IMG/VR virus record: IMGVR_UViG_3300035698_007281
Location: 29,512-93,511 of that record
Source of the DNA: a virus
Reading direction: 5' to 3' (one strand)
Length of the DNA stretch: 64,000 bases
The position numbers and the translations under genes are program-made. The notes under the pieces are model-generated. The model worked only from the letters and a program-made list of their open reading frames with translations. It did not search any database and was not told the origin of the DNA. Below, one piece after another: positions 1-64,000 of the stretch; position 1 is the first letter of the stretch, and the number at the start of each line of letters is the position of its first letter.

Positions 1-872
1 GGGGTTTCATGTGTTGAATAATACGTCTCCAAGTTTTGTGTGAAGTCGATTCCCGATTCCCCTCGGGCCTTGAGGAGATCCGCCAGGGCCTCGAAGTCGA
101 AGTCTGTCTCGCGTTTCTCCACTCCCTTGGCGGTCAGGTCAAACACCTCCTCGGACGGTGGGAACCCCAGAGAAACGTCTTCGGGTTCATTGGCCTCAGT
201 GTCGAAGATGACGACCTTCGGGTCGTGGGCCAGTTCCCGGTCGGCGGTGGTTTTGCGGATCAGGGTTCCGGGGTTGATCACCCATTGGGATCCGACCTTC
301 GCGGTGAATGGATAGTGATAGTCCCCCAGGCAGTACAGGTCAAACTGGGGATGTTTCTTGACGAACTCCCTGGGGCCGGTCAGGCCTTGCCCTGGGTACA
401 GTTCCCGGTTGCCCACCATGACGTGGGCCACGAGGACCAGGAGGCGATCCTTCGGAGGGCGGCGGACCTTCGGGATCTCTTGGCCGAAGTCGGCTCCGTA
501 GAGAACACAGTCCCCAAACCCCTCTCCCTTGTGGTTGATGATTTTGACGGCCCCGGCGGCCTCCATGATTCGGAGGGCGGATTTACGACGGGAGGCTTCG
601 GTATGGTAGGCGAGGTCGTGTTGGCCATGGATGGCGTACACGGGAGGGTGAACCTTTCGGAGTTCCCTGATCATCTCCACCACGAGTTCCCCGGAAGGGT
701 TCGGAGAGTCAAACCAATCACCCACCTGGATCAGGGCGTCACAGTTGGCCCGGTCGGCGGCGGCCAGGGCGGCCCGGAGTTTCGCCATCGAAACTTCCAG
801 GAAGTCCTCCTCGACCCGGTGGCGGGGAGGGCGGACTCTAAAGTGAGTATCTCCGAGGATACACAGTTTCAT
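1..872 (-). CDS. Mre11/SbcD-like metallophosphoesterase (gp47-type), partial
   Basis: This frame opens at an ATG at 872, preceded by AAGGA, and runs off the left edge without a stop, so the C-terminus is missing. The protein starts MKLCILGDTHFR and then shows GDWFDSPNPSG and GQHD, which match the DxH, GDxxD and GxHD metal-binding blocks of calcineurin-like phosphoesterases. Together with the adjacent Rad50-like gene it should form a phage SbcCD/gp46-gp47 nuclease that processes DNA ends for recombination-dependent replication. The pairing is established for the family; activity here is inferred. Confidence 0.85.
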   Translation of the reverse strand, partial: MKLCILGDTHFRVRPPRHRVEEDFLEVSMAKLRAALAAADRANCDALIQVGDWFDSPNPSGELVVEMIRELRKVHPPVYAIHGQHDLAYHTEASRRKSALRIMEAAGAVKIINHKGEGFGDCVLYGADFGQEIPKVRRPPKDRLLVLVAHVMVGNRELYPGQGLTGPREFVKKHPQFDLYCLGDYHYPFTAKVGSQWVINPGTLIRKTTADRELAHDPKVVIFDTEANEPEDVSLGFPPSEEVFDLTAKGVEKRETDFDFEALADLLKARGESGIDFTQNLETYYSTHET

Positions 873-987
873 CTGTTAGGTTCCTTGTAATAGTAGGTCC
901 GGGCGCTCGTGCCTCATCTAAGGCCGATCACGGACAGCGAGGCGGAAAGAAGACCAAAACACCTCCCGGCACGCCCGGACCAAACCT

Positions 988-2046
988 TCATTCGTCAGTC
1001 AGGAGGTGGCCACACACGGGACAGACTCGGATCTCCGCTCGTAATTCAGTATAGCGTTCTGTCGCTCGATGGAGTTTGTTTTCCATCTCGGCCAACGTCT
1101 TTTCGATCTCGTCGAGATCCAACACGGTATCCCTCAGGTCAGACAGTTCCCGGAGGATGTGGTCGCACTTGGCGGCGTTGGTTCGGATGTGGCCTTCCAT
1201 GGCGGTGAGGTCTGGCATCTCTGGGATGTCATCCAGGTCGGCTTGGTTCCCGGCTAGGCCGGTTAGGACGAACCTCAGAGTCCCTGTAAGGCGTCTTGTT
1301 GCTTCAACGTCTCTCTGGGCCTCTTCGGCCTTGGAGATCATCTCGGCGGCGTTTGGAGGTATTCCCAGGCCCTTCAGATCCTGATTGGCCCGGTCGATGT
1401 TGTCGAGAAGAGTCCCCAGGGCCAGGAACTCCTGGCGGGCGCTCTTGTGGGCCGTTTTGAGGGTCTCAGCGGTCTTGACGGCCTGTCGGTAGGCTTCGAC
1501 GCCTTCGAGGGCCTGGAGGGCCTCCTGGGCCTCCAGAGACTCCCCCTGGGTGGCTTTCAGGTCGGTCCGCGTGGTCCGGAGGTTGGAGGCGAGGCGATTG
1601 GCGACAGCGCGGGCCTTTTCCAGATGGAGCGCATCGTTGATCGTGTTGGCGATCTGAGAGGGTGGGGCCAGGACCAGGAAGTGGGGGTCCAGTTGATGCG
1701 CGAGGTTCAGATCTCCCAGGGGTAGGGCGGCCTGTACCGGTGTCGGCACGTCGGCCCCCATGGCCTCCAAGATCTCGGTGTTCAAGGTGTACCGGTTCTT
1801 GGTCTTCGTCCTGGATCTCTCGATCACGTCCCCGTCGGTGGTTTCGACCGTGACAGTGGCTTCCTTCTCTCCGGTCCGGATCATTCCGGTCCCACGCGGT
1901 CGGTTCTCGGTGATCCACCGAAGGCCCCGGAGGATAGCGGTCTTCCCGACATTCGATGAACCGACCAGGACGGTGACCCCAGGGCCGAGATCCACCTCGG
2001 AGGAGTCGTGGGACTGGAAGTTGTCGAGGGTGATGGATTTGATCAT
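988..2046 (-). CDS. Rad50/SbcC-like ATPase, N-terminal half only, ending at a zinc hook
   Basis: The 352-residue protein begins MIKSITLDNFQSHDS and has Walker A GSSNVGKTA near residue 30, the start typical of SbcC, Rad50 and gp46. Helical, coiled-coil-like sequence follows. The protein ends with CPVCGH only a few residues before the stop. That CxxC resembles the Rad50 zinc hook, which in a full protein sits at the midpoint. No Walker B or ABC signature half follows in this or an adjacent frame. Its start overlaps the resolvase stop by ATGA and it is co-oriented with the Mre11-like gene. A family of short phage SbcC-like proteins is an alternative to truncation. Confidence 0.8.
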   Translation of the reverse strand: MIKSITLDNFQSHDSSEVDLGPGVTVLVGSSNVGKTAILRGLRWITENRPRGTGMIRTGEKEATVTVETTDGDVIERSRTKTKNRYTLNTEILEAMGADVPTPVQAALPLGDLNLAHQLDPHFLVLAPPSQIANTINDALHLEKARAVANRLASNLRTTRTDLKATQGESLEAQEALQALEGVEAYRQAVKTAETLKTAHKSARQEFLALGTLLDNIDRANQDLKGLGIPPNAAEMISKAEEAQRDVEATRRLTGTLRFVLTGLAGNQADLDDIPEMPDLTAMEGHIRTNAAKCDHILRELSDLRDTVLDLDEIEKTLAEMENKLHRATERYTELRAEIRVCPVCGHLLTDE

Positions 2047-2552
2047 CCTCGTGTCCTCCGAGAGTACTCGGCCAGGAGGAGGGCCTCGGCAATGTTGTCA
2101 TCCTTGACCCGACACCGGGGTGTCCGTAGGAGGGAGATGTCCGGGAAGAGTTTCCCGGCGGCGAGGATTGACCGGGCCTTCTGATCGGTTCCGGGGATGT
2201 CGCGGAGGATCACCTTCTTCCACGTCCGGGGGTGGACGATGGCGTGGGAGATCTTGAGGGAGGCTAGGATGGCGACCCAGATCCCGTACCCATACCCGAT
2301 CTGAAAACAGGACGACCGTCCCTGGCCGGGCATGGCCTGTTGTTTCTCGACCACGGCCATGACCTCACAGGGTGCGTCGGCCATTCTCTGGATCATCTCC
2401 ACCATGGCGGGGATGTCGTACTCGGGGCGGTTCTTGTCGGTGACCAGGGTGGGAGTCAGTTCCCAACTATAGAGGGATCCTCCCCGGCGTTGGTTGTCCC
2501 AGATTCGAGCGACTGCGCCCTTCTTGCCGGGGTCGATTCCGATGTGGATCAT
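2043..2552 (-). CDS. RuvC-like Holliday junction resolvase
   Basis: The 169-residue protein has the RNase H fold signature of RuvC-type nucleases. GIDPGK supplies D7, VVEKQQ supplies E69, and KDDNIAEALLLAEY near the C-terminus supplies the last acidic pair. It would cut branched DNA made during recombination. It overlaps both neighbours by ATGA inside the recombination operon, which supports the role. Confidence 0.8.
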   Translation of the reverse strand: MIHIGIDPGKKGAVARIWDNQRRGGSLYSWELTPTLVTDKNRPEYDIPAMVEMIQRMADAPCEVMAVVEKQQAMPGQGRSSCFQIGYGYGIWVAILASLKISHAIVHPRTWKKVILRDIPGTDQKARSILAAGKLFPDISLLRTPRCRVKDDNIAEALLLAEYSRRTRG

Positions 2553-2761
2553 GGATTAGTTCCTTTGTAGATTCCGAGGTTGAGGCGGTAGTCGATCCAA
2601 TACTCATGATAGGTGAACGGGCTGGGTATCGGCCAGGGTTGCCCGAACTTGTCCTTCTCCCAGGTGGACGGTTTCTTTGTTGGGACACAAAAAACTGACG
2701 CCCCCTCGTTGACGTTGTACCATCTACCATCCGCCGGGCCGCCTCTCAATAAGATCCTCAT
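2549..2761 (-). CDS. Small conserved-looking protein of unknown function
   Basis: This 70-residue protein begins MRILLRGGPADGRW, a start often seen in small phage proteins of unknown function. It has many aromatic residues and no recognised motif. The start at 2761 is chosen because it overlaps the stop of the upstream membrane miniprotein by ATGA; a longer in-frame extension would run far into the RecA gene. Confidence 0.6.
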   Translation of the reverse strand: MRILLRGGPADGRWYNVNEGASVFCVPTKKPSTWEKDKFGQPWPIPSPFTYHEYWIDYRLNLGIYKGTNP

Positions 2762-2850
2762 GGGAAGGCGAACCACCCAACCACAAATGATCCGATCATC
2801 AGTAGGAGTCCGATCACTAGAAGGGTGACGGTTGCGGTCTTCTGTTTCAT
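2758..2850 (-). CDS. 30-residue single-pass membrane miniprotein
   Basis: ATG at 2850 overlaps the RecA stop, and its own stop overlaps the next start by ATGA, so it is coupled on both sides. After the short basic start MKQKTATV, almost the whole peptide is hydrophobic and would form one membrane helix. Function is unknown. It is too short for many gene finders. Confidence 0.6.
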   Translation of the reverse strand: MKQKTATVTLLVIGLLLMIGSFVVGWFAFP

Positions 2851-4046
2851 CGTTGCCTCGGCTTTCGTTCCGGGGGTTCGTGGACCACGTTCCAGATCCG
2901 GACCACCTCCTGACGGACTTCCTCTTCGAGGCTGTTCTTCTCAATCCCGGCGATGGCGGCTCCCATTCCCTGGCCCAGGGCGAGATCTCCCCAGGAGAAC
3001 CACGATCCGGCTTTGACGAACTTGGAGTCGTCAACGGCGTCATCGTTTTCCTTCAACCATTCGAGGTTGGACCGGACATCGTCCACACCGTAGTCGAACA
3101 CAACGAAGAAAAATCCCTCGCGGTGAGGGGGCGCAATCTTGTTTTTGACCACAGAGAACTTGACCTTGATCCCGATCAACTTCTCGTGTTTGTTCTTGAT
3201 GTCTCCGGTCTTGTCACGGGCCAGGAAGATCCGGGTGGAGGCGTACTGTTGCATAGCCTTCCCGCCGGAAGTCGTCCATTTTGGCCCGAAGATCACACCG
3301 ACGTTGTCGCGGATGTGGTCCACGGCGACCACGGTCAGGTCGTGGGTGGCGATGGGCTTCAGCCATTTCCGGAACCCGGCCGACATCCGCTTGGCGCGGA
3401 CCGTGTTGTAGGAGGCCCCCTCCAGGGCTTCGTCGGTCTCGTCACAGGACGGGAGCGCCGTAAATGTATCGACCGACATGACCACAGGCTGGGGCATCCT
3501 GGGGAGGCCCTTCTTCTTGCCCCACACACCGTCAATCAGATCCACGGCCCCGGAGATCTCGTCGTCGAATACTTCCTCGATAGAGGCGGGGTTCCGGTAG
3601 AGGTATCCCTCGGCGTATCTCTGGGCGTCCTTCATTGTCTTGTCGGGGCCGTCGAGTTGGACATCCTCCTTCACCCAGTCTCCCACGTCCAGGCCGAATA
3701 GTTCGGCGCGGTCGAAGTCCGGGGTGAATTCGGCGTCCTCCTCGATGGCGGTTCCACCGGCTCGTTGGGCGGATCCCATTATCTCCTTTGAGATCACGCT
3801 CTTGGCGGTGGAGTTGTTCCCGATGATCTGGGTGACCCGGCCGGACCCAACGCCTCCAGGGTAGCGGCCGGAGATGGCGAGGTCCAGGATGGTCGATCCC
3901 GTCGAAAGGAAGAACCGGACCGGCGGAAGGTTCTCACGGACCAGATCTTCCGAAACCGAATCCACCTCACTCGGCGGTTGGGGGGGCCGTCTCTGTTTGG
4001 GTTTCTCGGCGTCGGCGGCGGCGTTTGCTTTCGTTAGGTCGCTCAT
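2847..4046 (-). CDS. RecA/UvsX-like recombinase
   Basis: A RecA-type ATPase of about 400 residues. Walker A reads GNNSTAKS, a slightly unusual version of GxxxxGKS/T with Ala before the Lys. VVMSVDTF is the likely Walker B strand. TVVAVDHIRDNVG and GGKAMQQYAS match the RecA core L1/L2 region. It should coat ssDNA and drive strand exchange. ATG at 4046 has GGAG nine bases upstream; ATG at 4061 in the same frame is the alternative. The coding region overlaps the end of the preceding gene by about 80-95 bases. Confidence 0.85.
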   Translation of the reverse strand: MSDLTKANAAADAEKPKQRRPPQPPSEVDSVSEDLVRENLPPVRFFLSTGSTILDLAISGRYPGGVGSGRVTQIIGNNSTAKSVISKEIMGSAQRAGGTAIEEDAEFTPDFDRAELFGLDVGDWVKEDVQLDGPDKTMKDAQRYAEGYLYRNPASIEEVFDDEISGAVDLIDGVWGKKKGLPRMPQPVVMSVDTFTALPSCDETDEALEGASYNTVRAKRMSAGFRKWLKPIATHDLTVVAVDHIRDNVGVIFGPKWTTSGGKAMQQYASTRIFLARDKTGDIKNKHEKLIGIKVKFSVVKNKIAPPHREGFFFVVFDYGVDDVRSNLEWLKENDDAVDDSKFVKAGSWFSWGDLALGQGMGAAIAGIEKNSLEEEVRQEVVRIWNVVHEPPERKPRQR

Positions 4047-4524
4047 TGTGTTGGTCTCCATCTTTCCTGTCCACGGTATCCTCGGCCCCAGTCATTTCCT
4101 TCTGGACCACTTCACCGAAGTAATTTCGCGTGTAGAGTTCGACTTCGAGTTTGAGCATACTCCGGCGATGCTCGTAAGAGTTGGCGACCACGGCGGCCCG
4201 GTCAGCGTCCCGGTCGGCGTCGATGGACTTCTCGGCCGCCGTGCTGACCCGTTCGTCACAGGTTACCGCCGCGCCGACGGCCGCCTCGGTCGTCTTCTCC
4301 AGACCGAATTTCTCGGGGTTCCGCCTGACCTCGGTGGCCGTGGCGGCCCGGATCTCCTCCAAACGGATCTTGGCCCGTTTGGATCCGGCCTTGAGTTCGG
4401 CCGTGAGTTCCCCGGCTCTGGCGGCTAGGTCCGGTTGCCACTTGGCGTCCTCATGGAGACCAGTGGGATGGATCATCAACTTCTTCCGGAGGTCGGCGTA
4501 TTCTTCTTGGGATTCCGTGTTCAT
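3967..4524 (-). CDS. Possible UvsY-like recombination mediator
   Basis: The 185-residue protein is highly helical and charged, with NPEKFGLEKTTEAAV in the middle and an Arg-rich acidic tail. It sits directly upstream of the recombinase, between it and the SSB gene, where many phages place a UvsY-type mediator. The order of helices (an early KW, an R-x-L-E helix, then long helices) resembles UvsY loosely. Assignment is by context. Its tail is encoded across the start of the RecA gene in another frame. Confidence 0.5.
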   Translation of the reverse strand: MNTESQEEYADLRKKLMIHPTGLHEDAKWQPDLAARAGELTAELKAGSKRAKIRLEEIRAATATEVRRNPEKFGLEKTTEAAVGAAVTCDERVSTAAEKSIDADRDADRAAVVANSYEHRRSMLKLEVELYTRNYFGEVVQKEMTGAEDTVDRKDGDQHNERPNESKRRRRRRETQTETAPPTAE

Positions 4525-4808
4525 GGCATCATCGGCTTTTCGGCCGGTCCTTTTTTGCCCTCGGCGACGGAACCTTGGTCGAAGTCCGGGGTGGGCATCA
4601 CGGGTTCTGCGTTGGTGATGCCAACCCGGCCGATGTCAAACCAACGACCATCCTCACACTTGCCGTTCTCACCCACCTGGGGTTGTAGTACAACCTGGAT
4701 GCAACCAAAGAGATCGAAGCTGATGGATGTCACCACACCAACGACTCCAGTCACTTTGTCCCGGCCCAACATGCCGAGAACCTTCAGGTGTTTTTTCATT
4801 GCTTTCAT
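4521..4808 (-). CDS. Conserved phage protein, function unknown
   Basis: The 95-residue protein contains MLGRDKVTGVVGVVTSISFD and ends with EGKKGPAEKPMMP. This arrangement is familiar from uncharacterised phage proteins with a small beta-barrel-like core (KVTG..G.VTSI..DL.GC). An AAAGGAA site lies upstream of ATG 4808. Its stop overlaps the start of the putative mediator gene by ATGA. Confidence 0.65.
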   Translation of the reverse strand: MKAMKKHLKVLGMLGRDKVTGVVGVVTSISFDLFGCIQVVLQPQVGENGKCEDGRWFDIGRVGITNAEPVMPTPDFDQGSVAEGKKGPAEKPMMP

Positions 4809-4860
4809 GGGGTGTTCCTTTCCGAACGATGTTTGTACTTGGTGAACGGTTCAACGGAGG

Positions 4861-6243
4861 TTAGTACGGCATCTCCTCATCGTCGTCCTTGCCCTTGCCC
4901 CGGCCGTTGTCGTCCTTGGCCCGGCGTCCCGCCCGACGGCGGCGAATCTCGGCGACCTCGTCGTCCTCGTCGTCTTTGGTATCGTCCCGGCTCCGGCGGC
5001 GGGGTTCGTCGTCCTTCTTGGGATCGTCGTCCGAATCCCGGCGGCTCCGGCGTCTCGGCTCCTCGGCGGGAGGATCATCGTCGGGATCCCGACGGCTCCG
5101 GCGGCGGGGTTCTTCCTTGGGGTCATCGCCATCATCCCGGTCCCGTTTGGGATTGGTGTTATCAAAGTGGTCGCCCACCTCGTCCTTGACACCCTCCCGG
5201 CGGCGGGGTTCCTCGGCCGGAGGATCATCGTCGTCCCGGCTTCGGGACCGGCTCCGGCGGCGTGTGTCGTCGCCCTCGTCGGCCTCGTCCCGGCCCCGGC
5301 GGCTGGACCGGCTACGGCGGCGGGGTTCTTCCTCGTCGTCTCGGTTCCGGCGGCGTGTGTCGTCGCCCTCGTCGTCATCGTCGGCCTCGGTCATCGTACC
5401 CATCGCGGCCCTGATGGTGTCGTAGTCCTCGAACTGGAGGACATCGTAGTAATGAGGGACGGCGTCCATCCACTCATCCGGGACCGGGTCTCTGTCGGTC
5501 AGCCCGTAGCCGGAGTACTCGATCTCGTGCCACTCCTTCCCCTCCCGCTCGAACTCGAAGATATACCCATCATCGGGGTCCAGAGGATCTTTGCCCTTGC
5601 GGTCACCCGAAGGTTTGATGAACTTCACCAGACCCTTGTCGTGGATCGTGGGGGCCATCAGGAAGACTTTGACGCCCTCGTCCTCGGTGTCCCTGTCGGT
5701 GGCGTCAACGACCCAGGTCAGGAACTTGACGGGTCCCGGTTCGTTCCATTTGCCGGAGGAAGCGCGGTACTTGCGCAACTCCTGCCACATCTGGTTCCGG
5801 ACCTTCTCCCCCACCTTGTCCTTCTTCTTCTTGTAGACCGACAGGAGTTTCTCGTGGTGTTCGCACATCGGACACCGGCCGTCCTCGATCTTCGGCGGAA
5901 TGGGGAGTTGCTGCTTGGCCAGATACGCCCGCATCTCCTTCGGGCATAGGAAGGCGTCTCCGTTGCCTCCCACATCACGGTGGCCGTAGAGGCCCAGGCC
6001 GACGAGGTTGGGATCATCGGGATGCGGTTCCAGGACGTGGATGGAATGGAGTTTGGCGGCCCCGTCCTTCCCGGATGCGGTTTGGTACATTGTGATCCCG
6101 GCCTTGGTCAACTCGGCTTCCGATTTCAGGAAACCGGCGCGGTCGTCGAACGTCCCTTTGTCGTCTCGGTTCCGTGTGACATTCTCGGCGCGTTCTCCTG
6201 CGCCTCGGCCTCGGCTTCGTCTGCTGTTTCGGTCTAGTGCCAT
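4861..6243 (-). CDS. gp32-like single-stranded DNA-binding protein with long charged tail
   Basis: The first ~280 residues look like a phage gp32-type SSB: basic N-terminus, folded core, and a zinc site containing CPMCEHH near residue 125. It would protect ssDNA and coordinate the replisome and RecA. The remaining ~180 residues are low complexity, alternating Asp runs with PAEEPRRRSR and DDTRRRSR units. gp32 proteins usually end in a short acidic tail; this one is far longer and mixes basic RRRSR with acidic runs. ATG 6243 is chosen for its spacing to AAGGAG; ATG 6249 is possible. Confidence 0.75.
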   Translation of the reverse strand: MALDRNSRRSRGRGAGERAENVTRNRDDKGTFDDRAGFLKSEAELTKAGITMYQTASGKDGAAKLHSIHVLEPHPDDPNLVGLGLYGHRDVGGNGDAFLCPKEMRAYLAKQQLPIPPKIEDGRCPMCEHHEKLLSVYKKKKDKVGEKVRNQMWQELRKYRASSGKWNEPGPVKFLTWVVDATDRDTEDEGVKVFLMAPTIHDKGLVKFIKPSGDRKGKDPLDPDDGYIFEFEREGKEWHEIEYSGYGLTDRDPVPDEWMDAVPHYYDVLQFEDYDTIRAAMGTMTEADDDDEGDDTRRRNRDDEEEPRRRSRSSRRGRDEADEGDDTRRRSRSRSRDDDDPPAEEPRRREGVKDEVGDHFDNTNPKRDRDDGDDPKEEPRRRSRRDPDDDPPAEEPRRRSRRDSDDDPKKDDEPRRRSRDDTKDDEDDEVAEIRRRRAGRRAKDDNGRGKGKDDDEEMPY

Positions 6244-6277
6244 CTTCATCTGCTCCTTGGTTTGGGTTCCGTGTTGG

Positions 6278-7210
6278 TTAGCGGTTGTACGCGGTGAACA
6301 TCATCGCCAGGAGTTTCGGTTCCCCGGCGTCATACGTGTTTTCCGACAGATCCAAGATCATGTCGGCGAACTTCCCGCCCTCGGCGTCCGACTTGGATCT
6401 CTTCAGGCATCCGGCGAAGTATCCCATGAGGCATCTCCGGACCCGTTCCGGATCGTGGTCTTCTAACGCATTATAGATCTTCACAAGACCATTCCACGAT
6501 TTTGTTCGTTCAACCATCTTCCGGCACAACTCAATCATCTCCGAAGCGCCGTTGAGATGCCTTTTGACGATGTTGAGGGCGTCCAATGGTTCCATCCCGA
6601 TGGTCTGTTCCAGGAGGACCAACGCTTGGCGTGGGCATCCCTCACAGGCCCGGACGATAGCGGCGATCACATCATCCCCAGGGTCAGGGATCCTATCGGA
6701 GTCCTGGACCAGTACATCGTCGATCAGGTCGAAGAGATCGTCCTTCTTCAGGGGTGCGACTTCAACTAATTCGGCCCGGCCTCGGATGGTGGGTTTGAGT
6801 TTCTTGGGTTCGGTCGAACACAGGAAATAGTAACAGTGGGGCGGGATGTCCTCCAGGGTCTTCAGGAGACAGTTCTGCGCCTCGCTTGTCAACATGTGCG
6901 CCTCGTCCAAGAGGACCACCCGGTTCCCTCCTCCGAGGGGAGTGTGTCGGGCGAACTTGTCCAACTCTCTGGCGGTGGCCACTCCACGTTCATTGGCGGC
7001 GTTGATCTCGATGATGTTGGACGGGTCGTTGGTTAGAGACAGTCCCATGATACGGGCGAGGGTGGTCTTCCCACATCCGGAGGCCCCGTAGAAGAGGTAG
7101 ACGTGGGCGCGGTTGTCTGGGTTGTCCAGGGCGCGTTGGAGTTGGGCCTTGGCGGCCTTGTTCCCGAAGACCTTGTTGAGAGTGGTGGGCCTCACATCCT
7201 GATAGAGCAT
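6278..7210 (-). CDS. Clamp loader ATPase (DnaX/RFC small-subunit-like, gp44-type)
   Basis: The 310-residue AAA+ protein has Walker A YGASGCGKTT, Walker B VVLLDEAH, sensor 1 CSTEPKKLKP and an RGRAE stretch, as in DnaX, RFC and T4 gp44. It would load the sliding clamp encoded at 18740. The start at 7210 (MLYQDVRPTTLNKVFG) has AAGGAAAA upstream and gives the normal family N-terminus; longer in-frame starts would overlap the upstream gene. Confidence 0.88.
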   Translation of the reverse strand: MLYQDVRPTTLNKVFGNKAAKAQLQRALDNPDNRAHVYLFYGASGCGKTTLARIMGLSLTNDPSNIIEINAANERGVATARELDKFARHTPLGGGNRVVLLDEAHMLTSEAQNCLLKTLEDIPPHCYYFLCSTEPKKLKPTIRGRAELVEVAPLKKDDLFDLIDDVLVQDSDRIPDPGDDVIAAIVRACEGCPRQALVLLEQTIGMEPLDALNIVKRHLNGASEMIELCRKMVERTKSWNGLVKIYNALEDHDPERVRRCLMGYFAGCLKRSKSDAEGGKFADMILDLSENTYDAGEPKLLAMMFTAYNR

Positions 7211-7226
7211 AGAGTATTTTTCCTTT

Positions 7227-7775
7227 TTAGAAGTCGTCGTCGTAGTCAGGCTGGACGACTTCGCCTTCCAGTATATCCCCACCGCTGGGGGTAGCCACTG
7301 TTTTTCCTGGAAGGCCTGGGAGACCCCCGGATCCATCTGGCGCGGGCATCACAGGGAAGACCACCTGGACCTGACCACTACCTCCCCCGGAGTCCTGTTG
7401 GGCCTGGGCCAATTGCGCCTCGATTTCCTTCAACCGGATCTCCTTCTCGTCGGGGGACATCTCGTCGGGGATCAGTTTTTTGAAGACCGGGTTGAAGATG
7501 TAGCGGAGGTACATGTCGAGGCGCTCGTTGTTTGGTTCCCTCAGGAGGGCGGCCAGACCGGCGGCGAAGTCGGCCCCACCTTCATCGGCCTGGAGGGCGA
7601 TGGCCCTGACGATCTCGGCGGCGTAGGCCTTCCGAGAACCCTCTCGGGCATTGGTGGGAGGCCCCTTCTCGGACCCCGGCCGATGGTCCGGGAACTCCCT
7701 GTAATGCACACCCAGGGTGGCCGGACCATTGGCCAAGAATCCACACTCCAGACAGTTGAAGTTTCGCTTCTTCAT
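7227..7775 (-). CDS. Zinc-finger protein of unknown function
   Basis: The 182-residue protein begins MKKRNFNCLECGF and has a C2H2-like site (CLECG ... GVHYREFPDH). A helical middle follows, then a Gly/Pro-rich linker and an acidic end. ATG 7775 overlaps the DUF932 stop by ATGA. Its place just upstream of the clamp loader suggests a DNA metabolism or regulatory role, which is inference. Confidence 0.6.
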   Translation of the reverse strand: MKKRNFNCLECGFLANGPATLGVHYREFPDHRPGSEKGPPTNAREGSRKAYAAEIVRAIALQADEGGADFAAGLAALLREPNNERLDMYLRYIFNPVFKKLIPDEMSPDEKEIRLKEIEAQLAQAQQDSGGGSGQVQVVFPVMPAPDGSGGLPGLPGKTVATPSGGDILEGEVVQPDYDDDF

Positions 7776-8752
7776 CGGGCCTTCACCATTTCCTTGGCGG
7801 CCCGGAAGGCGGTGGCCCGGAGTTTCGCACCGGACCCGAACCACGAATACGACAGGCGCTTGCCCGGATCCCGCCCGGCGAATTTGACGTGATCGACGTA
7901 TTCGGTGGCGGCATTGTAGGCGGCCCAGAGAGTTCCTCGGGTTCCGTCCAGGGCGTTCCCCTTGCCGGTCTCGAAGAGTTCACCCATCTTGGCGCGGACG
8001 TTGGCCTTCGACTTGTAGGTGGCCTGTTTCTCCGGATCGTCTGGGATGATCTTCTCGAAGTACTCGGCGGCCGTGGAGGTGGTCAGGCCGAAGTCCCGCA
8101 TCATCGAGTAACAACCTCCGGTAGTCTGGAAGGCCTTGGTGGCAATCCCCAGGATCTCGGCGGCGTTGGAGAACTGCCACGCGGTGTTCCCGGTGTGCCA
8201 GACACAGGCCTTGACACCGGCCGTCTGTACGGCGATGTTCAGGGTGTTCTGGCAGACGATCCGGATCGGGGTGAAGAAGATCCGGGCGGCCTCGGTCCCG
8301 TCGTGACAGTTGGAGATGGCGAGGTACTGCGCCACGCGGTCCTGGGACGTCACCTCGATCTCCCCAGGGAGTTTGGCCAGAATCCACACCCGGCGGCCGT
8401 TGTGAAGGACACCGCCGGCGTGGTAGATGGCCTTCGACTCCCCGACGATCTTGTCCATCACGTCGAAGAGTTCGGAGGTCTGGATCGGGACGTACTTTCC
8501 CTTGACCAACCCCAAGACGTTCTCACCGGTCGGCTTGTCGGTTCGCACCACGGCCCACCAGTTGGGGACCGGGATGGCGGCGTCACCCAGGCGGACCTGT
8601 TGTTTCTCGACCTCGAAACCCAGACCGGCGTTCTCGGCCAGGAACTCTCGGGTCATGGCCCCGTCGTGGGCTTGGCCCATTCCATGCCAAGGTGGGTTCC
8701 CTGAGTAAGCGATACTGGCGCGGCCGTTGATGACTTCGATCTCGTCTGACAT
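7772..8752 (-). CDS. DUF932 family protein
   Basis: The 326-residue protein has typical DUF932 / phage-plasmid-like TIGR03299 features: NPPWHGMG near residue 20, WWAVVRTDKPTGENVLGLV, FTPIRIVCQNTLN, and a C-terminal GTLWAAYNAATEYVDH. Members are common in phages and plasmids, and the biochemical role is not established. AAGGAG lies upstream of ATG 8752. Confidence 0.85.
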   Translation of the reverse strand: MSDEIEVINGRASIAYSGNPPWHGMGQAHDGAMTREFLAENAGLGFEVEKQQVRLGDAAIPVPNWWAVVRTDKPTGENVLGLVKGKYVPIQTSELFDVMDKIVGESKAIYHAGGVLHNGRRVWILAKLPGEIEVTSQDRVAQYLAISNCHDGTEAARIFFTPIRIVCQNTLNIAVQTAGVKACVWHTGNTAWQFSNAAEILGIATKAFQTTGGCYSMMRDFGLTTSTAAEYFEKIIPDDPEKQATYKSKANVRAKMGELFETGKGNALDGTRGTLWAAYNAATEYVDHVKFAGRDPGKRLSYSWFGSGAKLRATAFRAAKEMVKAR

Positions 8753-8806
8753 TTTGTGTTCTCCTTGTGGGTTCGTGTTGCTTTAGTTTATCTTCCAGGG
8801 TAGGGA

Positions 8807-9253
8807 TCAGGTGAAGGTAATACCGATTTTTTTTGCGGCGGCCTCGTATCGCTTCCGAAGGCTGGCCCAGTTTTCGGCCAGGGGGCTTCGGTGGTAGTTG
8901 ACCCACAAGTCGGCGGCCTTCACGGCCATGGCGTCCGGGTCGCCCATCAGGCGGTCGATGTAATCCAGGTAGATCTCCCCCTCTCGGCGAGACAGGTGAT
9001 CCACCACCCGGCGGACATCGGGGCCGAGGGCGGCTTCCACATCGTCCAGGGTGGCCCCGGTGTCCTCGACCGTGTCGTGGACCAGGGCGGCCTGTTCCTG
9101 GAGTTCGTTGGGGTCTGCCAGGGCCATCAGAACTTTGAGGGGGTGGAGGATCTCTGGTAGTCCGGCTTTGTCCTTCCGGCCCCGGTGAGCCTCGGTGGCG
9201 AAGGCCAGGGCGGCGTCCAGGTGGGTCGGCCTCGGGAGGTCTTCGTATTTCAT
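8807..9253 (-). CDS. MESH1-like HD-domain hydrolase (RelA/SpoT hydrolase-like)
   Basis: The 148-residue protein carries the HD fold of SpoT hydrolase domains: AHRGRKDKAG then ILHPLKV (H37), ALVHDTVEDTG (HD 59-60, ED 63-64) and VKAADLWVN near the end. Small stand-alone proteins of this type include MESH1, which removes the 3' pyrophosphate of (p)ppGpp or acts on NADPH. In a phage it could blunt a host alarmone response; substrate is inferred. ATG 9253 overlaps the stop of the upstream membrane protein. Confidence 0.75.
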   Translation of the reverse strand: MKYEDLPRPTHLDAALAFATEAHRGRKDKAGLPEILHPLKVLMALADPNELQEQAALVHDTVEDTGATLDDVEAALGPDVRRVVDHLSRREGEIYLDYIDRLMGDPDAMAVKAADLWVNYHRSPLAENWASLRKRYEAAAKKIGITFT

Positions 9254-9414
9254 GGTGAGTTCCTCAGGTCTCGGACCGCGCTCCAAATGAGGGCGACTCC
9301 GGCGATGATCATGGTCAGGAGGATGTGTTCGTTCTTCATCACCTCCTCGTGGGTGGAGGCGATAATCACGCCCCCACCCAGGAGAAGGAGAATCACTCTG
9401 GCGGTCCGGTTCAT
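9250..9414 (-). CDS. Small two-helix membrane protein
   Basis: This 54-residue protein has two hydrophobic stretches (ARVILLLLGGGVIIAS and ILLTMIIAGVALIW) joined by a short charged loop. It starts two bases after the stop of the upstream gene and its own stop overlaps the HD hydrolase start by ATGA. Function is unknown. Confidence 0.55.
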   Translation of the reverse strand: MNRTARVILLLLGGGVIIASTHEEVMKNEHILLTMIIAGVALIWSAVRDLRNSP

Positions 9415-9415
9415 G

Positions 9416-9604
9416 TCACTTCGCCTTTCCGGCCTGGACGTTCAGGGCGGCGGCCAGGGCCTTGGCCTCGGCGGCGTCCAGGTAGTCCACGGCCACTTCG
9501 GTGTCGGGACTGTCGTCGCGGTAGTGGCGAGTGACGGACAGGCGGATTCCCAGGCCCAGTTCGTTCCGGGTTTCGATGGTGTGGTAGGCGAGGCGGATTT
9601 TCAT
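9416..9604 (-). CDS. Small protein of unknown function
   Basis: This 62-residue protein begins MKIRLAYHTIETRNEL and ends in an Ala/Lys-rich helix. AAGGAG lies upstream of ATG 9604. No motif was recognised. It is the second gene of the mini-operon behind the 9932 promoter. Confidence 0.55.
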   Translation of the reverse strand: MKIRLAYHTIETRNELGLGIRLSVTRHYRDDSPDTEVAVDYLDAAEAKALAAALNVQAGKAK

Positions 9605-9642
9605 GGTGGTCTCCTTGCAGCGGGTTAGGGGTTGGGGGTTGG

Positions 9643-9882
9643 TTACTCCGACGCCTTCTCGTCCCGGATCTCCTGGGCGGCCTGGATCAACTTCCGGCCG
9701 ATCAGTTCAGCATCGTCCACCGACAGGGCCGAGACGGATTCGATGCTTCCGGCGGTCAGCGCCAACAACTGGACGGTGAGGCCTTCGCCGAGAACGTCGG
9801 CTTCGGTGTAGCGGGAAACCTCGATGGCGTCGGAGTCATCCAGGCCTAGTCTGATCAGGGTCTTTTTCGTTCGGGTCTTCAT
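9643..9882 (-). CDS. Small early protein of unknown function
   Basis: The 79-residue protein starts MKTRTKKTLIRLGL with AAGGA upstream. A GTG at 9924 lies in the same frame right at the predicted transcript start, so a 93-residue leaderless form is possible. It is the first gene after the 9932-9960 promoter. No motif was recognised. Confidence 0.55.
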   Translation of the reverse strand: MKTRTKKTLIRLGLDDSDAIEVSRYTEADVLGEGLTVQLLALTAGSIESVSALSVDDAELIGRKLIQAAQEIRDEKASE

Positions 9883-9931
9883 GGTCTCGGTTCCTTGGTT
9901 GGGGGTTCGTGTTGTTTGCTTCACTGAACAC

Positions 9932-9960
9932 AGTATCGGTCAGGCCCAACCATTTGTCAA
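9932..9960 (-). promoter_or_regulatory. Early promoter module 1 (TTGACA, 17 bp, GATACT)
   Basis: On the minus strand TTGACA (9955-9960) and GATACT (9932-9937) are exactly 17 bp apart. A T-rich UP-like stretch lies upstream, and the shared leader AGTGAAGCAAACAAC follows. It drives the gene at 9643 and those after it. Confidence 0.85.
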
Positions 9961-10337
9961 GAGGAAAAACAAAATAATTTCGAGGCCTCCAGAATGGAGT
10001 CGATCCGTTGGGCCAAGTAGGACCGGCCGTTTGGGAGAAGTTCTTCCCGGAGGATGGCCAGGGTCTCCGGGTCACCGTGGGCCATTCGGTCACAACGCTC
10101 CTTGGCCCAGGCGTCGGAGTCGGCGGCGATGACCAGGGCGTTGGCCTTGGACCGGTACTGGATCGCCTCGGCCAAGGAGGCCACGCTGGGGGCCTCTGGG
10201 GACTCTCCGTTGAGGGTGGCGGCCGCCTGGGCCATTTGGAGGACTTCGGCGATCTGGGGGCCGTTCAGGCCCAGTTCCTTGGCGGCGTGGGCCAGGAGTC
10301 TCTGGCCCATGATGTCGAGGTTGTCGGGGGTGATCAT
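9957..10337 (-). CDS. Small accessory protein of unknown function
   Basis: The 126-residue protein begins MITPDNLDIMGQRLLAHAAKEL and is rich in Ala and Leu helices. ATG 10337 is chosen for spacing to a G-rich Shine-Dalgarno; a GTG at 10343 is in frame. The 3' end overlaps the -35 box of promoter module 1. No family was recognised. Confidence 0.55.
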   Translation of the reverse strand: MITPDNLDIMGQRLLAHAAKELGLNGPQIAEVLQMAQAAATLNGESPEAPSVASLAEAIQYRSKANALVIAADSDAWAKERCDRMAHGDPETLAILREELLPNGRSYLAQRIDSILEASKLFCFSS

Positions 10338-10339
10338 GT

Positions 10340-10648
10340 TCACACCCCCCAGGCCGAGACGGCCCAGGACGAGTCCGCTTCCAGGTTCACGCCCATGGCC
10401 TTGATCTTCTCGACGGCGGCCTGGAGGTTGGCTTGGAGGGGGGTGGAGTAGTTACCCGACTCCCCGGCCAGGATCGAGGAACCGATGGTCACACACACGG
10501 CCCATTCGTAGATGCCTTCCCAGACCAGGATGGGGTGGTCGTATTCGGCCTCGGTGATCCTGGGTGGGTCTTCGTCCGGGAACAACTCGACTACGGCGTC
10601 CCGGAGGATGATGAGGGCTTTGATCTTCTTGACGTTGTCGGTGATCAT
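10340..10648 (-). CDS. Small accessory protein of unknown function
   Basis: The 102-residue protein starts MITDNVKKIKALIIL, has an acidic middle (ELFPDEDPPRITEAEYDHP) and ends in WGV. Its stop lies next to the following start. GAAAGGGA lies upstream of ATG 10648. No known motif is seen. Confidence 0.55.
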   Translation of the reverse strand: MITDNVKKIKALIILRDAVVELFPDEDPPRITEAEYDHPILVWEGIYEWAVCVTIGSSILAGESGNYSTPLQANLQAAVEKIKAMGVNLEADSSWAVSAWGV

Positions 10649-10663
10649 GGTGTGTCCCTTTCG

Positions 10664-10900
10664 TTACCGGTAGGAGGGGTCGTCGTAGTACAGATCCGTG
10701 ATGTTGTTGCAGCGGTCCCAGGTGATCCCGTGGTTGGTGACCTGTCCGCCTCTGGCGAGGCCGCCCCGGCGGGGGGTCCATCCCTGGGCTTCCTTCAGTT
10801 CGATGTAGGCGTCCTTGGCGTCTACCATCGTGACCTCTTCCGGGCCGATGCCCTTGGCCTTCAGTTTCTCACAGACCATCGTGTTCGTGATGCGTTTCAT
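10664..10900 (-). CDS. Small accessory protein of unknown function
   Basis: This 78-residue protein begins MKRITNTMVCEKLKAKGI and has a short helical N-terminus followed by a Gly/Arg-rich stretch. GAAGGGA is placed correctly upstream of ATG 10900. It belongs to the mini-operon behind the promoter at 11254. Confidence 0.55.
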   Translation of the reverse strand: MKRITNTMVCEKLKAKGIGPEEVTMVDAKDAYIELKEAQGWTPRRGGLARGGQVTNHGITWDRCNNITDLYYDDPSYR

Positions 10901-10953
10901 GATTGTGTCCCTTCCCTCCCCCCCCCGGAGGGGGAGGGGTTGGTGGTGGTTGG

Positions 10954-11196
10954 TTAGGCGGCGATTGCCTTAGCAAGATATTTGAAGTAGTGCATCACGT
11001 TCCCGTTCATGTAGTCGATCTTGACGATGGTCGTCTTGATCTTCTTCTGTTCGTTGGCGGGGGCGCTGATCATGGCGTCGATCAGGATGGCGACCGGCAT
11101 GATGTTGAGGCCGGAGGGGCCTTCGATTTCCATCAGGGCCTCGGTGTCGATGTTCTTCTCGGCAACAAACGTTTTGATCCAGGTTTTGAAGTTCAT
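10954..11196 (-). CDS. Small early protein of unknown function
   Basis: The 80-residue form starts MNFKTWIKTFVAEKN after AAAGG. An in-frame ATG at 11247 (MSNTNTTKQ...) falls exactly 7 bases after the -10 box of the promoter at 11254, so a 97-residue product from a leaderless transcript is also possible. No family was recognised. Confidence 0.55.
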   Translation of the reverse strand: MNFKTWIKTFVAEKNIDTEALMEIEGPSGLNIMPVAILIDAMISAPANEQKKIKTTIVKIDYMNGNVMHYFKYLAKAIAA

Positions 11197-11253
11197 GGTG
11201 AGGCCTTTCGGTTGGGTGCTTTGCTTGGTTGTGTTCGTGTTGCTCATGTAGGT

Positions 11254-11282
11254 ATAGTACACCACACCCAACCTTTTGTCAA
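11254..11282 (-). promoter_or_regulatory. Early promoter module 2 (TTGACA, 17 bp, TACTAT)
   Basis: TTGACA at 11277-11282 and TACTAT at 11254-11259 on the minus strand are separated by 17 bp, with a T-rich upstream tract. An ATG lies 7 bases after the -10, where transcription would normally start. Confidence 0.75.
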
Positions 11283-11290
11283 GGGGAAAA

Positions 11291-11545
11291 TCAAAATAAT
11301 TTCGCGGCCCATTTATCGAGGATCGAGCGTAGGGCGATTGACTGGTCGGCCTCGACCGACAGGCCGAAGATGTGGCCGGTTCGGGCGACGTATTCGGTGG
11401 CGTCGGCCTGGAAAATCTGACCCCGGAACGCGAAGGCCAGGATCTCCCGATCCTCGACAATGGTGGCCACTGGATTTTTGATCTCGGACCTCAGGGCCTC
11501 GACGGCGTCGGCCCCTGCCTTCAGTAGTTGTTCGGTCAGGTTCAT
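11291..11545 (-). CDS. Small accessory protein of unknown function
   Basis: This 84-residue protein begins MNLTEQLLKAGADAVEAL and has alternating helix and strand character. GGAGACCCTCCG precedes ATG 11545. Its end abuts the UP-like tract of promoter module 2. No motif was recognised. Confidence 0.55.
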   Translation of the reverse strand: MNLTEQLLKAGADAVEALRSEIKNPVATIVEDREILAFAFRGQIFQADATEYVARTGHIFGLSVEADQSIALRSILDKWAAKLF

Positions 11546-11594
11546 CGGAGGGTCTCCTCCCCGCCCCCCGGAGGGGGAGGGGTTGGCTTGGGGT

Positions 11595-11861
11595 TTAGGC
11601 GGTCAAGGCGGCCCTGGTCCTATCCTCGTAGGCCTGGACCTCCGAGTCCAGGAACTTCGGGTCGGCCTGTTCCACGGTGGCCCTGTAGATCGCGTAGGCT
11701 TCCTTGGCCAGGACTTCCAGTTCCTTGACCGTCTTCCGGCGGTAGTTGGTGGTGGTCTCGATGGCGGCAGCCTTGCCGACAACACCACATCTCGACATCT
11801 GGATCTGGGTGATGAGGTCTGTCTTCCGGCTTCTCTCGGCGATGTTGTTTCCAAATGCCAT
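11595..11861 (-). CDS. Small early protein of unknown function
   Basis: The 88-residue protein starts MAFGNNIAERSRKTDLITQ with GAAAGGGA upstream. It is mostly helical and charged, and is the first gene after promoter module 3. No family was recognised. Confidence 0.55.
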   Translation of the reverse strand: MAFGNNIAERSRKTDLITQIQMSRCGVVGKAAAIETTTNYRRKTVKELEVLAKEAYAIYRATVEQADPKFLDSEVQAYEDRTRAALTA

Positions 11862-11915
11862 GTCTGTCCCTTTCGTCTCGTGGTTACGTGTTCGGTTGTT
11901 TACTTCACTGAGAGT

Positions 11916-11944
11916 ATTATCGGCGAGGGTGGTTCGTTTGTCAA
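11916..11944 (-). promoter_or_regulatory. Early promoter module 3 (TTGACA, 17 bp, GATAAT)
   Basis: TTGACA at 11939-11944 and GATAAT at 11916-11921 on the minus strand are 17 bp apart. The shared box CTCTCAGTGAAG follows the -10, and the GAAAGTTTTTCTGATTTT tract lies upstream. Confidence 0.88.
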
Positions 11945-11970
11945 GGATAAAATCAGAAAAACTTTCCGGC

Positions 11971-12234
11971 CTAGAACTCCAAGGCCTGGAGGCCCAGTTC
12001 GTCGGCCGACATCCCGACGGTATCGAGTTGCGGCTTCCCGCCCCAGTACACGTCCGACATCTGGCCACGGCCCTGGGCCATCCGGACGATCACGTCGGTG
12101 ACCTGGACGGTGGGATCCTCGTTGAACTTCGAGGAGGACAGGTAACGGATCAAGTCGTCGTGATTCTCGCGGTTGGCTTCCAACATCTCAGTGAGGCGGA
12201 CGACCTGGGCTTCCAGTTTCTTGATGTGGTTCAT
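11971..12234 (-). CDS. Small coiled-coil-like early protein
   Basis: This 87-residue protein begins MNHIKKLEAQVVRLTEMLEAN, a heptad-like helix suggesting a coiled coil. AAAGGCCTCACC precedes ATG 12234, the same leader used at 11196. It lies about 320 bases downstream of promoter module 4, after the structured RNA at 12395-12524. Confidence 0.55.
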   Translation of the reverse strand: MNHIKKLEAQVVRLTEMLEANRENHDDLIRYLSSSKFNEDPTVQVTDVIVRMAQGRGQMSDVYWGGKPQLDTVGMSADELGLQALEF

Positions 12235-12394
12235 GGTGAGGCCTTTCCGGTTGGGGTTGGTTTCGGTTGTCATCGACGAGCGGTGATATTGTCCCGTGTC
12301 GGGTCTTGTCCGGCGGGCCGCCTGGGCGGTTCTTATCACTATCCGTTTGGACCGGCGCGACGTTGTTATCGCGTCACCTTCGCCGATGGTTTGT

Positions 12395-12524
12395 GACACA
12401 CCGCCGGGCGTCTCTCTGAGACTACCTCTGCCTTTCGCGGACAGAACTCCGGATGGGTGAGAACCTGGGTCTTCTCGGCTGTCTACTGGCCTTGCCCTTG
12501 CGGTCACCTTCCCGGCGGTGTGTC
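12395..12524 (-). ncRNA. Candidate structured RNA A, 130 nt, closed by a 14-bp stem
   Basis: A perfect 14-bp inverted repeat (GACACACCGCCGGG at 12395-12408 and its complement at 12511-12524) encloses 102 bases. The inside can form several hairpins, for example GAGAA-loop-TTCTC and GTCTC-aga-GAGAC on the minus strand. No start codon with a ribosome site is present. The RNA would begin about 30 bases into the transcript from promoter module 4. The leader before it matches the leader before RNA B at 57402-57531. The 12235-12670 stretch holds no protein gene that I can support. Confidence 0.6.
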
Positions 12525-12559
12525 GTATTCGGTTGTCAATACGTCATTCATCTACAAAC

Positions 12560-12588
12560 ATTATCGGCCAAGGTGGATCATTTGTCAA
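12560..12588 (-). promoter_or_regulatory. Early promoter module 4 (TTGACA, 17 bp, GATAAT)
   Basis: TTGACA at 12583-12588 and GATAAT at 12560-12565 on the minus strand are 17 bp apart. The leader differs from most other modules: it reads GTAGATGAA then GTATTGACAA, as it does after the promoter at 57561. It drives RNA A and the gene at 11971. Confidence 0.88.
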
Positions 12589-12615
12589 GAGGAAAATAAG
12601 AAAAACTTCGGCCCA

Positions 12616-12650
12616 TAGAAAAGGCCCCCCGGTTGGCGGCCGGAAGGCCT
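12616..12650 (-). terminator. Rho-independent terminator after the 12671 gene
   Basis: On the minus strand AGGCC-tt-CCGG-loop-CCGG-gg-GGCCT is followed directly by TTTCT. It ends the mini-operon that begins at promoter module 5. Confidence 0.65.
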
Positions 12651-12670
12651 GGGGCGCTGAGTTGGTTTTC

Positions 12671-13060
12671 TCAATCGTCCGAGATCTCCAGGGTGAGTTG
12701 GAGTTCGTCCAGGAGGGCCTGGGTCAGGGGGTCGAGGAACGCCCCGTTGAGATCTTCGGCGGCCATGGCGGACTCCAAACCATCGTTGGACGGGACCCCG
12801 TTGTATCGGTAGTGGACGCCCTCGGGGAGATCCTGTTCCCCGTCGGTCGGCCAGTCGTCGAAGTCGGTTGGGTCGGCGTCGTGCATGATCTCGTCAATCA
12901 CGCACTCGTAGGCCTCCTCCCAGGTCGAGGCCCGGACGATCCCCAGGACCCCCAGGGGTTCCCGGTAGATCCACAGGGGGCCGAACCCCGCGTCCCAGAT
13001 CCGGATGGGGGAACCGAAGCGCGTCTTCGCTCCGCTGAGACTCTGGTCGTCGGCGATCAC
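12671..13060 (-). CDS. Acidic protein of unknown function
   Basis: The 129-residue protein begins MIADDQSLSGAKTRFGSPIR and has an acidic middle (DADPTDFDDWPTDGEQD). Its start overlaps the stop of the membrane protein gene by ATGA. It is the last gene before a terminator. No motif was recognised. Confidence 0.55.
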   Translation of the reverse strand: MIADDQSLSGAKTRFGSPIRIWDAGFGPLWIYREPLGVLGIVRASTWEEAYECVIDEIMHDADPTDFDDWPTDGEQDLPEGVHYRYNGVPSNDGLESAMAAEDLNGAFLDPLTQALLDELQLTLEISDD

Positions 13061-13332
13061 TTGGACACCTCCTCGGCGCGTTCGGCCTGGGAGTCGTACA
13101 CGGCCACGTCACCCAGGAACATCCGGGCGGTCGAGATGAAGAACCACGACATCCCGATGGTCTCGATCACGTCCCAGGTGGTCAACCACTCGGGGACACA
13201 ATCAGCGATGGCGGCGATGACCATGATGACCAGGGCCAGGACACCGATCCCGCCCAGGACTCCGGCGATCATACCCATGATCATCCGGTCGTTCCGGCTT
13301 TCCTTGTTGATGCTGATCTCGATTCGCTTCAT
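13057..13332 (-). CDS. Membrane protein, two hydrophobic segments
   Basis: The 91-residue protein has a basic N-terminus (MKRIEISINKESRNDR), a strong helix from about residue 18 to 43, and a second moderately hydrophobic stretch (IGMSWFFISTARMFL). GAAAGGGACG precedes ATG 13332. Function is unknown. Confidence 0.55.
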   Translation of the reverse strand: MKRIEISINKESRNDRMIMGMIAGVLGGIGVLALVIMVIAAIADCVPEWLTTWDVIETIGMSWFFISTARMFLGDVAVYDSQAERAEEVSK

Positions 13333-13354
13333 GCTGCACGTCCCTTTCCGGGGG

Positions 13355-13525
13355 TTAGATATTCGAGTCGGCCAGGATGGCCTTCTCTTCGGTGGTGAGG
13401 GCGAGGTCCAGGTCGCGGCCCTTGCACTCGGGGCAACCGTTGATCCGTGCGTTCTGGACGGCCTTCAGGTTCTGGAAGGTTCGGCCACAGGCCAGGCATT
13501 CGTAGCGGGCGGTCTTTTGAGTCAT
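13355..13525 (-). CDS. Small zinc-ribbon protein
   Basis: This 56-residue protein starts MTQKTARYECLACGRTF and has two CxxC knuckles (CLAC and CPEC) 20-25 residues apart, a treble-clef or zinc-ribbon pattern. AAGGAAAA lies upstream. Such proteins often bind nucleic acid; the role here is unknown. Confidence 0.6.
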   Translation of the reverse strand: MTQKTARYECLACGRTFQNLKAVQNARINGCPECKGRDLDLALTTEEKAILADSNI

Positions 13526-13615
13526 GATTTTTTCCTTGGAAAATCTTTGTGCGACACTTGGTTCGTGCGACAATTCCCCGCCCCCCTCCAAGGAGGGCGG
13601 GGTCCGGCGGTTGAT

Positions 13616-14077
13616 TCAACCGTTGGCCAGATCCTCCAGGGAGGTCAGGGTCGTCCGGCGGTAGCCACAGGCCTCCATGGATCGGGCGGTCCGTTCGGCC
13701 TCTTCCAGGCCCTGGCGGGTGACGGCGGCTTCGGGAGCGCCCTGGTCGTGGTCGGCCCCACAGACGATGTAGGCGTCCTTGACGGCCACGGCCCGGCCGC
13801 CGAAGACCAGGAGGGCCACGAGGCGGTCCAGGTCTTCGATGTGGCGGCCGGGCGGGGCGATGGCGAACCGGGCGAGAACCTTACCCGGCCCGGCGGACAT
13901 TCGGACCCGAACCTCGAACATCACGCCGGTGTTCCGGATCTCGTGGAGATCTGAGTAACCGGTCCCATTGTCATCGGGGCGGATGATGCTGATGTCGGTG
14001 GAGGCCTTGGCGACGGCGGCCAGGAGGGTGTTCCAGGCGGTGGCTTTGATGGTCTGGATCATTTCTTCGGTGGTCAT
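13616..14077 (-). CDS. Protein of unknown function
   Basis: The 153-residue protein starts MTTEEMIQTIKATAWNTLL after AAGGGA. Strand-like segments (GVMFEVRVRMSAGPGKVLARFAI) suggest a small alpha/beta fold. It is the second gene after promoter module 5. No family was recognised. Confidence 0.55.
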   Translation of the reverse strand: MTTEEMIQTIKATAWNTLLAAVAKASTDISIIRPDDNGTGYSDLHEIRNTGVMFEVRVRMSAGPGKVLARFAIAPPGRHIEDLDRLVALLVFGGRAVAVKDAYIVCGADHDQGAPEAAVTRQGLEEAERTARSMEACGYRRTTLTSLEDLANG

Positions 14078-14088
14078 GGTCTTGTCCC

Positions 14089-14244
14089 TTAGGCGGCCTT
14101 GTGGGCCTTGTACCAGATCGCGGCGAGTTCTCGGATGCCCGTGCATCCGGGAAGATTCGTGCTTTGGTTCTCTCGGAGAAACTTGTAGAGGTCGGCTTCG
14201 TGCCTTGCCTTGCTCGTCATCGCTTTGTTCTGTTCGTTGCTCAT
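14089..14244 (-). CDS. Small early protein, possibly leaderless
   Basis: This 51-residue frame starts at ATG 14244, exactly 7 bases after the -10 box of promoter module 5, so the transcript probably begins at or next to the start codon. The protein begins MSNEQNKAMTSKARHEADLY and is basic and helical. Its stop lies just before the AAGGGA site of the next gene. Confidence 0.5.
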   Translation of the reverse strand: MSNEQNKAMTSKARHEADLYKFLRENQSTNLPGCTGIRELAAIWYKAHKAA

Positions 14245-14250
14245 GTATGT

Positions 14251-14279
14251 ATAATACGCTCGCCACAAACAAAAGTCAA
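14251..14279 (-). promoter_or_regulatory. Early promoter module 5 (TTGACT, 17 bp, TATTAT)
   Basis: TTGACT at 14274-14279 and TATTAT at 14251-14256 on the minus strand are 17 bp apart, with the usual T-rich tract upstream. ATG follows 7 bases after the -10. Confidence 0.78.
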
Positions 14280-14307
14280 CAAGAAAATCAGAAAAACTTT
14301 CCGGGCG

Positions 14308-14336
14308 AAAAATCCCCCTCCCCGGAGGGAGGAGGA
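14308..14336 (-). terminator. Rho-independent terminator after the 14350 gene
   Basis: On the minus strand TCCTCCTCCC pairs with GGGAGGGGGA (one mismatch, four-base loop) and is followed by TTTTT. It lies just after the gene ending at 14350 and just upstream of promoter module 5. Confidence 0.65.
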
Positions 14337-14349
14337 TCCCGGCGGCTTC

Positions 14350-14769
14350 TTACGGCCCGGCCGGTCCGGCGCGGTAACCGGCGGCCTTGATCCGAAGGTA
14401 GTTCCGGCCGGTCCGTTCCATGATGGCGGGGACGGTGGCGGTGAAGTGGATGATCGCGGCCTTGACCCGGTCGAAGTCTCTGGTTCGGATGATGGCGTCG
14501 ATGGGATTCCGCCAGTCGATCTTGTTCTCGACCATCTCGAAGGCGGCGGTCAGTTGGACCTGGGTGTACTCTCGGAGGGAGGCCTTGATCTCCTTGGAGG
14601 TCATCGGGAGATCCCGGTCATCGGCCGAGAGGTCACGGGCCATCACACTGAACGTTCCGAAGACGGTCTGGACTCTGGCGAGTCTGGGCGACACCATCTC
14701 GATGATCCGGCCGAAGGCTTCTTGGTTGTACGTGGCGAGGAAGAATTTCACTCGGCCGTTGATCTTCAT
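14350..14769 (-). CDS. Protein of unknown function
   Basis: This 139-residue protein begins MKINGRVKFFLATYNQEAF and is mostly helical and basic. AAGGAACCAG precedes ATG 14769. A GTG at the transcript start of module 6 is in the same frame. A terminator follows. No family was recognised. Confidence 0.55.
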   Translation of the reverse strand: MKINGRVKFFLATYNQEAFGRIIEMVSPRLARVQTVFGTFSVMARDLSADDRDLPMTSKEIKASLREYTQVQLTAAFEMVENKIDWRNPIDAIIRTRDFDRVKAAIIHFTATVPAIMERTGRNYLRIKAAGYRAGPAGP

Positions 14770-14821
14770 GGTCTGGTTCCTTGTTGAGGTTCCGCGTTCG
14801 GGTTTGTGCTTCACTGAGAGT

Positions 14822-14850
14822 ATTATCGGCGAGGGCGGATCATTTGTCAA
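14822..14850 (-). promoter_or_regulatory. Early promoter module 6 (TTGACA, 17 bp, GATAAT)
   Basis: TTGACA at 14845-14850 and GATAAT at 14822-14827 on the minus strand, 17 bp apart, with the UP-like tract and the AGTGAAGCA leader box. Confidence 0.88.
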
Positions 14851-14882
14851 GGGGAAAATCAGAAAAACTTTCGGGCCTGTTT

Positions 14883-15059
14883 TTACATGGTCCCGATGAA
14901 GTAGCCGTCCTCGTCGAACACCTCGATGGTGGCGGTCTTCCCGGAGGGCGACCCCTTGACGCGGTAGTCCCAGTCCGGGTCCTCGATGTTCAGGCACTCA
15001 CCGTGGTTCTCGGCCTTGGCGGTGGGGAAGACGGTGGGGGGTTCTTCATTGAGTTTCAT
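14883..15059 (-). CDS. Small acidic protein
   Basis: This 58-residue protein begins MKLNEEPPTVFPTAKAENHG and ends FDEDGYFIGTM. AAGGAACCAAGGCC precedes ATG 15059. It is the second gene behind promoter module 7. No motif was recognised. Confidence 0.5.
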   Translation of the reverse strand: MKLNEEPPTVFPTAKAENHGECLNIEDPDWDYRVKGSPSGKTATIEVFDEDGYFIGTM

Positions 15060-15082
15060 GGCCTTGGTTCCTTATCTAGGGG

Positions 15083-15445
15083 TTACAGGTTCTCTACGTG
15101 GGTGATGAACTCCTCGGCCGTGTCGAGGCCGAAGTGATTGTTGACCGTCCAGATGTGGAGGCGCTTCACGAAGTCTACCACCTTGGCCCGGTCGTGACTG
15201 GCCAGGAACTTCTGGACCTTGCCAACCAAGTCCACCTTCGTCTTGGTGATGGCCAGGGCAACCTTGGCGGCCGGGCGAAGGGCCTTGGCCACGCACTCGG
15301 ACCCCAGGACTCTCTGGGCGTTGGTGTCAAGGTTCTCGACGTGGTGATGCCAACGGATCTTGGTCCCACAGGCATCACAGAAACCCTGGCCGCCGTCTTC
15401 TACGCCAAGGAGTCGTTCGTTTGTCTTGGTCTCGTTAGTGTTCAT
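15083..15445 (-). CDS. Small Cys-rich protein with CxxC...GSxC site
   Basis: The 120-residue protein contains FCDACGTKIRWHHHV, then VLGSECV about 25 residues later. The same pattern (CGICG ... VGSTC) occurs in the larger protein at 54396, so both probably share a small zinc-binding fold seen in uncharacterised phage proteins. AAGGAACCAAGGCC lies upstream. Confidence 0.6.
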   Translation of the reverse strand: MNTNETKTNERLLGVEDGGQGFCDACGTKIRWHHHVENLDTNAQRVLGSECVAKALRPAAKVALAITKTKVDLVGKVQKFLASHDRAKVVDFVKRLHIWTVNNHFGLDTAEEFITHVENL

Positions 15446-15486
15446 GGCCTTGGTTCCTTGTTGGGGGTTCGTGCTTCACTGAAAGC

Positions 15487-15515
15487 ATTATCGGCCAGGG
15501 GTAACCATTTGTCAA
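15487..15515 (-). promoter_or_regulatory. Early promoter module 7 (TTGACA, 17 bp, GATAAT)
   Basis: TTGACA at 15510-15515 and GATAAT at 15487-15492 on the minus strand, 17 bp apart, with the same upstream tract and CAGTGAAGCA leader as the other modules. Confidence 0.88.
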
Positions 15516-15574
15516 GAGGAAAACCAGAAAAACTTTCCGAGAAAGAAATGATGGGACACTTGGTATTGTGGGCG

Positions 15575-16330
15575 CTACCCTCCGAACATCCTCTTGATAC
15601 GCTGGGGGATGTAATCGGTCCAGAGAACGTCGAGGATCAACTTGGACGGTGAAACCCAACCACCATCCCCCCAACGTTCCTCGACCTCGTCCAACATGAA
15701 CTTGATCAACTGGTCCTCAGAGTAGTTGGTCCTCTCGGCACGGAGGGTGATCCAATCACCGGCCCCGGCGAAGGCCGAGTACTGGGAACCTGTTTCTTTG
15801 AGGTTGTACCTCTTCCGGCCCAGGAATCTTTTGGCGTATGAGTCAGCGATGTGTTGGGTGAGTTTCGGGTTGGGGTCGTTGAATTTTGGTTTGCCCCACC
15901 AGGGAATGACTTTTGGATTCTGGTGCAACTTACGAAGGCGTCTGATGAACCCGATCAGGTTCTTGTAGGCGTTGTTCCTTCCTTGGAACAAATGGAGGCC
16001 AGCATCACACGCCTCGAAGTATTTGGCCATGGCGGCCTTGATTGCCCCCACGCCCATCTCTTCCACGATTTTGGCCAAGAGGTTTTTCTGTTCGATGATC
16101 TCGTCATCGGAGACCCTGTTGTTCTTGGGATCCTGGATTGATTCGACCAGGATGAAGTCGGACTTGTTCCAGGCATCAACCACGACCTCGACTCGTTTGG
16201 GGATGTCCATGTTTGAGACCTCCCTCTCTCGTTTCGTTTCCCCTGGGTGGAGGATCGTGACGGTTAGAGGTTCGCCTTGGACAAATCGTTGGTGTTGTTC
16301 CTTGGACAGTTTCACTGTGAGGTTGGCCAT
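15575..16330 (-). CDS. Protein of unknown function
   Basis: The 251-residue protein starts MANLTVKLSKEQHQRFVQGE with GGAG upstream of ATG 16330. It has an N-terminal beta-rich part, a helical middle and an aromatic C-terminus (WGDGGWVSPSKLILDVLW). It is the first leftward gene of the divergent region. No family was recognised. Confidence 0.6.
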   Translation of the reverse strand: MANLTVKLSKEQHQRFVQGEPLTVTILHPGETKREREVSNMDIPKRVEVVVDAWNKSDFILVESIQDPKNNRVSDDEIIEQKNLLAKIVEEMGVGAIKAAMAKYFEACDAGLHLFQGRNNAYKNLIGFIRRLRKLHQNPKVIPWWGKPKFNDPNPKLTQHIADSYAKRFLGRKRYNLKETGSQYSAFAGAGDWITLRAERTNYSEDQLIKFMLDEVEERWGDGGWVSPSKLILDVLWTDYIPQRIKRMFGG

Positions 16331-16667
16331 TCTGTTCTCCGTTCTTCTTGGCCCAGTATAGCGACCGGGGTTGATATTCGGCGCGCAACTACTAACGCTC
16401 GTCGGGGGCTTGCGCCCCCTTCTCACGCTGGGTGTCGTTTTTTGATTCTCGTGGGTTCTCTCCCCCTAAAGGGGGAGAGAACTAAGGGGGTTAAGGGCCT
16501 CAGTTTGGTAAGGGTGTGGAGATCCTCTGAATAATCAGAACCCACGAAAAAATTGGATTGAGAAAAATTACATACCCCTTGATGAGATTCTCTGAGGAAA
16601 CTTTGAGGGGACCCTGACCCTGGTCGGTATAGTGTGCTGGCACCCAAACCGAAGGAGATCCACCAAC
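16331..16667. other. Divergent intergenic region with nested hairpins
   Basis: About 340 bases between oppositely directed genes hold no supported protein gene. A near-perfect hairpin at 16455-16482 has a 13-bp stem. It competes with an outer 11-bp inverted repeat (16449-16459 with 16537-16547). An AT-rich tract follows at 16548-16575. A rightward promoter lies at 16609-16633 and a leftward TATACT at 16355-16360. A replication origin, a regulatory RNA or a transcription switch are all possible. Confidence 0.5.
16609..16633 (+). promoter_or_regulatory. Class B promoter candidate (GGACCC, 13 bp, TATAGT)
   Basis: GGACCC and TATAGT are 13 bp apart, the spacing shared with five other sites. It lies 35 bases before the start of the rightward gene block. 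Confidence 0.5.
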
Positions 16668-17672
16668 ATGACCAAGAAGAAGTCCAAGACAACGGCGGAT
16701 TCAATGACCCCCACCGATGTGGCCGACATGGCCGACATCAAGAAGCAGTACTCGAAGGATTGCGGCCTGTTCGGTGAGGATCCGGACATGACCGTCGCTG
16801 AGTGTAAGGGGTGCAAGGTCGAGGACCACGTCATGTGGGTCCTCTGCCAGAAGTCCCACGCCCTCAAGAAGGGTGAGGCCCCTGAGGCCCCCCAGGAGGC
16901 ACCGGAACCCCCGGCCGCCCCTGAGGTCGTTGAGAAGGTCGAAGACGCCCCTGAGGCCGTCCAGGCCGTCGAGGAGATCCCCGAGGGGGTCACTCCTCCG
17001 GTCGATGAGATCCCTGAGAACCAGTGGCGCAATAGGACCACCGGGGAAATTATCTTCTTCCCTGAGAATGTGGCGGTTAACGTGGATAATTGGGAGAGGA
17101 TCGAAGGCGCCCTTGAGGAGGCCGAGGTGGACCAGACCGATGGCGGGGACCAGATGTCCGATCAGGAAATGCGGCTCAACCAAAACAACGCCATCAGTGG
17201 GAGTGGTGGGACTCCGGCCGAGGATGATCCAGGTACTGCCGTCGCGGCCGCCGAGGATGCCCCGTCCAGTGAGTCCCACCCCACCGATGGCGTGGCCAGT
17301 GCCGATGACAAGACCGAGGCGGTCTCGGAGATCCCGGACGCCGGGACGGGTGACCGAGGAGAGGACGCCCCCGACGAGGCCGCCTCGCCCCCCCGGCCCA
17401 AGAAGCTGAAGCCCAAGAAGCCCAGGCCCGCCGGGAAGGAAACTCTCCGGGGGATGGTGGCCGATATCATCTACGCCCTGGGTGACGGCCTCCACACGGC
17501 CCAGGAGGTCACCAAACGTACCATGGAGGCCTATGGGGACAAGATCGCCTCCAGGGCCTCCCTGGAGAAAACGGTGGGGTACGGTATCGGGTTCGGGAAG
17601 GCGTTCGGGATCCTCATCCCCGAGGGCCGGATCACGTTCCGTCTGAAGGTCGGCATCAGCCGGGAAGGGTAG
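16668..17672 (+). CDS. Zinc-motif and winged-helix-like protein, possible regulator
   Basis: The 334-residue protein starts MTKKKSKTTADSM with GAAGGAGATC upstream. Near residue 50 it has CKGCKVEDHVMWVLCQKSH, a possible zinc site. A long Pro/Ala/Glu-rich linker follows. The last ~80 residues (GKETLRGMVADIIYALGDGLHTAQEV...) look like a winged helix. It is the first gene of the rightward block, consistent with a DNA-binding regulator. This is inference from composition and position. Confidence 0.55.
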   Translation: MTKKKSKTTADSMTPTDVADMADIKKQYSKDCGLFGEDPDMTVAECKGCKVEDHVMWVLCQKSHALKKGEAPEAPQEAPEPPAAPEVVEKVEDAPEAVQAVEEIPEGVTPPVDEIPENQWRNRTTGEIIFFPENVAVNVDNWERIEGALEEAEVDQTDGGDQMSDQEMRLNQNNAISGSGGTPAEDDPGTAVAAAEDAPSSESHPTDGVASADDKTEAVSEIPDAGTGDRGEDAPDEAASPPRPKKLKPKKPRPAGKETLRGMVADIIYALGDGLHTAQEVTKRTMEAYGDKIASRASLEKTVGYGIGFGKAFGILIPEGRITFRLKVGISREG

Positions 17673-17675
17673 ATC

Positions 17676-18260
17676 ATGCGTTGTATCATCGGAGCGTTCG
17701 GCAACAAGGACATTCTCAACCTCGGTTGGTTCCTGGGTATGCTCGACCGGGTCAAGGCCGAGGGGTTGGTGGGCCAGTATCGGCGCTATGCCATGACGCC
17801 GTACTGTACCGTCTTGGGTGTGTTCGAGACCAAGTTGAAAGGGCGACAACCTCCCACGGCCGAGGCCGGTGTGGTGGCCGCTGGTAGTTTCACCAATGCC
17901 GAGTCCCTGGGTCTCCGTGGAGGAGAGCGCCCGCTGGATCTTCTCTCCCGTTTCATGGGCCGGACAACTATCGATGATGTGGCGTTGTCGTGCCGCCTGA
18001 TCGAGACCACGCCGGTTGAGGGGGTGGCCTTGGTAGTCGTTGGGAATGAACCCGAGAACCCGAGAACCTTCCTCGTCAGAACGTCGAGCGACCCCTCTAT
18101 GTTTTTCTGGCGACATGCCCCGAGTGGGTCGATTTACTTCGCCTCTCGGAACGAGCATATTCAACCGTGCGTGTCTTGGGGAACGGCCCCAGTTGAACTA
18201 CAACCCGACCACGTCCTGGATCTCAGAACGGGTGGGGTCGCCACAATCACAGGAGTGTAG
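17676..18260 (+). CDS. Class II glutamine amidotransferase-like protein
   Basis: The 194-residue protein begins MRCIIGAFGN and later has GVALVVVGNEP and RTFLVRTSSDPSMFFWRH followed by IYFASRNEHI. These resemble the Ntn-hydrolase core of class II amidotransferases (MCGIxG..., then FASE). The expected nucleophile Cys is at position 3 rather than 2, so normal processing would not expose it; the protein may be degenerate. It sits directly before a QueD-like gene. Fold assignment is moderate and activity is uncertain. Confidence 0.45.
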   Translation: MRCIIGAFGNKDILNLGWFLGMLDRVKAEGLVGQYRRYAMTPYCTVLGVFETKLKGRQPPTAEAGVVAAGSFTNAESLGLRGGERPLDLLSRFMGRTTIDDVALSCRLIETTPVEGVALVVVGNEPENPRTFLVRTSSDPSMFFWRHAPSGSIYFASRNEHIQPCVSWGTAPVELQPDHVLDLRTGGVATITGV

Positions 18261-18263
18261 AAC

Positions 18264-18695
18264 ATGGCCTCATCGTCTGTCACCAAGTCGTTCGTGATGA
18301 ATTTCATTCACCGCCTATTGTCGTCCGGTTTTACCGATCCGGAACGGATACTCCACGGGCACACCGCCGAGGTGGAGATCACTTTCACTGGCCGTTTGCA
18401 GGCCGGGCGTGTCGTGGGTGATGAAGACGTGGGGGAACTTATAAATCCGATTATGGAGGGTTTGAAGAACATCACGATTTTGAATGGTACGGCGGATCAG
18501 GATCTCATCACCAACTTGGTCAAAATCGCTACCGTCCAGATGTTCTCGTTCGATGGAGAACCAACCCCCTGTAATATCGCCGCCGAGATCGGGGCGGTCC
18601 TCAACCGGGTCTCGAAGACTGGGTCCCGTTCGTGGGCCGTGTCGAATGTCACGCTCTGGATCGAGGAAGAGATGTTTTCTTGGGATGTTGGGTAG
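18264..18695 (+). CDS. QueD/PTPS-like (6-carboxytetrahydropterin synthase family) protein
   Basis: The 143-residue protein has the T-fold signature: FVMNFIHRL (zinc His), LHGHTAEVEI (HGH pair), then GRVVGDEDVGELI in the place of GMVxDF, ITILNG in the place of the LDHxxLN block, and EPTPCNIAAEI for the PTxE motif. QueD makes 6-carboxytetrahydropterin for queuosine and for 7-deazaguanine DNA modification in some phages. Most zinc ligands are present, but the LDH block is changed. Confidence 0.65.
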   Translation: MASSSVTKSFVMNFIHRLLSSGFTDPERILHGHTAEVEITFTGRLQAGRVVGDEDVGELINPIMEGLKNITILNGTADQDLITNLVKIATVQMFSFDGEPTPCNIAAEIGAVLNRVSKTGSRSWAVSNVTLWIEEEMFSWDVG

Positions 18696-18739
18696 GCCCC
18701 TGGCCCGCCCGCTATACTGAACCACAAGGAGATTTACCG

Positions 18740-19783
18740 ATGAATAGACAAACTCTCGTTGACGCCATGGCCCAGGTGTTCCCCGCTGTGGCGTCCAACC
18801 CGACCGCCGAGGAGTGCGTTGACTTCCTCTTCACCGGCAACAAGATACGGGCCAGTGACGGCCAGATCCTGATCGAGGCCACTCTACCTGAGGACGCCGG
18901 TCTGGGGTGTCGTGTTCCGGCCGACGGGTTCTTCAAGTACATCCGGGCCATCCATGACGAGGAGATCAAATTCGACCTCGACGAGACGACCCTTACGGTC
19001 AAGGCCGGGCGGAAGAAGTACAAGACCTCCGTGGCCATGGATCCGAAACAACTCTCGAAGCTGACCCTCGAAAACATCGATTGGAAGCCGGTCCCCGCTG
19101 GCCTGATCGAGGGGATCCGCCGGGTTCGGTTCGCCGCCGCCAAGACCACCTCCCAAGGTGCGCTTTGTGGGGTGCGTGTCGAGGACAACCACGTCATGGC
19201 CGCGAACGCTTTCCGGATCGCGGTCTTCACGATGGACGATGCCGTGATGGAGGACGGTGGATTCAACGTGACCCAGGAACTCGCCTCCCAGTTGGTTCGG
19301 TATGAGTGTGAGATCACCGAGTGGGCCTGGAAGTCCGGGGTGTTGTACTTCCGAACACCGACCCTGGTCATCGCCGCCCTGGCCCTCTTCGGGCAGTACC
19401 CCGACGTGATGAAGTGGGTCGAGGACACCGAGGATCTCTCCATCGAGGTCAACCTCCCCGAGGAGACCCGTGAGTCCCTCCGGCGACTCCAGGCCCTCCA
19501 GAAGGAAGAGGCGACCTTGGACCAGGAGGTGTTGGTCTCGTTCGCCGAGGGCGAGATGACCCTGACCTCCGAAGGCCGCGACGGATCCTACCGCGTGGAC
19601 GAGAAGTTCGATGTCCCGGCCGAGGTCGCCCCCATGAAGTTCAAGATCCATCCGGGGTTCTTCTCCGACATCCTCGGCGAGTCCCAGGTTGTCAAGGTTG
19701 TCAAGGTGGCTGAGAACGGCCAGTTCGCCCGGTTCGAGTCCGAAGGGTTTGTGTACCTTTCGGCCACCGAACGTGTGGGATGA
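18740..19783 (+). CDS. DNA polymerase sliding clamp (beta-clamp/DnaN-like)
   Basis: The 347-residue protein starts MNRQTLVDAMAQVFPAVAS with AAGGAG upstream. It has the repeating strand-helix pattern of DnaN, for example LIEGIRRVRFAAAKTTSQ, LCGVRVEDNHVMAANAFRIAVF and the terminal EGFVYLSATERVG in the position of the DnaN C-terminal strand. It would tether the polymerase encoded just downstream; the loader is at 6278. A terminator follows the gene. Confidence 0.8.
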   Translation: MNRQTLVDAMAQVFPAVASNPTAEECVDFLFTGNKIRASDGQILIEATLPEDAGLGCRVPADGFFKYIRAIHDEEIKFDLDETTLTVKAGRKKYKTSVAMDPKQLSKLTLENIDWKPVPAGLIEGIRRVRFAAAKTTSQGALCGVRVEDNHVMAANAFRIAVFTMDDAVMEDGGFNVTQELASQLVRYECEITEWAWKSGVLYFRTPTLVIAALALFGQYPDVMKWVEDTEDLSIEVNLPEETRESLRRLQALQKEEATLDQEVLVSFAEGEMTLTSEGRDGSYRVDEKFDVPAEVAPMKFKIHPGFFSDILGESQVVKVVKVAENGQFARFESEGFVYLSATERVG

Positions 19784-19793
19784 TCGCTACAAT
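19769..19793 (+). promoter_or_regulatory. Class B promoter candidate (GAACGT, 13 bp, TACAAT)
   Basis: GAACGT and TACAAT are 13 bp apart at the very end of the clamp gene. It precedes the polymerase gene at 19879, with a terminator-like hairpin in between. Confidence 0.4.
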
Positions 19794-19832
19794 GTCTTGG
19801 TTGTCGTTTCGTGTGTTGTGTCTCCTCGTGGA

Positions 19833-19869
19833 CCCCGGTCCGGTGACCCTAATCACCGGGCCGGGGTTT
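19833..19869 (+). terminator. Strong hairpin terminator or attenuator before the polymerase
   Basis: A perfect 14-bp stem (19833-19846 with 19853-19866, six-base loop) is followed by only TTT. It ends 10 bases before the polymerase start, so it may act as an attenuator or hide the weak ribosome site as well as ending the clamp transcript. Confidence 0.65.
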
Positions 19870-19878
19870 GGATAAACA

Positions 19879-21117
19879 ATGGGAATTAAAAACTCATTCT
19901 TCTTCACGCCGGAAGAACTGTCGAAGACGGTCATCAAGAAGGCCGCCCGCCGGACCCCCACTCGTGGGTGTCAGGATTGTGGCCTGGATCGCCTGTGTCG
20001 ATCCGGTAGGATGGATCCCGCCGGTGGTGGTGACTTGGGGATCGCGGTGGTCATGGGATTCCCAGGCGATGAGGAGGGCCGTATCGACCGGCCGATGGTG
20101 GGCCGCCAGGGCGCTTTCCTCCGGAAGCATTTCCGGAAGGTGGGGATCAGCCTGGATGACGACTGCCTGAAGGTCCACGTCCTCCAGTGCCGGACCCCGA
20201 AGGACCGGCTTCCGGAGGGGGAGGAGTTGATGTGTTGCCGGTCGAGAGTGACCAAACAACTCCGTGAGTTCAAACCGGATCTGATCTTCGCCTTCGGGAC
20301 TCCTGCCATCTCCGAGATCCTGAGGGACGCCCCCTTCAGCGCCAACGCCTCCAACATGCACGGCCGGGTCGTCCCGTCCCACCTGTGGGGGTGTCCGGTG
20401 GTGTGTGGGTTTGCCCCCTCGTTTTACCTGTCCGAGAGGCAACGGGGAGAGAAGACCGGGAAGTTCGACGCCCGGATGACCGAGGCCATGAGGTTGGGCC
20501 TGACCGCCCTCGCCGGTCCTCCCCTGGTGGATACACGCCTCGACCCTGTCGGGTTCGAGATGGTCGAAGACTTGGCCGGGGTGGAGCGCCTCCTGAACCG
20601 CCTGACCGCCGAGAAGAAGCCCACGGCCTTCGACTGGGAGACAAACGGCCTCGACTCATTTCAACCTGATGCCAAACTCCTCCTGGCCTCCCTGGCCAAC
20701 GTTGAGGAGACCGCCTGGGTGATCCCCCTGGAACACCGCCAAGCGCGATGGTCCCCCGAGGATCTGGTCCAGGTTAAGGAGTACCTGAAAAACTGGTTGG
20801 CCGGGCCGACGCCGAAGATCATACAGAATTGGCAATTTGAGGAGGTGTGGTCTGTCGTCAAACTGGGGACGACCATCAAGAACGTGGTGGCCGATACGAT
20901 GGTCCGCGCCCACATCCTGGACAACCGATCTGGTGTGACCAAACAGGAGTTCATGGAGTTTGTCCGGTACGGGGAATCAGGACACAAAGGATCCGTGGAT
21001 CGGGCCGCCCTACACCACGAGTACCTCGACACGGTGGCCCGATATGGTGCGCTTGACGTGAGGTACGACCTCCGGATATATTACGATCAACTCGCCGAAC
21101 TACCTATGGAGTTTTGA
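19879..21117 (+). CDS. DNA polymerase A, N-terminal polypeptide: UDG-like plus 3'-5' exonuclease
   Basis: The first ~200 residues match an Fe-S uracil-DNA-glycosylase-like domain: CQDCGLDRLC, VVMGFPGDEEGRIDRPMVG, QCRTPKDRLPEGEELMCC. The usual GExPG reads GFPG, so glycosylase activity is doubtful. Residues ~240-412 carry the DnaQ-type exonuclease motifs FDWETNGLDSF, IQNWQFEE and YGALDVRYD. SPO1-type polymerases have a similar N-terminal layout. The stop comes where polymerase domains normally continue; they are encoded separately at 23399. A shared start-stop junction with the methyltransferase gene suggests insertion. Confidence 0.82.
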   Translation: MGIKNSFFFTPEELSKTVIKKAARRTPTRGCQDCGLDRLCRSGRMDPAGGGDLGIAVVMGFPGDEEGRIDRPMVGRQGAFLRKHFRKVGISLDDDCLKVHVLQCRTPKDRLPEGEELMCCRSRVTKQLREFKPDLIFAFGTPAISEILRDAPFSANASNMHGRVVPSHLWGCPVVCGFAPSFYLSERQRGEKTGKFDARMTEAMRLGLTALAGPPLVDTRLDPVGFEMVEDLAGVERLLNRLTAEKKPTAFDWETNGLDSFQPDAKLLLASLANVEETAWVIPLEHRQARWSPEDLVQVKEYLKNWLAGPTPKIIQNWQFEEVWSVVKLGTTIKNVVADTMVRAHILDNRSGVTKQEFMEFVRYGESGHKGSVDRAALHHEYLDTVARYGALDVRYDLRIYYDQLAELPMEF

Positions 21118-21119
21118 TA

Positions 21120-23399
21120 ATGCCTATTCTTGTTGGTGATTGCATCGAAGTCCTCGCTACCCTACCCTCCGGCCACTTCCACACCTGCATCACGTCCCCG
21201 CCCTACTGGGGCCTGCGTGACTACGGAACGGCTGAGTGGGAGGGCGGGGACGCGGAGTGCGATCACAGAAGCCCGGCGCAGGAGGCGAGTGACCGAACAG
21301 CCCTCAGAGTGATGCGGCTATGCCCCAAGTGCGGCGCTCGCAAAACCGACAAGCAACTCGGCCTCGAACCCACCCCCGCCGAGTACGTCGCCAAGATGGT
21401 CGCCGTGTTCCGCGAGGTCCGGCGCGTGCTGCGGGACGACGCAAGTCTTTGGCTTAACCTTGGCTCATCTTACGCTTCTGGTGATATACATCCCAGCCAG
21501 TCTCCCCTGCTTCGGCGTGCTTCTGCATGTGACACCGATGGCACAGCACGGCAAGGTTCTCAATGCGATTGTCTCGCCGGTCACGGTTCCGATGATGAAC
21601 ATCCAACCGGGACTCAGACCCGTCGTGACTGCAACACTCGCACCGACCAACCTTCTCCGCGAGAGCATTCAGGCCCCGCTTCGTCAAGCCGCGATTCGGC
21701 TGCGTCGAGTGAAAGCGAGCCACCTGCTCCCGCTTCTCTTGACGGCGTTCCTTCGTCCACCATGCGGCAATCTTCTTGCCAACCTTCGGACGCTTCCGAC
21801 CTCGGAGCCAAGGCTTTGGCTTCCCGGCTGTCGCCTCAGACATCTTGCGGCAACAATCCTTGGTCCGCTCATATGGGCGACTGCACGCCCGGCACGTCTT
21901 CGATGTCGCCGCCATTGGCTGTCCGCACTCAGGGCAAGGAATCTTTCTTCTCGGCATGTGGTCGCTCCGACTGTCAAGGAATAGGACGGTGTGGCTTCTG
22001 TTGGTGTAGTTTAGCAATCCCATCCCTTGCAGTCAAGCAAAAAGACTTGGTTCCGATACCGTGGCTGGTCGCCCTTGCCCTCCAGGCAGACGGCTGGTAT
22101 CTCCGCCAGGAAATCATCTGGTCGAAGCCCAACCCCATGCCGGAGTCCGTCACCGACCGCTGCACCAAGGCACACGAGAGCATCTTCCTGCTCACGAAGA
22201 AGCCAAGGTACTACTACGACCAGGACGCGATTCGGGAGCCACACCAGGACGCACATCGGGAAGCCAACCGCCCGACTCGGCGAGCCAACTTGAAAAAGGC
22301 CGTTGCTGATGGATGCCCTACATACCACACCGAAGATCACCAGCCGTCCATGGATCTCCCTATGGCCGGGCACGCCAATGGCCGCAACAAACGCTCCGTC
22401 TGGACCGTCAGCACCAGGCCGTTCAGCGGATGGTCTGAAACCTACCATCTGGCCCGTGTGGAACCGGGTGACGCTTCCGGTGGCACGAATCGCATAGAGT
22501 CTCCAGGTTGCCCAGTGCATGATCGTCAGGATCGTCAAGATGGTGGACGTTCAGGCGATCATCCGACCCACACTGGCAGCAGTGGAACTGATCCCGTTCA
22601 AGAGCAGCCTGCCGCGCCGTCGAGTGCTTCCACGCCCCGCGCGAGTTTGCATCCTCCCGATGATTCGGGTTCGCAGGCCCCTGGCAGTTCTCAGCCTGCC
22701 AAGCCCCGTAGCAATCGAACCCGCAAAACGGGCCACGCTCCTGCGACCACTTCGCCATGTACGCCTTCCGGTGAAACACCTGGCCGCACTGACGGCACGT
22801 CAGGGTCACCCGATCCCGCTGGGCCTGGTGAGAGCACGCCCGAGAGCAGAACTTGGCCGGATGAGATGGCCGCTGATTCACTGGATCAAACGCCGCACCA
22901 CACTGTTCGCAAGTCGTCATTGCCAATATCTCCTAAATGCACCTGTGTATTCTACCACAAGATAACCAAGAAAACAAGCCACTTCGCCACCTTCCCGCCC
23001 AAACTCATCGAGCCCTGCGTACTCGCCGGAACCTCCGCCAAGGGATGCTGCCCGGAATGCGGGGCGCCGTGGGAGAGAGTGGTAGAACGCAAGGCCATGG
23101 TCATCGACCGCAGCTCTCGCACGCACAGCAGGGGCCAGACCAGGAGCAGCGGAACGATGGTCGAGCCCCCGAGCAGCACCACGACCGGCTGGGAACCCGC
23201 CTGCCAGCACGACCAGCCACCCGAACCCTGCCGCGTCCTAGACCCCTTCGGCGGGGCAGGAACCACCGGCATGGTCGCCGCGCAGCACGGGAGGGACTAC
23301 ACCCTAATCGAACTCAACCCGGAGTACGCCGCCATTGCCGAGGACCGGGTTGGCAAGGCCGAGTGGTCCTATGAGAAACGAAGGAAGAGGTTTTTTTGA
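21120..23399 (+). CDS. DNA methyltransferase with two in-frame insertions over antisense HNH genes
   Basis: The 759-residue frame contains a beta-type N4/N6 methyltransferase in three blocks. Residues ~1-118 hold CITSPPYWGLRDYG (motif IV) and WLNLGSSYA. Residues ~299-437 hold KQKDLVPIPWLVALALQADGWYL and RNKRSVWTVSTRPFSG. Residues ~620-759 hold HFATFPPKLIEPCVLAG and DPFGGAGTTGMVA (motif I, SAM binding). The two segments between are Ser/Pro/Arg-rich, unlike the family, and coincide with antisense HNH genes at 21454 and 22423. The sense frame stays open throughout. GGAG precedes ATG 21120. It lies between the two polymerase halves. Confidence 0.8.
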   Translation: MPILVGDCIEVLATLPSGHFHTCITSPPYWGLRDYGTAEWEGGDAECDHRSPAQEASDRTALRVMRLCPKCGARKTDKQLGLEPTPAEYVAKMVAVFREVRRVLRDDASLWLNLGSSYASGDIHPSQSPLLRRASACDTDGTARQGSQCDCLAGHGSDDEHPTGTQTRRDCNTRTDQPSPREHSGPASSSRDSAASSESEPPAPASLDGVPSSTMRQSSCQPSDASDLGAKALASRLSPQTSCGNNPWSAHMGDCTPGTSSMSPPLAVRTQGKESFFSACGRSDCQGIGRCGFCWCSLAIPSLAVKQKDLVPIPWLVALALQADGWYLRQEIIWSKPNPMPESVTDRCTKAHESIFLLTKKPRYYYDQDAIREPHQDAHREANRPTRRANLKKAVADGCPTYHTEDHQPSMDLPMAGHANGRNKRSVWTVSTRPFSGWSETYHLARVEPGDASGGTNRIESPGCPVHDRQDRQDGGRSGDHPTHTGSSGTDPVQEQPAAPSSASTPRASLHPPDDSGSQAPGSSQPAKPRSNRTRKTGHAPATTSPCTPSGETPGRTDGTSGSPDPAGPGESTPESRTWPDEMAADSLDQTPHHTVRKSSLPISPKCTCVFYHKITKKTSHFATFPPKLIEPCVLAGTSAKGCCPECGAPWERVVERKAMVIDRSSRTHSRGQTRSSGTMVEPPSSTTTGWEPACQHDQPPEPCRVLDPFGGAGTTGMVAAQHGRDYTLIELNPEYAAIAEDRVGKAEWSYEKRRKRFF
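21454..21957 (-). CDS. HNH endonuclease, antisense inside the methyltransferase gene
   Basis: The 167-residue protein starts MPRRKIPCPECGQPM with GGAG upstream, has a zinc site at the N-terminus, and an HNH core of CECCSHDGSESRLDVHHRNRD plus ENLAVLCHRCHMQKH. It is read on the minus strand inside the methyltransferase gene and its stop codon lies in methyltransferase sequence. Free-standing HNH homing endonucleases spread by cutting uninterrupted alleles. Confidence 0.85.
   Translation of the reverse strand: MPRRKIPCPECGQPMAATSKTCRACSRPYERTKDCCRKMSEATAGKPKPWLRGRKRPKVGKKIAAWWTKERRQEKREQVARFHSTQPNRGLTKRGLNALAEKVGRCECCSHDGSESRLDVHHRNRDRRDNRIENLAVLCHRCHMQKHAEAGETGWDVYHQKRKMSQG
22423..22920 (-). 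CDS. Second HNH endonuclease, antisense inside the methyltransferase gene
   Basis: The 165-residue protein starts MTTCEQCGAAFDPVN after AGGAG, with several CxxC zinc knuckles and an HNH core (HCCQCGSDDRLNVHHLDD, then NLETLCDSCHRKRH). It resembles the HNH gene at 21454 in design but not closely in sequence. It lies exactly between the conserved methyltransferase blocks ending TRPFSG and starting HFATFP. Confidence 0.85.
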   Translation of the reverse strand: MTTCEQCGAAFDPVNQRPSHPAKFCSRACSHQAQRDRVTLTCRQCGQVFHRKAYMAKWSQERGPFCGFDCYGAWQAENCQGPANPNHREDANSRGAWKHSTARQAALERDQFHCCQCGSDDRLNVHHLDDPDDHALGNLETLCDSCHRKRHPVPHGPDGRFQTIR

Positions 23400-24763
23400 T
23401 GTCCAGTAAAGGCCTCGACATGATGGACGCGGACGCCCTCTTCCATGAGGCCATTCCGGTTTTTGCCCAGATGAAGATCCGGGGTGTCCAACTGAACCTC
23501 GGCAAACTGAACGAACTGGACGCCGACGTTCTCGATGAACTTGATGAGGTTCGCCGTGCGATGTCCGGCCCTGAGGCCAAACGGTTCCTGAAGAAGTACG
23601 GCCGGGACTTCGACTCCGGCAAGGACGCCGACAAGCGGAAACTCTTCCTCGGCCTCTTGGGGTTGAAGGCCTTCCGAACTACAAACGAGAAGGGGAACAT
23701 CGATACACCGGGCGACTGTTCAGTTGACGCTGAATCGATCCGCCATCTGATGACCCAGGTCAGTGAGAACTCGTCAACCTACCGACTCCTGGAGGCTTGC
23801 ATCGACGAGGCCCACCTGATCAAGTTGAGGGGGTACGTTAAGAACTTCCGGAAGATGGCCGACCCAAACGGTCGCCTTCATCCATCGTTTCTCCTCCATA
23901 TCGTGTCGTCCTTCAGATCCTCCAGCGCTGATCCCAACTGGCAGAACATCCCGGTGAGGAACCCGGTACTGGCCAGGATCCGCCGGACCATCGTTCCGAC
24001 CTACGACTACTTCATGGAGATGGATTTCTCCGGGGCCGAGGTGCGTGGGTATGGTGTCCACACACTTGACGCCACACTGATCGACAACATCCGAAACAAG
24101 GTTGACTTCCACCGCAAGTATGCCGGGCTTTTGTACGAGAAGCCTGAGGATGAGATCACTGGGGAGGAGCGATTTCAAGGGAAGAATCAATTCATCTTCC
24201 CGGAGTTTTATGGGTCGTACCATAAGTCCATTGCCAAGAAGAATCCCCAGTGGAGGGCGAGGGCCGTCGAGAAGGCCGAGAAGATTTTGTGGGATGACAT
24301 GCCCGACGTTAAGCGTTGGCAGGAGGACACGGCCGAGGATTACTACAAGGACGGTTACATCGACTACCTCACCGGCTTCCGGATCAAGTATGGGAAGCGC
24401 GGGTTCCTGACCTTCAACCAGATCTGTAACCTCCCCAACCAGGGGTTCGCCTTCCACCGCCTCCTTCGGATCCTGATCAATGTTGAGAATGAGATGAGAC
24501 GCCGGAACATGAAGTCCTGGATCTGTGGCCAGATCCATGACTCGGTTGTGGTTGACGTTGTCAAGGAAGAGGCCCACGATCTGATGGCGATCTTCGAGAC
24601 CCACGTCCGGAAACCGTGTTGGGGTTTCGACGATGTGGTCCCGTGGGAGGCGGAATACAAACTGGGGAAGAACTTCGTTGATTCGATAGAGGTGGAGACT
24701 GGTGTGGATCTCGATGATCTGGATCTGCGCCTCATAGAGAAGATGGGAAAGGCCCTATCATGA
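23399..24763 (+). CDS. DNA polymerase A, C-terminal polymerase polypeptide
   Basis: The 454-residue protein carries family A polymerase motifs: motif A MDFSGAEVRGYG near residue 208, a motif B region RFQGKNQFIFPEFYGSYHK, and motif C GQIHDSVVVDV near residue 377. Motif C has HDS where most family A enzymes have HDE. ATG 23399 overlaps the methyltransferase stop as TGATG, with AAGGAAGAGG upstream. It must pair with, or act apart from, the exonuclease polypeptide at 19879. Confidence 0.88.
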   Translation: MSSKGLDMMDADALFHEAIPVFAQMKIRGVQLNLGKLNELDADVLDELDEVRRAMSGPEAKRFLKKYGRDFDSGKDADKRKLFLGLLGLKAFRTTNEKGNIDTPGDCSVDAESIRHLMTQVSENSSTYRLLEACIDEAHLIKLRGYVKNFRKMADPNGRLHPSFLLHIVSSFRSSSADPNWQNIPVRNPVLARIRRTIVPTYDYFMEMDFSGAEVRGYGVHTLDATLIDNIRNKVDFHRKYAGLLYEKPEDEITGEERFQGKNQFIFPEFYGSYHKSIAKKNPQWRARAVEKAEKILWDDMPDVKRWQEDTAEDYYKDGYIDYLTGFRIKYGKRGFLTFNQICNLPNQGFAFHRLLRILINVENEMRRRNMKSWICGQIHDSVVVDVVKEEAHDLMAIFETHVRKPCWGFDDVVPWEAEYKLGKNFVDSIEVETGVDLDDLDLRLIEKMGKALS

Positions 24764-25017
24764 AATGCCCCTACTGTGGATCCCATGATGCCGTGTGGAT
24801 GTACCGAGAATGTTCAATCGGGTTCGTCCCTGAGATCCCCGATCCCCACTTCCACTACACCTGTCCTGATTGTGGTGGGAACTGGGCCACGCCTCTGTTC
24901 CCGAGGCCGGGTGAGGAGAAAACCAACCGGCTTCAAACCGCCCTTAAGATCGTGGTGGTGGCCACGGTTGCCTTGGCGACGCTTGGTGTGGCCGCTATCC
25001 TCGGCGGGAGGTTCTGA
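24760..25017 (+). CDS. Zinc-ribbon membrane protein
   Basis: The 85-residue protein has CPYCGSHDA and CPDCGGNW, a zinc ribbon, then a C-terminal membrane helix (ALKIVVVATVALATLGVAAIL). It overlaps the polymerase stop by ATGA. Function is unknown. Confidence 0.6.
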   Translation: MKCPYCGSHDAVWMYRECSIGFVPEIPDPHFHYTCPDCGGNWATPLFPRPGEEKTNRLQTALKIVVVATVALATLGVAAILGGRF

Positions 25018-25190
25018 TGGAGTACCCAACATGCCCTGATTGTGGGTTTGAGGACCAGGACTGGTGGGACGGCCTCGGCAACAAGGGCGACGGTGATTCC
25101 TGGAAATACGACTGTCCTGGGTGTGGGAATAGGTTGAAGGTCACCCTGTCACTATCCCCTGAGTTTGATACTGTACTTGTCGAAGGATGA
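25017..25190 (+). CDS. Small zinc-ribbon protein
   Basis: This 57-residue protein begins MEYPTCPDCGFEDQDWWDG and has a second knuckle CPGCGNRL. Its ATG overlaps the previous stop (TGATGG). It is the soluble counterpart of its upstream neighbour. Function is unknown. Confidence 0.6.
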   Translation: MEYPTCPDCGFEDQDWWDGLGNKGDGDSWKYDCPGCGNRLKVTLSLSPEFDTVLVEG

Positions 25191-25197
25191 TTGAAAC

Positions 25198-26040
25198 ATG
25201 AGATACGCCGTCTGTATTCCAACGTGTGGCCGGACCGAGGTTCTTGAACGGACCCTCACCGCCGTCCTGGCCCAGAGGCCCGCCCCCGGTGCTGTGTGGT
25301 TGGTGGACAACAATGAGGATCCCACCTACCTGGACGCCATCCAACTCCCCGCCGGTGTGGGGAAGACCTCGGTGAGAAGTGGTGTCCCCCAATCAGATCC
25401 GGCCGGTTCAAATTGCGGTCTCCAACTTGCCGCCCAGTTCGGGTACGAGTACCTGATCAAATGGGATGACGACCTGATCCCCCTCCCTGGTTGTTTCAAG
25501 GCCCTGGTGGCCCCTCTGGAGTCCTACGACTCCGTGGTCGCCGTTGGAGGCCTTTACCCCTCTCCGGAGAACCAAGGGCGATTGTCGGCCCTTGTGGATG
25601 GCCAACTGAAGATCCCCGACGAACGGCCCAACCACCTCCAGTTCTTTCCCTGGGAGGGTAGACGCCGAAGGTTCGTCGTCCACCACCTCTACTCGTCCTT
25701 CGCCTACCGGGTGTCGAGGGCGCTCCTGGTGGGTGGTTTCTGTGAGGACTACTCCCTGGTGGCCCACCGCCACGAGACCGACTTCACGATGCGCCTGGAC
25801 GCTGTGGGCGACCTGATGGTCGATACCAATGCCACAGCCATCCACCTCGTTGAAGCCGGAGGGACGAGGAGGTTCTCTCAGATGGAGCGCCATGGGATGG
25901 TGAACCTGGACGAGGAGATCTTCCGCCGCCGGATGGTGAGGATGGATCTCCTGTGGAACCTGGACATTGAGACGGTCAACGCCGCCCCCTCCGACCCGAG
26001 GCACATGGTGGCCGTGGGTGGTATAGGCCCTTGCCGGTGA
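25198..26040 (+). CDS. Family 2-like glycosyltransferase
   Basis: The 280-residue protein has the GT-A start MRYAVCIPTCGRTEVLERTL, WLVDNNEDPT, and the metal-binding acidic motif KWDDDLIPLPGC near residue 90. Late HRHETDFTMRL is typical of the acceptor side of GT2 enzymes. It could modify phage DNA, virion proteins or host glycans; no acceptor is evident. It is followed by a class B promoter. Confidence 0.78.
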   Translation: MRYAVCIPTCGRTEVLERTLTAVLAQRPAPGAVWLVDNNEDPTYLDAIQLPAGVGKTSVRSGVPQSDPAGSNCGLQLAAQFGYEYLIKWDDDLIPLPGCFKALVAPLESYDSVVAVGGLYPSPENQGRLSALVDGQLKIPDERPNHLQFFPWEGRRRRFVVHHLYSSFAYRVSRALLVGGFCEDYSLVAHRHETDFTMRLDAVGDLMVDTNATAIHLVEAGGTRRFSQMERHGMVNLDEEIFRRRMVRMDLLWNLDIETVNAAPSDPRHMVAVGGIGPCR

Positions 26041-26051
26041 AAGTCTGAGGT

Positions 26052-26076
26052 GAACCTCCTGGGGTTTCGCTATACT
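26052..26076 (+). promoter_or_regulatory. Class B promoter candidate (GAACCT, 13 bp, TATACT)
   Basis: GAACCT (26052-26057) and TATACT (26071-26076) are 13 bp apart, with GGGTT forming an inverted repeat with GAACC. It lies 48 bases before the HNH gene at 26124. Confidence 0.55.
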
Positions 26077-26123
26077 GTGGCGTGGCCGGGATGATCTGGC
26101 CGGTACTTGTAAGGGATCTCTTG

Positions 26124-26678
26124 ATGACGAAACACAAGGCCAGGAATTGTAAAGAATGTTTGGTTTCTTATACACCAACGACGGGCAATCAAAAGTACTG
26201 TGTCGATTGTGGGGAAGAGGCCCAGAAGGTCAAGTCCAAGGAGTGGCACGCCGAATCTTACGCCAACCTGACCCCCAAGGAGAGAGAAGCCCGGTTGGCC
26301 TACTGCAGGGAGTACGATGCCAAACGAAAGGCCAACATGACCCCCAAGGAGAGAGAAGCCCAGAAGGTTAAGAGGCGGAAAACAAATAGGGCTGCAAGAA
26401 GCAAGACCCTCCGGTTCGATATCCTTGAACGTGACAACTTCACCTGTCAATACTGTGGATGGCAACCCGGCCACGGAGGGGGCCGCCGCCTCGAAGTGGA
26501 CCATCGGGATCCCCTGGCCGGTAAGAAGAGGCGATACTCCAAGGACGATCTCGTGACGGCGTGTAGTGAATGCAACGGCGGGAAGTCCGATAAGTTCCTG
26601 ACTCCCAGAGAGTGTTGTGGGTTGTCGTTCACCCGAGGCCGGGACTTCATCACGCATCGGGCCGAGGCCCACACATAG
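26124..26678 (+). CDS. HNH endonuclease
   Basis: The 184-residue protein starts MTKHKARNCKECLVSY with N-terminal zinc knuckles. It then has a direct repeat (ANLTPKEREAR and ANMTPKEREAQ) and an HNH core: CQYCGWQPG, LEVDHRDPLAG and VTACSECNGGKSD. It is free-standing between two class B promoters, as a mobile HNH gene would be. Confidence 0.82.
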   Translation: MTKHKARNCKECLVSYTPTTGNQKYCVDCGEEAQKVKSKEWHAESYANLTPKEREARLAYCREYDAKRKANMTPKEREAQKVKRRKTNRAARSKTLRFDILERDNFTCQYCGWQPGHGGGRRLEVDHRDPLAGKKRRYSKDDLVTACSECNGGKSDKFLTPRECCGLSFTRGRDFITHRAEAHT

Positions 26679-26690
26679 AAAAACTTCGAT

Positions 26691-26715
26691 GAACCCCCTG
26701 AGGCTTTGCTATATT
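26691..26715 (+). promoter_or_regulatory. Class B promoter candidate (GAACCC, 13 bp, TATATT)
   Basis: GAACCC and TATATT are 13 bp apart, followed after 5 bases by AAGGAAAAACA and the start of the 26727 gene, so the leader would be very short. Confidence 0.5.
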
Positions 26716-26726
26716 AAGGAAAAACA

Positions 26727-26852
26727 ATGGCCCTGATCCTGATGGCTATACTATCACTGAAGCCGGTGGCCTGGACCGAAGGCGATAAGACGTTCCTGGT
26801 CTACCATACTGACATCCCCCGGCTGGTCGAACTGAAGGAGACTCAACAATGA
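26727..26852 (+). CDS. 41-residue peptide of unknown function
   Basis: The frame begins MALILMAILSLKPVAWTEG behind AAGGAAAA and ends RLVELKETQQ. The hydrophobic start could be a signal or membrane segment. Its last codons lie in the first copy of the 41-bp direct repeat. Confidence 0.5.
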   Translation: MALILMAILSLKPVAWTEGDKTFLVYHTDIPRLVELKETQQ

Positions 26853-26859
26853 ACCTGAT
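26819..26859 (+). repeat. 41-bp direct repeat, left copy
   Basis: This copy and the one at 28238-28278 are identical over 41 bp, starting CCGGCTGGTCGAACTGAAGG and including a ribosome site and ATG. They flank 26860-28237, which holds the DUF550 cassette. Confidence 0.9.
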
Positions 26860-26923
26860 TCTCTGGATGATATTCTCACTGAAGCCGCAGCCCGCGAGGC
26901 GAAGGGAGAACTCACATGACTGA
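26849..26923 (+). CDS. 24-residue truncated peptide after the left repeat
   Basis: ATG 26849 sits in the repeat with AAGGAG upstream. It encodes MNLILWMIFSLKPQPARRREN before stopping. The gene after the right repeat (28268) begins MNLIWKRF from the same start, so this looks like the interrupted 5' end of that gene or a duplicate. Confidence 0.35.
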   Translation: MNLILWMIFSLKPQPARRRENSHD

Positions 26924-27656
26924 CCAGACACCCCCGGCGAGCAACTGCCCGAAGTGCGGGGCGGGGAGACGAAAGCTCGATAAACACGAGAAGGAGAACC
27001 GCCGCCTCCACCGGCAACTATCCCAGGCCCAGGCCGAGATCGAGCGGATGCGTGTCGCGATTGAGATACAGCGGGACGCGATTGAGATACGCAATGGCGA
27101 CCTGGGCACGGCCCAGGCCCGCATCGCCGAACTGGAGGCCGAGCTAGCCCCTCGCCAGGTCGAGTGCCAGCACGCGGCAGGCGTGACGCACGACGCCACT
27201 GGTATCCCGTGCGTGTGGTGCGAGGTGGAGAGTCTGGAAGCTGACGCGAAATCCCGCGACGTGATCGAGAAGGCCCAGGCCGAACGAGCGAAGAGGTTGA
27301 TGGCCAAACTCGCCACGGCCCGGCGGGATGCGTTGGCCGTCTACATCCAGGAGCAGAGGGCATGGAGCGAGCGAACCTTTGGGCCTGGAATGCGGACGAT
27401 TGGTTTGACTCGACACATCCGGAAGGAGTTAATCGAAATCGCAGCAGACCCGCACGACGTGACCGAATGGATTGACGTTGTGATTCTGGCACTGGATGGG
27501 GCGTGGCGATGCGGTAAGACGCCTAAAGAAGTCGCCCTTGCTATGCTGGCAAAACAGGCAGTGAACTTCGCCCGTGAGTGGCCGCCGCCTGGGCCAGACG
27601 ACGAACCCAGCGAGCATGTCCGCGACCTCGTGGGGAAGGAGCGCACTGATGATTGA
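26916..27656 (+). CDS. DUF550 / dATP-dGTP diphosphohydrolase-like (MazG-like) protein with coiled coil
   Basis: Residues ~10-100 have a CPKCG knuckle and a long coiled coil. The C-terminal ~90 residues match DUF550: AWSERTFGPGMRTIGLTRHIRKEL, EIAADPHDVTEWIDVVILALDGAWR and KQAVNFAREWPPP. Family members are MazG-like nucleotide pyrophosphohydrolases, so dATP/dGTP pool control is likely. It lies inside the segment bounded by 41-bp direct repeats, with codon use that looks less GCC/CTC-biased than its neighbours. Confidence 0.75.
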   Translation: MTDQTPPASNCPKCGAGRRKLDKHEKENRRLHRQLSQAQAEIERMRVAIEIQRDAIEIRNGDLGTAQARIAELEAELAPRQVECQHAAGVTHDATGIPCVWCEVESLEADAKSRDVIEKAQAERAKRLMAKLATARRDALAVYIQEQRAWSERTFGPGMRTIGLTRHIRKELIEIAADPHDVTEWIDVVILALDGAWRCGKTPKEVALAMLAKQAVNFAREWPPPGPDDEPSEHVRDLVGKERTDD

Positions 27657-27771
27657 GGCGCTACTCGTAGGCATAATACTCCAGATCTTCACCGTTGCTG
27701 TCTGCTTGACTGGTATCGCGAAGCCGTTGTCCCGTATCGCCGACGCGCTTGAGCGGAAGGAGAAGCCATGA
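27649..27771 (+). CDS. 40-residue single-pass membrane protein
   Basis: The frame starts ATG 27649 inside the end of the DUF550 gene and overlaps the next start by ATGA. It encodes MIEALLVGIILQIFTVAVCL as a membrane helix and then a charged tail (DALERKEKP). Function is unknown. Confidence 0.5.
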   Translation: MIEALLVGIILQIFTVAVCLTGIAKPLSRIADALERKEKP

Positions 27772-28157
27772 CCCCCGACCAGGTACAGGCCCGCTGGGAC
27801 CGACAGACCGACGCCGAGAACAACGCCGACGTGGCCTTGAGGGTGATGGGGTGGCGAACGCGAGAGGTATTCGGGACCGTACTCGGATGGGAGTCTCCGC
27901 TAGGCGTCAAGCAGACGTACCCATCTCACTACACCACCGACCACAACCACGCCCACGAGGCCCTGGCGACGTTCTCTGGGGAAGGCTGGATGTGGTTCGT
28001 GTCACAGGGCGGCTGTAGCATCCACCGTGGCATTGAGCTATCGCCGGGTGACTGGGATGAGGATTGGGTGGTCCGGGCAAAACTCGCCGTCACCCCCGCC
28101 GCGATCTCCCTCGCCTGCCTCATGGCGATGGAGTGTGAGGAGAACGCCGATTACTGA
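27768..28157 (+). CDS. Phage ABA-sandwich-like protein
   Basis: The 129-residue protein has WRTREVFG, HNHAHEALATF and a C-terminal AVTPAAISLACLMAME, the pattern of phage ABA-sandwich (DUF2591-type) proteins of unknown function. It is the last gene of the segment between the direct repeats. Confidence 0.55.
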   Translation: MTPDQVQARWDRQTDAENNADVALRVMGWRTREVFGTVLGWESPLGVKQTYPSHYTTDHNHAHEALATFSGEGWMWFVSQGGCSIHRGIELSPGDWDEDWVVRAKLAVTPAAISLACLMAMECEENADY

Positions 28158-28237
28158 ACACCCGATACTGTTTTCCGCCCCGAATGACGAGCCCGGCGTG
28201 TGGCACAACGCGATCCCCGCCTACACCACCACCTGGT

Positions 28238-28278
28238 CCGGCTGGTCGAACTGAAGGAGACTCAACAATGAACCTGAT
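28238..28278 (+). repeat. 41-bp direct repeat, right copy
   Basis: Identical to 26819-26859. It places the same ribosome site and ATG in front of the gene at 28268. Confidence 0.9.
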
Positions 28279-28672
28279 CTGGAAACGATTCCGAACTGCC
28301 CGCCGGGTACTCGCCATCCTGGCCGTCGTATACATCCTGACCCTGATCGTCATGTCGGCCGGGTGTCATCCCGACCAGGGAATGACCTGGATCTCGGTCC
28401 GGGTGTCCGAGAACCCGGTACTGGTCAGGAAGACCATGGACGCCGACCGGGTGATCTTCAGCGCCGAGTACGCTGGGAGGATCGTGTCCATGACAATGAT
28501 GGGTGACGAACGCGCCGCCCTCTTCGCCGCCTCGGTCAAACCGGGAGACTGGGTGGTCGTCCGGGTGTACACCTCGGATCTAGGCAAGGGCAAGACCGAG
28601 TTTAACGCCTACGGGTTCCGCCGGATGATGCCCTCGGAGACTCAACCCACCACCCAGGAGACCGAACAATGA
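28268..28672 (+). CDS. Membrane-anchored protein
   Basis: The 134-residue protein begins with a basic stretch (MNLIWKRFRTARR), then one hydrophobic helix ending IVMSAGCHPD, and a soluble beta-rich domain. The Cys after the helix hints at a lipoprotein, but the residue at -3 is not typical. Function is unknown. Confidence 0.55.
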   Translation: MNLIWKRFRTARRVLAILAVVYILTLIVMSAGCHPDQGMTWISVRVSENPVLVRKTMDADRVIFSAEYAGRIVSMTMMGDERAALFAASVKPGDWVVVRVYTSDLGKGKTEFNAYGFRRMMPSETQPTTQETEQ

Positions 28673-28881
28673 ACCCCATTATGAAGAGACGCCTGGAGCG
28701 GTACAAGACGAACCACCCGATCACAAACAAACCGATCAAGCCCACGGCCGACCTGTCCGAGGTTCAGTTGTTGGGCCTACTCCTGAAGGAGGCCCGATTC
28801 ACCAATGCCCTGATCACGGCCTACATCGCCCTGTTCCTCCTCAGTGCCGCCGCTATGGCCGCCTGGGTGGCCTGGAGTTGA
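28669..28881 (+). CDS. Small C-terminally anchored membrane protein
   Basis: The 70-residue protein has a basic N-terminal half and a C-terminal membrane helix (NALITAYIALFLLSAAAMAAWVAW). It overlaps the previous stop by ATGA. Function is unknown. Confidence 0.55.
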   Translation: MNPIMKRRLERYKTNHPITNKPIKPTADLSEVQLLGLLLKEARFTNALITAYIALFLLSAAAMAAWVAWS

Positions 28882-28885
28882 ACCA

Positions 28886-29203
28886 ATGCCCTATGTGACC
28901 GGAGACGGTGTTGAGATCACCATCGGCCTCACGGTGTGGTTCCACACCACCTCTTGGACGGGCAAGGATCTGAGGCAAGGGCGAGTCATGGAGATTGGCC
29001 AACCTCACTGGGCCAAGGAACCGATGGCCAAGGTCTCCAACTCCGGAGAAGCCGGGTTCCCGTCCTGGTGCGACATGGAGTGGATCTTCTTTGACAAGGA
29101 CAAGACAACGAACTGGTACGATGAACTCCCGTTCGAGGACTTCGAGGAGATCCAACCCAACGACACGTTGATCGCTAATTCGTTTTTTCGTATCTTCCCC
29201 TGA
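28886..29203 (+). CDS. Protein of unknown function
   Basis: The 105-residue protein begins MPYVTGDGVEITIGLTVWF, a beta-rich start like small phage SH3/KOW-type proteins. The rest is rich in Trp and Asp/Glu. It lies five bases after the upstream stop. No family was recognised. Confidence 0.55.
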   Translation: MPYVTGDGVEITIGLTVWFHTTSWTGKDLRQGRVMEIGQPHWAKEPMAKVSNSGEAGFPSWCDMEWIFFDKDKTTNWYDELPFEDFEEIQPNDTLIANSFFRIFP

Positions 29204-29218
29204 GAGGTTTACTGGACA

Positions 29219-29497
29219 ATGAACGACAAGGATCTGATCAAGAAGTTGGCCCTATGCTTGCGGGAACTGACCGGAAGCTACAAGGACGCTGTGTCAGTGG
29301 GAACGGGTGGCCTGATGGATCTCCTGGTGTGTGGGGAGGATGTCAAGACCGCCTTCCACCTGATCAAGGAAGCCGAAGCCAATGAACCCGACGAGGTTCT
29401 CACAAGTTGTCCGAAATGTGCGAGTTGGAGTTGGGTGAGGAAAGATCGCCCCCGGCCATGTGATTCTACCTACTGCCTGAGGGCCAACTCTAAATGA
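29219..29497 (+). CDS. Small protein with C-terminal zinc site
   Basis: The 92-residue protein has a helical N-terminus and a CPKCASWSWV ... CDSTYC cluster near the end. It overlaps the terminase start by ATGA. Function is unknown; a DNA-binding role beside the terminase is speculation. Confidence 0.55.
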   Translation: MNDKDLIKKLALCLRELTGSYKDAVSVGTGGLMDLLVCGEDVKTAFHLIKEAEANEPDEVLTSCPKCASWSWVRKDRPRPCDSTYCLRANSK

Positions 29498-30828
29498 ACA
29501 CCATCGAGATACCCTACACGCCCCACGCCCAACAAATGAAGGCCCACCAAGCCAAGGAACCGTACATCCTCTTCGGGGGTGCGGTAGGGGGAGGGAAGTC
29601 GGTGTGTCTGGTCAATGATGCCCTATACCGATCCATGTGGTGGTCAGGGAACCGGGTGGGTATATATCGTTGGGAGTACGCCTCATTCATGAAGACCACC
29701 TTCAAGACCCTGGAGGAATGGGTCTTCGGTGTCCCCGGCCTCGTCACCTACCACAACGAACAGAAGAAGGTGATCCGCCTGTGTAACGGGTCAGAGATCT
29801 TTTATGGGGGCCTGAAGCCCTCCTCCATGGTATCAGGAGATCCCCTGTCCGTGGTCAAGTCCCTGGAACTGTCCACAGCGTATCTCGACGAGGTCACCGA
29901 CTTCCCCGAGAACGTGTATTCATTTCTCCCGGCCCGTGTCGGCCGTGTTAAGTGCATGAACTCCCGAACGGGCATCAGAGAGTTTCCTCCTGCAAGGATA
30001 CTTGCGTCTTGCAACCCAGCCCTGGGGTGGGTCAAACTGAAGTGGGTTGATGAACCTGTATTAAAAGACCACGTATTTATTCCCTCGAAAGTCTCCGACA
30101 ACCCCTATCTGACGAAGGAGTACGAGGAGCGGTTGAGAGAAACATGGTCATCAACCCCCATGGACCTGGAGCGGTATCTTGATGGATCCTGGGACGCTGT
30201 AATCGATTACGAGGCGGTCTGCCCTGCGCCCTGGTTGACCCGTGCGACCAAGTTGTCCTATAGGCCTACCCGTGGGGATGTGGTGGCCTTCGGTGTTGAT
30301 GTGGGAGCGTATGGGAACGATAAGACCGTCGTGATCAAAAGGACAGGCCGAAAAGCGGAGATCCTCTACGAGGCCTCCTGTCAGTCAACCACCAAGACTA
30401 CCGCCGACATCGAGACCCTGGCCGGTATCCACAACCCATCCATCATCGTGGTCGATTCTATCGGTGTAGGCCAGGGCGTGTACGACTCCCTGAACGATGA
30501 CGGGTATCCCGTCTTTGGGTTCATCGGTGGAGCGAAGGCCCGAGACCCTCGGTTCCTGAACCTTCGTGCTGAAACCTACTGGGGCTTCCGGAACATGTTG
30601 GAGAAGGGCCTCGTGGACATCCCGGCCTCGGCGGCCCTGATCAACGACATCGGTGTGATCAAGTACACAAGGAACGCTTCGGACCGGGTCATCCAGATCG
30701 AGTCCAAGGGGGGTATCAAGAAGCGCCTGGGCAAGTCCCCTGACTACGCCGATGCCCTGATCTACGCCTACTATGGTGAAGGTTTCGAGTATGGGATCGG
30801 TGGAGTGTTCGGGGCCAGTGAAGGATGA
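29494..30828 (+). CDS. Terminase large subunit
   Basis: The 444-residue protein has Walker A FGGAVGGGKSV near residue 30, Walker B LSTAYLDEVTD near residue 130, the coupling motif ILASCNPA, and a C-terminal RNase H-type nuclease (GVDVGAYGNDKT, IIVVDSIGVG, PDYADALIYAYYG). It packages DNA into proheads. No small terminase subunit was recognised nearby. Confidence 0.92.
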   Translation: MNTIEIPYTPHAQQMKAHQAKEPYILFGGAVGGGKSVCLVNDALYRSMWWSGNRVGIYRWEYASFMKTTFKTLEEWVFGVPGLVTYHNEQKKVIRLCNGSEIFYGGLKPSSMVSGDPLSVVKSLELSTAYLDEVTDFPENVYSFLPARVGRVKCMNSRTGIREFPPARILASCNPALGWVKLKWVDEPVLKDHVFIPSKVSDNPYLTKEYEERLRETWSSTPMDLERYLDGSWDAVIDYEAVCPAPWLTRATKLSYRPTRGDVVAFGVDVGAYGNDKTVVIKRTGRKAEILYEASCQSTTKTTADIETLAGIHNPSIIVVDSIGVGQGVYDSLNDDGYPVFGFIGGAKARDPRFLNLRAETYWGFRNMLEKGLVDIPASAALINDIGVIKYTRNASDRVIQIESKGGIKKRLGKSPDYADALIYAYYGEGFEYGIGGVFGASEG

Positions 30829-30849
30829 ACCTGTGAAAGGAACAGAGCG

Positions 30850-31055
30850 ATGACGAAAACCGAACTGATTGTGGCCTCCACGAGGATCTGTGTCCGGTGT
30901 GGGGGAACGGGGTGGATCTCCAGGACGTGTACCGCTACGGTGGCCCCAGGCTGATCTTCCGCCTGGGTACGTTATGCGCCCAGGCCCCCAGGCCATGCCC
31001 CTGTGTGAGGACCAACCAGGGTGAATCCGAGGGGGATGTTTTCCAGGCCGGATAA
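30850..31055 (+). pseudogene. Frameshifted or recoded small zinc protein
   Basis: The frame from ATG 30850 reads MTKTELIVASTRICVRCGGTG and then stops at 30954. Shifting frame at the G-run around 30910 continues with VDLQDVYRYGG and APRPCPCVRTNQG to a stop at 31055, restoring a second Cys cluster. This may be a recent frameshift, a sequencing error or programmed frameshifting. Confidence 0.35.
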
Positions 31056-31071
31056 TAATTTGAGATTATCC

Positions 31072-31100
31072 TTGACATCCTGAGGGCCTTGGCCGATAAT
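31072..31100 (+). promoter_or_regulatory. Class A promoter on the plus strand (TTGACA, 17 bp, GATAAT)
   Basis: TTGACA (31072-31077) and GATAAT (31095-31100) are 17 bp apart. A GGATAAT/ATTATCC inverted repeat (31050-31071) abuts the -35 and could be an operator. ATG at 31107 lies 7 bases after the -10. Confidence 0.88.
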
Positions 31101-31106
31101 GCTTAC

Positions 31107-31439
31107 ATGAGCATTAACGAACACAATGAAACGCCCAAAGGAACCAAGGCCATGAAACTGACCGACCTCGAAACCAAGATGATCCTGAACATCGCCCTGA
31201 ACAACTTCCAGGATGACCCCAACTACGCCAACCCCGTCTGGGCCGATTGCCTCGTCTTCGAGGGTCCATTCAACGAGATCAAGGACAACCAGATCGGCGG
31301 GATCGTTTCCAGCCTGACCAAAAAGGGGCTCGCCAGGGCCGAAGGCGAGAACCGGGACGCCATCACCTCACTGACCGAAGCCGGACAGGCCCAGGCCAAG
31401 ATCCTGGTCCCCGAGTTCCGGGCCTCCCTGGCCGTCTGA
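31107..31439 (+). CDS. Small winged-helix-like protein
   Basis: ATG 31107 falls at the predicted transcript start, giving a 110-residue leaderless product. An in-frame ATG at 31152 with AAAGGAACC gives 95 residues. The core (LTDLETKMILNIALNN ... GGIVSSLTKKGLARAEG) resembles a helix-turn-helix of winged type. Its own strong promoter and the nearby inverted repeat suggest a regulator. Confidence 0.55.
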   Translation: MSINEHNETPKGTKAMKLTDLETKMILNIALNNFQDDPNYANPVWADCLVFEGPFNEIKDNQIGGIVSSLTKKGLARAEGENRDAITSLTEAGQAQAKILVPEFRASLAV

Positions 31440-31472
31440 ACCTCCACACTGAACCTTCAAAGGGACACAACC

Positions 31473-31757
31473 ATGACCAACTCGACCTGGACCAACTACG
31501 CCGATCCCATCACCGAGGCCTTCCCCGCCGTCCACGGGTTCAAGGTCGTCCTCCTGTGTGGTGGCCGTCGTGACGTGGTCGTCGTGTCGTCCGGGGGTAT
31601 CGAGTTCGATTACGAGGCCGTTGACGTGGCCGTTGCCGCCGGTCGCCTCGGCTACCCTGGCCAGGAGGTCAAGTGGGTCGAGATGTCCTCCGTTGGGACA
31701 TGGTGTCCGACTGGTCACAATGCCAACGAGGAGGGGACGGCTATCTGGGCCGACTGA
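31473..31757 (+). CDS. Small protein of unknown function
   Basis: The 94-residue protein begins MTNSTWTNYADPITEAF, with beta strands (FKVVLLCGG, DVVVVSSGG). AAAGGGACA precedes the ATG. A strong terminator follows. No family was recognised. Confidence 0.55.
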   Translation: MTNSTWTNYADPITEAFPAVHGFKVVLLCGGRRDVVVVSSGGIEFDYEAVDVAVAAGRLGYPGQEVKWVEMSSVGTWCPTGHNANEEGTAIWAD

Positions 31758-31784
31758 CCCCACGCAACCAGGAAACCAAACCCG

Positions 31785-31823
31785 CCCCGACCCCCTGTGA
31801 ATAGGGGGCCGGGGTTTTGCTTT
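31785..31823 (+). terminator. Rho-independent terminator
   Basis: CCCCG-A-CCCCCT pairs with AGGGGG-C-CGGGG across a six-base loop and is followed by TTTTGCTTT. It ends the short operon started at 31072. Confidence 0.85.
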
Positions 31824-31933
31824 CCAGGGGGTAAGCAAACAACCACGGGCCAACCTCAACTCGGAACCCCCTCTTGTCCGATTGGAGGGATAGGAAGGTC
31901 CGCAACCTGGACCCTACCAAAGGAGAACCCGAC

Positions 31934-32365
31934 ATGAACTTCCAGGCCCCCTGCAAGACAATCACCGTTGAGACCTCCAACAAGGAGACCTTTAGCTTCA
32001 CCCACCTCCTGATCAAGCTGACCTCTCGGAAGTTCCTGGTGGCCGTCGGTGTGTTGGTGGGTGGCCTGATCAAGGTCTTCACACGATCCAACGACCCCGA
32101 GAACATCGATCAGGTAGTGACCCTGACCTGCGCCGTGGGGGCTGCCATCGCCCCGATTGTCTACATCCTGGCCGAGGGCAAGGCCGACCGGGAACGGGAG
32201 CAGTACCTCCAGGAACATCAGGAGGACGTGGATCTCGACCTGAGTGATGGAGACCGGGAAGCCCTGGCCGCCGAACTGGGCCTCGGTGGTATCGAGCCGC
32301 CCCCCACTTGGGGTGGTCAGATTCCGCTGGGTGATGAACTCGACAAGGAACATCCCCCGGCCTGA
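31934..32365 (+). CDS. Holin-like membrane protein
   Basis: The 143-residue protein has LIKLTSRKFLVAVGVLVGGLI, then a second hydrophobic segment (VTLTCAVGAAIAPIVYILAEGKAD) and a charged C-terminal tail. The LTSRKF start and the YIxxEGKxD end are typical of a phage holin-like group. AAAGGAGAA precedes ATG 31934. Lysis function is inferred; no endolysin was found. Confidence 0.5.
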   Translation: MNFQAPCKTITVETSNKETFSFTHLLIKLTSRKFLVAVGVLVGGLIKVFTRSNDPENIDQVVTLTCAVGAAIAPIVYILAEGKADREREQYLQEHQEDVDLDLSDGDREALAAELGLGGIEPPPTWGGQIPLGDELDKEHPPA

Positions 32366-32395
32366 ACCCCTACACTGAAACCCCCGAGGTAATAC

Positions 32396-34078
32396 ATGAC
32401 CGACCGAACCCGCCTATCGAAAAACGCTCCTGTGGCCAAACGGAGGACGCCCTCCGATCAACCCGCCGCCGCCGATGCCCGAGAGGCCCTGAGGGTGATG
32501 GATCCGCCCTCGGCTGATGAACTCGAACACATCCTCGGCAACGTCTCCGACGAGGCCCTGGCCAAGGCGTCCATGTCCGCCGCCATCGCCGTACAGGGGA
32601 TGTACGAGACCGGCAAGGCCCTCAAAAACCCTGAGACCGTTGAGGACTGGATCGCCCTGTACCATGACCACGTCTGGGCCTACGCTGGGATCTACGCCAT
32701 CGCCTCGACCATCTCCCGGCTGGAAGTCCAACTCTATCAGAAGCCGAAGAAGGGTCAACTCGACGAGGACGGCCAACCGGCCGGACCGATCCGGATCTAC
32801 GACCACCCGATCCTGGACCGCCTCCAGAAACCGAACGATTCCCAAACCGGGTACGACCTCATGGAGATGTTGGTGATCTACCTGGAGACCGCCGGTGAGG
32901 GGTACTGGGAGGTGGTGTGGGGGCGCGAGGCCAAGGTCCAGGTCACAACCGGGAAGCGGATCGTCCCGAAGACCGGCCTGAACATCCCGACCGAACTCTA
33001 CAACATCAGGCCGTCCAGGATCACACCTCGGCCCGACAAGGCCGGGAAGGGTATCAAGGAGTATGTGTACCAACTGAAAATGTATGCCAAGAAACACGAG
33101 TTCTCCAGGGATCAGGTCATCCCATTCATGTACGCCAACCCCCTCCAGGACTGGGCCGGTCAAGGTTCACTGGAGGCCGCCGTGGATGACCTCCGTGGCG
33201 ACAAACAGATGGCCCAGTGGAACAACGATTTCTTCAAGAACGGGGCGACCCCCGAGGGGATCATCCGGACTGACCAAAACATGACCGTCAACGAACTGAA
33301 GGTCATCGGCGCGCAGATCCGCCAGTTCCTCAAGGGCAAGGGGCGGAACATCCTCCTCCTGACCAAAGGCCTGGAGTGGCAAACGATCTCTCTGGATCCG
33401 AAGGACGTGGACTTCCTGGAGGGGCGCAAAGCCAAGCGCGAGGCCATCCTGGCCTGTCTGGGTGTGCCTCCCTGCAAGGTCGGCCTCCTCGATTCGGCCA
33501 AGTACGACAACTACCGCCTCCAACTCTCCGCGTTCGCCCAGGACACCGTGATCCCGAAGGTCCGGAAACTGGAGAGCGTCTTCAACTGCTACCTCGCCCC
33601 CCTGTATTCTGTCGAGAAACTCCTCCCGCCTGGGTTCGCCGGGCTGACAGCAATCCAGCAAAAGACGGCCCTGACCAGGGCCAAGGAACTCGCCCTCGTC
33701 GATGAAACGGACAACGCCACACACTACCTGACAATTGACGTGGGTCCGATCACTCGTGAGGACGAGGACAAGCTGACTGACCGGTTGGTCAAACAGATGG
33801 AGACCGGTCTGGTCACACCGGATGAGGCCCGCGAAGTCCTGGGCCGGAAGGCGTGGAAGGGCCAGAAGGGCGGGGACAAGTTCTACATGAAGACCACCCT
33901 TACCGAGGTGGGGACGGTTCCCGCCGGAGGGGAGACCGGGCTGGAAGGCCAAAGCGACATCATGTCCAAACGCCTGGAATCCCTGGAGCATGGTCTGACC
34001 GAGGAACTGGGCCTGATCAAGGCGGAACTGATCGAGATCATCGCCGCCGAGGTGACCAGACGGGTCCGAGAGGCCTGA
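32396..34078 (+). CDS. Portal protein (HK97-type)
   Basis: The 560-residue protein has typical portal features: VWAYAGIYAIASTISRLEVQLYQ, the PNDSQTGYDLMEMLVIYLETAGEGYW core, FSRDQVIPFMYANPL, GKGRNILLLTKGLEW and ACLGVPPCKVGLLD. It forms the dodecameric DNA channel at the capsid vertex and docks the terminase. Confidence 0.88.
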   Translation: MTDRTRLSKNAPVAKRRTPSDQPAAADAREALRVMDPPSADELEHILGNVSDEALAKASMSAAIAVQGMYETGKALKNPETVEDWIALYHDHVWAYAGIYAIASTISRLEVQLYQKPKKGQLDEDGQPAGPIRIYDHPILDRLQKPNDSQTGYDLMEMLVIYLETAGEGYWEVVWGREAKVQVTTGKRIVPKTGLNIPTELYNIRPSRITPRPDKAGKGIKEYVYQLKMYAKKHEFSRDQVIPFMYANPLQDWAGQGSLEAAVDDLRGDKQMAQWNNDFFKNGATPEGIIRTDQNMTVNELKVIGAQIRQFLKGKGRNILLLTKGLEWQTISLDPKDVDFLEGRKAKREAILACLGVPPCKVGLLDSAKYDNYRLQLSAFAQDTVIPKVRKLESVFNCYLAPLYSVEKLLPPGFAGLTAIQQKTALTRAKELALVDETDNATHYLTIDVGPITREDEDKLTDRLVKQMETGLVTPDEAREVLGRKAWKGQKGGDKFYMKTTLTEVGTVPAGGETGLEGQSDIMSKRLESLEHGLTEELGLIKAELIEIIAAEVTRRVREA

Positions 34079-34097
34079 TCTCCTGGAGAGACCCCCG

Positions 34098-34520
34098 ATG
34101 GACCTTGCAACCAAGAAGATCAACGAGAAACGCCTCAGGGGAGACCTTGGGGCCATCTCGACGGTGTTGGACCAGATCCGGGAGAACAAGTACCTCACGG
34201 TGGAGGTCAAGGAGGGGGATGACACCCAAGCCGTCCTGGTCCATCCGGGTCTCCTGGCGTTCCTGGTGGACATGTATGACCGCCTGTGTGAGGCCCAGGC
34301 CACGCCGGATTGGGGGGCGTTGCGGGCTGAGTCCCGTAAGTTCAAACGAATCGCCGCCTCGGTGACAAGGGAGTTGGCTAAGATGGGGGGTGCGGAGAGG
34401 ATCTCCGAGGATCTGTGGACGGAGATCAAGACCAGTATCTTCGAGGCCATCGAGGGGGGCCAGGAAGTCTGGACCGAGAACCGTGACCCTGTGAACGTCT
34501 TCGCCCCCACTGGAGAGTGA
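34098..34520 (+). CDS. Protein of unknown function after the portal gene
   Basis: The 140-residue protein begins MDLATKKINEKRLRGDLGAI and is mainly helical. GGAGAGACCCCCG precedes the ATG. Its place directly after the portal could mean a head or regulatory role, which is not supported by any motif. Confidence 0.55.
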   Translation: MDLATKKINEKRLRGDLGAISTVLDQIRENKYLTVEVKEGDDTQAVLVHPGLLAFLVDMYDRLCEAQATPDWGALRAESRKFKRIAASVTRELAKMGGAERISEDLWTEIKTSIFEAIEGGQEVWTENRDPVNVFAPTGE

Positions 34521-34525
34521 TCCCT

Positions 34526-35158
34526 GTGAATGATATTGGCCGTATGATCGAGAATGGTGGGAGCGGGCCTGAGTGGTGCAATCGGCCCCCCGCTGTGAAA
34601 CCAGACCCCAACCACGAGAATGACCGGCGCGGCACAAGGGAGAGATGGTTTACCATCCTACCCTTCATCCAGGGGGATGATGTCCTTGATGTGGGATGCG
34701 CCCATGGGGATGGGTACAGGTTCCTCCCGGAGGGAACGTGGTATACCGGGGTGGACATCAACGCCGAGAAGATCCCGTTCCGGTCGAGGTACTGGTGGCA
34801 ATTGGAAGAGGGGCCGATGGTCACCATGTACGAGGCCGACATCCGGTCTGTCCTGGCCGAGTCATACCGCCTGATGCTAGGCAACCTGTGGTCCACCATC
34901 GTGGCCCTGGAGATCATCGAACACGTCGAGGACGGGCTGGCCCTGGCCCAAACCCTCCGGGGGTATGGGGAGCGGGTCATCATCTCGGTTCCCAAAAACC
35001 GGTCAGGGCCACAAGAGATCCGGAACGGTCACGTCCTAATGAACCTCACCGCTGAAGATTTTCCGGGGTACGTTGAGATCCCTGGTTTGGTAGCCGGGTC
35101 ACTGGTCATGTTGTGCGACCGAGGAGAGGTTGATGTCGAAGGACTACCCGAAGCCTGA
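34526..35158 (+). CDS. SAM-dependent methyltransferase-like protein
   Basis: The ~210-residue protein has the class I methyltransferase core: DDVLDVGCAHG (SAM binding), YTGVDINAEKI, and WSTIVALEIIEHVEDGLALA. It resembles small-molecule or sugar methyltransferases rather than DNA enzymes, as there is no DPPY or PCQ motif. The start is GTG at 34526 by ribosome-site spacing; GTG 34517 overlaps the previous stop. Confidence 0.75.
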   Translation: MNDIGRMIENGGSGPEWCNRPPAVKPDPNHENDRRGTRERWFTILPFIQGDDVLDVGCAHGDGYRFLPEGTWYTGVDINAEKIPFRSRYWWQLEEGPMVTMYEADIRSVLAESYRLMLGNLWSTIVALEIIEHVEDGLALAQTLRGYGERVIISVPKNRSGPQEIRNGHVLMNLTAEDFPGYVEIPGLVAGSLVMLCDRGEVDVEGLPEA

Positions 35159-35552
35159 GTTCAACAAACGGTGGAAATGGTTCTTGAAGGAGATGCGGGT
35201 CCAGGACTGGATCGTGGATCTTGACATCAACCCACACGAGCCGACGGCCTTCTCCTTCGAGGCCGATCCTGACGGCGGGGTGTACCTGGGGTTTTGTTCA
35301 TCTCACCAACTCGACAAGGTGGCGAGGATCTGGGTCTCCCCGGCCAAGTGTGTCGCCAACTCTGAGAACCTCTATGAGGTGTTGTTCCACGAGTTGGTCC
35401 ACATGGTCTGTCGGGATGTGGGGATCGACGATGACAGCGACCCCCGGAAGGAGTTTGTCTGGGATCGGCTGGCCGCCGTGATGGAGTCCGCCTATTTGGC
35501 CCAGGTCCGCCCGAAGGTCGCCAAGAAGAAGGTCAGGAAAAAATCCAGGTGA
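35133..35552 (+). CDS. Zinc metallopeptidase-like protein (HExxH)
   Basis: The 139-residue protein has LFHELVHMVC (HExxH at residues 86-90), preceded by a strand (RIWVSPAKCV), as in small SprT/peptidase-like phage proteins. GAGGAGAGG precedes ATG 35133. The start lies inside the upstream gene. A second HExxH protein is at 56556. Confidence 0.65.
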   Translation: MSKDYPKPEFNKRWKWFLKEMRVQDWIVDLDINPHEPTAFSFEADPDGGVYLGFCSSHQLDKVARIWVSPAKCVANSENLYEVLFHELVHMVCRDVGIDDDSDPRKEFVWDRLAAVMESAYLAQVRPKVAKKKVRKKSR

Positions 35553-35574
35553 TCCTCGGTGAGGTCGGTATAAT
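35553..35574 (+). promoter_or_regulatory. Weak class B-like promoter candidate
   Basis: GATCCT and TATAAT are separated by 12 bp, upstream of AAGGAG and the gene at 35606. The box GGTGAGGTCGGTATAAT resembles that at 57928-57943. Confidence 0.35.
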
Positions 35575-35605
35575 GCCTTGACGCCCTAACAAGGAGACCG
35601 ACCTG

Positions 35606-36028
35606 ATGAAGAAGAAAATATTCACACTGGAACAACTCCAAAGCTACGCCCCCTGCAAACAACATTTCCTGATACATGACAGGCTCATACGCAACATCGG
35701 CGGGGAACTTCCCATCACCCGGAAGGATGTCCTCAAGTATCTCAAGGCTTGGAAACGCCTCTTGAAGAAGGAGGATGACTGGTCTGAAAGAATAGCGTAT
35801 GGCCTGTCGTGGGTTCTGTGTCGTGTTGTGTCCCACAAAGCCGGTGTCAACCTCTGTTATTACGAGGAATGGCTTTACCTGAAATGGGCCAAAGAAAGGG
35901 AACCTTATTACAAGCCCCTGGCCTTCAAACGGCCGATGACTAGCGAGAAGTATCTGACTAAACTCACCAACCGGTTCGTCTGGTTGATCAAGAAGCCCAA
36001 GGGCTTCATACCTCCAACAAGGAGTTGA
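35606..36028 (+). CDS. Basic protein of unknown function
   Basis: The 140-residue protein begins MKKKIFTLEQLQSYAPCKQH and is rich in Lys, Trp and Tyr. Its DNA is visibly less GC-rich than its neighbours, suggesting later acquisition. AAGGAG lies upstream. No family was recognised. Confidence 0.55.
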   Translation: MKKKIFTLEQLQSYAPCKQHFLIHDRLIRNIGGELPITRKDVLKYLKAWKRLLKKEDDWSERIAYGLSWVLCRVVSHKAGVNLCYYEEWLYLKWAKEREPYYKPLAFKRPMTSEKYLTKLTNRFVWLIKKPKGFIPPTRS

Positions 36029-36030
36029 AC

Positions 36031-36147
36031 ATGAACAACGAGACACCGAAGGTGGTTCAGATTCAGCGGACCTACCGCGATGTGATTTTCTTCCTCTTCA
36101 AGGTGGCGGTGATTGTCGCCGTCATCAAGATCTGGTTGGTGTCGTGA
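36031..36147 (+). CDS. 38-residue single-pass membrane protein
   Basis: The frame begins MNNETPKVVQIQRTYRD and continues as one hydrophobic helix (VIFFLFKVAVIVAVIKIWLV). AAGGAG lies upstream, and its stop overlaps the GTG start of the next gene. Function is unknown. Confidence 0.55.
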   Translation: MNNETPKVVQIQRTYRDVIFFLFKVAVIVAVIKIWLVS

Positions 36148-36752
36148 GACGCCTGATCGTCAACCTGTACGAAGACCCTAAACGGGGTGACGAGATGTTA
36201 GAGACCCTGGTGAAGAATGCCGGGGTCTTCGATCAACTCCTGATCTTCACCTCCGGAAAAGTGGCCTGTGAAAGGCTTATGTATAGTACCAATCTGACCA
36301 ACTTTGAGGTGGTCAGTGAGGACCGGCCGACGTTCCGGGATTACTTCGTCTGGGCCAACTCCGTGTCTGGAGCGTGGGATCTGAACGTTGTCGCCAATGT
36401 GGACATCGAGGTTTCCAAGGAAGCCCTGGTCGAGATCGACAACCGGACTCATGAGGGGGCGTGTCTGGCCCTCAGTCGATGGGATACTAGGAGGGGCCTG
36501 GACGGTGAACCCGTTGAGGTTATCCATGGGGGGACCGACCTATGGTCCTTCCGTGGCCTGATCAGGATACCGGAGAGGTCGGTCTTCCCTCTGGGCCTGT
36601 TTCCCTGTGACTACGCCATCAACCACTCACTCCTCGGCAAGGGGTACGTCATGACCAACCCCGCCAAATCGATCAAGTTGTATCACCGCCACACACCCCA
36701 CATTTACGACTTCGATGACGGGTTTATCTCCAGACCGGATATCACCGAATGA
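36144..36752 (+). CDS. Putative glycosyltransferase-like protein
   Basis: The 202-residue protein starts with GTG overlapping the previous stop. It has NLYEDPKRGDEMLETL, then DLNVVANVDIEV, which resembles a GT-A strand with a DxD-like motif, and a C-terminal His-rich end (LYHRHTPHIYDF). Fold similarity is weak; activity is inferred. Confidence 0.45.
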   Translation: MRRLIVNLYEDPKRGDEMLETLVKNAGVFDQLLIFTSGKVACERLMYSTNLTNFEVVSEDRPTFRDYFVWANSVSGAWDLNVVANVDIEVSKEALVEIDNRTHEGACLALSRWDTRRGLDGEPVEVIHGGTDLWSFRGLIRIPERSVFPLGLFPCDYAINHSLLGKGYVMTNPAKSIKLYHRHTPHIYDFDDGFISRPDITE

Positions 36753-37024
36753 ACCAACCACCCAAGACAATCTTCCTCCAGACCGACGGGAAACCGTGGG
36801 ATGAACTTGAGAACACCTACGGTGATATCACTTGGTGCAGTTCGGCGATGGAAGGCGGGGACGAGCAATACATCCAAATGTCCGAGGTCGAGGATATACT
36901 ACAGAAAGGCATCCAGGCCTTCCGGGATGGAAGCTCAGGAGGCGATATCAGTAGTCTGATCGCCAACCATATCGAACTCCTCTTCCTGAGATTGAAGGCC
37001 GTTACCAATCAAGAAGGAGATTGA
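36749..37024 (+). CDS. Small acidic protein
   Basis: The 91-residue protein begins MNQPPKTIFLQTDGKPWDEL and is acidic and helical at the end. It overlaps the previous stop by ATGA. No motif was recognised. Confidence 0.55.
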   Translation: MNQPPKTIFLQTDGKPWDELENTYGDITWCSSAMEGGDEQYIQMSEVEDILQKGIQAFRDGSSGGDISSLIANHIELLFLRLKAVTNQEGD

Positions 37025-37027
37025 ACA

Positions 37028-37561
37028 ATGAAACTGCCCGGAGACATCACAATCTTGATGAGTGAGGAAGGCGCGAGTTTGCAAATTAACGACCGCCTGT
37101 CCCGTGAGATGTTGTTGTGTGTTGAGATCGAACCGAAGGACTTCACCGCCCTGATGGGTCGGATGGCCTCGATCCACGTAGACCTCGACCTAACCGACAA
37201 ACTACAACGGGTCGGTAAATATATGGAGTGGAAGACGTTCACCTTCTTGATGCCGGAGGGGGTAGAATACGGCCCCAAACGACAGGCCCTGGCCTGGAAG
37301 GCCCTTCAGGAACAATGTCCCGAAGGGTGGACCCCGTCCGATAGTTTCAACTCCCAGGATTCGTTCTTCCACAAGGAGGATCAGTTTTGGGCGAGGGGCC
37401 ACATCCGCCGATGGGTTGATGTGGATGACGGCGTCTGCCCTGAGTGTGGGATCGAAAAGGCTTGGCGGGGTAAGGGTGCGGACCACAAGTTGGGTGGGAT
37501 GGAGTGTTGGGATTACGCAAGGGAAAACCCGAAGGTGGCCGACTGGGTGGACAAGACATGA
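37028..37561 (+). CDS. Protein of unknown function
   Basis: The 177-residue protein begins MKLPGDITILMSEEGASL and has a C-terminal CPECGIEKAWRG knuckle that may bind zinc. AAGGAG precedes the ATG and its stop overlaps the next start. No family was recognised. Confidence 0.55.
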   Translation: MKLPGDITILMSEEGASLQINDRLSREMLLCVEIEPKDFTALMGRMASIHVDLDLTDKLQRVGKYMEWKTFTFLMPEGVEYGPKRQALAWKALQEQCPEGWTPSDSFNSQDSFFHKEDQFWARGHIRRWVDVDDGVCPECGIEKAWRGKGADHKLGGMECWDYARENPKVADWVDKT

Positions 37562-37737
37562 CCATCCTGGATTACGTCGCTGTGTTCCTCTTAACCATGA
37601 TCGTCCAATTCGAGGCCCTGGTGATCTACCTCTTGGTCCGAAGGTCGAGGGCCGTGTTTCTCGATCTACTGGCCATCCTACTCCTGTCCTCCCTGGGGCA
37701 ACGCTTAACGAGAGGGCGGAAGACCAAATGGTTCTGA
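37558..37737 (+). CDS. Small membrane protein, two hydrophobic segments
   Basis: The 59-residue protein begins MTILDYVAVFLLTMIVQFEA and has a second hydrophobic stretch (VFLDLLAILLLSSLG). ATGA overlap with the previous gene supports it. Function is unknown. Confidence 0.55.
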   Translation: MTILDYVAVFLLTMIVQFEALVIYLLVRRSRAVFLDLLAILLLSSLGQRLTRGRKTKWF

Positions 37738-38348
37738 TCGGATCATACCAATTCGACGACTCGGGCTTCAAGGCCCTGAAGAGGCCTCCTGTCGCTATCG
37801 ACGGAGGGGCCAACCACGGGGAGTTCTCAGTCAACTGGATGAGGCACGGGGGCCGGGTTGTTGGGGTCGAACCTACAGAGGCCCTGTGTCAAGAGATCGG
37901 GGCCAAGTCCCAAGGCCTTGACGGGGTGTTCCTGGGCGCGGCCCTGGGTGCGCGGGAGGGTGTGCGAGATTTCTACGTCTGGGACGATGATCAAATGTCC
38001 TCTCTATTCGACAAGACCGGAATCAAACACGATGGCCGGGAGGTCGTCCCCCCACCCACACAGGTCGTACAAGTCCCGGTCATCACCTTGGAGATGATCA
38101 TCTTCACTGAACTCGGAGGGGTTCCTCCGGATGTCCTGAAGCTGGACGTGGAGGGGGCCGAGTTCGAGATCCTCCTGGAGAGTGACCTCTACGGGATAAA
38201 TCAGATCGCCGTGGAGTTTCACCGGGAGTGTGATCCCGGTGATCGTTATACTATGACACAGGAGCGATTGGCCGACGAGTTCGACACCATCGCCTTCCGA
38301 GAATCCGCCGATGGCCATCATGTGGTGGCCACCTACCTGAGGAGATGA
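37728..38348 (+). CDS. FkbM-like methyltransferase
   Basis: The 206-residue protein has VAIDGGANHGEFSVNW (SAM binding), VVGVEPTEAL and DVLKLDVEGAEFEILLE, the typical FkbM-family signature. Family members methylate sugars or small molecules. It starts inside the end of the membrane protein gene. Confidence 0.78.
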   Translation: MVLIGSYQFDDSGFKALKRPPVAIDGGANHGEFSVNWMRHGGRVVGVEPTEALCQEIGAKSQGLDGVFLGAALGAREGVRDFYVWDDDQMSSLFDKTGIKHDGREVVPPPTQVVQVPVITLEMIIFTELGGVPPDVLKLDVEGAEFEILLESDLYGINQIAVEFHRECDPGDRYTMTQERLADEFDTIAFRESADGHHVVATYLRR

Positions 38349-38352
38349 ACAG

Positions 38353-38877
38353 ATGATCGAACCGACCAAGGAAATGATCCAAGCCGTCGCTGACCGGTGT
38401 GTGGATCTCGAAGCCCAACTCGAAGCCGAGAAGAAGAGATCCACCAAGTTTCACCGCCGCGCCCAGGCCGCTGAGGCTGCCATGAAGACCGGGCGATTGG
38501 AGGGGTACTGGTGTCGCAAGTACGACGAGATGCAGAAGGAACAGTGGGCGGCCCAACGCCGGGAGTTGTTGGAGACCCAGATGGATCGTGAGTGGGCCAG
38601 AACGGCCCAGAGACACGGGGAGCGGGTCAAACGGGCCGAGGAGGTCCTGGAAGCCAACGATACCTTGATTGCCCCCCTGAGGGCCTTCCTACGGGGTGAG
38701 GGGATCCATGACGGGGAACTTACCTCCACGGCCCTGTCCTTCGGTTCCCTGGGTGACGCCGCCGGTTGGAGTGTTGGGGAAACCGCCATCTCGATGATCC
38801 AGTCTCTGTGGGCCATCCGCGACAAGAGGTCTTCCGACGAAGTTGAAGCCGACGAAGCCGAACGTAGGGGACTGTGA
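38353..38877 (+). CDS. Coiled-coil protein of unknown function
   Basis: The 174-residue protein is Ala/Glu/Arg-rich and helical (residues ~10-100), with heptad-like spacing. It is followed closely by the next gene. No family was recognised. Confidence 0.55.
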   Translation: MIEPTKEMIQAVADRCVDLEAQLEAEKKRSTKFHRRAQAAEAAMKTGRLEGYWCRKYDEMQKEQWAAQRRELLETQMDREWARTAQRHGERVKRAEEVLEANDTLIAPLRAFLRGEGIHDGELTSTALSFGSLGDAAGWSVGETAISMIQSLWAIRDKRSSDEVEADEAERRGL

Positions 38878-39290
38878 TGACGACTGATCGCCAAGGCCCA
38901 CACACCTCGGAGACGCCTGACATCTCCACAGAGGCCGCCGCCTGTCGTCTCGAATCCCAGGCCGTCCTGGCCCAGTTGAGGGGTGAGGGGTGGCATTGCC
39001 GGGCCTGGAATGCCGGTGGGTGGCACTGGGTCTTGGAGAGGGAGTTCCGGTTGGACCGGAGAACGTCCCTCCACCTGTCCGTGCATCGAAGCGGGGAGAG
39101 GGTTGAGGCCCGGTACTATGCCCTCCTCGGCTACAAGGCGGGGACCGGGGAGATGAACTGGTCCAGTGGTATGACCTACACCGACCCTCAGAAGGCCGTG
39201 GACTCTCTGTTGAACTTTGCCCTGGTTGCGGTTCGACGGGATCTCCGTAATGTCGAGGCCGTGTCCGAAGCTATGAAAGGAGATCGTTAG
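38877..39290 (+). CDS. Protein of unknown function
   Basis: The 137-residue protein begins MTTDRQGPHTSETPDIS and has Trp-rich strands (GWHCRAWNAGGWHWVLER). It shares stop and start bases with both neighbours. No family was recognised. Confidence 0.55.
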   Translation: MTTDRQGPHTSETPDISTEAAACRLESQAVLAQLRGEGWHCRAWNAGGWHWVLEREFRLDRRTSLHLSVHRSGERVEARYYALLGYKAGTGEMNWSSGMTYTDPQKAVDSLLNFALVAVRRDLRNVEAVSEAMKGDR

Positions 39291-39610
39291 TGTCTTACGA
39301 CGAGGAACCCCGAAAGAGGAAAGCCTGGGCCGATCAAGTCATCCAGGAAGCCGAGGCCGACACCCACTACACCTGTCGGTTCTGTGGTAGCCGACACCCT
39401 ACCGGTCTGACATGCCAACAAGCCGTCCTGAAATTGGTCACCCAGATGGAGGCCGTCAAAGGCATCAACCGGACCCTGTCCGCCACTGTCAAGGTGTTGA
39501 CCGGCCGACTCACCGAAACCACCCGCCTGTTGGTGGAAGCGCAGAGACTACTCGAAGCGGAGGTCGATGATGACGGTGTTGAAGGAGGGGGTGTTTGTGA
39601 CCAGGGCTGA
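39290..39610 (+). CDS. Small zinc-site and coiled-coil protein
   Basis: The 106-residue protein starts with GTG after GAAAGGAG. It has CRFCGSRHPTGLTC and a helical C-terminal half. The next gene starts inside its 3' end. Function is unknown. Confidence 0.55.
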   Translation: MSYDEEPRKRKAWADQVIQEAEADTHYTCRFCGSRHPTGLTCQQAVLKLVTQMEAVKGINRTLSATVKVLTGRLTETTRLLVEAQRLLEAEVDDDGVEGGGVCDQG

Positions 39611-39773
39611 TGAACTTCCGAAAGGGTACATTTGCGGGAACTGCGGGGCGTTCAACCGATTCTCTTCTTACGTCTACGCCCACTGGAGAGATCCTCTAAT
39701 CCACATCTGTGAGTGTGAGGCCAAGAGTGAGATCCTCCTGGGGAAGGTGACCAAGGAGGCTGCCGATGAGTAA
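39570..39773 (+). CDS. Small Cys-containing protein
   Basis: The 67-residue protein contains ICGNCGAFNRF and HICECEAKSE, a probable zinc-binding pair. It begins 40 bases inside the previous gene in another frame and overlaps the next start. Function is unknown. Confidence 0.5.
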   Translation: MTVLKEGVFVTRADELPKGYICGNCGAFNRFSSYVYAHWRDPLIHICECEAKSEILLGKVTKEAADE

Positions 39774-40056
39774 TTTTTGCGGGACGTACACGGTCAGGAC
39801 TCGGAAGCCCCACAAGTGTTGGGGGTGTGGTGGGGTGTTCCCGAAAGGCCAGGACATGCTAGTGGCCACCGGCATGTTTGAAGATCAGTTTTTCCGGTCC
39901 TACTATTGCCCGGTGTGTGAGAAGACTCTCGACGCCGTTCTTAAGGAGGATTGCTACGCCGGAGAAGACGGTTGGGGACTCGGAGATCTGCGCTACAACT
40001 ACCCGATCCTGTGGGGGTTGTTCTACGAGAAGTCCCTTCTCGTGGTGGCATCATGA
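39766..40056 (+). CDS. Small zinc-binding protein
   Basis: The 96-residue protein has CWGCGGVFPKG and YYCPVCEKTL, two CxxC knuckles about 30 residues apart. It overlaps its neighbours by short ATGA-type junctions. Function is unknown. Confidence 0.55.
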   Translation: MSNFCGTYTVRTRKPHKCWGCGGVFPKGQDMLVATGMFEDQFFRSYYCPVCEKTLDAVLKEDCYAGEDGWGLGDLRYNYPILWGLFYEKSLLVVAS

Positions 40057-40262
40057 AGGGTTATCTCTACATGAACCCGGTCAACCTCACCGTCTGTGTG
40101 GGGCAAGGACTGGCTGGGCCGGTGAATGTTCCGGTGGCCATGGATCAGGAAGTTCTGGCGGTTCTGTGTGTGTACCGGACCAAGAAGGCGGCCCGGAAGG
40201 TCCATGGCCGGAAGGCCGAATTGATGGAAGTTCAGATTCCCGAGGGGAACCTAAAGGGTTGA
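40053..40262 (+). CDS. Small protein of unknown function
   Basis: The 69-residue protein begins MKGYLYMNPVNLTVCVGQGL, beta-rich, then a basic helix. It overlaps the previous stop by ATGA. A class B promoter covers its 3' end. Confidence 0.55.
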   Translation: MKGYLYMNPVNLTVCVGQGLAGPVNVPVAMDQEVLAVLCVYRTKKAARKVHGRKAELMEVQIPEGNLKG

Positions 40263-40271
40263 CGTTATACT
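40247..40271 (+). promoter_or_regulatory. Class B promoter candidate (GAACCT, 13 bp, TATACT)
   Basis: GAACCT (40247-40252) and TATACT (40266-40271) are 13 bp apart; GAACC and GGGTT form an inverted repeat. The gene at 40290 follows with AAGGAG. Confidence 0.55.
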
Positions 40272-40289
40272 GAACCGAAGGAGATTACA

Positions 40290-40742
40290 ATGATTGTTTT
40301 TTATTGCCCGAAGTGCGGATCGCCCCGGAAGGCCGGACAACCCAGTCAAGTTTTTGAGTGTGAGTCCTACCTCCAGGGCGGCAAGTTCTACCAGACCCAC
40401 ATCTGTCTGGTGGCCGAACATGCGGTCGCCATGTGCGCCGGGCGGGTGAAGTACAACGCCATGAAGGAGGCCTTCCTGGAGGTCATCAAGCTACAGAACG
40501 GGGTCGTCAATGGTTTGTTGCGGGTGGCCGACTCCGGGTGTCCGAGTTGTTCCGGGGACGCCATGGCCCTCTCCGTCTGGAACACGTTCCGGATGTGTGA
40601 GGTGGCCGAGGCCTTGAAGGAGAAAATGGGCGTCTACTATCCCGATCTTTTGGAGATGCCCGATCTTTGGGGCGCGGATCCTCCCGCCACTGATTACGAG
40701 GGGGCCATGCCCGAAGATCCCCCGGAGGAGGTCCTGGGATGA
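40290..40742 (+). CDS. Zinc-site protein of unknown function
   Basis: The 150-residue protein begins MIVFYCPKCGSPRKAG and has CPSCSGDAM later, plus an acidic tail. AAGGAG precedes the ATG. It is the first gene after the class B promoter. Confidence 0.55.
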   Translation: MIVFYCPKCGSPRKAGQPSQVFECESYLQGGKFYQTHICLVAEHAVAMCAGRVKYNAMKEAFLEVIKLQNGVVNGLLRVADSGCPSCSGDAMALSVWNTFRMCEVAEALKEKMGVYYPDLLEMPDLWGADPPATDYEGAMPEDPPEEVLG

Positions 40743-41101
40743 ACCAATGCCTTGTCCCCATGATCCTCCGCATCCTGATCATCATCAACTTGGTTTTGCT
40801 CGGTGTTTTGTTGGTCATGGTCATGCTTGGGTGTGCGCCCCTGGGGGACGAGCCGACCATCCCCTGGTCAACCAACCCCGACTGGTTGTCCTCCAGGACG
40901 ACTGATGATATGATCGAGGAGATCCAGACCAAGGCCTACTTCATCCGGGCCGAGTGGCATGAGGGGGCCGGGTGGCGGTTGTGGACCAAGTCCGACCAGG
41001 GAGGGATCTCTTCCGAGACCACCTGGATCGATGGGCGGGGAACCCTCCAGGACGCCCTGAGAGATACGATTAACGTGATACCGACTGGAGACCCACAATG
41101 A
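40739..41101 (+). CDS. Putative lipoprotein
   Basis: The 120-residue protein has an N-terminal hydrophobic signal (ILRILIIINLVLLGVLLVMVMLGC) ending in LGC, a plausible lipobox, then a soluble domain. It overlaps the previous stop by ATGA. Membrane anchoring at the cell surface, as for exclusion lipoproteins, is a guess. Confidence 0.55.
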   Translation: MNQCLVPMILRILIIINLVLLGVLLVMVMLGCAPLGDEPTIPWSTNPDWLSSRTTDDMIEEIQTKAYFIRAEWHEGAGWRLWTKSDQGGISSETTWIDGRGTLQDALRDTINVIPTGDPQ

Positions 41102-41397
41102 AGACGATCATTCAACTGACGTTGTTCCTGGTTGCCCTGGGGGGTGTTGGGTGGGGTTTCTATCACTTCGGTGGGTGGCAAGGTCTCGTGACGTGCGCCG
41201 CCATCTTTTCCCTGGTTGTGACCTTCCCCCGGTTTGACAGGGCCGAGGATCGGGTCGAGTGGTTTTGTTCGGAGTGTGAGACCGCCTGGGCCGCCGTGGG
41301 TGATACCGGTGTATGCCCGGCGTGTGGGTGGGAGATGTCTTACATCACCTCGGTGGGCAAGGGATACCCGGCCACGAAGGAGGCCGACATTGTTTGA
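41098..41397 (+). CDS. Membrane protein with zinc ribbon
   Basis: The 99-residue protein has two N-terminal hydrophobic helices (residues ~4-45) and a C-terminal zinc ribbon (CSECETAW, CPACGWEM). ATGA overlap with the lipoprotein gene. Function is unknown. Confidence 0.55.
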   Translation: MKTIIQLTLFLVALGGVGWGFYHFGGWQGLVTCAAIFSLVVTFPRFDRAEDRVEWFCSECETAWAAVGDTGVCPACGWEMSYITSVGKGYPATKEADIV

Positions 41398-42043
41398 GCG
41401 ACTCGCTCGGTTATTCTCGAAGGTCAAAACGTCCCCCGTGCCCCCGCCCCCGCCTGGGGCCGTGCCCGTCCTCGACACCGACCAGGACTACGAGGCCCTA
41501 AACCTCTCAGATATCCGCCGGGCCAAGCGAAGCAAGAAGGACCGGAAGCTGGTGTTGGCCCAGTTGGTGGATGTCTATGATTACTTCGCCTCTGGCCTGG
41601 GTGGTGGCCCTGTTCGCCGCGCTTTCGACGCGATGATGAAGCGGCCCGACCAGCGCCGTGGGTGGGAGGCCTGGATCCTCGACCGCCTGATGACGGACAT
41701 GATCGAGGGCTTTAAGGTTGTGACGACCTATCGGGAGGCTGATGAGTGGATCAAGAGGGCCGGTTACAGACGTTACGAACACACCGGGTCGAAGGTCTAC
41801 GCCCCCATCTTCGGGTCGTTGGCCGACATCGGGAAGGATCTCCCTGACGTGTCCACCTGTCGGTGCTACCAGCGCCGGTGTTTGTGGTTCCGTGGGATCT
41901 CCCACGTTTACACTGGCCGAGGGAAGTGGATCTGTGAGGGGTTCATCCAAGGCATCCCTGAGGAGATCGCCCTGGGCAAGAACGAACACAAGGAACAGGT
42001 CAAAGGTGACCGGGGGTTCAAGTTCACCCCGCTGGTTCCGTAA
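41390..42043 (+). CDS. Protein of unknown function with TTG start
   Basis: TTG 41390 has AAGGAGG seven bases upstream, the best start in the frame, giving 217 residues (MFERLARLFSKVKTSPVP). A Pro run follows, then a mostly helical body and a Cys-rich stretch (CRCYQRRC). No family was recognised. Confidence 0.55.
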   Translation: MFERLARLFSKVKTSPVPPPPPGAVPVLDTDQDYEALNLSDIRRAKRSKKDRKLVLAQLVDVYDYFASGLGGGPVRRAFDAMMKRPDQRRGWEAWILDRLMTDMIEGFKVVTTYREADEWIKRAGYRRYEHTGSKVYAPIFGSLADIGKDLPDVSTCRCYQRRCLWFRGISHVYTGRGKWICEGFIQGIPEEIALGKNEHKEQVKGDRGFKFTPLVP

Positions 42044-42057
42044 CCGAGGAGATCAAC

Positions 42058-42504
42058 ATGAGAATCAAGTCCCCTGAGTTGGAGTTGGGTTACAACAACG
42101 GCAGGAATTACAATTCGAGGTCTGAGGTGGTGTGGTTCTGTTGTCCTGTCATGATGAGATTGTGTCCCTCGTTGTGGGGTTTCTACAAACCGATCAAGGT
42201 CCACGTCTCCTCCCATTATACCCGGAAGGCCCACAAGATCCAGGTCAGGTTCAGGGGGAGGTTTAACTACGAGGGCTGTTGTCCGAAGCGTGTTTGGACC
42301 TGTGATTTCCGCCGCCATGGGACCAAGAACTTCCACTGTATTGAAGATGCCCCGATGCAACGGCTGGCCAAGGCCGCCCGGATCGATGGTTGGTTGCCTC
42401 CGGAGATCGGTATCGGTAGGCCTCCCATCTTCAAGACCCTCTACGTTTGGGTCACTGACGAGACCGGCCGGACCCTGACGCCGAAAACAAAGGCTTTACC
42501 ATGA
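42058..42504 (+). CDS. Basic Cys-containing protein
   Basis: The 148-residue protein begins MRIKSPELELGYNNGRNYNS and has scattered Cys pairs (FCCPVM, GCCPK) and many basic residues. CGAGGAGATC precedes the ATG. No family was recognised. Confidence 0.5.
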   Translation: MRIKSPELELGYNNGRNYNSRSEVVWFCCPVMMRLCPSLWGFYKPIKVHVSSHYTRKAHKIQVRFRGRFNYEGCCPKRVWTCDFRRHGTKNFHCIEDAPMQRLAKAARIDGWLPPEIGIGRPPIFKTLYVWVTDETGRTLTPKTKALP

Positions 42505-42779
42505 CAGTTCCGTTACACTTCCCTTTGAGGGATCCTTACCCACCCCCCACCATAACCATCAAGACCCAGGGTGTGCCGTTGGGGAAGTTGTTGGAACTGG
42601 TTGGTGTTCTCGTGGTGGATCCGGTGAATAGGAAGGCGTTCATGGTTGTCAAGGTAACGGGCCAGATGTCCTCGTTTCGTCAGGCCGTAATAATCGCCCA
42701 GGTTTTTCCCTACGAGACCGTAGGGGATGAACGTTATAATGTGATATCAATCGAAACCTTTAAGGAGATCTTACAATGA
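42501..42779 (+). CDS. Small protein of unknown function
   Basis: The 92-residue protein begins MTVPLHFPLRDPYPPPTITI and is beta-rich. ATGA overlaps on both sides. A possible class B-like element (GACCGT, 13 bp, TATAAT at 42716-42740) lies in its 3' end. Confidence 0.5.
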   Translation: MTVPLHFPLRDPYPPPTITIKTQGVPLGKLLELVGVLVVDPVNRKAFMVVKVTGQMSSFRQAVIIAQVFPYETVGDERYNVISIETFKEILQ

Positions 42780-43027
42780 ACTTCCCCAAGAACTACCCCG
42801 TAATCCTGACTCGCAATGGCAAGCGCCGCCCCGGTGACAATGCTCGTCCGGTTCACGTCCCGAGGAAGTTGAAGGCCTCGCCGTTCTTCGGGTACAACCG
42901 GCGGATGTCGGCCGCCTCCATGATCAAGCCCCCGTCGTATTTCAAGGGATACGTGTCCTACATCGCCGCCTGGAACAAGGCCAAAAAACGCCGGGTCAAG
43001 TGGCCCACCCAGGCCTTCGAGAATTGA
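42776..43027 (+). CDS. Small basic protein
   Basis: The 83-residue protein begins MNFPKNYPVILTRNGKRRPG and is strongly basic (KRRVKW). AAGGAG precedes the ATG. Nucleic-acid binding is possible; no family was recognised. Confidence 0.5.
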   Translation: MNFPKNYPVILTRNGKRRPGDNARPVHVPRKLKASPFFGYNRRMSAASMIKPPSYFKGYVSYIAAWNKAKKRRVKWPTQAFEN

Positions 43028-43058
43028 CGGCCCTCCAGGCCTGAAAGGAACCTCCAAG

Positions 43059-43307
43059 ATGAACTACGATCAGATCCTCATTGAGATGTTGGCCGGGTTG
43101 ATGAAGGTCTCTCCGTCAAAGATCCCACGGGATCTTTTTGACTTCGTTCTCCGGGTCAACGAGAGGTTGAAAGACGGCCCCCGGTTTTACAGCGACGAGG
43201 AACCCCGCCTCCGGTCCCGGCAGATCTTGGCCCTGGCCATCGAGTTGTGGGAGACGTTGTCTCCGGGGGCCTGGACCTCAAGGTCGGAGGTTCCTGGGCC
43301 GAAGTAG
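43059..43307 (+). CDS. Small protein of unknown function
   Basis: The 82-residue protein begins MNYDQILIEMLAGLMKVSPS and is helical. AAAGGAA precedes the ATG. No family was recognised. Confidence 0.5.
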   Translation: MNYDQILIEMLAGLMKVSPSKIPRDLFDFVLRVNERLKDGPRFYSDEEPRLRSRQILALAIELWETLSPGAWTSRSEVPGPK

Positions 43308-43314
43308 TTGGTAG

Positions 43315-43503
43315 GTGATTCGTTTGTGGACGGTTCCCCCACTACCTCCGCGTGATGTTGATGATATCGAAGAGGTCGCCAGGATGTACGTCCAGGAGGC
43401 CCTTTGTGTCTGCGCTGTGAGAGTCTGGGTTCTCGACCTAGTAACGGAGACGACAAAGGCCGATGTGCGAGACCTGTTGTTCGACAACCTCGACGGTCCA
43501 TAA
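43315..43503 (+). CDS. Small protein before the MuF gene
   Basis: The 62-residue protein starts at GTG 43315 with a weak ribosome site. It is acidic at the end and overlaps the MuF start by 41 bases in another frame. Support is only an open frame and position. Confidence 0.35.
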   Translation: MIRLWTVPPLPPRDVDDIEEVARMYVQEALCVCAVRVWVLDLVTETTKADVRDLLFDNLDGP

Positions 43504-46500
43504 GGCGGAAGACCTGGATGAGGTCTCCCCGTCCCAGGGTAAGTTCCTCCGGATCTACCGCCGGAGTATCATGGGGATGTACCGCGCCGTCCGAGACCAC
43601 CTCCAGGGCCTGAGGAAGGCCGTCCTCTACGGAGTCGAGACCCAGGTGGTTCGACGCCTAGTCCCCGACATCTCTCAGATCTCCAACCCCCTCATTGACT
43701 TCATCCCACAGACCGGCCTCGACAAGGCCCTCTACGATCTCCGGTTCCCCGAGACCGTGGTCCCTGTCGGGAAGGCGGTCGCCTGGAATGGGTGGGACAA
43801 GGTCAAGAACACCATCGTGGATTGGAACGACATCAACGTGGCTGGGGATCGCCGGATCGGCCGACACACCATGAAGATCTACGGGGAGTCGATGGGGGTG
43901 GCCGGACAGATCGCCCGGATCGCTACACCCTTCGACGTGGTCAACGAGAACGCCGTCAAGTACGCGGCCGTGAGTACCAATCACCTCGTGACGGTGATCT
44001 CCGACGAGACCAAGGCAACCCTCCGGAAGATCATCGAGTCGGGGGTCCAGAATGGGGACAGCGCCTACACCATCGGCCGGAACATCCGACCATACGTCGG
44101 GCTGAACCGACAACAATCGGAGTGGTTGAACTCCTACCTCGCCAAACTGGGGAAGGCCAACGTCCGGGGTCAGGTCCTGGTCAAGAAGGTGGACAAGTGG
44201 GTGGCCAAACAGATCAGGTACAGGGCCGAGATGATCGCCCGGACCGAGACCGCCAGGGCCATGTCGGAGGGAACTATCCGGGGGTACAAGGAGGGCGGGC
44301 TGAAGAAGATCCAGTTCGAGGCAAGTGGGGACGCCTGTATCGAGTGTTTTTACCTGGATGGAAATGTCTACACCCTCAGTGGAGGGTCGGGGCTGATCCC
44401 GGTCCACCCGAATTGCCGGTGTACTTGGTTGCCCCTCTACGAGGAGATCTCTGGAGAGGTCGCGGAGCCGGTGAAGCCGAAGCCCAGGTTGGGTCCGAAG
44501 CCGAAGACCCCCGCCGGTGGAATCCCGAAGCCTCTTCCCCGGACCTCGAAACCCGCCAAGGTTCCGATGGGTGGCCTCGCTGATGATGTGGTTGAACTGG
44601 TGGATGACCTCGCCTACCAGATGGAAGGCGGTCGGGTCATCCCCCCTGTGAACGCCCCACCGGCGGCGGCCGATTATAAAGCCTACGCCGACAAACGCTG
44701 GGCCGACTACAAGAAGGTGGGAGGGGACTACCCGGCCAGCATGAGCGCCAAGGATGTGAAGGCCCTCAAGGAACTTTACGCCTTGGAGGCCAGGGAGGGT
44801 TTGGCCGATGGGTTCGACGACTATCTGATTCACCGCCGAAAGGTCCAACGGGGATGGGCCAAGAAGAACGGCGGGAAGTTGGTTCCGTATGAGGGGCCGC
44901 CCGTTATAGGGACACCCCCGGTGGCGGTGAAGCCCACGGTGACGCCGAAGCCGAAGCCTCCCAAACCGGCGGCCCCCAAGAAGCCGAAGTTGTTGGATTT
45001 GGACGACCCGCCGTCCTTCGATGAGTTCAAGTCCTACGCCGACCACAGGTGGGACGAGTTCAAGGCGTCCGAGTGGTACAAGAAGGAGGAGTGGTCGGCC
45101 AAGAGTATCAAGGACTACAAGGACGATCTCGCCAACGTGGCCAACAAGACCTGGACCAAGTACGGGAAGGACGGGGTCAAGGAATTTGCGTCGGGGCCGG
45201 TCAAACCCAACGCGAGGTTCACCGAGTGGTTGGAGACTCGCCGCAAGGCCCAACATGCGCGGGCGGGTGCGAAGGTCCCGACCCCGAAGCCGAAGCCGGT
45301 GGCCCCGAAGCCGAAGCCGGTTCCCGAACCGAAGATTGTTCTTCCCAAGACGCCGGACCTCCCCACGGCCCCGCCTGTCCGCGCCCCCACGGGGCCGCCT
45401 AAGTTCGCCGAGATGCAACCCGAGGACATCGGGAAGCGTTTGGTCTACGAGAAGGATCTGGGCGGGAGTACCGGCGCGAGGTTGTACAAGGACGTGGAGA
45501 CTGGGGAACGGTGGGTGGTGAAACATGGCGCATCAGAAGCCCACGCCCGGAATGAATTACTGTCCAACAAATTGTACGACTTGGTGGGGGTCAACGCTCC
45601 GGAGTCCCACGCCGCCCTGGTGGACGATCAGTTCGCCATTGTGACCCGGTGGGTCGATGGTAAGGAGATGAGGACCCTGGCCAACCTGGGCAAGGCGGGG
45701 CGGAAACGGATGCAGCAAGGCTTTGCCTCGGACAGTTGGTTGGCCAACTGGGATGTCCTGGGGGCCAGTGGGGACAACATCATCATCGCAAGGGGGAACG
45801 TCCCCTGGCGGATTGACAACGGCGGGGCGTTACTGCGCAGGGCCAGGGGAGAGGCGAAGAGGTTGACCGGGACGGTTGGTGAGTTGACCTCGTTGAAGGA
45901 TCCGGCGAGGAATCGGATGGCGGCTGAGTTGTTCGGAGATCTCTCGGCGGATGACGTGTACAAACAGGCCCTGAAACTACGCCGGGCCGCGACGGACCGG
46001 GATCTCGCCAGGGCCGTGGATAGGGTCTATCGTGGTTCGACGATGCCCTTGAAGGAACAAAGGGAACTCATCCAGTTGTTGAAGGATCGCCGGGATGACT
46101 TGTTCGACAAGGCAAGGGCGGCAAGGGCGGCCGCCCGCAATGCGGCGAATCCCGTTCCGCTGAAGCCCCAGGAACTCCGTTTTGTGACGGAGCGGAGCCG
46201 GAACATGCCCCCTTCTGTGGAACGATGGAAGCCGAAGAAACTTGGCCCGATTGATAGCCGAGTTCCGGACATGCCAGCAAGGTGGGCCGATGACGTGGCC
46301 TCACAGTTCAAAGAACCCGCCAATAGGGTCGGGGCGTCGATTGAGCAATTGACGAAAGAACTTAAAATGTCGGAGAAGGAGGTAATGGAACACCTCCAAC
46401 AAATGGTTGAGCAACAAATGAAAAAATCGAAGGCTTTTATTCGAGCGCCTATCACAACGAGGCGGGGGACTCCCGGATTTAATCCGGCGGAAGCTATTTT

Positions 46501-47095
46501 GAAAGATGGCCGGTTCAAGACCCAGTTTGAGACCGGAACCAGCAGCGGCGCTTTGGATAATACCTTCAGAAAGAGGTTCGAGCGTGATGGGTTTGGGGTG
46601 CGTAATAGTACGCCTCTCCCGGAGCGGCCGATCTATGGTTACCTCTCGGACGGCCCCGGTGATGCCTTGGATGGGGCAGCGGGAATGGATCACTACGGTC
46701 AGGTGGCCTTCCGGTTGAAGGACAAGGTGAAGACTAGGGCCACATGGACTGGGGCCGATAGCCTGGGGAATGATGCGTTTGTGGCGTCCCCGGTCAACCA
46801 ACCTTCGGTGTATTCTCTTTCACCCAATCGGATGCCGAAGACGTTGGCGACGGATGGGGGGTTTCAACCGATGGCGGACCCGAAGATCTTCACGGACATG
46901 ACCTCGAAACACATGGGGTCCGGAACGTCCTACGTTGAAGCGCAGTATCACGGGGGCCTTGGTGTTGACGACATCGAGGCCGTGGTGTTGCGTATTCGAG
47001 ACAAAACTGAACCCGCCATCCAGGCGGTGGTAAGGGAAGCTGAGAAACGTAATATCCCCATCGAGTGGATCGAGTACACCGGGAAATATTATTGA
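43463..47095 (+). CDS. MuF head protein fused to a kinase-like domain and a DUF3626-like domain
   Basis: The 1210-residue protein has a MuF/SPP1-gp7 head-morphogenesis domain with ARTETARAMSEGT near residue 260 and C-C...HPNCRC near 292-318. Two similar modules follow (YADKRWADYKK near 404 and YADHRWDEFKA near 520), joined by Pro/Lys-rich linkers. Residues ~655-800 resemble a HipA/PI-kinase-like fold: GGSTGARLYKD, WVVKHGASEAHARNE, WLANWDVLGASGDNI, RIDNGGALLRRA. Residues ~1050-1210 resemble DUF3626: RPIYGYLSDGPGDAL and YVEAQYHGGLGV. MuF proteins with C-terminal toxin domains are known; activity here is inferred. Confidence 0.7.
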   Translation: MCETCCSTTSTVHKAEDLDEVSPSQGKFLRIYRRSIMGMYRAVRDHLQGLRKAVLYGVETQVVRRLVPDISQISNPLIDFIPQTGLDKALYDLRFPETVVPVGKAVAWNGWDKVKNTIVDWNDINVAGDRRIGRHTMKIYGESMGVAGQIARIATPFDVVNENAVKYAAVSTNHLVTVISDETKATLRKIIESGVQNGDSAYTIGRNIRPYVGLNRQQSEWLNSYLAKLGKANVRGQVLVKKVDKWVAKQIRYRAEMIARTETARAMSEGTIRGYKEGGLKKIQFEASGDACIECFYLDGNVYTLSGGSGLIPVHPNCRCTWLPLYEEISGEVAEPVKPKPRLGPKPKTPAGGIPKPLPRTSKPAKVPMGGLADDVVELVDDLAYQMEGGRVIPPVNAPPAAADYKAYADKRWADYKKVGGDYPASMSAKDVKALKELYALEAREGLADGFDDYLIHRRKVQRGWAKKNGGKLVPYEGPPVIGTPPVAVKPTVTPKPKPPKPAAPKKPKLLDLDDPPSFDEFKSYADHRWDEFKASEWYKKEEWSAKSIKDYKDDLANVANKTWTKYGKDGVKEFASGPVKPNARFTEWLETRRKAQHARAGAKVPTPKPKPVAPKPKPVPEPKIVLPKTPDLPTAPPVRAPTGPPKFAEMQPEDIGKRLVYEKDLGGSTGARLYKDVETGERWVVKHGASEAHARNELLSNKLYDLVGVNAPESHAALVDDQFAIVTRWVDGKEMRTLANLGKAGRKRMQQGFASDSWLANWDVLGASGDNIIIARGNVPWRIDNGGALLRRARGEAKRLTGTVGELTSLKDPARNRMAAELFGDLSADDVYKQALKLRRAATDRDLARAVDRVYRGSTMPLKEQRELIQLLKDRRDDLFDKARAARAAARNAANPVPLKPQELRFVTERSRNMPPSVERWKPKKLGPIDSRVPDMPARWADDVASQFKEPANRVGASIEQLTKELKMSEKEVMEHLQQMVEQQMKKSKAFIRAPITTRRGTPGFNPAEAILKDGRFKTQFETGTSSGALDNTFRKRFERDGFGVRNSTPLPERPIYGYLSDGPGDALDGAAGMDHYGQVAFRLKDKVKTRATWTGADSLGNDAFVASPVNQPSVYSLSPNRMPKTLATDGGFQPMADPKIFTDMTSKHMGSGTSYVEAQYHGGLGVDDIEAVVLRIRDKTEPAIQAVVREAEKRNIPIEWIEYTGKYY

Positions 47096-47532
47096 TGAGA
47101 AAAATTGAAAACTATATGGACGTGGAGTCTCTCGAACTGGTGGCCAGCCTGGGCCTGAGATACTACCTCGTTGTGGACAAGGACGCCTCCAGCAAGGACG
47201 AGGGTGTTTGGTCTACGGCCCTGGGGGTGATGGTGGATGTTGACGATGAGGTTAAGTGGCCCCCTCAGACGATAGGGTCCATCTTGAAGTGGTCCTCCGA
47301 GTGGGTGGACTATCCGGACCATCCTGAGATGAGAGAGAAACTCTTGGCGTTCCCCTGGATCGCCGAAGATCCCCCCGTTCGAGTCAAGTGGGATGAACTG
47401 GACAGGCAGTTCGCTGGAAGAAAAACAAAAGGGGTAATTAAGAACCTTATGTCCGGGGTGGTTGCTATAATGAGGGACAGCGTGAAGCCCAACCAGCAAG
47501 GAGAGACCGATGACACCGAGTCAGTTGATTGA
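47095..47532 (+). CDS. Protein of unknown function
   Basis: The 145-residue protein begins MRKIENYMDVESLELVASLG. Its ATG overlaps the MuF stop as TGATG. Coupling to the MuF gene makes a MuF-associated or immunity-type role worth considering, without motif support. No family was recognised. Confidence 0.5.
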   Translation: MRKIENYMDVESLELVASLGLRYYLVVDKDASSKDEGVWSTALGVMVDVDDEVKWPPQTIGSILKWSSEWVDYPDHPEMREKLLAFPWIAEDPPVRVKWDELDRQFAGRKTKGVIKNLMSGVVAIMRDSVKPNQQGETDDTESVD

Positions 47533-47941
47533 GTTCCGAGACAAGTTGGAGGCCGCCGGGCGGAAGATCATGGTGGCGAAAAATCATGACTATTGTGGCG
47601 GGGACGATGCTACCACGGATCCCTTCAAGAATTTTCGGATGGTCGAACAGTTGGGGATCTGTAGCGTCGAGACCGGCCTCCTGGTCAGGATGTGTGACAA
47701 GTTCTCCCGGCTGATCCATCTGGTCCAGGGAGTGGAGGCCAAGGTCAAGGACGAGTCCCGGCGGGACACCGCCCTGGACTTCGTGAACTACCTGATCCTC
47801 CTGGAGGCTTTCATCGAAGCCGGGGGCGATCCGGAGATGGCCATCGATATAATGGCGGCCGACAAGAGACGGGCGGATGAACGCCGGGCCAACTTCCCCC
47901 CCATCAGTCAAGATGAGCCAATTGGGGAGGTAGGAGAATGA
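47510..47941 (+). CDS. DUF1599/nucleotide-modification-associated (Nmad1-like) protein
   Basis: The 143-residue protein has KNHDYCGGDDATTDPFKNF, LLVRMCDKFSRLIHLVQG and VKDESRRDTALDFVNYLI, the layout of DUF1599 phage proteins linked to nucleotide modification. GGAGAGACCG precedes the ATG. Two deoxyribosyltransferase-like genes follow directly. Confidence 0.7.
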   Translation: MTPSQLIEFRDKLEAAGRKIMVAKNHDYCGGDDATTDPFKNFRMVEQLGICSVETGLLVRMCDKFSRLIHLVQGVEAKVKDESRRDTALDFVNYLILLEAFIEAGGDPEMAIDIMAADKRRADERRANFPPISQDEPIGEVGE

Positions 47942-48396
47942 CCGTACCCCTCGTGTATCTGGCCGGAACGATCACCCAAGATCCTAAACACTTCCGGTGG
48001 CGGGAACAGGTCGCTGACGCCCTGGCCCTGGATGAGATCGGAACCCTCAATCCTACTCGGGGCCAGAAACCCTCGGATTGGAGATCCGACGGCCTCGATT
48101 CTACCCAGTCCACCCCCTACGATGATGGCGGGTTTGTGACCAGAGATCTTCGGGACATCGACCGGTGTGATGCCGTTCTTCTATCGTTTGCGGAAGCCCC
48201 GGATCGCCAGTCCATCGGAACGTGGTTCGAGTTTGGATACGCCGTCAAGGCCGGGAAGCCGGTCATTGTCGTGTCCACACTCCCCGAGGTCGTCCAACAT
48301 CCGTTCATCTACAAACAGGCGGACCGGATTGTGGCCACCTTTGGAATGGCCCAGGAGTACCTCCAGTTCTTGTTCCAACCCGGCGCGGGTGAGTGA
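47938..48396 (+). CDS. Nucleoside 2-deoxyribosyltransferase-like protein 1
   Basis: The 152-residue protein has the Rossmann-like start VYLAGTITQDPK, then TRDLRDIDRCDAVLLSF and SIGTWFEFGYAVKAGKPVIVV, the GTxxExGxA block of this superfamily. Known members swap bases on deoxynucleosides or cleave dNMPs. It overlaps the DUF1599-like stop by ATGA. Confidence 0.75.
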   Translation: MTVPLVYLAGTITQDPKHFRWREQVADALALDEIGTLNPTRGQKPSDWRSDGLDSTQSTPYDDGGFVTRDLRDIDRCDAVLLSFAEAPDRQSIGTWFEFGYAVKAGKPVIVVSTLPEVVQHPFIYKQADRIVATFGMAQEYLQFLFQPGAGE

Positions 48397-48397
48397 C

Positions 48398-48889
48398 ATG
48401 GGTATCGCCAAGAAGAAAGTCTATCTGGCCGGGCCGATCACCGGGGACTACCGGGACGCCGAGTGGCGGAACTTCGTGGCCTCCGGCCTTCGGCGGCATC
48501 TCGTTGAGGCAATCAACCCCCTCGACGGATCGAAGGTGGAACAGTACCGGGAGGACGGGATGAAGTGGATCCGAAAGACCCGGAGAGATCTTACCGGTGT
48601 GGAGGAGGCCCTCCCCTTGTCCTGGGCCGCCCGTGACTTCGACAATATCAAGGAGTGTGATCTTCTCTTTGTCGGGTTCCCATATGTACCGGAGCGCCAA
48701 GCCATCGGGACGTTGATGGAGATGGGGATGGCCGTGGCGTTGCGGATCCCGGTTGTCCTCGTGTGTGCGTGCCCGTTGTTCACCGAACACCTATTTGTCC
48801 GGGGGTTCGTCGAACAATCTGTCGATCATATGGACCTGGGTATTGACCGGGCCATCGCTATCTTACAACGTCAGGTCAGACAGGCCTGA
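48398..48889 (+). CDS. Nucleoside 2-deoxyribosyltransferase-like protein 2
   Basis: The 163-residue protein repeats the pattern: VYLAGPITGDYRDAEWR, NIKECDLLFVGF and AIGTLMEMGMAVALRIPVVLV. It is a diverged paralogue of the gene just upstream, which suggests two linked steps or a heteromer. Confidence 0.72.
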   Translation: MGIAKKKVYLAGPITGDYRDAEWRNFVASGLRRHLVEAINPLDGSKVEQYREDGMKWIRKTRRDLTGVEEALPLSWAARDFDNIKECDLLFVGFPYVPERQAIGTLMEMGMAVALRIPVVLVCACPLFTEHLFVRGFVEQSVDHMDLGIDRAIAILQRQVRQA

Positions 48890-49137
48890 TGTTCTTAATG
48901 ACCATCGCCATCCTGGCCAATGTGACTTCTTGTGTCGCCGCCTACCTTGTCACTCGAAGAATCTGGTGGGGTCCGATTTTTGGGACCGCCGCACAAAGTT
49001 TTTGGTTTGTGTACGCCTGGGCGCTTGGAGCGCCTGGGTGGCCGTTGTTCATCCCGGCCGTATGGTTCGGGTATTGCTACGCTTCCTCCATCCGGCCTTG
49101 GGTGAGGGAACACCACCAACTGAAGAAGGAGACTTGA
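48889..49137 (+). CDS. Small membrane protein
   Basis: The 82-residue protein has two or three hydrophobic segments (TIAILANVTSCVAAYLV, FGTAAQSFWFVYAWAL, WPLFIPAVWFGY) and a charged tail. Its start overlaps the previous stop. Function is unknown. Confidence 0.55.
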   Translation: MFLMTIAILANVTSCVAAYLVTRRIWWGPIFGTAAQSFWFVYAWALGAPGWPLFIPAVWFGYCYASSIRPWVREHHQLKKET

Positions 49138-49139
49138 CC

Positions 49140-49208
49140 ATGACCATTTGTACAGCGACGAGAGTAGGGTACGATGCCTACACCGGATGGAGTAGACGAG
49201 GGCGCTAG
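49140..49208 (+). CDS. 22-residue micro-ORF with a strong ribosome site
   Basis: ATG 49140 has AAGGAG eight bases upstream and encodes MTICTATRVGYDAYTGWS and four more residues. The next gene starts inside it at 49174 in another frame with a weaker site, so this may be a leader peptide that couples translation. Confidence 0.4.
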   Translation: MTICTATRVGYDAYTGWSRRGR

Positions 49209-49536
49209 GGTTGCGTTCTGTCGTTCAGTCGGCCAGTTGATTGTGTCCAGGATGCGGTTTACCTACGGTGAAAGGGTGGCCCCGTTCCTGGATGATATAC
49301 GTGGGGAGTCTGTCCTGCTGGCCGTTCAGGTCAGTCAGGACTTTCCGTCGTTGGTGGGACACCATTGTCCCCCGGAGACTCTGGAGGAGATCGAGGCGGG
49401 AGTCGTTGCCCATCTCACCTACCAGGGAATCCTGGGCGAAACAATAACTGAGATACTGTCTGGAGAGGCCCTGGAGGCGCGGTGTGCGCCCGTCGAGGGC
49501 TTCTCTTCATTGGAGGAATCAAACGATGAAACTTGA
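49174..49536 (+). CDS. Protein of unknown function
   Basis: The 120-residue protein begins MPTPDGVDEGARVAFCRSV and is mostly helical and acidic near the end. It overlaps the XkdF-like gene start by 11 bases. No family was recognised. Confidence 0.5.
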   Translation: MPTPDGVDEGARVAFCRSVGQLIVSRMRFTYGERVAPFLDDIRGESVLLAVQVSQDFPSLVGHHCPPETLEEIEAGVVAHLTYQGILGETITEILSGEALEARCAPVEGFSSLEESNDET

Positions 49537-50881
49537 AGAAGTGACCCCTGACAACATCCGAGGCGTTGACCAGATCTCCGACGAGGAACTCCTGAACCTT
49601 CGGGAACGGGCCAACCAACTCTACCGGACCGCGACCGCCTGGGAGCGACACCTCCGGAAGTCCGTGGTGGGTGTGAACCAACCGATCCAGAAGGACGAAC
49701 TCATGGAGGCCTACGTGGCCCTGCGCGAGGAGATGAAGTCCCGAGGGTTGGACTCCGGCCGGACGCCGACGGCCCTGGACCGGAAGTTCCTCCGGAAGTC
49801 GATGAGAGGTTTCGACGTGTCTGACCTTCCGCCGGTCGTGGTGGCCGAGGGTGTGGTGGTTCTGGACGGGCTGATGGTGGGTAATCCGAAGGCGGCCTCC
49901 GTGGCCTCGGTCAGGATCGACGGGGACCAGTTCGGGAACGGGTACTTCACCAATGCTTTGGAGAAGCGAGTGGTGACACACTTCCTGGATCAGGTGGATC
50001 TCCCCGCCGTGGTCCGCCGGGACAATGCGGATCTCGATGGGCCGATCCTTTCCCTCTACGACCTCGTCCTGGTTCCCCGCCTGTCTTCGGATGGGGAGGT
50101 GGGCCTGGATGACCTGAGGAAACGCCTGGGACCGCCTGAGGGCGACGATCTCCCTGAAGACGACTCCCTGGCGGCCGAGGCCCCCGAAACGCCCTCAGAT
50201 GATGAACCCGAACCCTTCCTCACCGTCGAGGATGTGACGAAGTACCGGAACCCGGCCCATGTGGTTCAGTTGGTCCCCCTGAGTCCGGAGTTTGCGACCT
50301 ACGAGACCAAGGCCGACCATTTCGGGCCGGGGATCTCGGTGACCTACGGCCTCCTGGAGAAGACCGGGAAGTCGAAACTCGTGGCCATCAGGTTTGACGC
50401 CAAGGAGTTCTTGGCCTCGGCCGCCGAGGATTGGGTCAAGGGTTTCGGGTACTGGACCGACGAGGCCCGGATGAAACCGGCCGAAGTTCTGGCGAAGCGG
50501 GAACCGGACGATTCTCCCTTCCTCAAGAACGAGGACCAACGCATCGTGGGCGGGGTGGTGTACTATCTGAACAAGGTTGACGCCCAGGGCGATTTTATGG
50601 ATGACTTCCGGGAACTCTTCGACGCCATGAAGTCCTGGATGATCACCGGCCACGTCATGAAGGTGATGCACAACGGCCATCCGGTCGAAACCCCTCTGGT
50701 TGAATGCTTCATGGCCGAGGGGCCGTGTGAGAAGGGAGGTTGCAAACTGGAGAAGGGTGACTGGTACATCTCCAACTACATCCCCGAGGAGGCCGAGGGC
50801 CTCTGGCAGGACATCCGCGACGGCAAGATCACCGGTTACTCGATGGGAGGCGCGGCGACCGAAGTCGAAGACGTGTATTGA
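49526..50881 (+). CDS. XkdF-like prohead serine protease
   Basis: The 451-residue protein ends with an XkdF-type domain: YYLNKVDAQGDFMDDFRELFDAM, ITGHVMKVMHNGHPVETPLVECFM, GDWYISNYIPEEAEGLWQDI and GKITGYSMGGAATEVE. These proteases cut scaffold and capsid proteins during head maturation. The N-terminal ~250 residues are unassigned and acidic in the middle. GGAGGAATCAAACG precedes ATG 49526. Confidence 0.72.
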   Translation: MKLEEVTPDNIRGVDQISDEELLNLRERANQLYRTATAWERHLRKSVVGVNQPIQKDELMEAYVALREEMKSRGLDSGRTPTALDRKFLRKSMRGFDVSDLPPVVVAEGVVVLDGLMVGNPKAASVASVRIDGDQFGNGYFTNALEKRVVTHFLDQVDLPAVVRRDNADLDGPILSLYDLVLVPRLSSDGEVGLDDLRKRLGPPEGDDLPEDDSLAAEAPETPSDDEPEPFLTVEDVTKYRNPAHVVQLVPLSPEFATYETKADHFGPGISVTYGLLEKTGKSKLVAIRFDAKEFLASAAEDWVKGFGYWTDEARMKPAEVLAKREPDDSPFLKNEDQRIVGGVVYYLNKVDAQGDFMDDFRELFDAMKSWMITGHVMKVMHNGHPVETPLVECFMAEGPCEKGGCKLEKGDWYISNYIPEEAEGLWQDIRDGKITGYSMGGAATEVEDVY

Positions 50882-50915
50882 TCCTACCCCCGAGTAATTT
50901 TTAGGAGTCGTGATT

Positions 50916-52097
50916 ATGGCAGTAGGACAAGCCCTCAATTGGACTGATCGTAAGTTGATCCTCCTGGCCCTTGAGGCCTCCGGCGGAAACCAGCGGGAGG
51001 CGGTACGCGCCCTCCAGGATAAGGGAACGCCATACTCGAAGGGAAGCGTGAGCAATGTCGCCACGGACTTCCACAAGTTGCGGGACACACTCCTGTCGGT
51101 GTCCGGTGTGGATCCCGAAGATCCACTGGTCCGTTCAGCGGCCGTGAAACAACTCAGGAAGCGGAAGGGCCTCCTGGTGGGTACGTTGGCCGAACGGTTA
51201 CATTGTACGGTCCCACAGACCCAGTCGGTGATCCTGAGTTTGGAGGAGGCCGGGTATCTGGTCGAGCGGACCGGTGATCGCGTGCGCATCACGAATATCG
51301 CTACATACCGGCCTGACACCTACACCGACAAGTCCCCCCTCGACGGGAACACCCGGCGGTTCGGGGTGGTGTCGGATACCCACCTGTGTTCCAAGATGGA
51401 ACGTCTTGATGTCCTGGAGAAGGCCTACGACTACTGGGCCAAGGAAGGGATCACCGAGGTGTACCACGCCGGGAACATCGTGGACGGCCAAGCGACCTTC
51501 AACATCTACGAGATCGTGGCCCACGGGGCGACGGATCAGGCCCTTTACACCGTGCAACATTACCCCATGAGGCCGGGCATCATGACCCACTTCATCATCG
51601 GGAGTTGCCACGAGGGTTGGTGGATGAGGAACTCCGGCCTCGACTTCGGGCGATACCTCATGGGTGAGATGGAGGCCGCCGGGCGGACCGACATGAACTA
51701 CCTGGGCTTTGCCGAGGTGGATGTTGAGTTGACCAGCAAGGCGGGCAAGAGCGCGAAGATGAGACTCTTCCATCCGGGCGGGGGCACGGCCTACGCCCTC
51801 TCATATGCGACCCAGAAGATCGTCGGATCTCTCCAGGGTGGCGATAAGCCGGACATCATGTTCGTCGGCCACTACCACAAGTCGATCTACCACATGGTCC
51901 GGAATGTCCACTGTATCCAAGCTGGGTGTGTGCAGGATCAGACCCGGTTCATGCGGAACAGGAAACTGGAGGCCCACGTCGGGTACTGGACGGTGGAGGT
52001 TGAGCAAGACTCCAACGGCGCGGTCCGCCGGGTATGCCCCGAGTTCACGGCGTTCTATGACCGGTCCTATCACGTTGGCTACACTCACCAGGGATGA
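50916..52097 (+). CDS. Winged-helix plus metallophosphoesterase-like protein
   Basis: The 393-residue protein has an N-terminal DNA-binding-like region (residues ~1-130: homeodomain-like helices, then a LVGTLAERLHCTVPQTQSVI winged helix). A phosphoesterase core follows: GVVSDTHLCSK, HAGNIVDG, GSCHEGWW, FVGHYHKSIY. Two usual metal residues differ (GD to GN, GNH to GSCH), so catalysis may be altered. AGGAG lies eight bases before ATG 50916. Confidence 0.7.
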   Translation: MAVGQALNWTDRKLILLALEASGGNQREAVRALQDKGTPYSKGSVSNVATDFHKLRDTLLSVSGVDPEDPLVRSAAVKQLRKRKGLLVGTLAERLHCTVPQTQSVILSLEEAGYLVERTGDRVRITNIATYRPDTYTDKSPLDGNTRRFGVVSDTHLCSKMERLDVLEKAYDYWAKEGITEVYHAGNIVDGQATFNIYEIVAHGATDQALYTVQHYPMRPGIMTHFIIGSCHEGWWMRNSGLDFGRYLMGEMEAAGRTDMNYLGFAEVDVELTSKAGKSAKMRLFHPGGGTAYALSYATQKIVGSLQGGDKPDIMFVGHYHKSIYHMVRNVHCIQAGCVQDQTRFMRNRKLEAHVGYWTVEVEQDSNGAVRRVCPEFTAFYDRSYHVGYTHQG

Positions 52098-52705
52098 CCA
52101 TGACACCTGAGGAAGAGTTCAAGGAGTTGAAACCCCTGATGGATCGGGCGGTGGCCTTGCGATACCCTAGGTTGATATGGAGTCGGGAGGCAAGCAAGGA
52201 GGATTGCCTCCAGTTCGTCCAGATCAGTATGTGGGAACTCTGGGACCGTTATGATCCCGAGAAGGCCTCTCGGAAGCGGTGGGTGGCCTTCAAGGCATCG
52301 AAGTTGGTCATCGACTATCACCGGAAGGTCCACGGCCGTCTGGGTGGGAAGCGGAAGGCCAAGGAGGTCCCGTCGCTGATGGCGAGTGAGGTTTTTTTCG
52401 TTGATCAAACGACCGGACCCCAGGTCGAGGTGGATCGGAAGTTGGACACCACACTGTGGGTCCAGCGGGTGATGACAGAACTCCGGGCGATCCTTCCCAA
52501 GAAGTTCCTCAGCGTGGTCGTCCTGTACTACCTCGATGGGTTGACCATGAAACAGATCGGGGAGCGGGAGTCCCGGACCGAGTCGGCCATCTATCACAGG
52601 TTCACCACGAGGATCTGGCCAGCGATGAAGGACATCCGTGAGAGGTTCCGGGTGGAGTACCCCGACGCGGAATTCGATATTTCTTGCCTTCTATGTGGGG
52701 AGTGA
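52094..52705 (+). CDS. Sigma-like transcription factor (sigma70-family regions 2 and 4)
   Basis: The 203-residue protein has a region 2-like stretch (SREASKEDCLQFVQISMWELWDRYDPEK ... FKASKLVIDYHRK) and a C-terminal region 4 helix-turn-helix (LPKKFLSVVVLYYLDGLTMKQIGERE). Size and layout fit a small ECF-type or phage sigma. It lies just before the structured RNA region. It is the obvious candidate to read the class B promoters. Confidence 0.7.
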   Translation: MTMTPEEEFKELKPLMDRAVALRYPRLIWSREASKEDCLQFVQISMWELWDRYDPEKASRKRWVAFKASKLVIDYHRKVHGRLGGKRKAKEVPSLMASEVFFVDQTTGPQVEVDRKLDTTLWVQRVMTELRAILPKKFLSVVVLYYLDGLTMKQIGERESRTESAIYHRFTTRIWPAMKDIRERFRVEYPDAEFDISCLLCGE

Positions 52706-52806
52706 TCGATACAATAGGTTCACGGAGTTTGTGTCAGAAGACGACAAACATGAAGGAGAACTGATATGAAGCGTTAACCGATGGACCCCATGTGTAAGCG
52801 AAGTTT

Positions 52807-52836
52807 CCCTGGGGGTGGCCGACACCACCCCCAGGG
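52807..52836 (+). other. 12-bp perfect hairpin before the tmRNA-like element
   Basis: CCCTGGGGGTGG pairs perfectly with CCACCCCCAGGG across a six-base loop. No T-run follows, so it is more likely an RNA-processing or protective stem than a terminator. Confidence 0.5.
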
Positions 52837-52851
52837 TATGAGTTGCAAGCC

Positions 52852-52987
52852 GGGGACGTGATGGTATCGACGGCACGGCCAGCAAGATCTCGGAGGTGGT
52901 ACTCCGACCTGGACAAACGCTCAAGTGAACACCAGGGAGATCCCGAGTGACAGTGACCGGACAAGAGTTCGACTCTCTTCGTCTCCA
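52852..52987 (+). ncRNA. Miniature tmRNA-like RNA
   Basis: The 5' end GGGGACGTGATGGTATCGACG matches the tmRNA start (GGGG...GG..TCGACG). The 3' end GGAC-AAGAG-TTCGACT-CTCTT-CGTCTCC matches the tmRNA T-arm and acceptor strand. GGGGACG pairs with CGTCTCC over 7 bp, including one G-U. GATCTC and GAGATC in the middle could form helix P2. At 136 nt it is far shorter than typical tmRNAs (about 350-400 nt). There is no room for the usual pseudoknots, no clear LAA-type tag, and CCA is not encoded. Confidence 0.55.
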
Positions 52988-53070
52988 GTTGGACCGGGTA
53001 CTCTGCCAAGAGTCCAAAGCGAAACTAGGGTGGCCCCTGAAACTTCGCACCAAACCCCGGACCATCAACT
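52987..53070 (+). ncRNA. Structured RNA element (three-way junction)
   Basis: AGTTG and CCGGG near 52987-52998 pair with CCCGG and CAACT near 53056-53070. Inside are hairpins ACTCT-gcca-AGAGT and GCGAA...TTCGC (with AGGG/CCCT within). It has no canonical T-loop and is not a standard tRNA. Function is unknown. Confidence 0.4.
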
Positions 53071-53087
53071 GCTAGGAGCATGTTTGA

Positions 53088-53218
53088 TCGGGAGTGGCGG
53101 AATCGGCAGACGCGCCGGGATATAAACCGGTGGACACAATCTAATCGGCCCCCTAACCTGCGCGCGGGTCGGGCCTGAGAGATTCTTGTCCTTGCAGGAT
53201 CATACCCTGCCTCCCGAG
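53088..53218 (+). tRNA. tRNA-Leu-like RNA with a giant variable arm
   Basis: Acceptor TCGGGAG pairs with CTCCCGA (7 bp). TG, then the D-arm GCG-GAATCGGCAGA-CGC, is Leu-like. The T-arm is GCAGG-ATCATAC-CCTGC with an atypical T-loop. The anticodon stem GCCGG/CCGGT holds an 8-base loop (GATATAAA), so the anticodon is unclear (ATA or TAA). The variable arm spans ~65 bases and can stack four helices (GGACA/TGTCC, AATCT/AGATT, GGCCC/GGGCC, ACCTG/CGGGT). Total ~130 nt against ~85 for normal class II tRNAs. Confidence 0.5.
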
Positions 53219-53351
53219 TGGGCAAGCGCCCAAGAAGTGAGTCCACGAATGGCAGACCCCGGACTCAGGGGGCATCGGATACCATGACGCTTTCCGGTGC
53301 TGCAACCGAAAAACCGTGACTGTCTGACGGCCGGGAACAGACCGGCAATAT

Positions 53352-53425
53352 CGCGGGATAGTTCAGTGGCCTAGAACGCCGGACTCATAATCCGGAAGTC
53401 GTGGGTTCGACTCCCACTCCCGCAA
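53352..53425 (+). tRNA. tRNA-Met (anticodon CAT)
   Basis: A regular cloverleaf: D-arm GTTC...GAAC, anticodon stem CCGGA/TCCGG with loop CTCATAA (CAT), T-arm GTGGG-TTCGACT-CCCAC. The acceptor GCGGGA/TCCCGC has a C-A mismatch at the first pair. A CAT anticodon could also be an Ile tRNA after lysidine modification. Confidence 0.85.
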
Positions 53426-53479
53426 ATGTCGTAAGGCCTACGACTCCGTCGGAGACAAAGGACATGGTTCCGAGATCCG

Positions 53480-53492
53480 GTGGGTGGGGTTT
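53480..53492 (+). repeat. 13-bp inverted repeat, left arm (partner 53726-53738)
   Basis: GTGGGTGGGGTTT here is the exact complement of 53726-53738. The two arms enclose the tRNA-like element and tRNA-Glu and could form a long-range stem in the precursor RNA. Confidence 0.6.
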
Positions 53493-53530
53493 GATCACCT
53501 TGCCACATCGGCTTGACCGGCGGCGGGCCA

Positions 53531-53606
53531 CAGTGCGTATCTCAAAAAACCCCACAGGGTAGAGACCGGCAAGCCGGAGATCCTGGTTCGAGTCCAGGCG
53601 CGCGTG
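53531..53606 (+). ncRNA. tRNA-like RNA lacking an anticodon loop
   Basis: It has a canonical T-arm (CCTGG-TTCGAGT-CCAGG), TA before the D-arm TCTC...GAGA, and a partial acceptor (GTGCG against CGCGC). The D-loop is swollen by a CCCC/GGG insert. The anticodon arm is reduced to CCGG-caag-CCGG, with no seven-base loop. An outer stem GGCCACA/TGTGGCC (53526-53532, 53609-53615) encloses it. It could be a decayed tRNA or a tRNA mimic. Confidence 0.5.
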
Positions 53607-53621
53607 GGTGTGGCCCATTAA

Positions 53622-53695
53622 GCGGCGGTCGTCTAGTGGCCAAGGACTCCGGTTTTTCATACCGGACAACGTGGGTTCGACTCCCACCCGCCGTA
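53622..53695 (+). tRNA. tRNA-Glu (anticodon TTC)
   Basis: Acceptor GCGGCGG/CCGCCGT, D-arm GTC...GAC, anticodon stem CCGGT/ACCGG with loop TTTTCAT (TTC), T-arm GTGGG-TTCGACT-CCCAC, discriminator A. CCA is not encoded. Confidence 0.9.
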
Positions 53696-53845
53696 CTCGT
53701 TGGGAGGAGATCGAGGTCCAACCAGAAACCCCACCCACACCGAGTAATCGCGGCGGTGTGCCTCCGGTCATAACAGAGCCGGGTGGCCAACAGTGGGAGT
53801 CCTGACACAGAGCGGCCTTAGTGATCTCCACCTGACCCCAACGAA

Positions 53846-53880
53846 AAGAGGCCCCGGAATGGTTCCGGGGCCTCTTCTTT
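53846..53880. terminator. Bidirectional terminator between converging blocks
   Basis: A perfect 14-bp stem (53846-53859 with 53863-53876, three-base loop) is followed by CTTTATT on the plus strand and by TTTTCG on the minus strand. It closes both the RNA region and the leftward block starting at 53919. Confidence 0.85.
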
Positions 53881-53918
53881 ATTGCCCCTCGATGACCAGT
53901 CGGGGAGGCGACGAAAGG

Positions 53919-54308
53919 TCAGTCGGTGGGGTCGGGCCTGTGGAGGTTCCGCGCCAGGGCAAAGGCCCTGGTGGCTACCGTATCGGCCCCGAGTTCTTTG
54001 GCCAGGGCGGCCACGTCGTGGGCCAGGGCGGTGATGGCGTTCCGGGCCAGGAGATCCATGACCACGGTCGCGGGGGAGGCCTTCTCGAATTTGCCCTTCC
54101 ACTCGGCGGCGGCCACGTCGTTCTCCAGGATGCCCCGGAAGTTTCCGTGGGTGACGTCGAAGCCCAGTTCCATCGAGGCGGCCAGGGCGGCCTGGGTCCG
54201 GGTGACCTTGTCGGCCTGGAGGCGGGTGTCATTACCCTCGATCCATTTGACCAGGGCCACCTGTTGTTTGAGTGAGAGGCGGTTGGGTGATGTTCCTTTT
54301 GTGGACAT
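53919..54308 (-). CDS. Protein of unknown function
   Basis: The 129-residue protein begins MSTKGTSPNRLSLKQQVALV and has a helix-rich body (VTRTQAALAASMELGFDVTHGNFRGIL) that resembles a DNA-binding helix-turn-helix. GAAAGGGACAC precedes ATG 54308. It has its own class B promoter and ends at the bidirectional terminator. Confidence 0.55.
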   Translation of the reverse strand: MSTKGTSPNRLSLKQQVALVKWIEGNDTRLQADKVTRTQAALAASMELGFDVTHGNFRGILENDVAAAEWKGKFEKASPATVVMDLLARNAITALAHDVAALAKELGADTVATRAFALARNLHRPDPTD

Positions 54309-54353
54309 ACGTGTGTCCCTTTCACGTTGTGAGGACTCCATTGTCCTCGGTTC

Positions 54354-54378
54354 ATTGTAGCCGAACCCCCGAGGGTTC
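54354..54378 (-). promoter_or_regulatory. Class B promoter candidate (GAACCC, 13 bp, TACAAT)
   Basis: On the minus strand GAACCC (54373-54378) and TACAAT (54354-54359) are 13 bp apart. GAACCC-tcgg-GGGTTC is a perfect inverted repeat that spans the -35 side, a good operator candidate. Confidence 0.6.
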
Positions 54379-54395
54379 AGTGAAGTTTTTACTGA

Positions 54396-55460
54396 TTAGT
54401 TTTCGTCCTGGGGGGCGGCCTCCAGTTCCTCGGCCTTGGACGGCCGTTTGCCCCAGGCGAACTTCTTGTCATCGTCTGAGGGCGTCCAGTTGGCGGTCAG
54501 GGTGACGCGGGATCCCTTGTCGCCGGGGATGTTCGAGGGGCAAGTCACCCAACCCTTCCAACCCGAATCGTCCTTGACCAGGAGTTTGACTACGATCCCG
54601 TAGGCGTTGTCTCGGACGTTGTAGGACAGGACGGTCCCGGTGATCACGGCCCGGCCTTCGGGGGCGTCGGCGGCCTCGGCCACATCGGCCTCATGTTTGG
54701 CCTTGCGGTCCGTGGCCCAGGTCTTCCAGTTCGAGATCCGGCCCCACAACTTCTTAGCGAATGGGATCTGCTTCTCGGACCAGTCACCATACTTGGCCAG
54801 TTTGTGGAGCATATCGTTCAACGTCTCTTCGGCCCACAGGATGTCGTTGAAGGCCTTCCCGTAGGCGGCCCGCTGGGTCCGGAACCAAGCGGCCTCACCC
54901 TTACGGAAGGCGTCCTCGATCTGGTTCAGTTCCAGGAGGCGTTCGGGGGTCACGTCCTGGGGATCGATGTATTGATACATGGAGGCGGGGGCTTCCGGCT
55001 TTCCGTCCCGGAGGCCAGCGACCCGGCCACCGTTCTCGTGGTCGAACCAATCACCCAGGTCGGTCATCCCGTATTCGCCGAGGGCCTGGGCCAATCGCTT
55101 CTTCCCGGCCATGAATTCGCGGCCCAGGGCGATGGCGGCGCGGGCGGCCTTGAAGACGCCGAGGTCTTCCAGTTCCATCTTCTCGGAACAAGTGGAGCCG
55201 ACCCGGATGACCTCGCCGGTGTGGGTGTGAACGAAGATGCCAAGGTAGTGGCTCAAGGCCCCACAGATCCCACAGTTCCCGCCGTGGGTGTGGAGACTCC
55301 AGGTCCAGTTGTTCTTGGCCATGACCTTCTTGATCTGGTCGCGCTCGCCTCGGAAGCCCATCATCTCTAAGGCATCGGGGCCGACGTAGTCCCAACCGAT
55401 GTTGAGGTAGTCAGCGGGGTTGATCTTGCCGGTCGAGTGGATGTCGGTTCGCTTGGTCAT
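54396..55460 (-). CDS. Conserved-looking phage protein with CxxC...GSxC site and OB-like C-terminus
   Basis: The 354-residue protein has CGICGALSHY and VGSTCSEKM near residues 63-90, matching the small protein at 15083. A helical middle follows, then a C-terminal strand-rich part (AVITGTVLSYNVRDNAYGIVVKL) like an OB-fold. Proteins with this layout occur in large phages without known function. AAGGGACAAGACC precedes ATG 55460. Confidence 0.65.
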   Translation of the reverse strand: MTKRTDIHSTGKINPADYLNIGWDYVGPDALEMMGFRGERDQIKKVMAKNNWTWSLHTHGGNCGICGALSHYLGIFVHTHTGEVIRVGSTCSEKMELEDLGVFKAARAAIALGREFMAGKKRLAQALGEYGMTDLGDWFDHENGGRVAGLRDGKPEAPASMYQYIDPQDVTPERLLELNQIEDAFRKGEAAWFRTQRAAYGKAFNDILWAEETLNDMLHKLAKYGDWSEKQIPFAKKLWGRISNWKTWATDRKAKHEADVAEAADAPEGRAVITGTVLSYNVRDNAYGIVVKLLVKDDSGWKGWVTCPSNIPGDKGSRVTLTANWTPSDDDKKFAWGKRPSKAEELEAAPQDEN

Positions 55461-55508
55461 GGTCTTGTCCCTTGTTTGCGGTGTTCGGTTGTTTGCTTCA
55501 CTGAGAGT

Positions 55509-55537
55509 ATTATCGGGTGCGGGCTTCTTGAAGTCAA
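55509..55537 (-). promoter_or_regulatory. Early promoter module 8 (TTGACT, 17 bp, GATAAT)
   Basis: TTGACT at 55532-55537 and GATAAT at 55509-55514 on the minus strand, 17 bp apart, with the CTCTCAGTGAAGCAAACAAC leader. It drives the 54396 gene. Confidence 0.88.
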
Positions 55538-55574
55538 TAACAAAATCAAAAAACTTTCCCCCCTGGGAAACCGA

Positions 55575-55934
55575 TTAGAGGCTGGCCTCACAGAGATCCT
55601 CTCGGAGGGCGTCACATTCCTCGTCCGACATCAGGACCAGATAGGAGACGTACACGTCGCCATCGTTCTGGAGGGTGTGTTGTGGGGACGTCGGGCGGCG
55701 GCGAAGTGTGCCGGTTCCGAAGACGGCCTGGGCGAACCCGGCCAAGTTGGTCCCGGAGGAGTAGGTCTGGCGGTTCGAGATCGAGCAACGGAAACCGGCC
55801 TTGTCCTTACCATGCTTATCCGGGCAAACCCAGATGATGTCCTTGGCGGCGGCGTCCTCTTCCTTGATCTCGGCTAGGAGGCGGGCGAGGTCTTCGTTGG
55901 CGGCTTTGATAACGTTGTCGGTGTGGTTGGTCAT
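55575..55934 (-). CDS. Small early protein of unknown function
   Basis: The 119-residue protein begins MTNHTDNVIKAANEDLARLL and has scattered Cys (WVCPDKHGK, FRCSIS, DEECD, DLCEA) that may bind metal. CAAGGGACACAG precedes the ATG. It lies between promoter modules 8 and 9. Confidence 0.55.
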   Translation of the reverse strand: MTNHTDNVIKAANEDLARLLAEIKEEDAAAKDIIWVCPDKHGKDKAGFRCSISNRQTYSSGTNLAGFAQAVFGTGTLRRRPTSPQHTLQNDGDVYVSYLVLMSDEECDALREDLCEASL

Positions 55935-55981
55935 GTCTGTGTCCCTTGGTCTCGTGTTCGGTTGTTTGCTTCACTACAACC

Positions 55982-56010
55982 ATTATCGCCCGGACCAACC
56001 AGGAAGTCAA
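55982..56010 (-). promoter_or_regulatory. Early promoter module 9 (TTGACT, 17 bp, GATAAT)
   Basis: TTGACT at 56005-56010 and GATAAT at 55982-55987 on the minus strand, 17 bp apart. The leader GTAGTGAAGCAAACAAC is almost that of module 8. Confidence 0.88.
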
Positions 56011-56039
56011 GAAGAAAATGAGATTTTTTTGATCCCCCG

Positions 56040-56075
56040 AAAACCCCCTCCCACACAGGCCCACGCGGGAGGGGG
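56040..56075 (-). terminator. Rho-independent terminator after the 56085 gene
   Basis: On the minus strand CCCCCTCCC and GGGAGGGGG form a 9-bp stem, followed by TTTT. It separates the 56085 gene from promoter module 9. Confidence 0.75.
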
Positions 56076-56084
56076 TGGGCGCGA

Positions 56085-64000: not shown

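What the first reader, a model, noticed from the sequence alone, without database searches (positions are those of the whole stretch)
52706..53880. 1.1-kb cluster of non-standard structured RNAs next to two normal tRNAs
Besides tRNA-Met and tRNA-Glu, the region contains the tmRNA-like RNA, the giant-arm tRNA-like RNA, an anticodon-less tRNA-like RNA, a three-way junction and unassigned hairpins (TGAGTCC/GGACTCA at 53239-53268; TGGGC/GCCCA near 53217-53231). A 13-bp long-range inverted repeat links 53480 and 53726. This density is unusual and follows a sigma-like gene.
Basis: partly seen in the sequence, partly recalled or inferred. Interest (0 to 1): 0.78.

Follow-up and report, generated by a model that had tools for sequence, protein, structure and literature searches.

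The report
Phage cluster of tRNA-mimicking RNAs
A 1.1-kb stretch of a tailed-phage genome encodes two ordinary tRNAs and several tRNA look-alikes, one of them a stripped-down version of the bacterial ribosome-rescue RNA (tmRNA) without its message part; such stripped-down RNAs turn out to be widespread in phages and probably act as decoys that jam the host's ribosome-rescue system.

Summary
Between a sigma-like gene (ends 52705) and a strong terminator (53846-53876) lie tRNA-Met, tRNA-Glu and three tRNA-like RNAs. (1) 52852-52987 is a 136-nt tmRNA with a complete tRNA-like domain (G3-U70, GG..TCGAC, GGAC, T arm) but no tag reading frame and no pseudoknots; a three-way junction replaces them. 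It passes the Rfam tmRNA threshold, barely. Pattern scans of IMG/VR found 55 non-redundant relatives of 75-82 nt and about a dozen of 100-137 nt in phage contigs, with decisive covariation in helix P2. Five of them (four independent) share the same three-way junction. None was seen in about 800 bacterial genomes sampled, none of 30 carrier contigs encodes SmpB, and ARAGORN misses 75 of 78. One phage example (DS6A) is published, and a similar RNA inhibits tmRNA in E. coli. (2) 53525-53617 is a tRNA-like fold with a stunted anticodon arm; scans reveal a second viral class of 61-67-nt tRNAs without an anticodon arm (21 perfect acceptors against 0.6 expected). (3) 53088-53217 is derived from tRNA-Leu, with a giant variable arm and no support from relatives. 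The small hairpins are at chance level. Best explanation: a decoy for SmpB and stalled ribosomes. Function is untested.

The parts
52094..52705 (+). sigma-70-region-2-like gene immediately upstream of the RNA cluster
   Evidence: Pfam PF04542 25.2 bits; phrog_1740
52807..52836 (+). perfect 12-bp hairpin 15 nt upstream of the mini-tmRNA; role unknown (no T run)
   Evidence: fold of 52772-52850 z -3.75
52852..52987 (+). mini-tmRNA: complete tRNA-like domain, no mRNA-like domain, no pseudoknots
   Evidence: Rfam RF00023 47.7 bits; model R1 48.5 bits; relatives and covariation
52852..52858 (+). acceptor 5' strand GGGGACG, pairs with 52980-52986 CGTCTCC; G3-U70 alanine signal; A73 = 52987, CCA not encoded
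   Evidence: sequence; G3-U70 in all 55 short and 13 medium RNAs
52871..52959 (+). P2 helix and insert that replaces the mRNA-like domain
52886..52942 (+). three-way junction: closing stem 52886-52891/52937-52942, hairpin A 52892-52905 (loop GTGGTA), hairpin B 52908-52936 (19-nt loop)
   Evidence: same architecture at the same offset in L004, L016, L007, L018; null 0.001-0.006 each
53088..53217 (+). tRNA-Leu-derived RNA with 8-nt anticodon loop, giant variable arm and aberrant T loop (ATCATAC)
   Evidence: sequence; 5' 40 nt resemble phage tRNA-Leu; not found by ARAGORN or Rfam; fold z -0.82
53352..53425 (+). tRNA-Met (CAT), C1-A72 mismatch
53480..53492 (+). arm of a 13-bp inverted repeat (partner 53726-53738) that encloses the anticodon-less RNA and tRNA-Glu
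53525..53617 (+). anticodon-less tRNA-like RNA: acceptor GTGCG/CGCGC extended by GGGCCAC/GTGGCCC, D stem TCTC/GAGA, stunted arm CCGG-CAAG-CCGG, canonical T arm
   Evidence: viral relatives with stunted anticodon arms
53622..53695 (+). tRNA-Glu (TTC)
53697..53845 (+). branched hairpin domain at the 3' end of the presumed transcript
   Evidence: z -2.26, 4/200 shuffles; no relatives found
53846..53876 (+). intrinsic terminator, 14-bp stem

Best explanation
The core of the cluster (52852-52987) is a phage mini-tmRNA: a tmRNA reduced to its tRNA-like domain plus P2, in which a three-way junction replaces the tag reading frame and pseudoknots. SHOWN here: it has the tmRNA domain signature, it belongs to a diverse class of short phage RNAs with strongly covarying P2 helices, and the carrier contigs tested do not encode SmpB. 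INFERRED: host tRNA-processing enzymes mature it, the host adds CCA and AlaRS charges it through G3-U70, and host SmpB and EF-Tu bind it. It can then compete with host tmRNA for SmpB or enter stalled ribosomes, but it has no message to resume on, so it acts as a decoy that lowers host trans-translation during infection. The neighbouring anticodon-less tRNA-like RNA belongs to a second, parallel kind of non-decoding tRNA mimic whose target is unknown.
For: tmRNA membership. Class: 55 non-redundant 75-82-nt and 13 medium RNAs. P2 pairs 1-6 are paired in 48-55 of 55 against about 23 in shuffles, with all four Watson-Crick types, although P2 pairing was not used for selection. Three-way junction in five RNAs, null 0.001-0.006 each. 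Phage enrichment: no mini in 794 genomes of two bacterial phyla and one (L213) among the rows of the genome scan. No SmpB in 30 carrier contigs, controls positive. No conserved reading frame: Ala-codon-then-stop in 2 of 61 short loops; stops scattered or absent in medium inserts. An isolate carries one, unannotated: Stenotrophomonas virus Jojan60, 80 nt, 61.8 bits. Published: phage DS6A has a TLD-only tmRNA, and a similar molecule, chargeable or not, strongly inhibits E. coli tmRNA, perhaps by titrating SmpB (PMC4131195, PMC11915505).
Against: No expression, charging or inhibition data exist for the window RNA. Mitochondrial tmRNAs without a reading frame are thought to help rescue rather than block it (PMC11915505). 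If the only task were to titrate SmpB, a conserved three-way junction with a 19-20-nt loop would be unnecessary. The Rfam score is only just above threshold.
Confidence: 0.5

Rival explanations
1. The mini-tmRNA is a working minimal rescue RNA: alanyl-TLD plus host SmpB enters stalled ribosomes, takes the nascent chain, and the complex is then resolved without a tag (drop-off, hydrolase or another rescue factor). The phage gains extra rescue capacity.
For: All chargeability and SmpB features are kept under selection. CDS-less mitochondrial tmRNAs persist together with SmpB and are proposed to help with incomplete mRNAs (PMC11915505). One carrier contig (L072/G018) also encodes an RF-1-type hydrolase domain.
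Against: Only 1 of 27 carrier contigs has an RF-1-type domain. The published experiment with a similar RNA showed inhibition (PMC4131195).
Confidence: 0.25
2. The RNA competes for a factor other than SmpB (AlaRS, EF-Tu, or a host RNA-targeting defence with an SmpB-like domain), or the three-way junction and its 19-20-nt loop bind a specific partner.
For: The junction is conserved in five RNAs. CoCoNuT defence systems carry SmpB-like domains predicted to bind tmRNA (PMC11090510).
Against: The 75-82-nt class lacks the junction, so it is not needed for the class as a whole. No target has been identified.
Confidence: 0.15
3. The RNAs are decaying remnants of captured host tmRNA and tRNA genes, or attachment sites left by integration into ssrA.
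For: Phages do carry 3' ends of tmRNA next to integrase genes, such as Milly and Validus. The Alone3 copy looks partly degenerate. The window's giant-arm RNA has an aberrant T loop.
Against: P2 covariation in 55 diverse sequences and 21 distinct, perfect acceptor stems in the second class mean selection for structure. The 5' half of the domain is present in register, unlike an attachment site.
Confidence: 0.1

Closest known systems
TLD-only tmRNA of Mycobacterium phage DS6A
   Same: phage-borne tmRNA reduced to little more than the tRNA-like domain; a similar RNA inhibits tmRNA in E. coli (PMC4131195, PMC11915505)
   Different: the window RNA is 136 nt, with a conserved three-way junction on P2; the DS6A sequence was not held here, so no alignment was made
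Standard bacterial tmRNA (RF00023)
   Same: acceptor with G3-U70 and A73, D-loop GG..TCGAC, P2 starting at that C, GGAC, T arm
   Different: no mRNA-like domain, no tag reading frame, no pseudoknots; 136 nt instead of about 340-400
CDS-less tmRNAs of mitochondria and plastids
   Same: no tag reading frame
   Different: the mitochondrial ones are mostly permuted genes with an organelle-targeted SmpB; the phage ones are unpermuted and the carriers tested lack SmpB
Two-piece (permuted) phage tmRNAs, e.g. Melnitz (PMC9004378)
   Same: phage-encoded tmRNA
   Different: those keep the mRNA-like domain and are permuted; this one is unpermuted and has none
Ordinary phage tRNAs
   Same: acceptor, D and T arms of the anticodon-less RNA
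   Different: anticodon arm cut down to a mini-hairpin, so no decoding is possible

Membership tests
tmRNA (RF00023) | covariance-model score at or above gathering | tested here: met
   47.7 against 47 bits; relatives tested score 55.7-72.6
tmRNA (RF00023) | alanine-type acceptor with G3-U70 and A73 | tested here: met
   sequence of the window RNA and all 68 short and medium RNAs counted
tmRNA (RF00023) | D-loop GG..TCGAC, GGAC before the T arm, P2 helix | tested here: met
tmRNA (RF00023) | mRNA-like domain with tag reading frame and stop | tested here: not met
   89-nt insert is a structured junction; no conserved frame or stop in relatives
tmRNA (RF00023) | pseudoknots | tested here: not met
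   no room: 89 nt between TCGAC and GGAC, explained by nested helices
TLD-only tmRNA (DS6A type) | unpermuted tRNA-like domain without reading frame, in a phage | tested here: met
TLD-only tmRNA (DS6A type) | inhibits endogenous tmRNA when expressed | not testable with these tools
   published for a similar molecule only
two-piece (permuted) tmRNA | permuted order of the halves | tested here: not met
   5' acceptor half precedes 3' half
tRNA (RF00005), for 53525-53617 | Rfam score at or above 29 bits or an ARAGORN call | tested here: not met
   no hit
tRNA, for 53525-53617 | anticodon loop of 7 nt | tested here: not met
   4-nt loop CAAG
viral tRNA-like RNAs without anticodon arm (class defined here) | GGTAGAG, 16-21 nt, GGTTCGANTCC, paired T stem | tested here: met
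viral tRNA-like RNAs without anticodon arm (class defined here) | 7-bp acceptor at normal spacing | tested here: not met
   5-bp acceptor plus 7-bp extension and an enlarged D loop; best called a divergent relative

The most novel reading that the evidence does not exclude
Phages widely encode non-decoding tRNA mimics of two kinds, mini-tmRNAs without a message and tRNAs without an anticodon arm. The first shuts down host ribosome rescue during infection; the second is an undescribed RNA class with its own target. The window carries both side by side.
Probability: 0.35. Interest if true: 0.88.

Novelty: new variant of a known kind. Interest (0 to 1): 0.7.

Why it matters
One phage TLD-only tmRNA was known, and a 2025 database of 97,179 tmRNAs lists only nine unpermuted ones without reading frame (PMC11915505). 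Finding dozens of divergent ones in phage contigs, and one in an isolate, makes it directly testable whether phages routinely attack host ribosome rescue with an RNA decoy, and why. ARAGORN misses nearly all of them. The class of tRNAs without anticodon arm was not found in the papers searched and has no assigned function.

Tried and rejected
Relatives by neighbouring proteins: the sigma-like and downstream genes gave none; the phosphoesterase gave one contig without the RNA cluster. BLAST of the whole region against phages: the 20 places listed all cover only the tRNA-Met. GTGGTA-anchored scan: only L004, L016 and a chance hit, L288. Attachment-site explanation: true for Milly and Validus, not for the class. 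Tag reading frame or Ala-Ala-stop in the insert: not conserved. The Actinomycetota hits are full-length tmRNAs with a chance TCGAC and unpaired P2. L052 is doubtful: its loop lacks the class motif and ARAGORN calls a longer gene there. An RF-1-type factor encoded alongside: 1 of 27 contigs. DS6A record: not held. Paper searches for tRNA-like RNAs without anticodon in phages found nothing relevant.

Full report
Setting. The window is 64 kb of a 93.5-kb IMG/VR virus contig of a tailed phage with terminase, portal, minor head protein, protease and major head protein. The RNA cluster lies among the structural genes, between a sigma-like gene ending at 52705 and a 14-bp intrinsic terminator at 53846-53876.

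The mini-tmRNA. Rfam's tmRNA model matches 52852-52990 with 47.7 bits (gathering 47), aligning both ends of the model and skipping about 300 positions in the middle. The acceptor GGGGACG/CGTCTCC carries the G3-U70 wobble and A73. D-loop, GGAC and T arm match the tmRNA consensus. Only 89 nt lie between the C of TCGAC and the first G of GGAC, both included. They fold into P2 and a three-way junction. The fold of the whole RNA is not unusually stable (z 0.18), so the case rests on homology and comparison, not on energy.

Relatives. A pattern of tmRNA-domain bases with a short gap found one relative (L004), in a contig with 32 tRNAs. After requiring paired T and acceptor stems, lengths fall into a short class (75-82 nt), a medium class (100-137 nt) and full-length tmRNAs (330-410 nt), the last mostly from the bacterial genome scan. 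In 55 non-redundant short RNAs, P2 pairs 1-6 are paired in 48-55 of 55 against about 23 expected from shuffles, with all four Watson-Crick types. P2 pairing was not used for selection, so this is strong evidence for a structured RNA under selection. Inside P2 sits a small 3-bp hairpin (52 of 61, against 15.7 expected). The acceptor pairing was part of the selection and is not counted as evidence.

The three-way junction. The window RNA, L004, L016 (a 355-kb phage contig), L007 and L018 each fold on their own into the same architecture at the same offset: closing stem, hairpin A with a 5-6-nt loop, hairpin B with a 19-20-nt loop. Shuffled inserts do so in 0.1-0.6% of cases. L007 and L018 are near relatives, so there are four independent cases. 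The large loops look alike (L004 TAACTGCCTTAGCAAGACC, L016 AAAACTGCCCTTGCAAAACA, window ACAAACGCTCAAGTGAACA), which I cannot explain.

Distribution. No mini appeared in 396 Actinomycetota and 398 proteobacterial genomes; the 12 Actinomycetota genomes with pattern hits have an unpaired P2 by inspection. One medium form, L213, lies in a Bacteroidota MAG contig. Rfam recognises all relatives tested, whereas ARAGORN overlaps only 3 of 78, as longer calls. Sixteen of 78 have a tRNA within 2 kb. None of 30 carrier contigs has SmpB, while controls are positive. An isolate, Stenotrophomonas virus Jojan60, carries an 80-nt form that is unannotated and close to tRNA genes.

Prior knowledge. Phage DS6A has a TLD-only tmRNA; a similar molecule strongly inhibits tmRNA, perhaps by titrating SmpB (PMC4131195; PMC11915505). 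The 2025 database has nine unpermuted CDS-less tmRNAs among 97,179, and 79 phage sequences in all. A survey of 18,146 phage genomes with ARAGORN reports one- and two-piece tmRNAs (PMC9004378). The library searched is open-access only, so a report elsewhere may have been missed.

The anticodon-less RNA. At 53525-53617 a canonical T arm (CCTGG-TTCGAGT-CCAGG), a D arm and a stunted arm CCGG-CAAG-CCGG form a cloverleaf with an acceptor extended by GGGCCAC/GTGGCCC (z -2.41). Of 85 unique hits with a paired T stem, 21 have a 7/7 acceptor at normal spacing against 0.6 in shuffles (maximum 4), and all 21 stems differ. They are 61-67 nt long, and ARAGORN misses 28 of the 29 listed. None was found in 150 proteobacterial genomes. 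The window RNA shares the stunted arm but has a modified acceptor and D loop, so it is a divergent relative. Hairpins in the stunted arm are only slightly above chance (15 against 11.3), so the stunted arm itself may not need a stem.

Other elements. The giant-arm RNA (53088-53217) has tRNA-Leu-like 5' sequence, a T loop ATCATAC, an 8-nt anticodon loop and G at the discriminator position; no relative supports it and it may be decaying. The 13-bp inverted repeat has P about 0.01 and could hold the anticodon-less RNA and tRNA-Glu together in the precursor; one arm can also pair with 53547-53555, so two folds compete.

Mechanism. Shown: structure, homology, selection, phage enrichment, no SmpB in carriers. 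Inferred: processing, charging, SmpB binding, and inhibition of host rescue, the last by analogy with the published experiment. A rescue role, as proposed for mitochondrial forms, remains the main rival. Why a phage would block rescue is open.

Noticed in passing
window 19879-24763: DNA polymerase appears split into two genes (profile parts 554-829 and 836-1241 of phrog_17) with a DNA methyltransferase gene between them, the reading frames overlapping by 4 nt.
   Followed up: no
L004 12145-12281 and whole locus: Phage contig with 32 tRNA genes in 15 kb next to a mini-tmRNA.
   Followed up: partly
L285:1122-1530 (Gordonia phage GMA2, KR063281): An apparently complete, unannotated standard tmRNA of 409 nt beside a tRNA array.
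   Followed up: no
L286:1500-1640 (Ruegeria phage RpAliso, OR257569): Apparently an unannotated permuted tmRNA: the T-arm half precedes the GGGG..TTCGA half.
   Followed up: no
window 53352-53425: tRNA-Met has the C1-A72 mismatch typical of initiator tRNA, but only two of the three G-C pairs in the anticodon stem; possibly a phage initiator-like tRNA.
   Followed up: no
L072 / G018:27616-27801: A 115-kb contig with a mini-tmRNA and a tRNA array also encodes a release-factor (RF-1) hydrolase domain.
   Followed up: no
hairpin B loops of L004, L016, L007 and window 52913-52931: The 19-20-nt loops resemble each other (roughly AAC-GCC-..-GCAA-AC); no function known.
   Followed up: partly
L036, L069, L073, L075, L158: Further mini-tmRNA-like RNAs of 85-100 nt with other P2 inserts.
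   Followed up: no
L287:1443-1938 (crAss-like phage cr50_1): The annotated 496-nt tmRNA begins about where the 3' end of a tmRNA domain lies (match at 1501-1532); the annotation may be off, or the gene permuted.
   Followed up: no

What the first reader, a model, noticed from the sequence alone, without database searches (positions are those of the whole stretch)
52852..52987. Miniature tmRNA-like RNA of only 136 nt
Both ends match the tRNA-like domain of tmRNA, with 7-bp pairing and the diagnostic TCGACG and GGAC..TTCGA elements. The body is a third of the usual length. No recognisable degradation tag is seen. It may be a stripped-down decoy that competes for SmpB or alanyl-tRNA synthetase, or a decayed remnant.
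Basis: partly seen in the sequence, partly recalled or inferred. Interest (0 to 1): 0.85.

Follow-up and report, generated by a model that had tools for sequence, protein, structure and literature searches.

The report
Phage tag-less tmRNA decoy candidate
A phage carries a 136-base RNA that keeps the tRNA-shaped part of the bacterial ribosome-rescue RNA (tmRNA) but has lost the part encoding the degradation tag; it belongs to a widespread, mostly unannotated family of such phage RNAs that probably jam or hijack the host's ribosome-rescue system.

Summary
Window 52852-52987 (+) is a real 136-nt tmRNA-like RNA (RF00023 47.7 bits, E 8.8e-16). Its tRNA-like domain (TLD) is intact: 7-bp acceptor with the alanine determinant G3·U70, A73, TCGACG, CGGAC and T-arm. 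It has a short P2, a predicted three-way-junction cap and no tag frame; ARAGORN misses it. It is not an isolated relic. Pattern and covariance-model searches found 93 distinct TLD-only RNAs, mostly 76-80 nt, in the fetched loci, in about 57 sequence clusters, with strong covariation and near-invariant G3·U70. A model built without the window sequence scores it 50 bits, E 2.3e-10. Carrier phage records show no SmpB and no second tmRNA; five bacterial genomes carrying one also keep a full-length tmRNA. A TLD-only phage tmRNA was known from mycobacteriophage DS6A; this kind of RNA inhibited tmRNA in E. coli (PMC4131195, PMC11915505). Best reading: an alanylatable decoy that blocks trans-translation. 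The mechanism is inferred, not shown. The window member is a long-cap variant of a known kind; the breadth of the family is the new part.

The parts
52852..52987 (+). tag-less tmRNA-like RNA, 136 nt, 5' acceptor base to discriminator A73
   Evidence: RF00023 47.7 bits; R2 50.0 bits
52852..52858 (+). acceptor stem, 5' strand (pairs with 52980-52986; G3·U70)
   Evidence: sequence; 7 of 7 paired
52859..52872 (+). D-loop-like region with TGG..TATCGAC, no D stem
   Evidence: alignment
52871..52876 (+). P2, 5' strand (CGGCAC; pairs with 52953-52959, A52956 bulged)
   Evidence: R2 alignment; sequence
52886..52942 (+). predicted three-way-junction cap replacing the mRNA-like domain (GATCTC/GAGATC closing stem, hairpins GGAG/CTCC and CCTGG/CCAGG)
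   Evidence: fold -21.6 kcal/mol, z -1.64, 9 of 200 shuffles as good, for 52885-52946; no covariation evidence
52953..52959 (+). P2, 3' strand
   Evidence: R2 alignment
52963..52979 (+). T-arm (AAGAG-TTCGACT-CTCTT)
52980..52987 (+). acceptor stem, 3' strand, and discriminator A73 (CCA not encoded)
52807..52836 (+). strong 12-bp hairpin just upstream; terminator or processing element
   Evidence: -28 kcal/mol, z -4.4
53351..53426 (+). tRNA-Met (CAT), same cluster
   Evidence: ARAGORN; RF00005 68.5 bits
53622..53696 (+). tRNA-Glu (TTC), same cluster
   Evidence: ARAGORN; RF00005 58.2 bits
53846..53876 (+). terminator-like hairpin closing the RNA cluster

Best explanation
The RNA is a phage-encoded, tag-less tmRNA that acts as a competitive decoy of host trans-translation. 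After tRNA-type end processing and CCA addition, host AlaRS charges it with alanine through G3·U70/A73. Host SmpB and EF-Tu bind it as they bind tmRNA, and it either titrates SmpB or enters the A site of ribosomes stalled at mRNA ends. Having no resume codon or tag frame, it cannot tag the nascent protein, so trans-translation is blunted during infection. Shown here: the intact TLD, the missing tag, the wide conserved family with covariation, the near-invariant alanine determinant, no phage SmpB found, and a full-length tmRNA present in bacterial genomes that carry such an RNA. Inferred: expression, alanylation, SmpB binding, inhibition, and benefit to the phage.
For: TLD intact and end-to-end tmRNA match. 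No tag frame. 93 distinct relatives, about 57 clusters. Covariation score 0.573 against 0.124 shuffled. G3·U70 plus A73 in 75 of 79 distinct candidates found by patterns that did not specify them. No SmpB, no second RF00023 hit over cut-off and no permuted tmRNA over cut-off in 50 carrier records; no SmpB in the window's own record. Five bacterial genomes with a compact RNA also have a full-length tmRNA. Literature: a TLD-only molecule like that of phage DS6A strongly inhibits tmRNA, perhaps by titrating SmpB (PMC4131195; PMC11915505).
Against: No expression or binding data. The reported inhibition did not need alanine charging (PMC4131195), whereas the family keeps the alanine determinant, so simple SmpB titration may not be the natural mode. 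The window member is the longest and its P2 has a bulge. Many carrier records are fragments.
Confidence: 0.55

Rival explanations
1. Tag-less rescue: the alanylated TLD with SmpB is a working, simplified rescue RNA. It takes over the nascent chain from ribosomes on broken mRNAs, adds alanine, and the complex is then resolved by drop-off, peptidyl-tRNA hydrolase or another release pathway. The phage gains ribosome recycling without destruction of its proteins.
For: Near-invariant G3·U70/A73 suggests that the charged form matters. CDS-less mitochondrial tmRNAs are conserved with SmpB and are suggested to help with incomplete mRNAs (PMC11915505).
Against: No known step frees the ribosome after peptidyl transfer without a stop codon. 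A TLD-only RNA was reported to inhibit tmRNA (PMC4131195).
Confidence: 0.2
2. RNA punctuation: the tRNA-like fold is mainly a cis element that RNase P and the tRNA 3' processing enzymes cut, setting mRNA ends in the head operon or tRNA cluster.
For: In several phages the RNA sits directly between head genes: protease and capsid, or terminase and portal.
Against: Processing alone would not need a near-invariant G3·U70 or the tmRNA-specific D-loop region; an ordinary tRNA would serve. Many copies lie in tRNA arrays.
Confidence: 0.1
3. Decayed remnant: a full-length tmRNA that lost its tag domain and is drifting.
For: A single long-cap sequence with a bulged P2. Two nearby tRNA-like sequences look degenerate by eye. 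No relative with the same cap was found.
Against: All 24 positions listed as invariant are intact (those inside the search pattern are not independent evidence). The acceptor is 7/7 paired with G·U at 3-70. The wider family shows compensatory change.
Confidence: 0.1

Closest known systems
Mycobacteriophage DS6A TLD-only tmRNA (Mao et al. 2009, as cited in PMC4131195 and PMC11915505)
   Different: The window RNA has an extra ~57-nt three-way-junction cap. The DS6A sequence was not in the collections under the two accessions I tried, so no direct alignment was made
Standard one-piece tmRNA / SsrA (RF00023)
   Same: Acceptor with G3·U70, A73, D-loop region, P2, CGGAC and T-arm; scores over the gathering cut-off
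   Different: No resume codon, tag frame or pseudoknots; 136 instead of about 350-410 nt
Full-length phage tmRNAs (e.g. L009, 412 nt; Streptomyces BE2 cluster with tag ANSKFAFALAA)
   Same: Phage-borne, same TLD
   Different: Those encode a tag
CDS-less organellar tmRNAs (mitochondrial; ~65-bp plastid forms, PMC11915505)
   Same: TLD without tag frame
   Different: Organellar, not viral; most CDS-less entries are permuted (72 permuted against 9 standard)
tRNA-Ala
   Same: G3·U70 and A73 alanine identity, T-arm
   Different: No D stem and no anticodon arm; no tRNA call by ARAGORN or RF00005 at this site

Membership tests
tmRNA (RF00023), full-function | tRNA-like domain: acceptor with G3·U70, A73, D-loop region without D stem, T-arm | tested here: met
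tmRNA (RF00023), full-function | P2 helix next to CGGAC | tested here: met
   six pairs with one bulged A in the R2 alignment; alternative pairings compete in free folding
tmRNA (RF00023), full-function | Resume codon and tag reading frame with stop | tested here: not met
   no tag-like peptide in any frame; no ARAGORN call
tmRNA (RF00023), full-function | Pseudoknots of the mRNA-like domain | tested here: not met
   about 304 model positions between the matched ends are replaced by about 70 nt
Permuted tmRNA (RF04321, RF01849-51) | 3' half before 5' half | tested here: not met
   ends are in normal order; no hit to permuted models
TLD-only phage tmRNA (DS6A kind) | TLD present, no tag coding sequence, phage-encoded | tested here: met
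   R2 model 50 bits
TLD-only phage tmRNA (DS6A kind) | Inhibits host tmRNA | not testable with these tools
   literature statement only, for a similar molecule (PMC4131195, PMC11915505)
TLD-only phage tmRNA (DS6A kind) | Binds SmpB and accepts alanine | not testable with these tools
   sequence determinants present; no assay
tRNA | Cloverleaf with D arm and anticodon arm | tested here: not met
   no tRNA call at this site

The most novel reading that the evidence does not exclude
Phages of many lineages carry a common, unrecognised class of alanylatable tag-less tmRNA as a counter-measure against host trans-translation, either as a dominant-negative RNA that enters stalled ribosomes or as a tag-less rescue RNA. 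The window RNA is a structurally elaborated form whose three-way-junction cap adds a function of its own.
Probability: 0.3. Interest if true: 0.82.

Novelty: new variant of a known kind. Interest (0 to 1): 0.6.

Why it matters
Trans-translation is near-universal in bacteria. A widespread phage RNA aimed at it would make it a regular battleground in infection and would give a natural minimal inhibitor of a pathway studied as a drug target. The only phage precedent named in the literature I found is DS6A, within 9 'Standard, no CDS' entries among 97,179 tmRNAs (PMC11915505). These searches raise that to about 57 sequence clusters, including at least seven named phages (Streptomyces LuckySocke, BRock, pSt2308, Riptide, Alone3; Stenotrophomonas Jojan60; Pontimonas phiPsal1), in none of which it is annotated as tmRNA, so the question is directly testable.

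Tried and rejected
Close relatives of this exact RNA: none among INPHARED phages. Two distant relatives of neighbouring genes, at 50-51% protein identity, were fetched (L003, L218) and no TLD RNA was found in either. Genome-collection scan: most of its 27 hits were 3' ends of ordinary Rokubacteria tmRNAs and were rejected; six look real. crAss-like, Chryseobacterium and several Pseudomonas/Acinetobacter/Alcaligenes/Xanthomonas/Synechococcus phage hits turned out to be permuted or full-length tmRNAs, not compact forms. An att-site remnant was considered for the window and rejected, because such copies carry only the 3' end while both ends are present here; Shandong1, by contrast, has a 32-bp 3'-end match beside an integrase. 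The first alignment, A1, misplaced the 5' acceptor and was not used for pair counts. Whole-RNA folding energy is uninformative. A scan for longer forms (gap 103-133) gave only one candidate passing the checks, L246, which looks like part of an ordinary tmRNA. Mao et al. 2009 is not held, and the DS6A record was not found under the two accessions tried.

Full report
What is there. The window is part of a 93,511-base viral record with terminase, portal, head protease and major capsid genes. On the + strand at 52852-52987 lies a 136-nt RNA that Rfam's tmRNA model matches end to end (47.7 bits, E 8.8e-16). ARAGORN does not report it. The tRNA-like domain is complete: acceptor GGGGACG/CGTCTCC, 7 of 7 paired with G3·U70; discriminator A73; D-loop region GATGGTATCGACGG without a D stem; CGGAC; and T-arm AAGAG-TTCGACT-CTCTT. 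CCA is not encoded. The mRNA-like domain is replaced by about 80 nt. That stretch holds a 6-bp P2 with one bulged A, as aligned by model R2, and a predicted three-way junction (-21.6 kcal/mol, z -1.64). No frame contains a tag-like peptide.

It has relatives. Requiring at least 6 acceptor pairs and 4 T-stem pairs left 79 distinct sequences trimmed at A73. Of these, 75 have G3·U70 and A73, although neither was in the pattern or the filter. A covariance model from nine 78-nt sequences found 93 distinct matches in the fetched loci, 88 with G3·U70 and A73. Most are 76-80 nt; some are 91-121 nt, and the window's is the longest. The better-supported ones form about 57 clusters at 80% identity. On the model alignment 97% of pair cells are standard, with covariation score 0.573 against 0.124 for shuffles and at most 0.102 for slid versions. 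That alignment is fitted to the structure and related rows are not independent, so the numbers are indicative. A second model built from 40 other sequences scores the window's RNA 50.0 bits, E 2.3e-10. E-values from these models are rough.

What the conservation says. Pairs 4-69, 5-68 and 6-67 change freely with compensation, while 3-70 stays a G·U wobble. From established knowledge, G3·U70 is the major AlaRS identity element. Charging with alanine thus appears to be under selection across the family. The conserved TCGAC and CGGAC cannot be used as independent evidence, because the search pattern required them.

Distribution and context. In named phages the compact RNA is present in Streptomyces LuckySocke and BRock, Stenotrophomonas Jojan60 and Pontimonas phiPsal1, and in Streptomyces pSt2308, Riptide and Alone3. 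GiJojo has a 97% match. None is annotated as tmRNA. The RNAs sit in tRNA arrays, or in the head operon between protease and capsid gene or between terminase and portal. The window's element follows a sigma-factor-like gene, leads a small tRNA cluster ending at a terminator-like hairpin at 53846-53876, and lies between the protease and capsid genes. Fifty carrier records hold no SmpB, no permuted tmRNA over cut-off and no second RF00023 hit over cut-off; many are fragments. The window's own record also lacks SmpB. Five bacterial genomes with a compact RNA each also encode a separate full-length tmRNA. Where both could be read, the acceptor stems were the same in two of four genomes and close in a third.

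How it most likely works. A TLD-only tmRNA was reported from mycobacteriophage DS6A. A molecule of that kind strongly inhibits tmRNA, perhaps by titrating SmpB and whether or not it can be charged (PMC4131195), and the inhibition was seen in E. coli (PMC11915505). The simplest reading here is the same: the phage RNA uses host AlaRS, EF-Tu and SmpB, lacks a message, and so competes with host tmRNA and lowers tagging. The near-invariant alanine determinant suggests that the charged RNA matters in nature, which points to ribosome entry beyond simple SmpB binding, or to a tag-less rescue activity. These steps are inference; nothing here shows expression, charging or inhibition.

Against decay. The window's RNA keeps all 24 positions listed as invariant in 57 aligned relatives, though those inside the search pattern are not independent. 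No relative with the same cap was found, so selection on the cap cannot be tested. Two neighbouring tRNA-like sequences look degenerate by eye, which keeps decay possible for this copy.

Novelty. TLD-only phage tmRNA is a known kind, but it is thinly documented: 9 'Standard, no CDS' entries among 97,179 tmRNAs in PMC11915505. The window member is a new, larger-capped variant, and the size and breadth of the family appear unreported in the literature I could search. Subscription journals and supplementary tables could not be searched.

Noticed in passing
window 53087-53215 (+): tRNA-Leu-like sequence with perfect acceptor (TCGGGAG/CTCCCGA), an 8-nt anticodon loop, a very long variable arm and a non-standard T-loop (ATCATAC); not called by ARAGORN or Rfam (fold z -2.0).
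   Followed up: partly
window ~53533-53605 (+): Second degenerate tRNA-like sequence: normal T-arm (CCTGGTTCGAGTCCAGG) but the anticodon loop appears deleted (CCGG-CAAG-CCGG) and the D-loop is enlarged; read by eye.
   Followed up: no
window 52807-52836 (+): Strong 12-bp hairpin (-28 kcal/mol, z -4.4) without a T run, 15 nt upstream of the RNA.
   Followed up: no
window 49520-50878 and 57988-58863 (+): Two ORFs 7 kb apart match different parts of the same head-protease family, phrog_3017, with the RNA cluster and other genes between them.
   Followed up: no
L224:2121-2532 and L224:2842-2898 (Gordonia phage GMA2): Unannotated full-length tmRNA (94.6 bits) and a Pistol ribozyme (56.8 bits) at the phage's tRNA array.
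   Followed up: no
L223, L226, L227, L228 (Pseudomonas SM1, Acinetobacter BUCT628, Alcaligenes QDWS595, Xanthomonas Rb1): Permuted tmRNA genes over the Rfam cut-off that are not annotated in these phage records.
   Followed up: no
L230:865-1031 and L237:123-301 (crAss-like phages cr50_1, cr10_1): RAGATH-22 and RAGATH-9 RNAs lie within about 1.3 kb upstream of permuted tmRNA genes.
   Followed up: no
G047:C59 and G047:C57 (rumen Bacillota genome of L200): Two compact TLD-only RNAs (64.0 and 63.6 bits) beside one full-length tmRNA in one genome.
   Followed up: no
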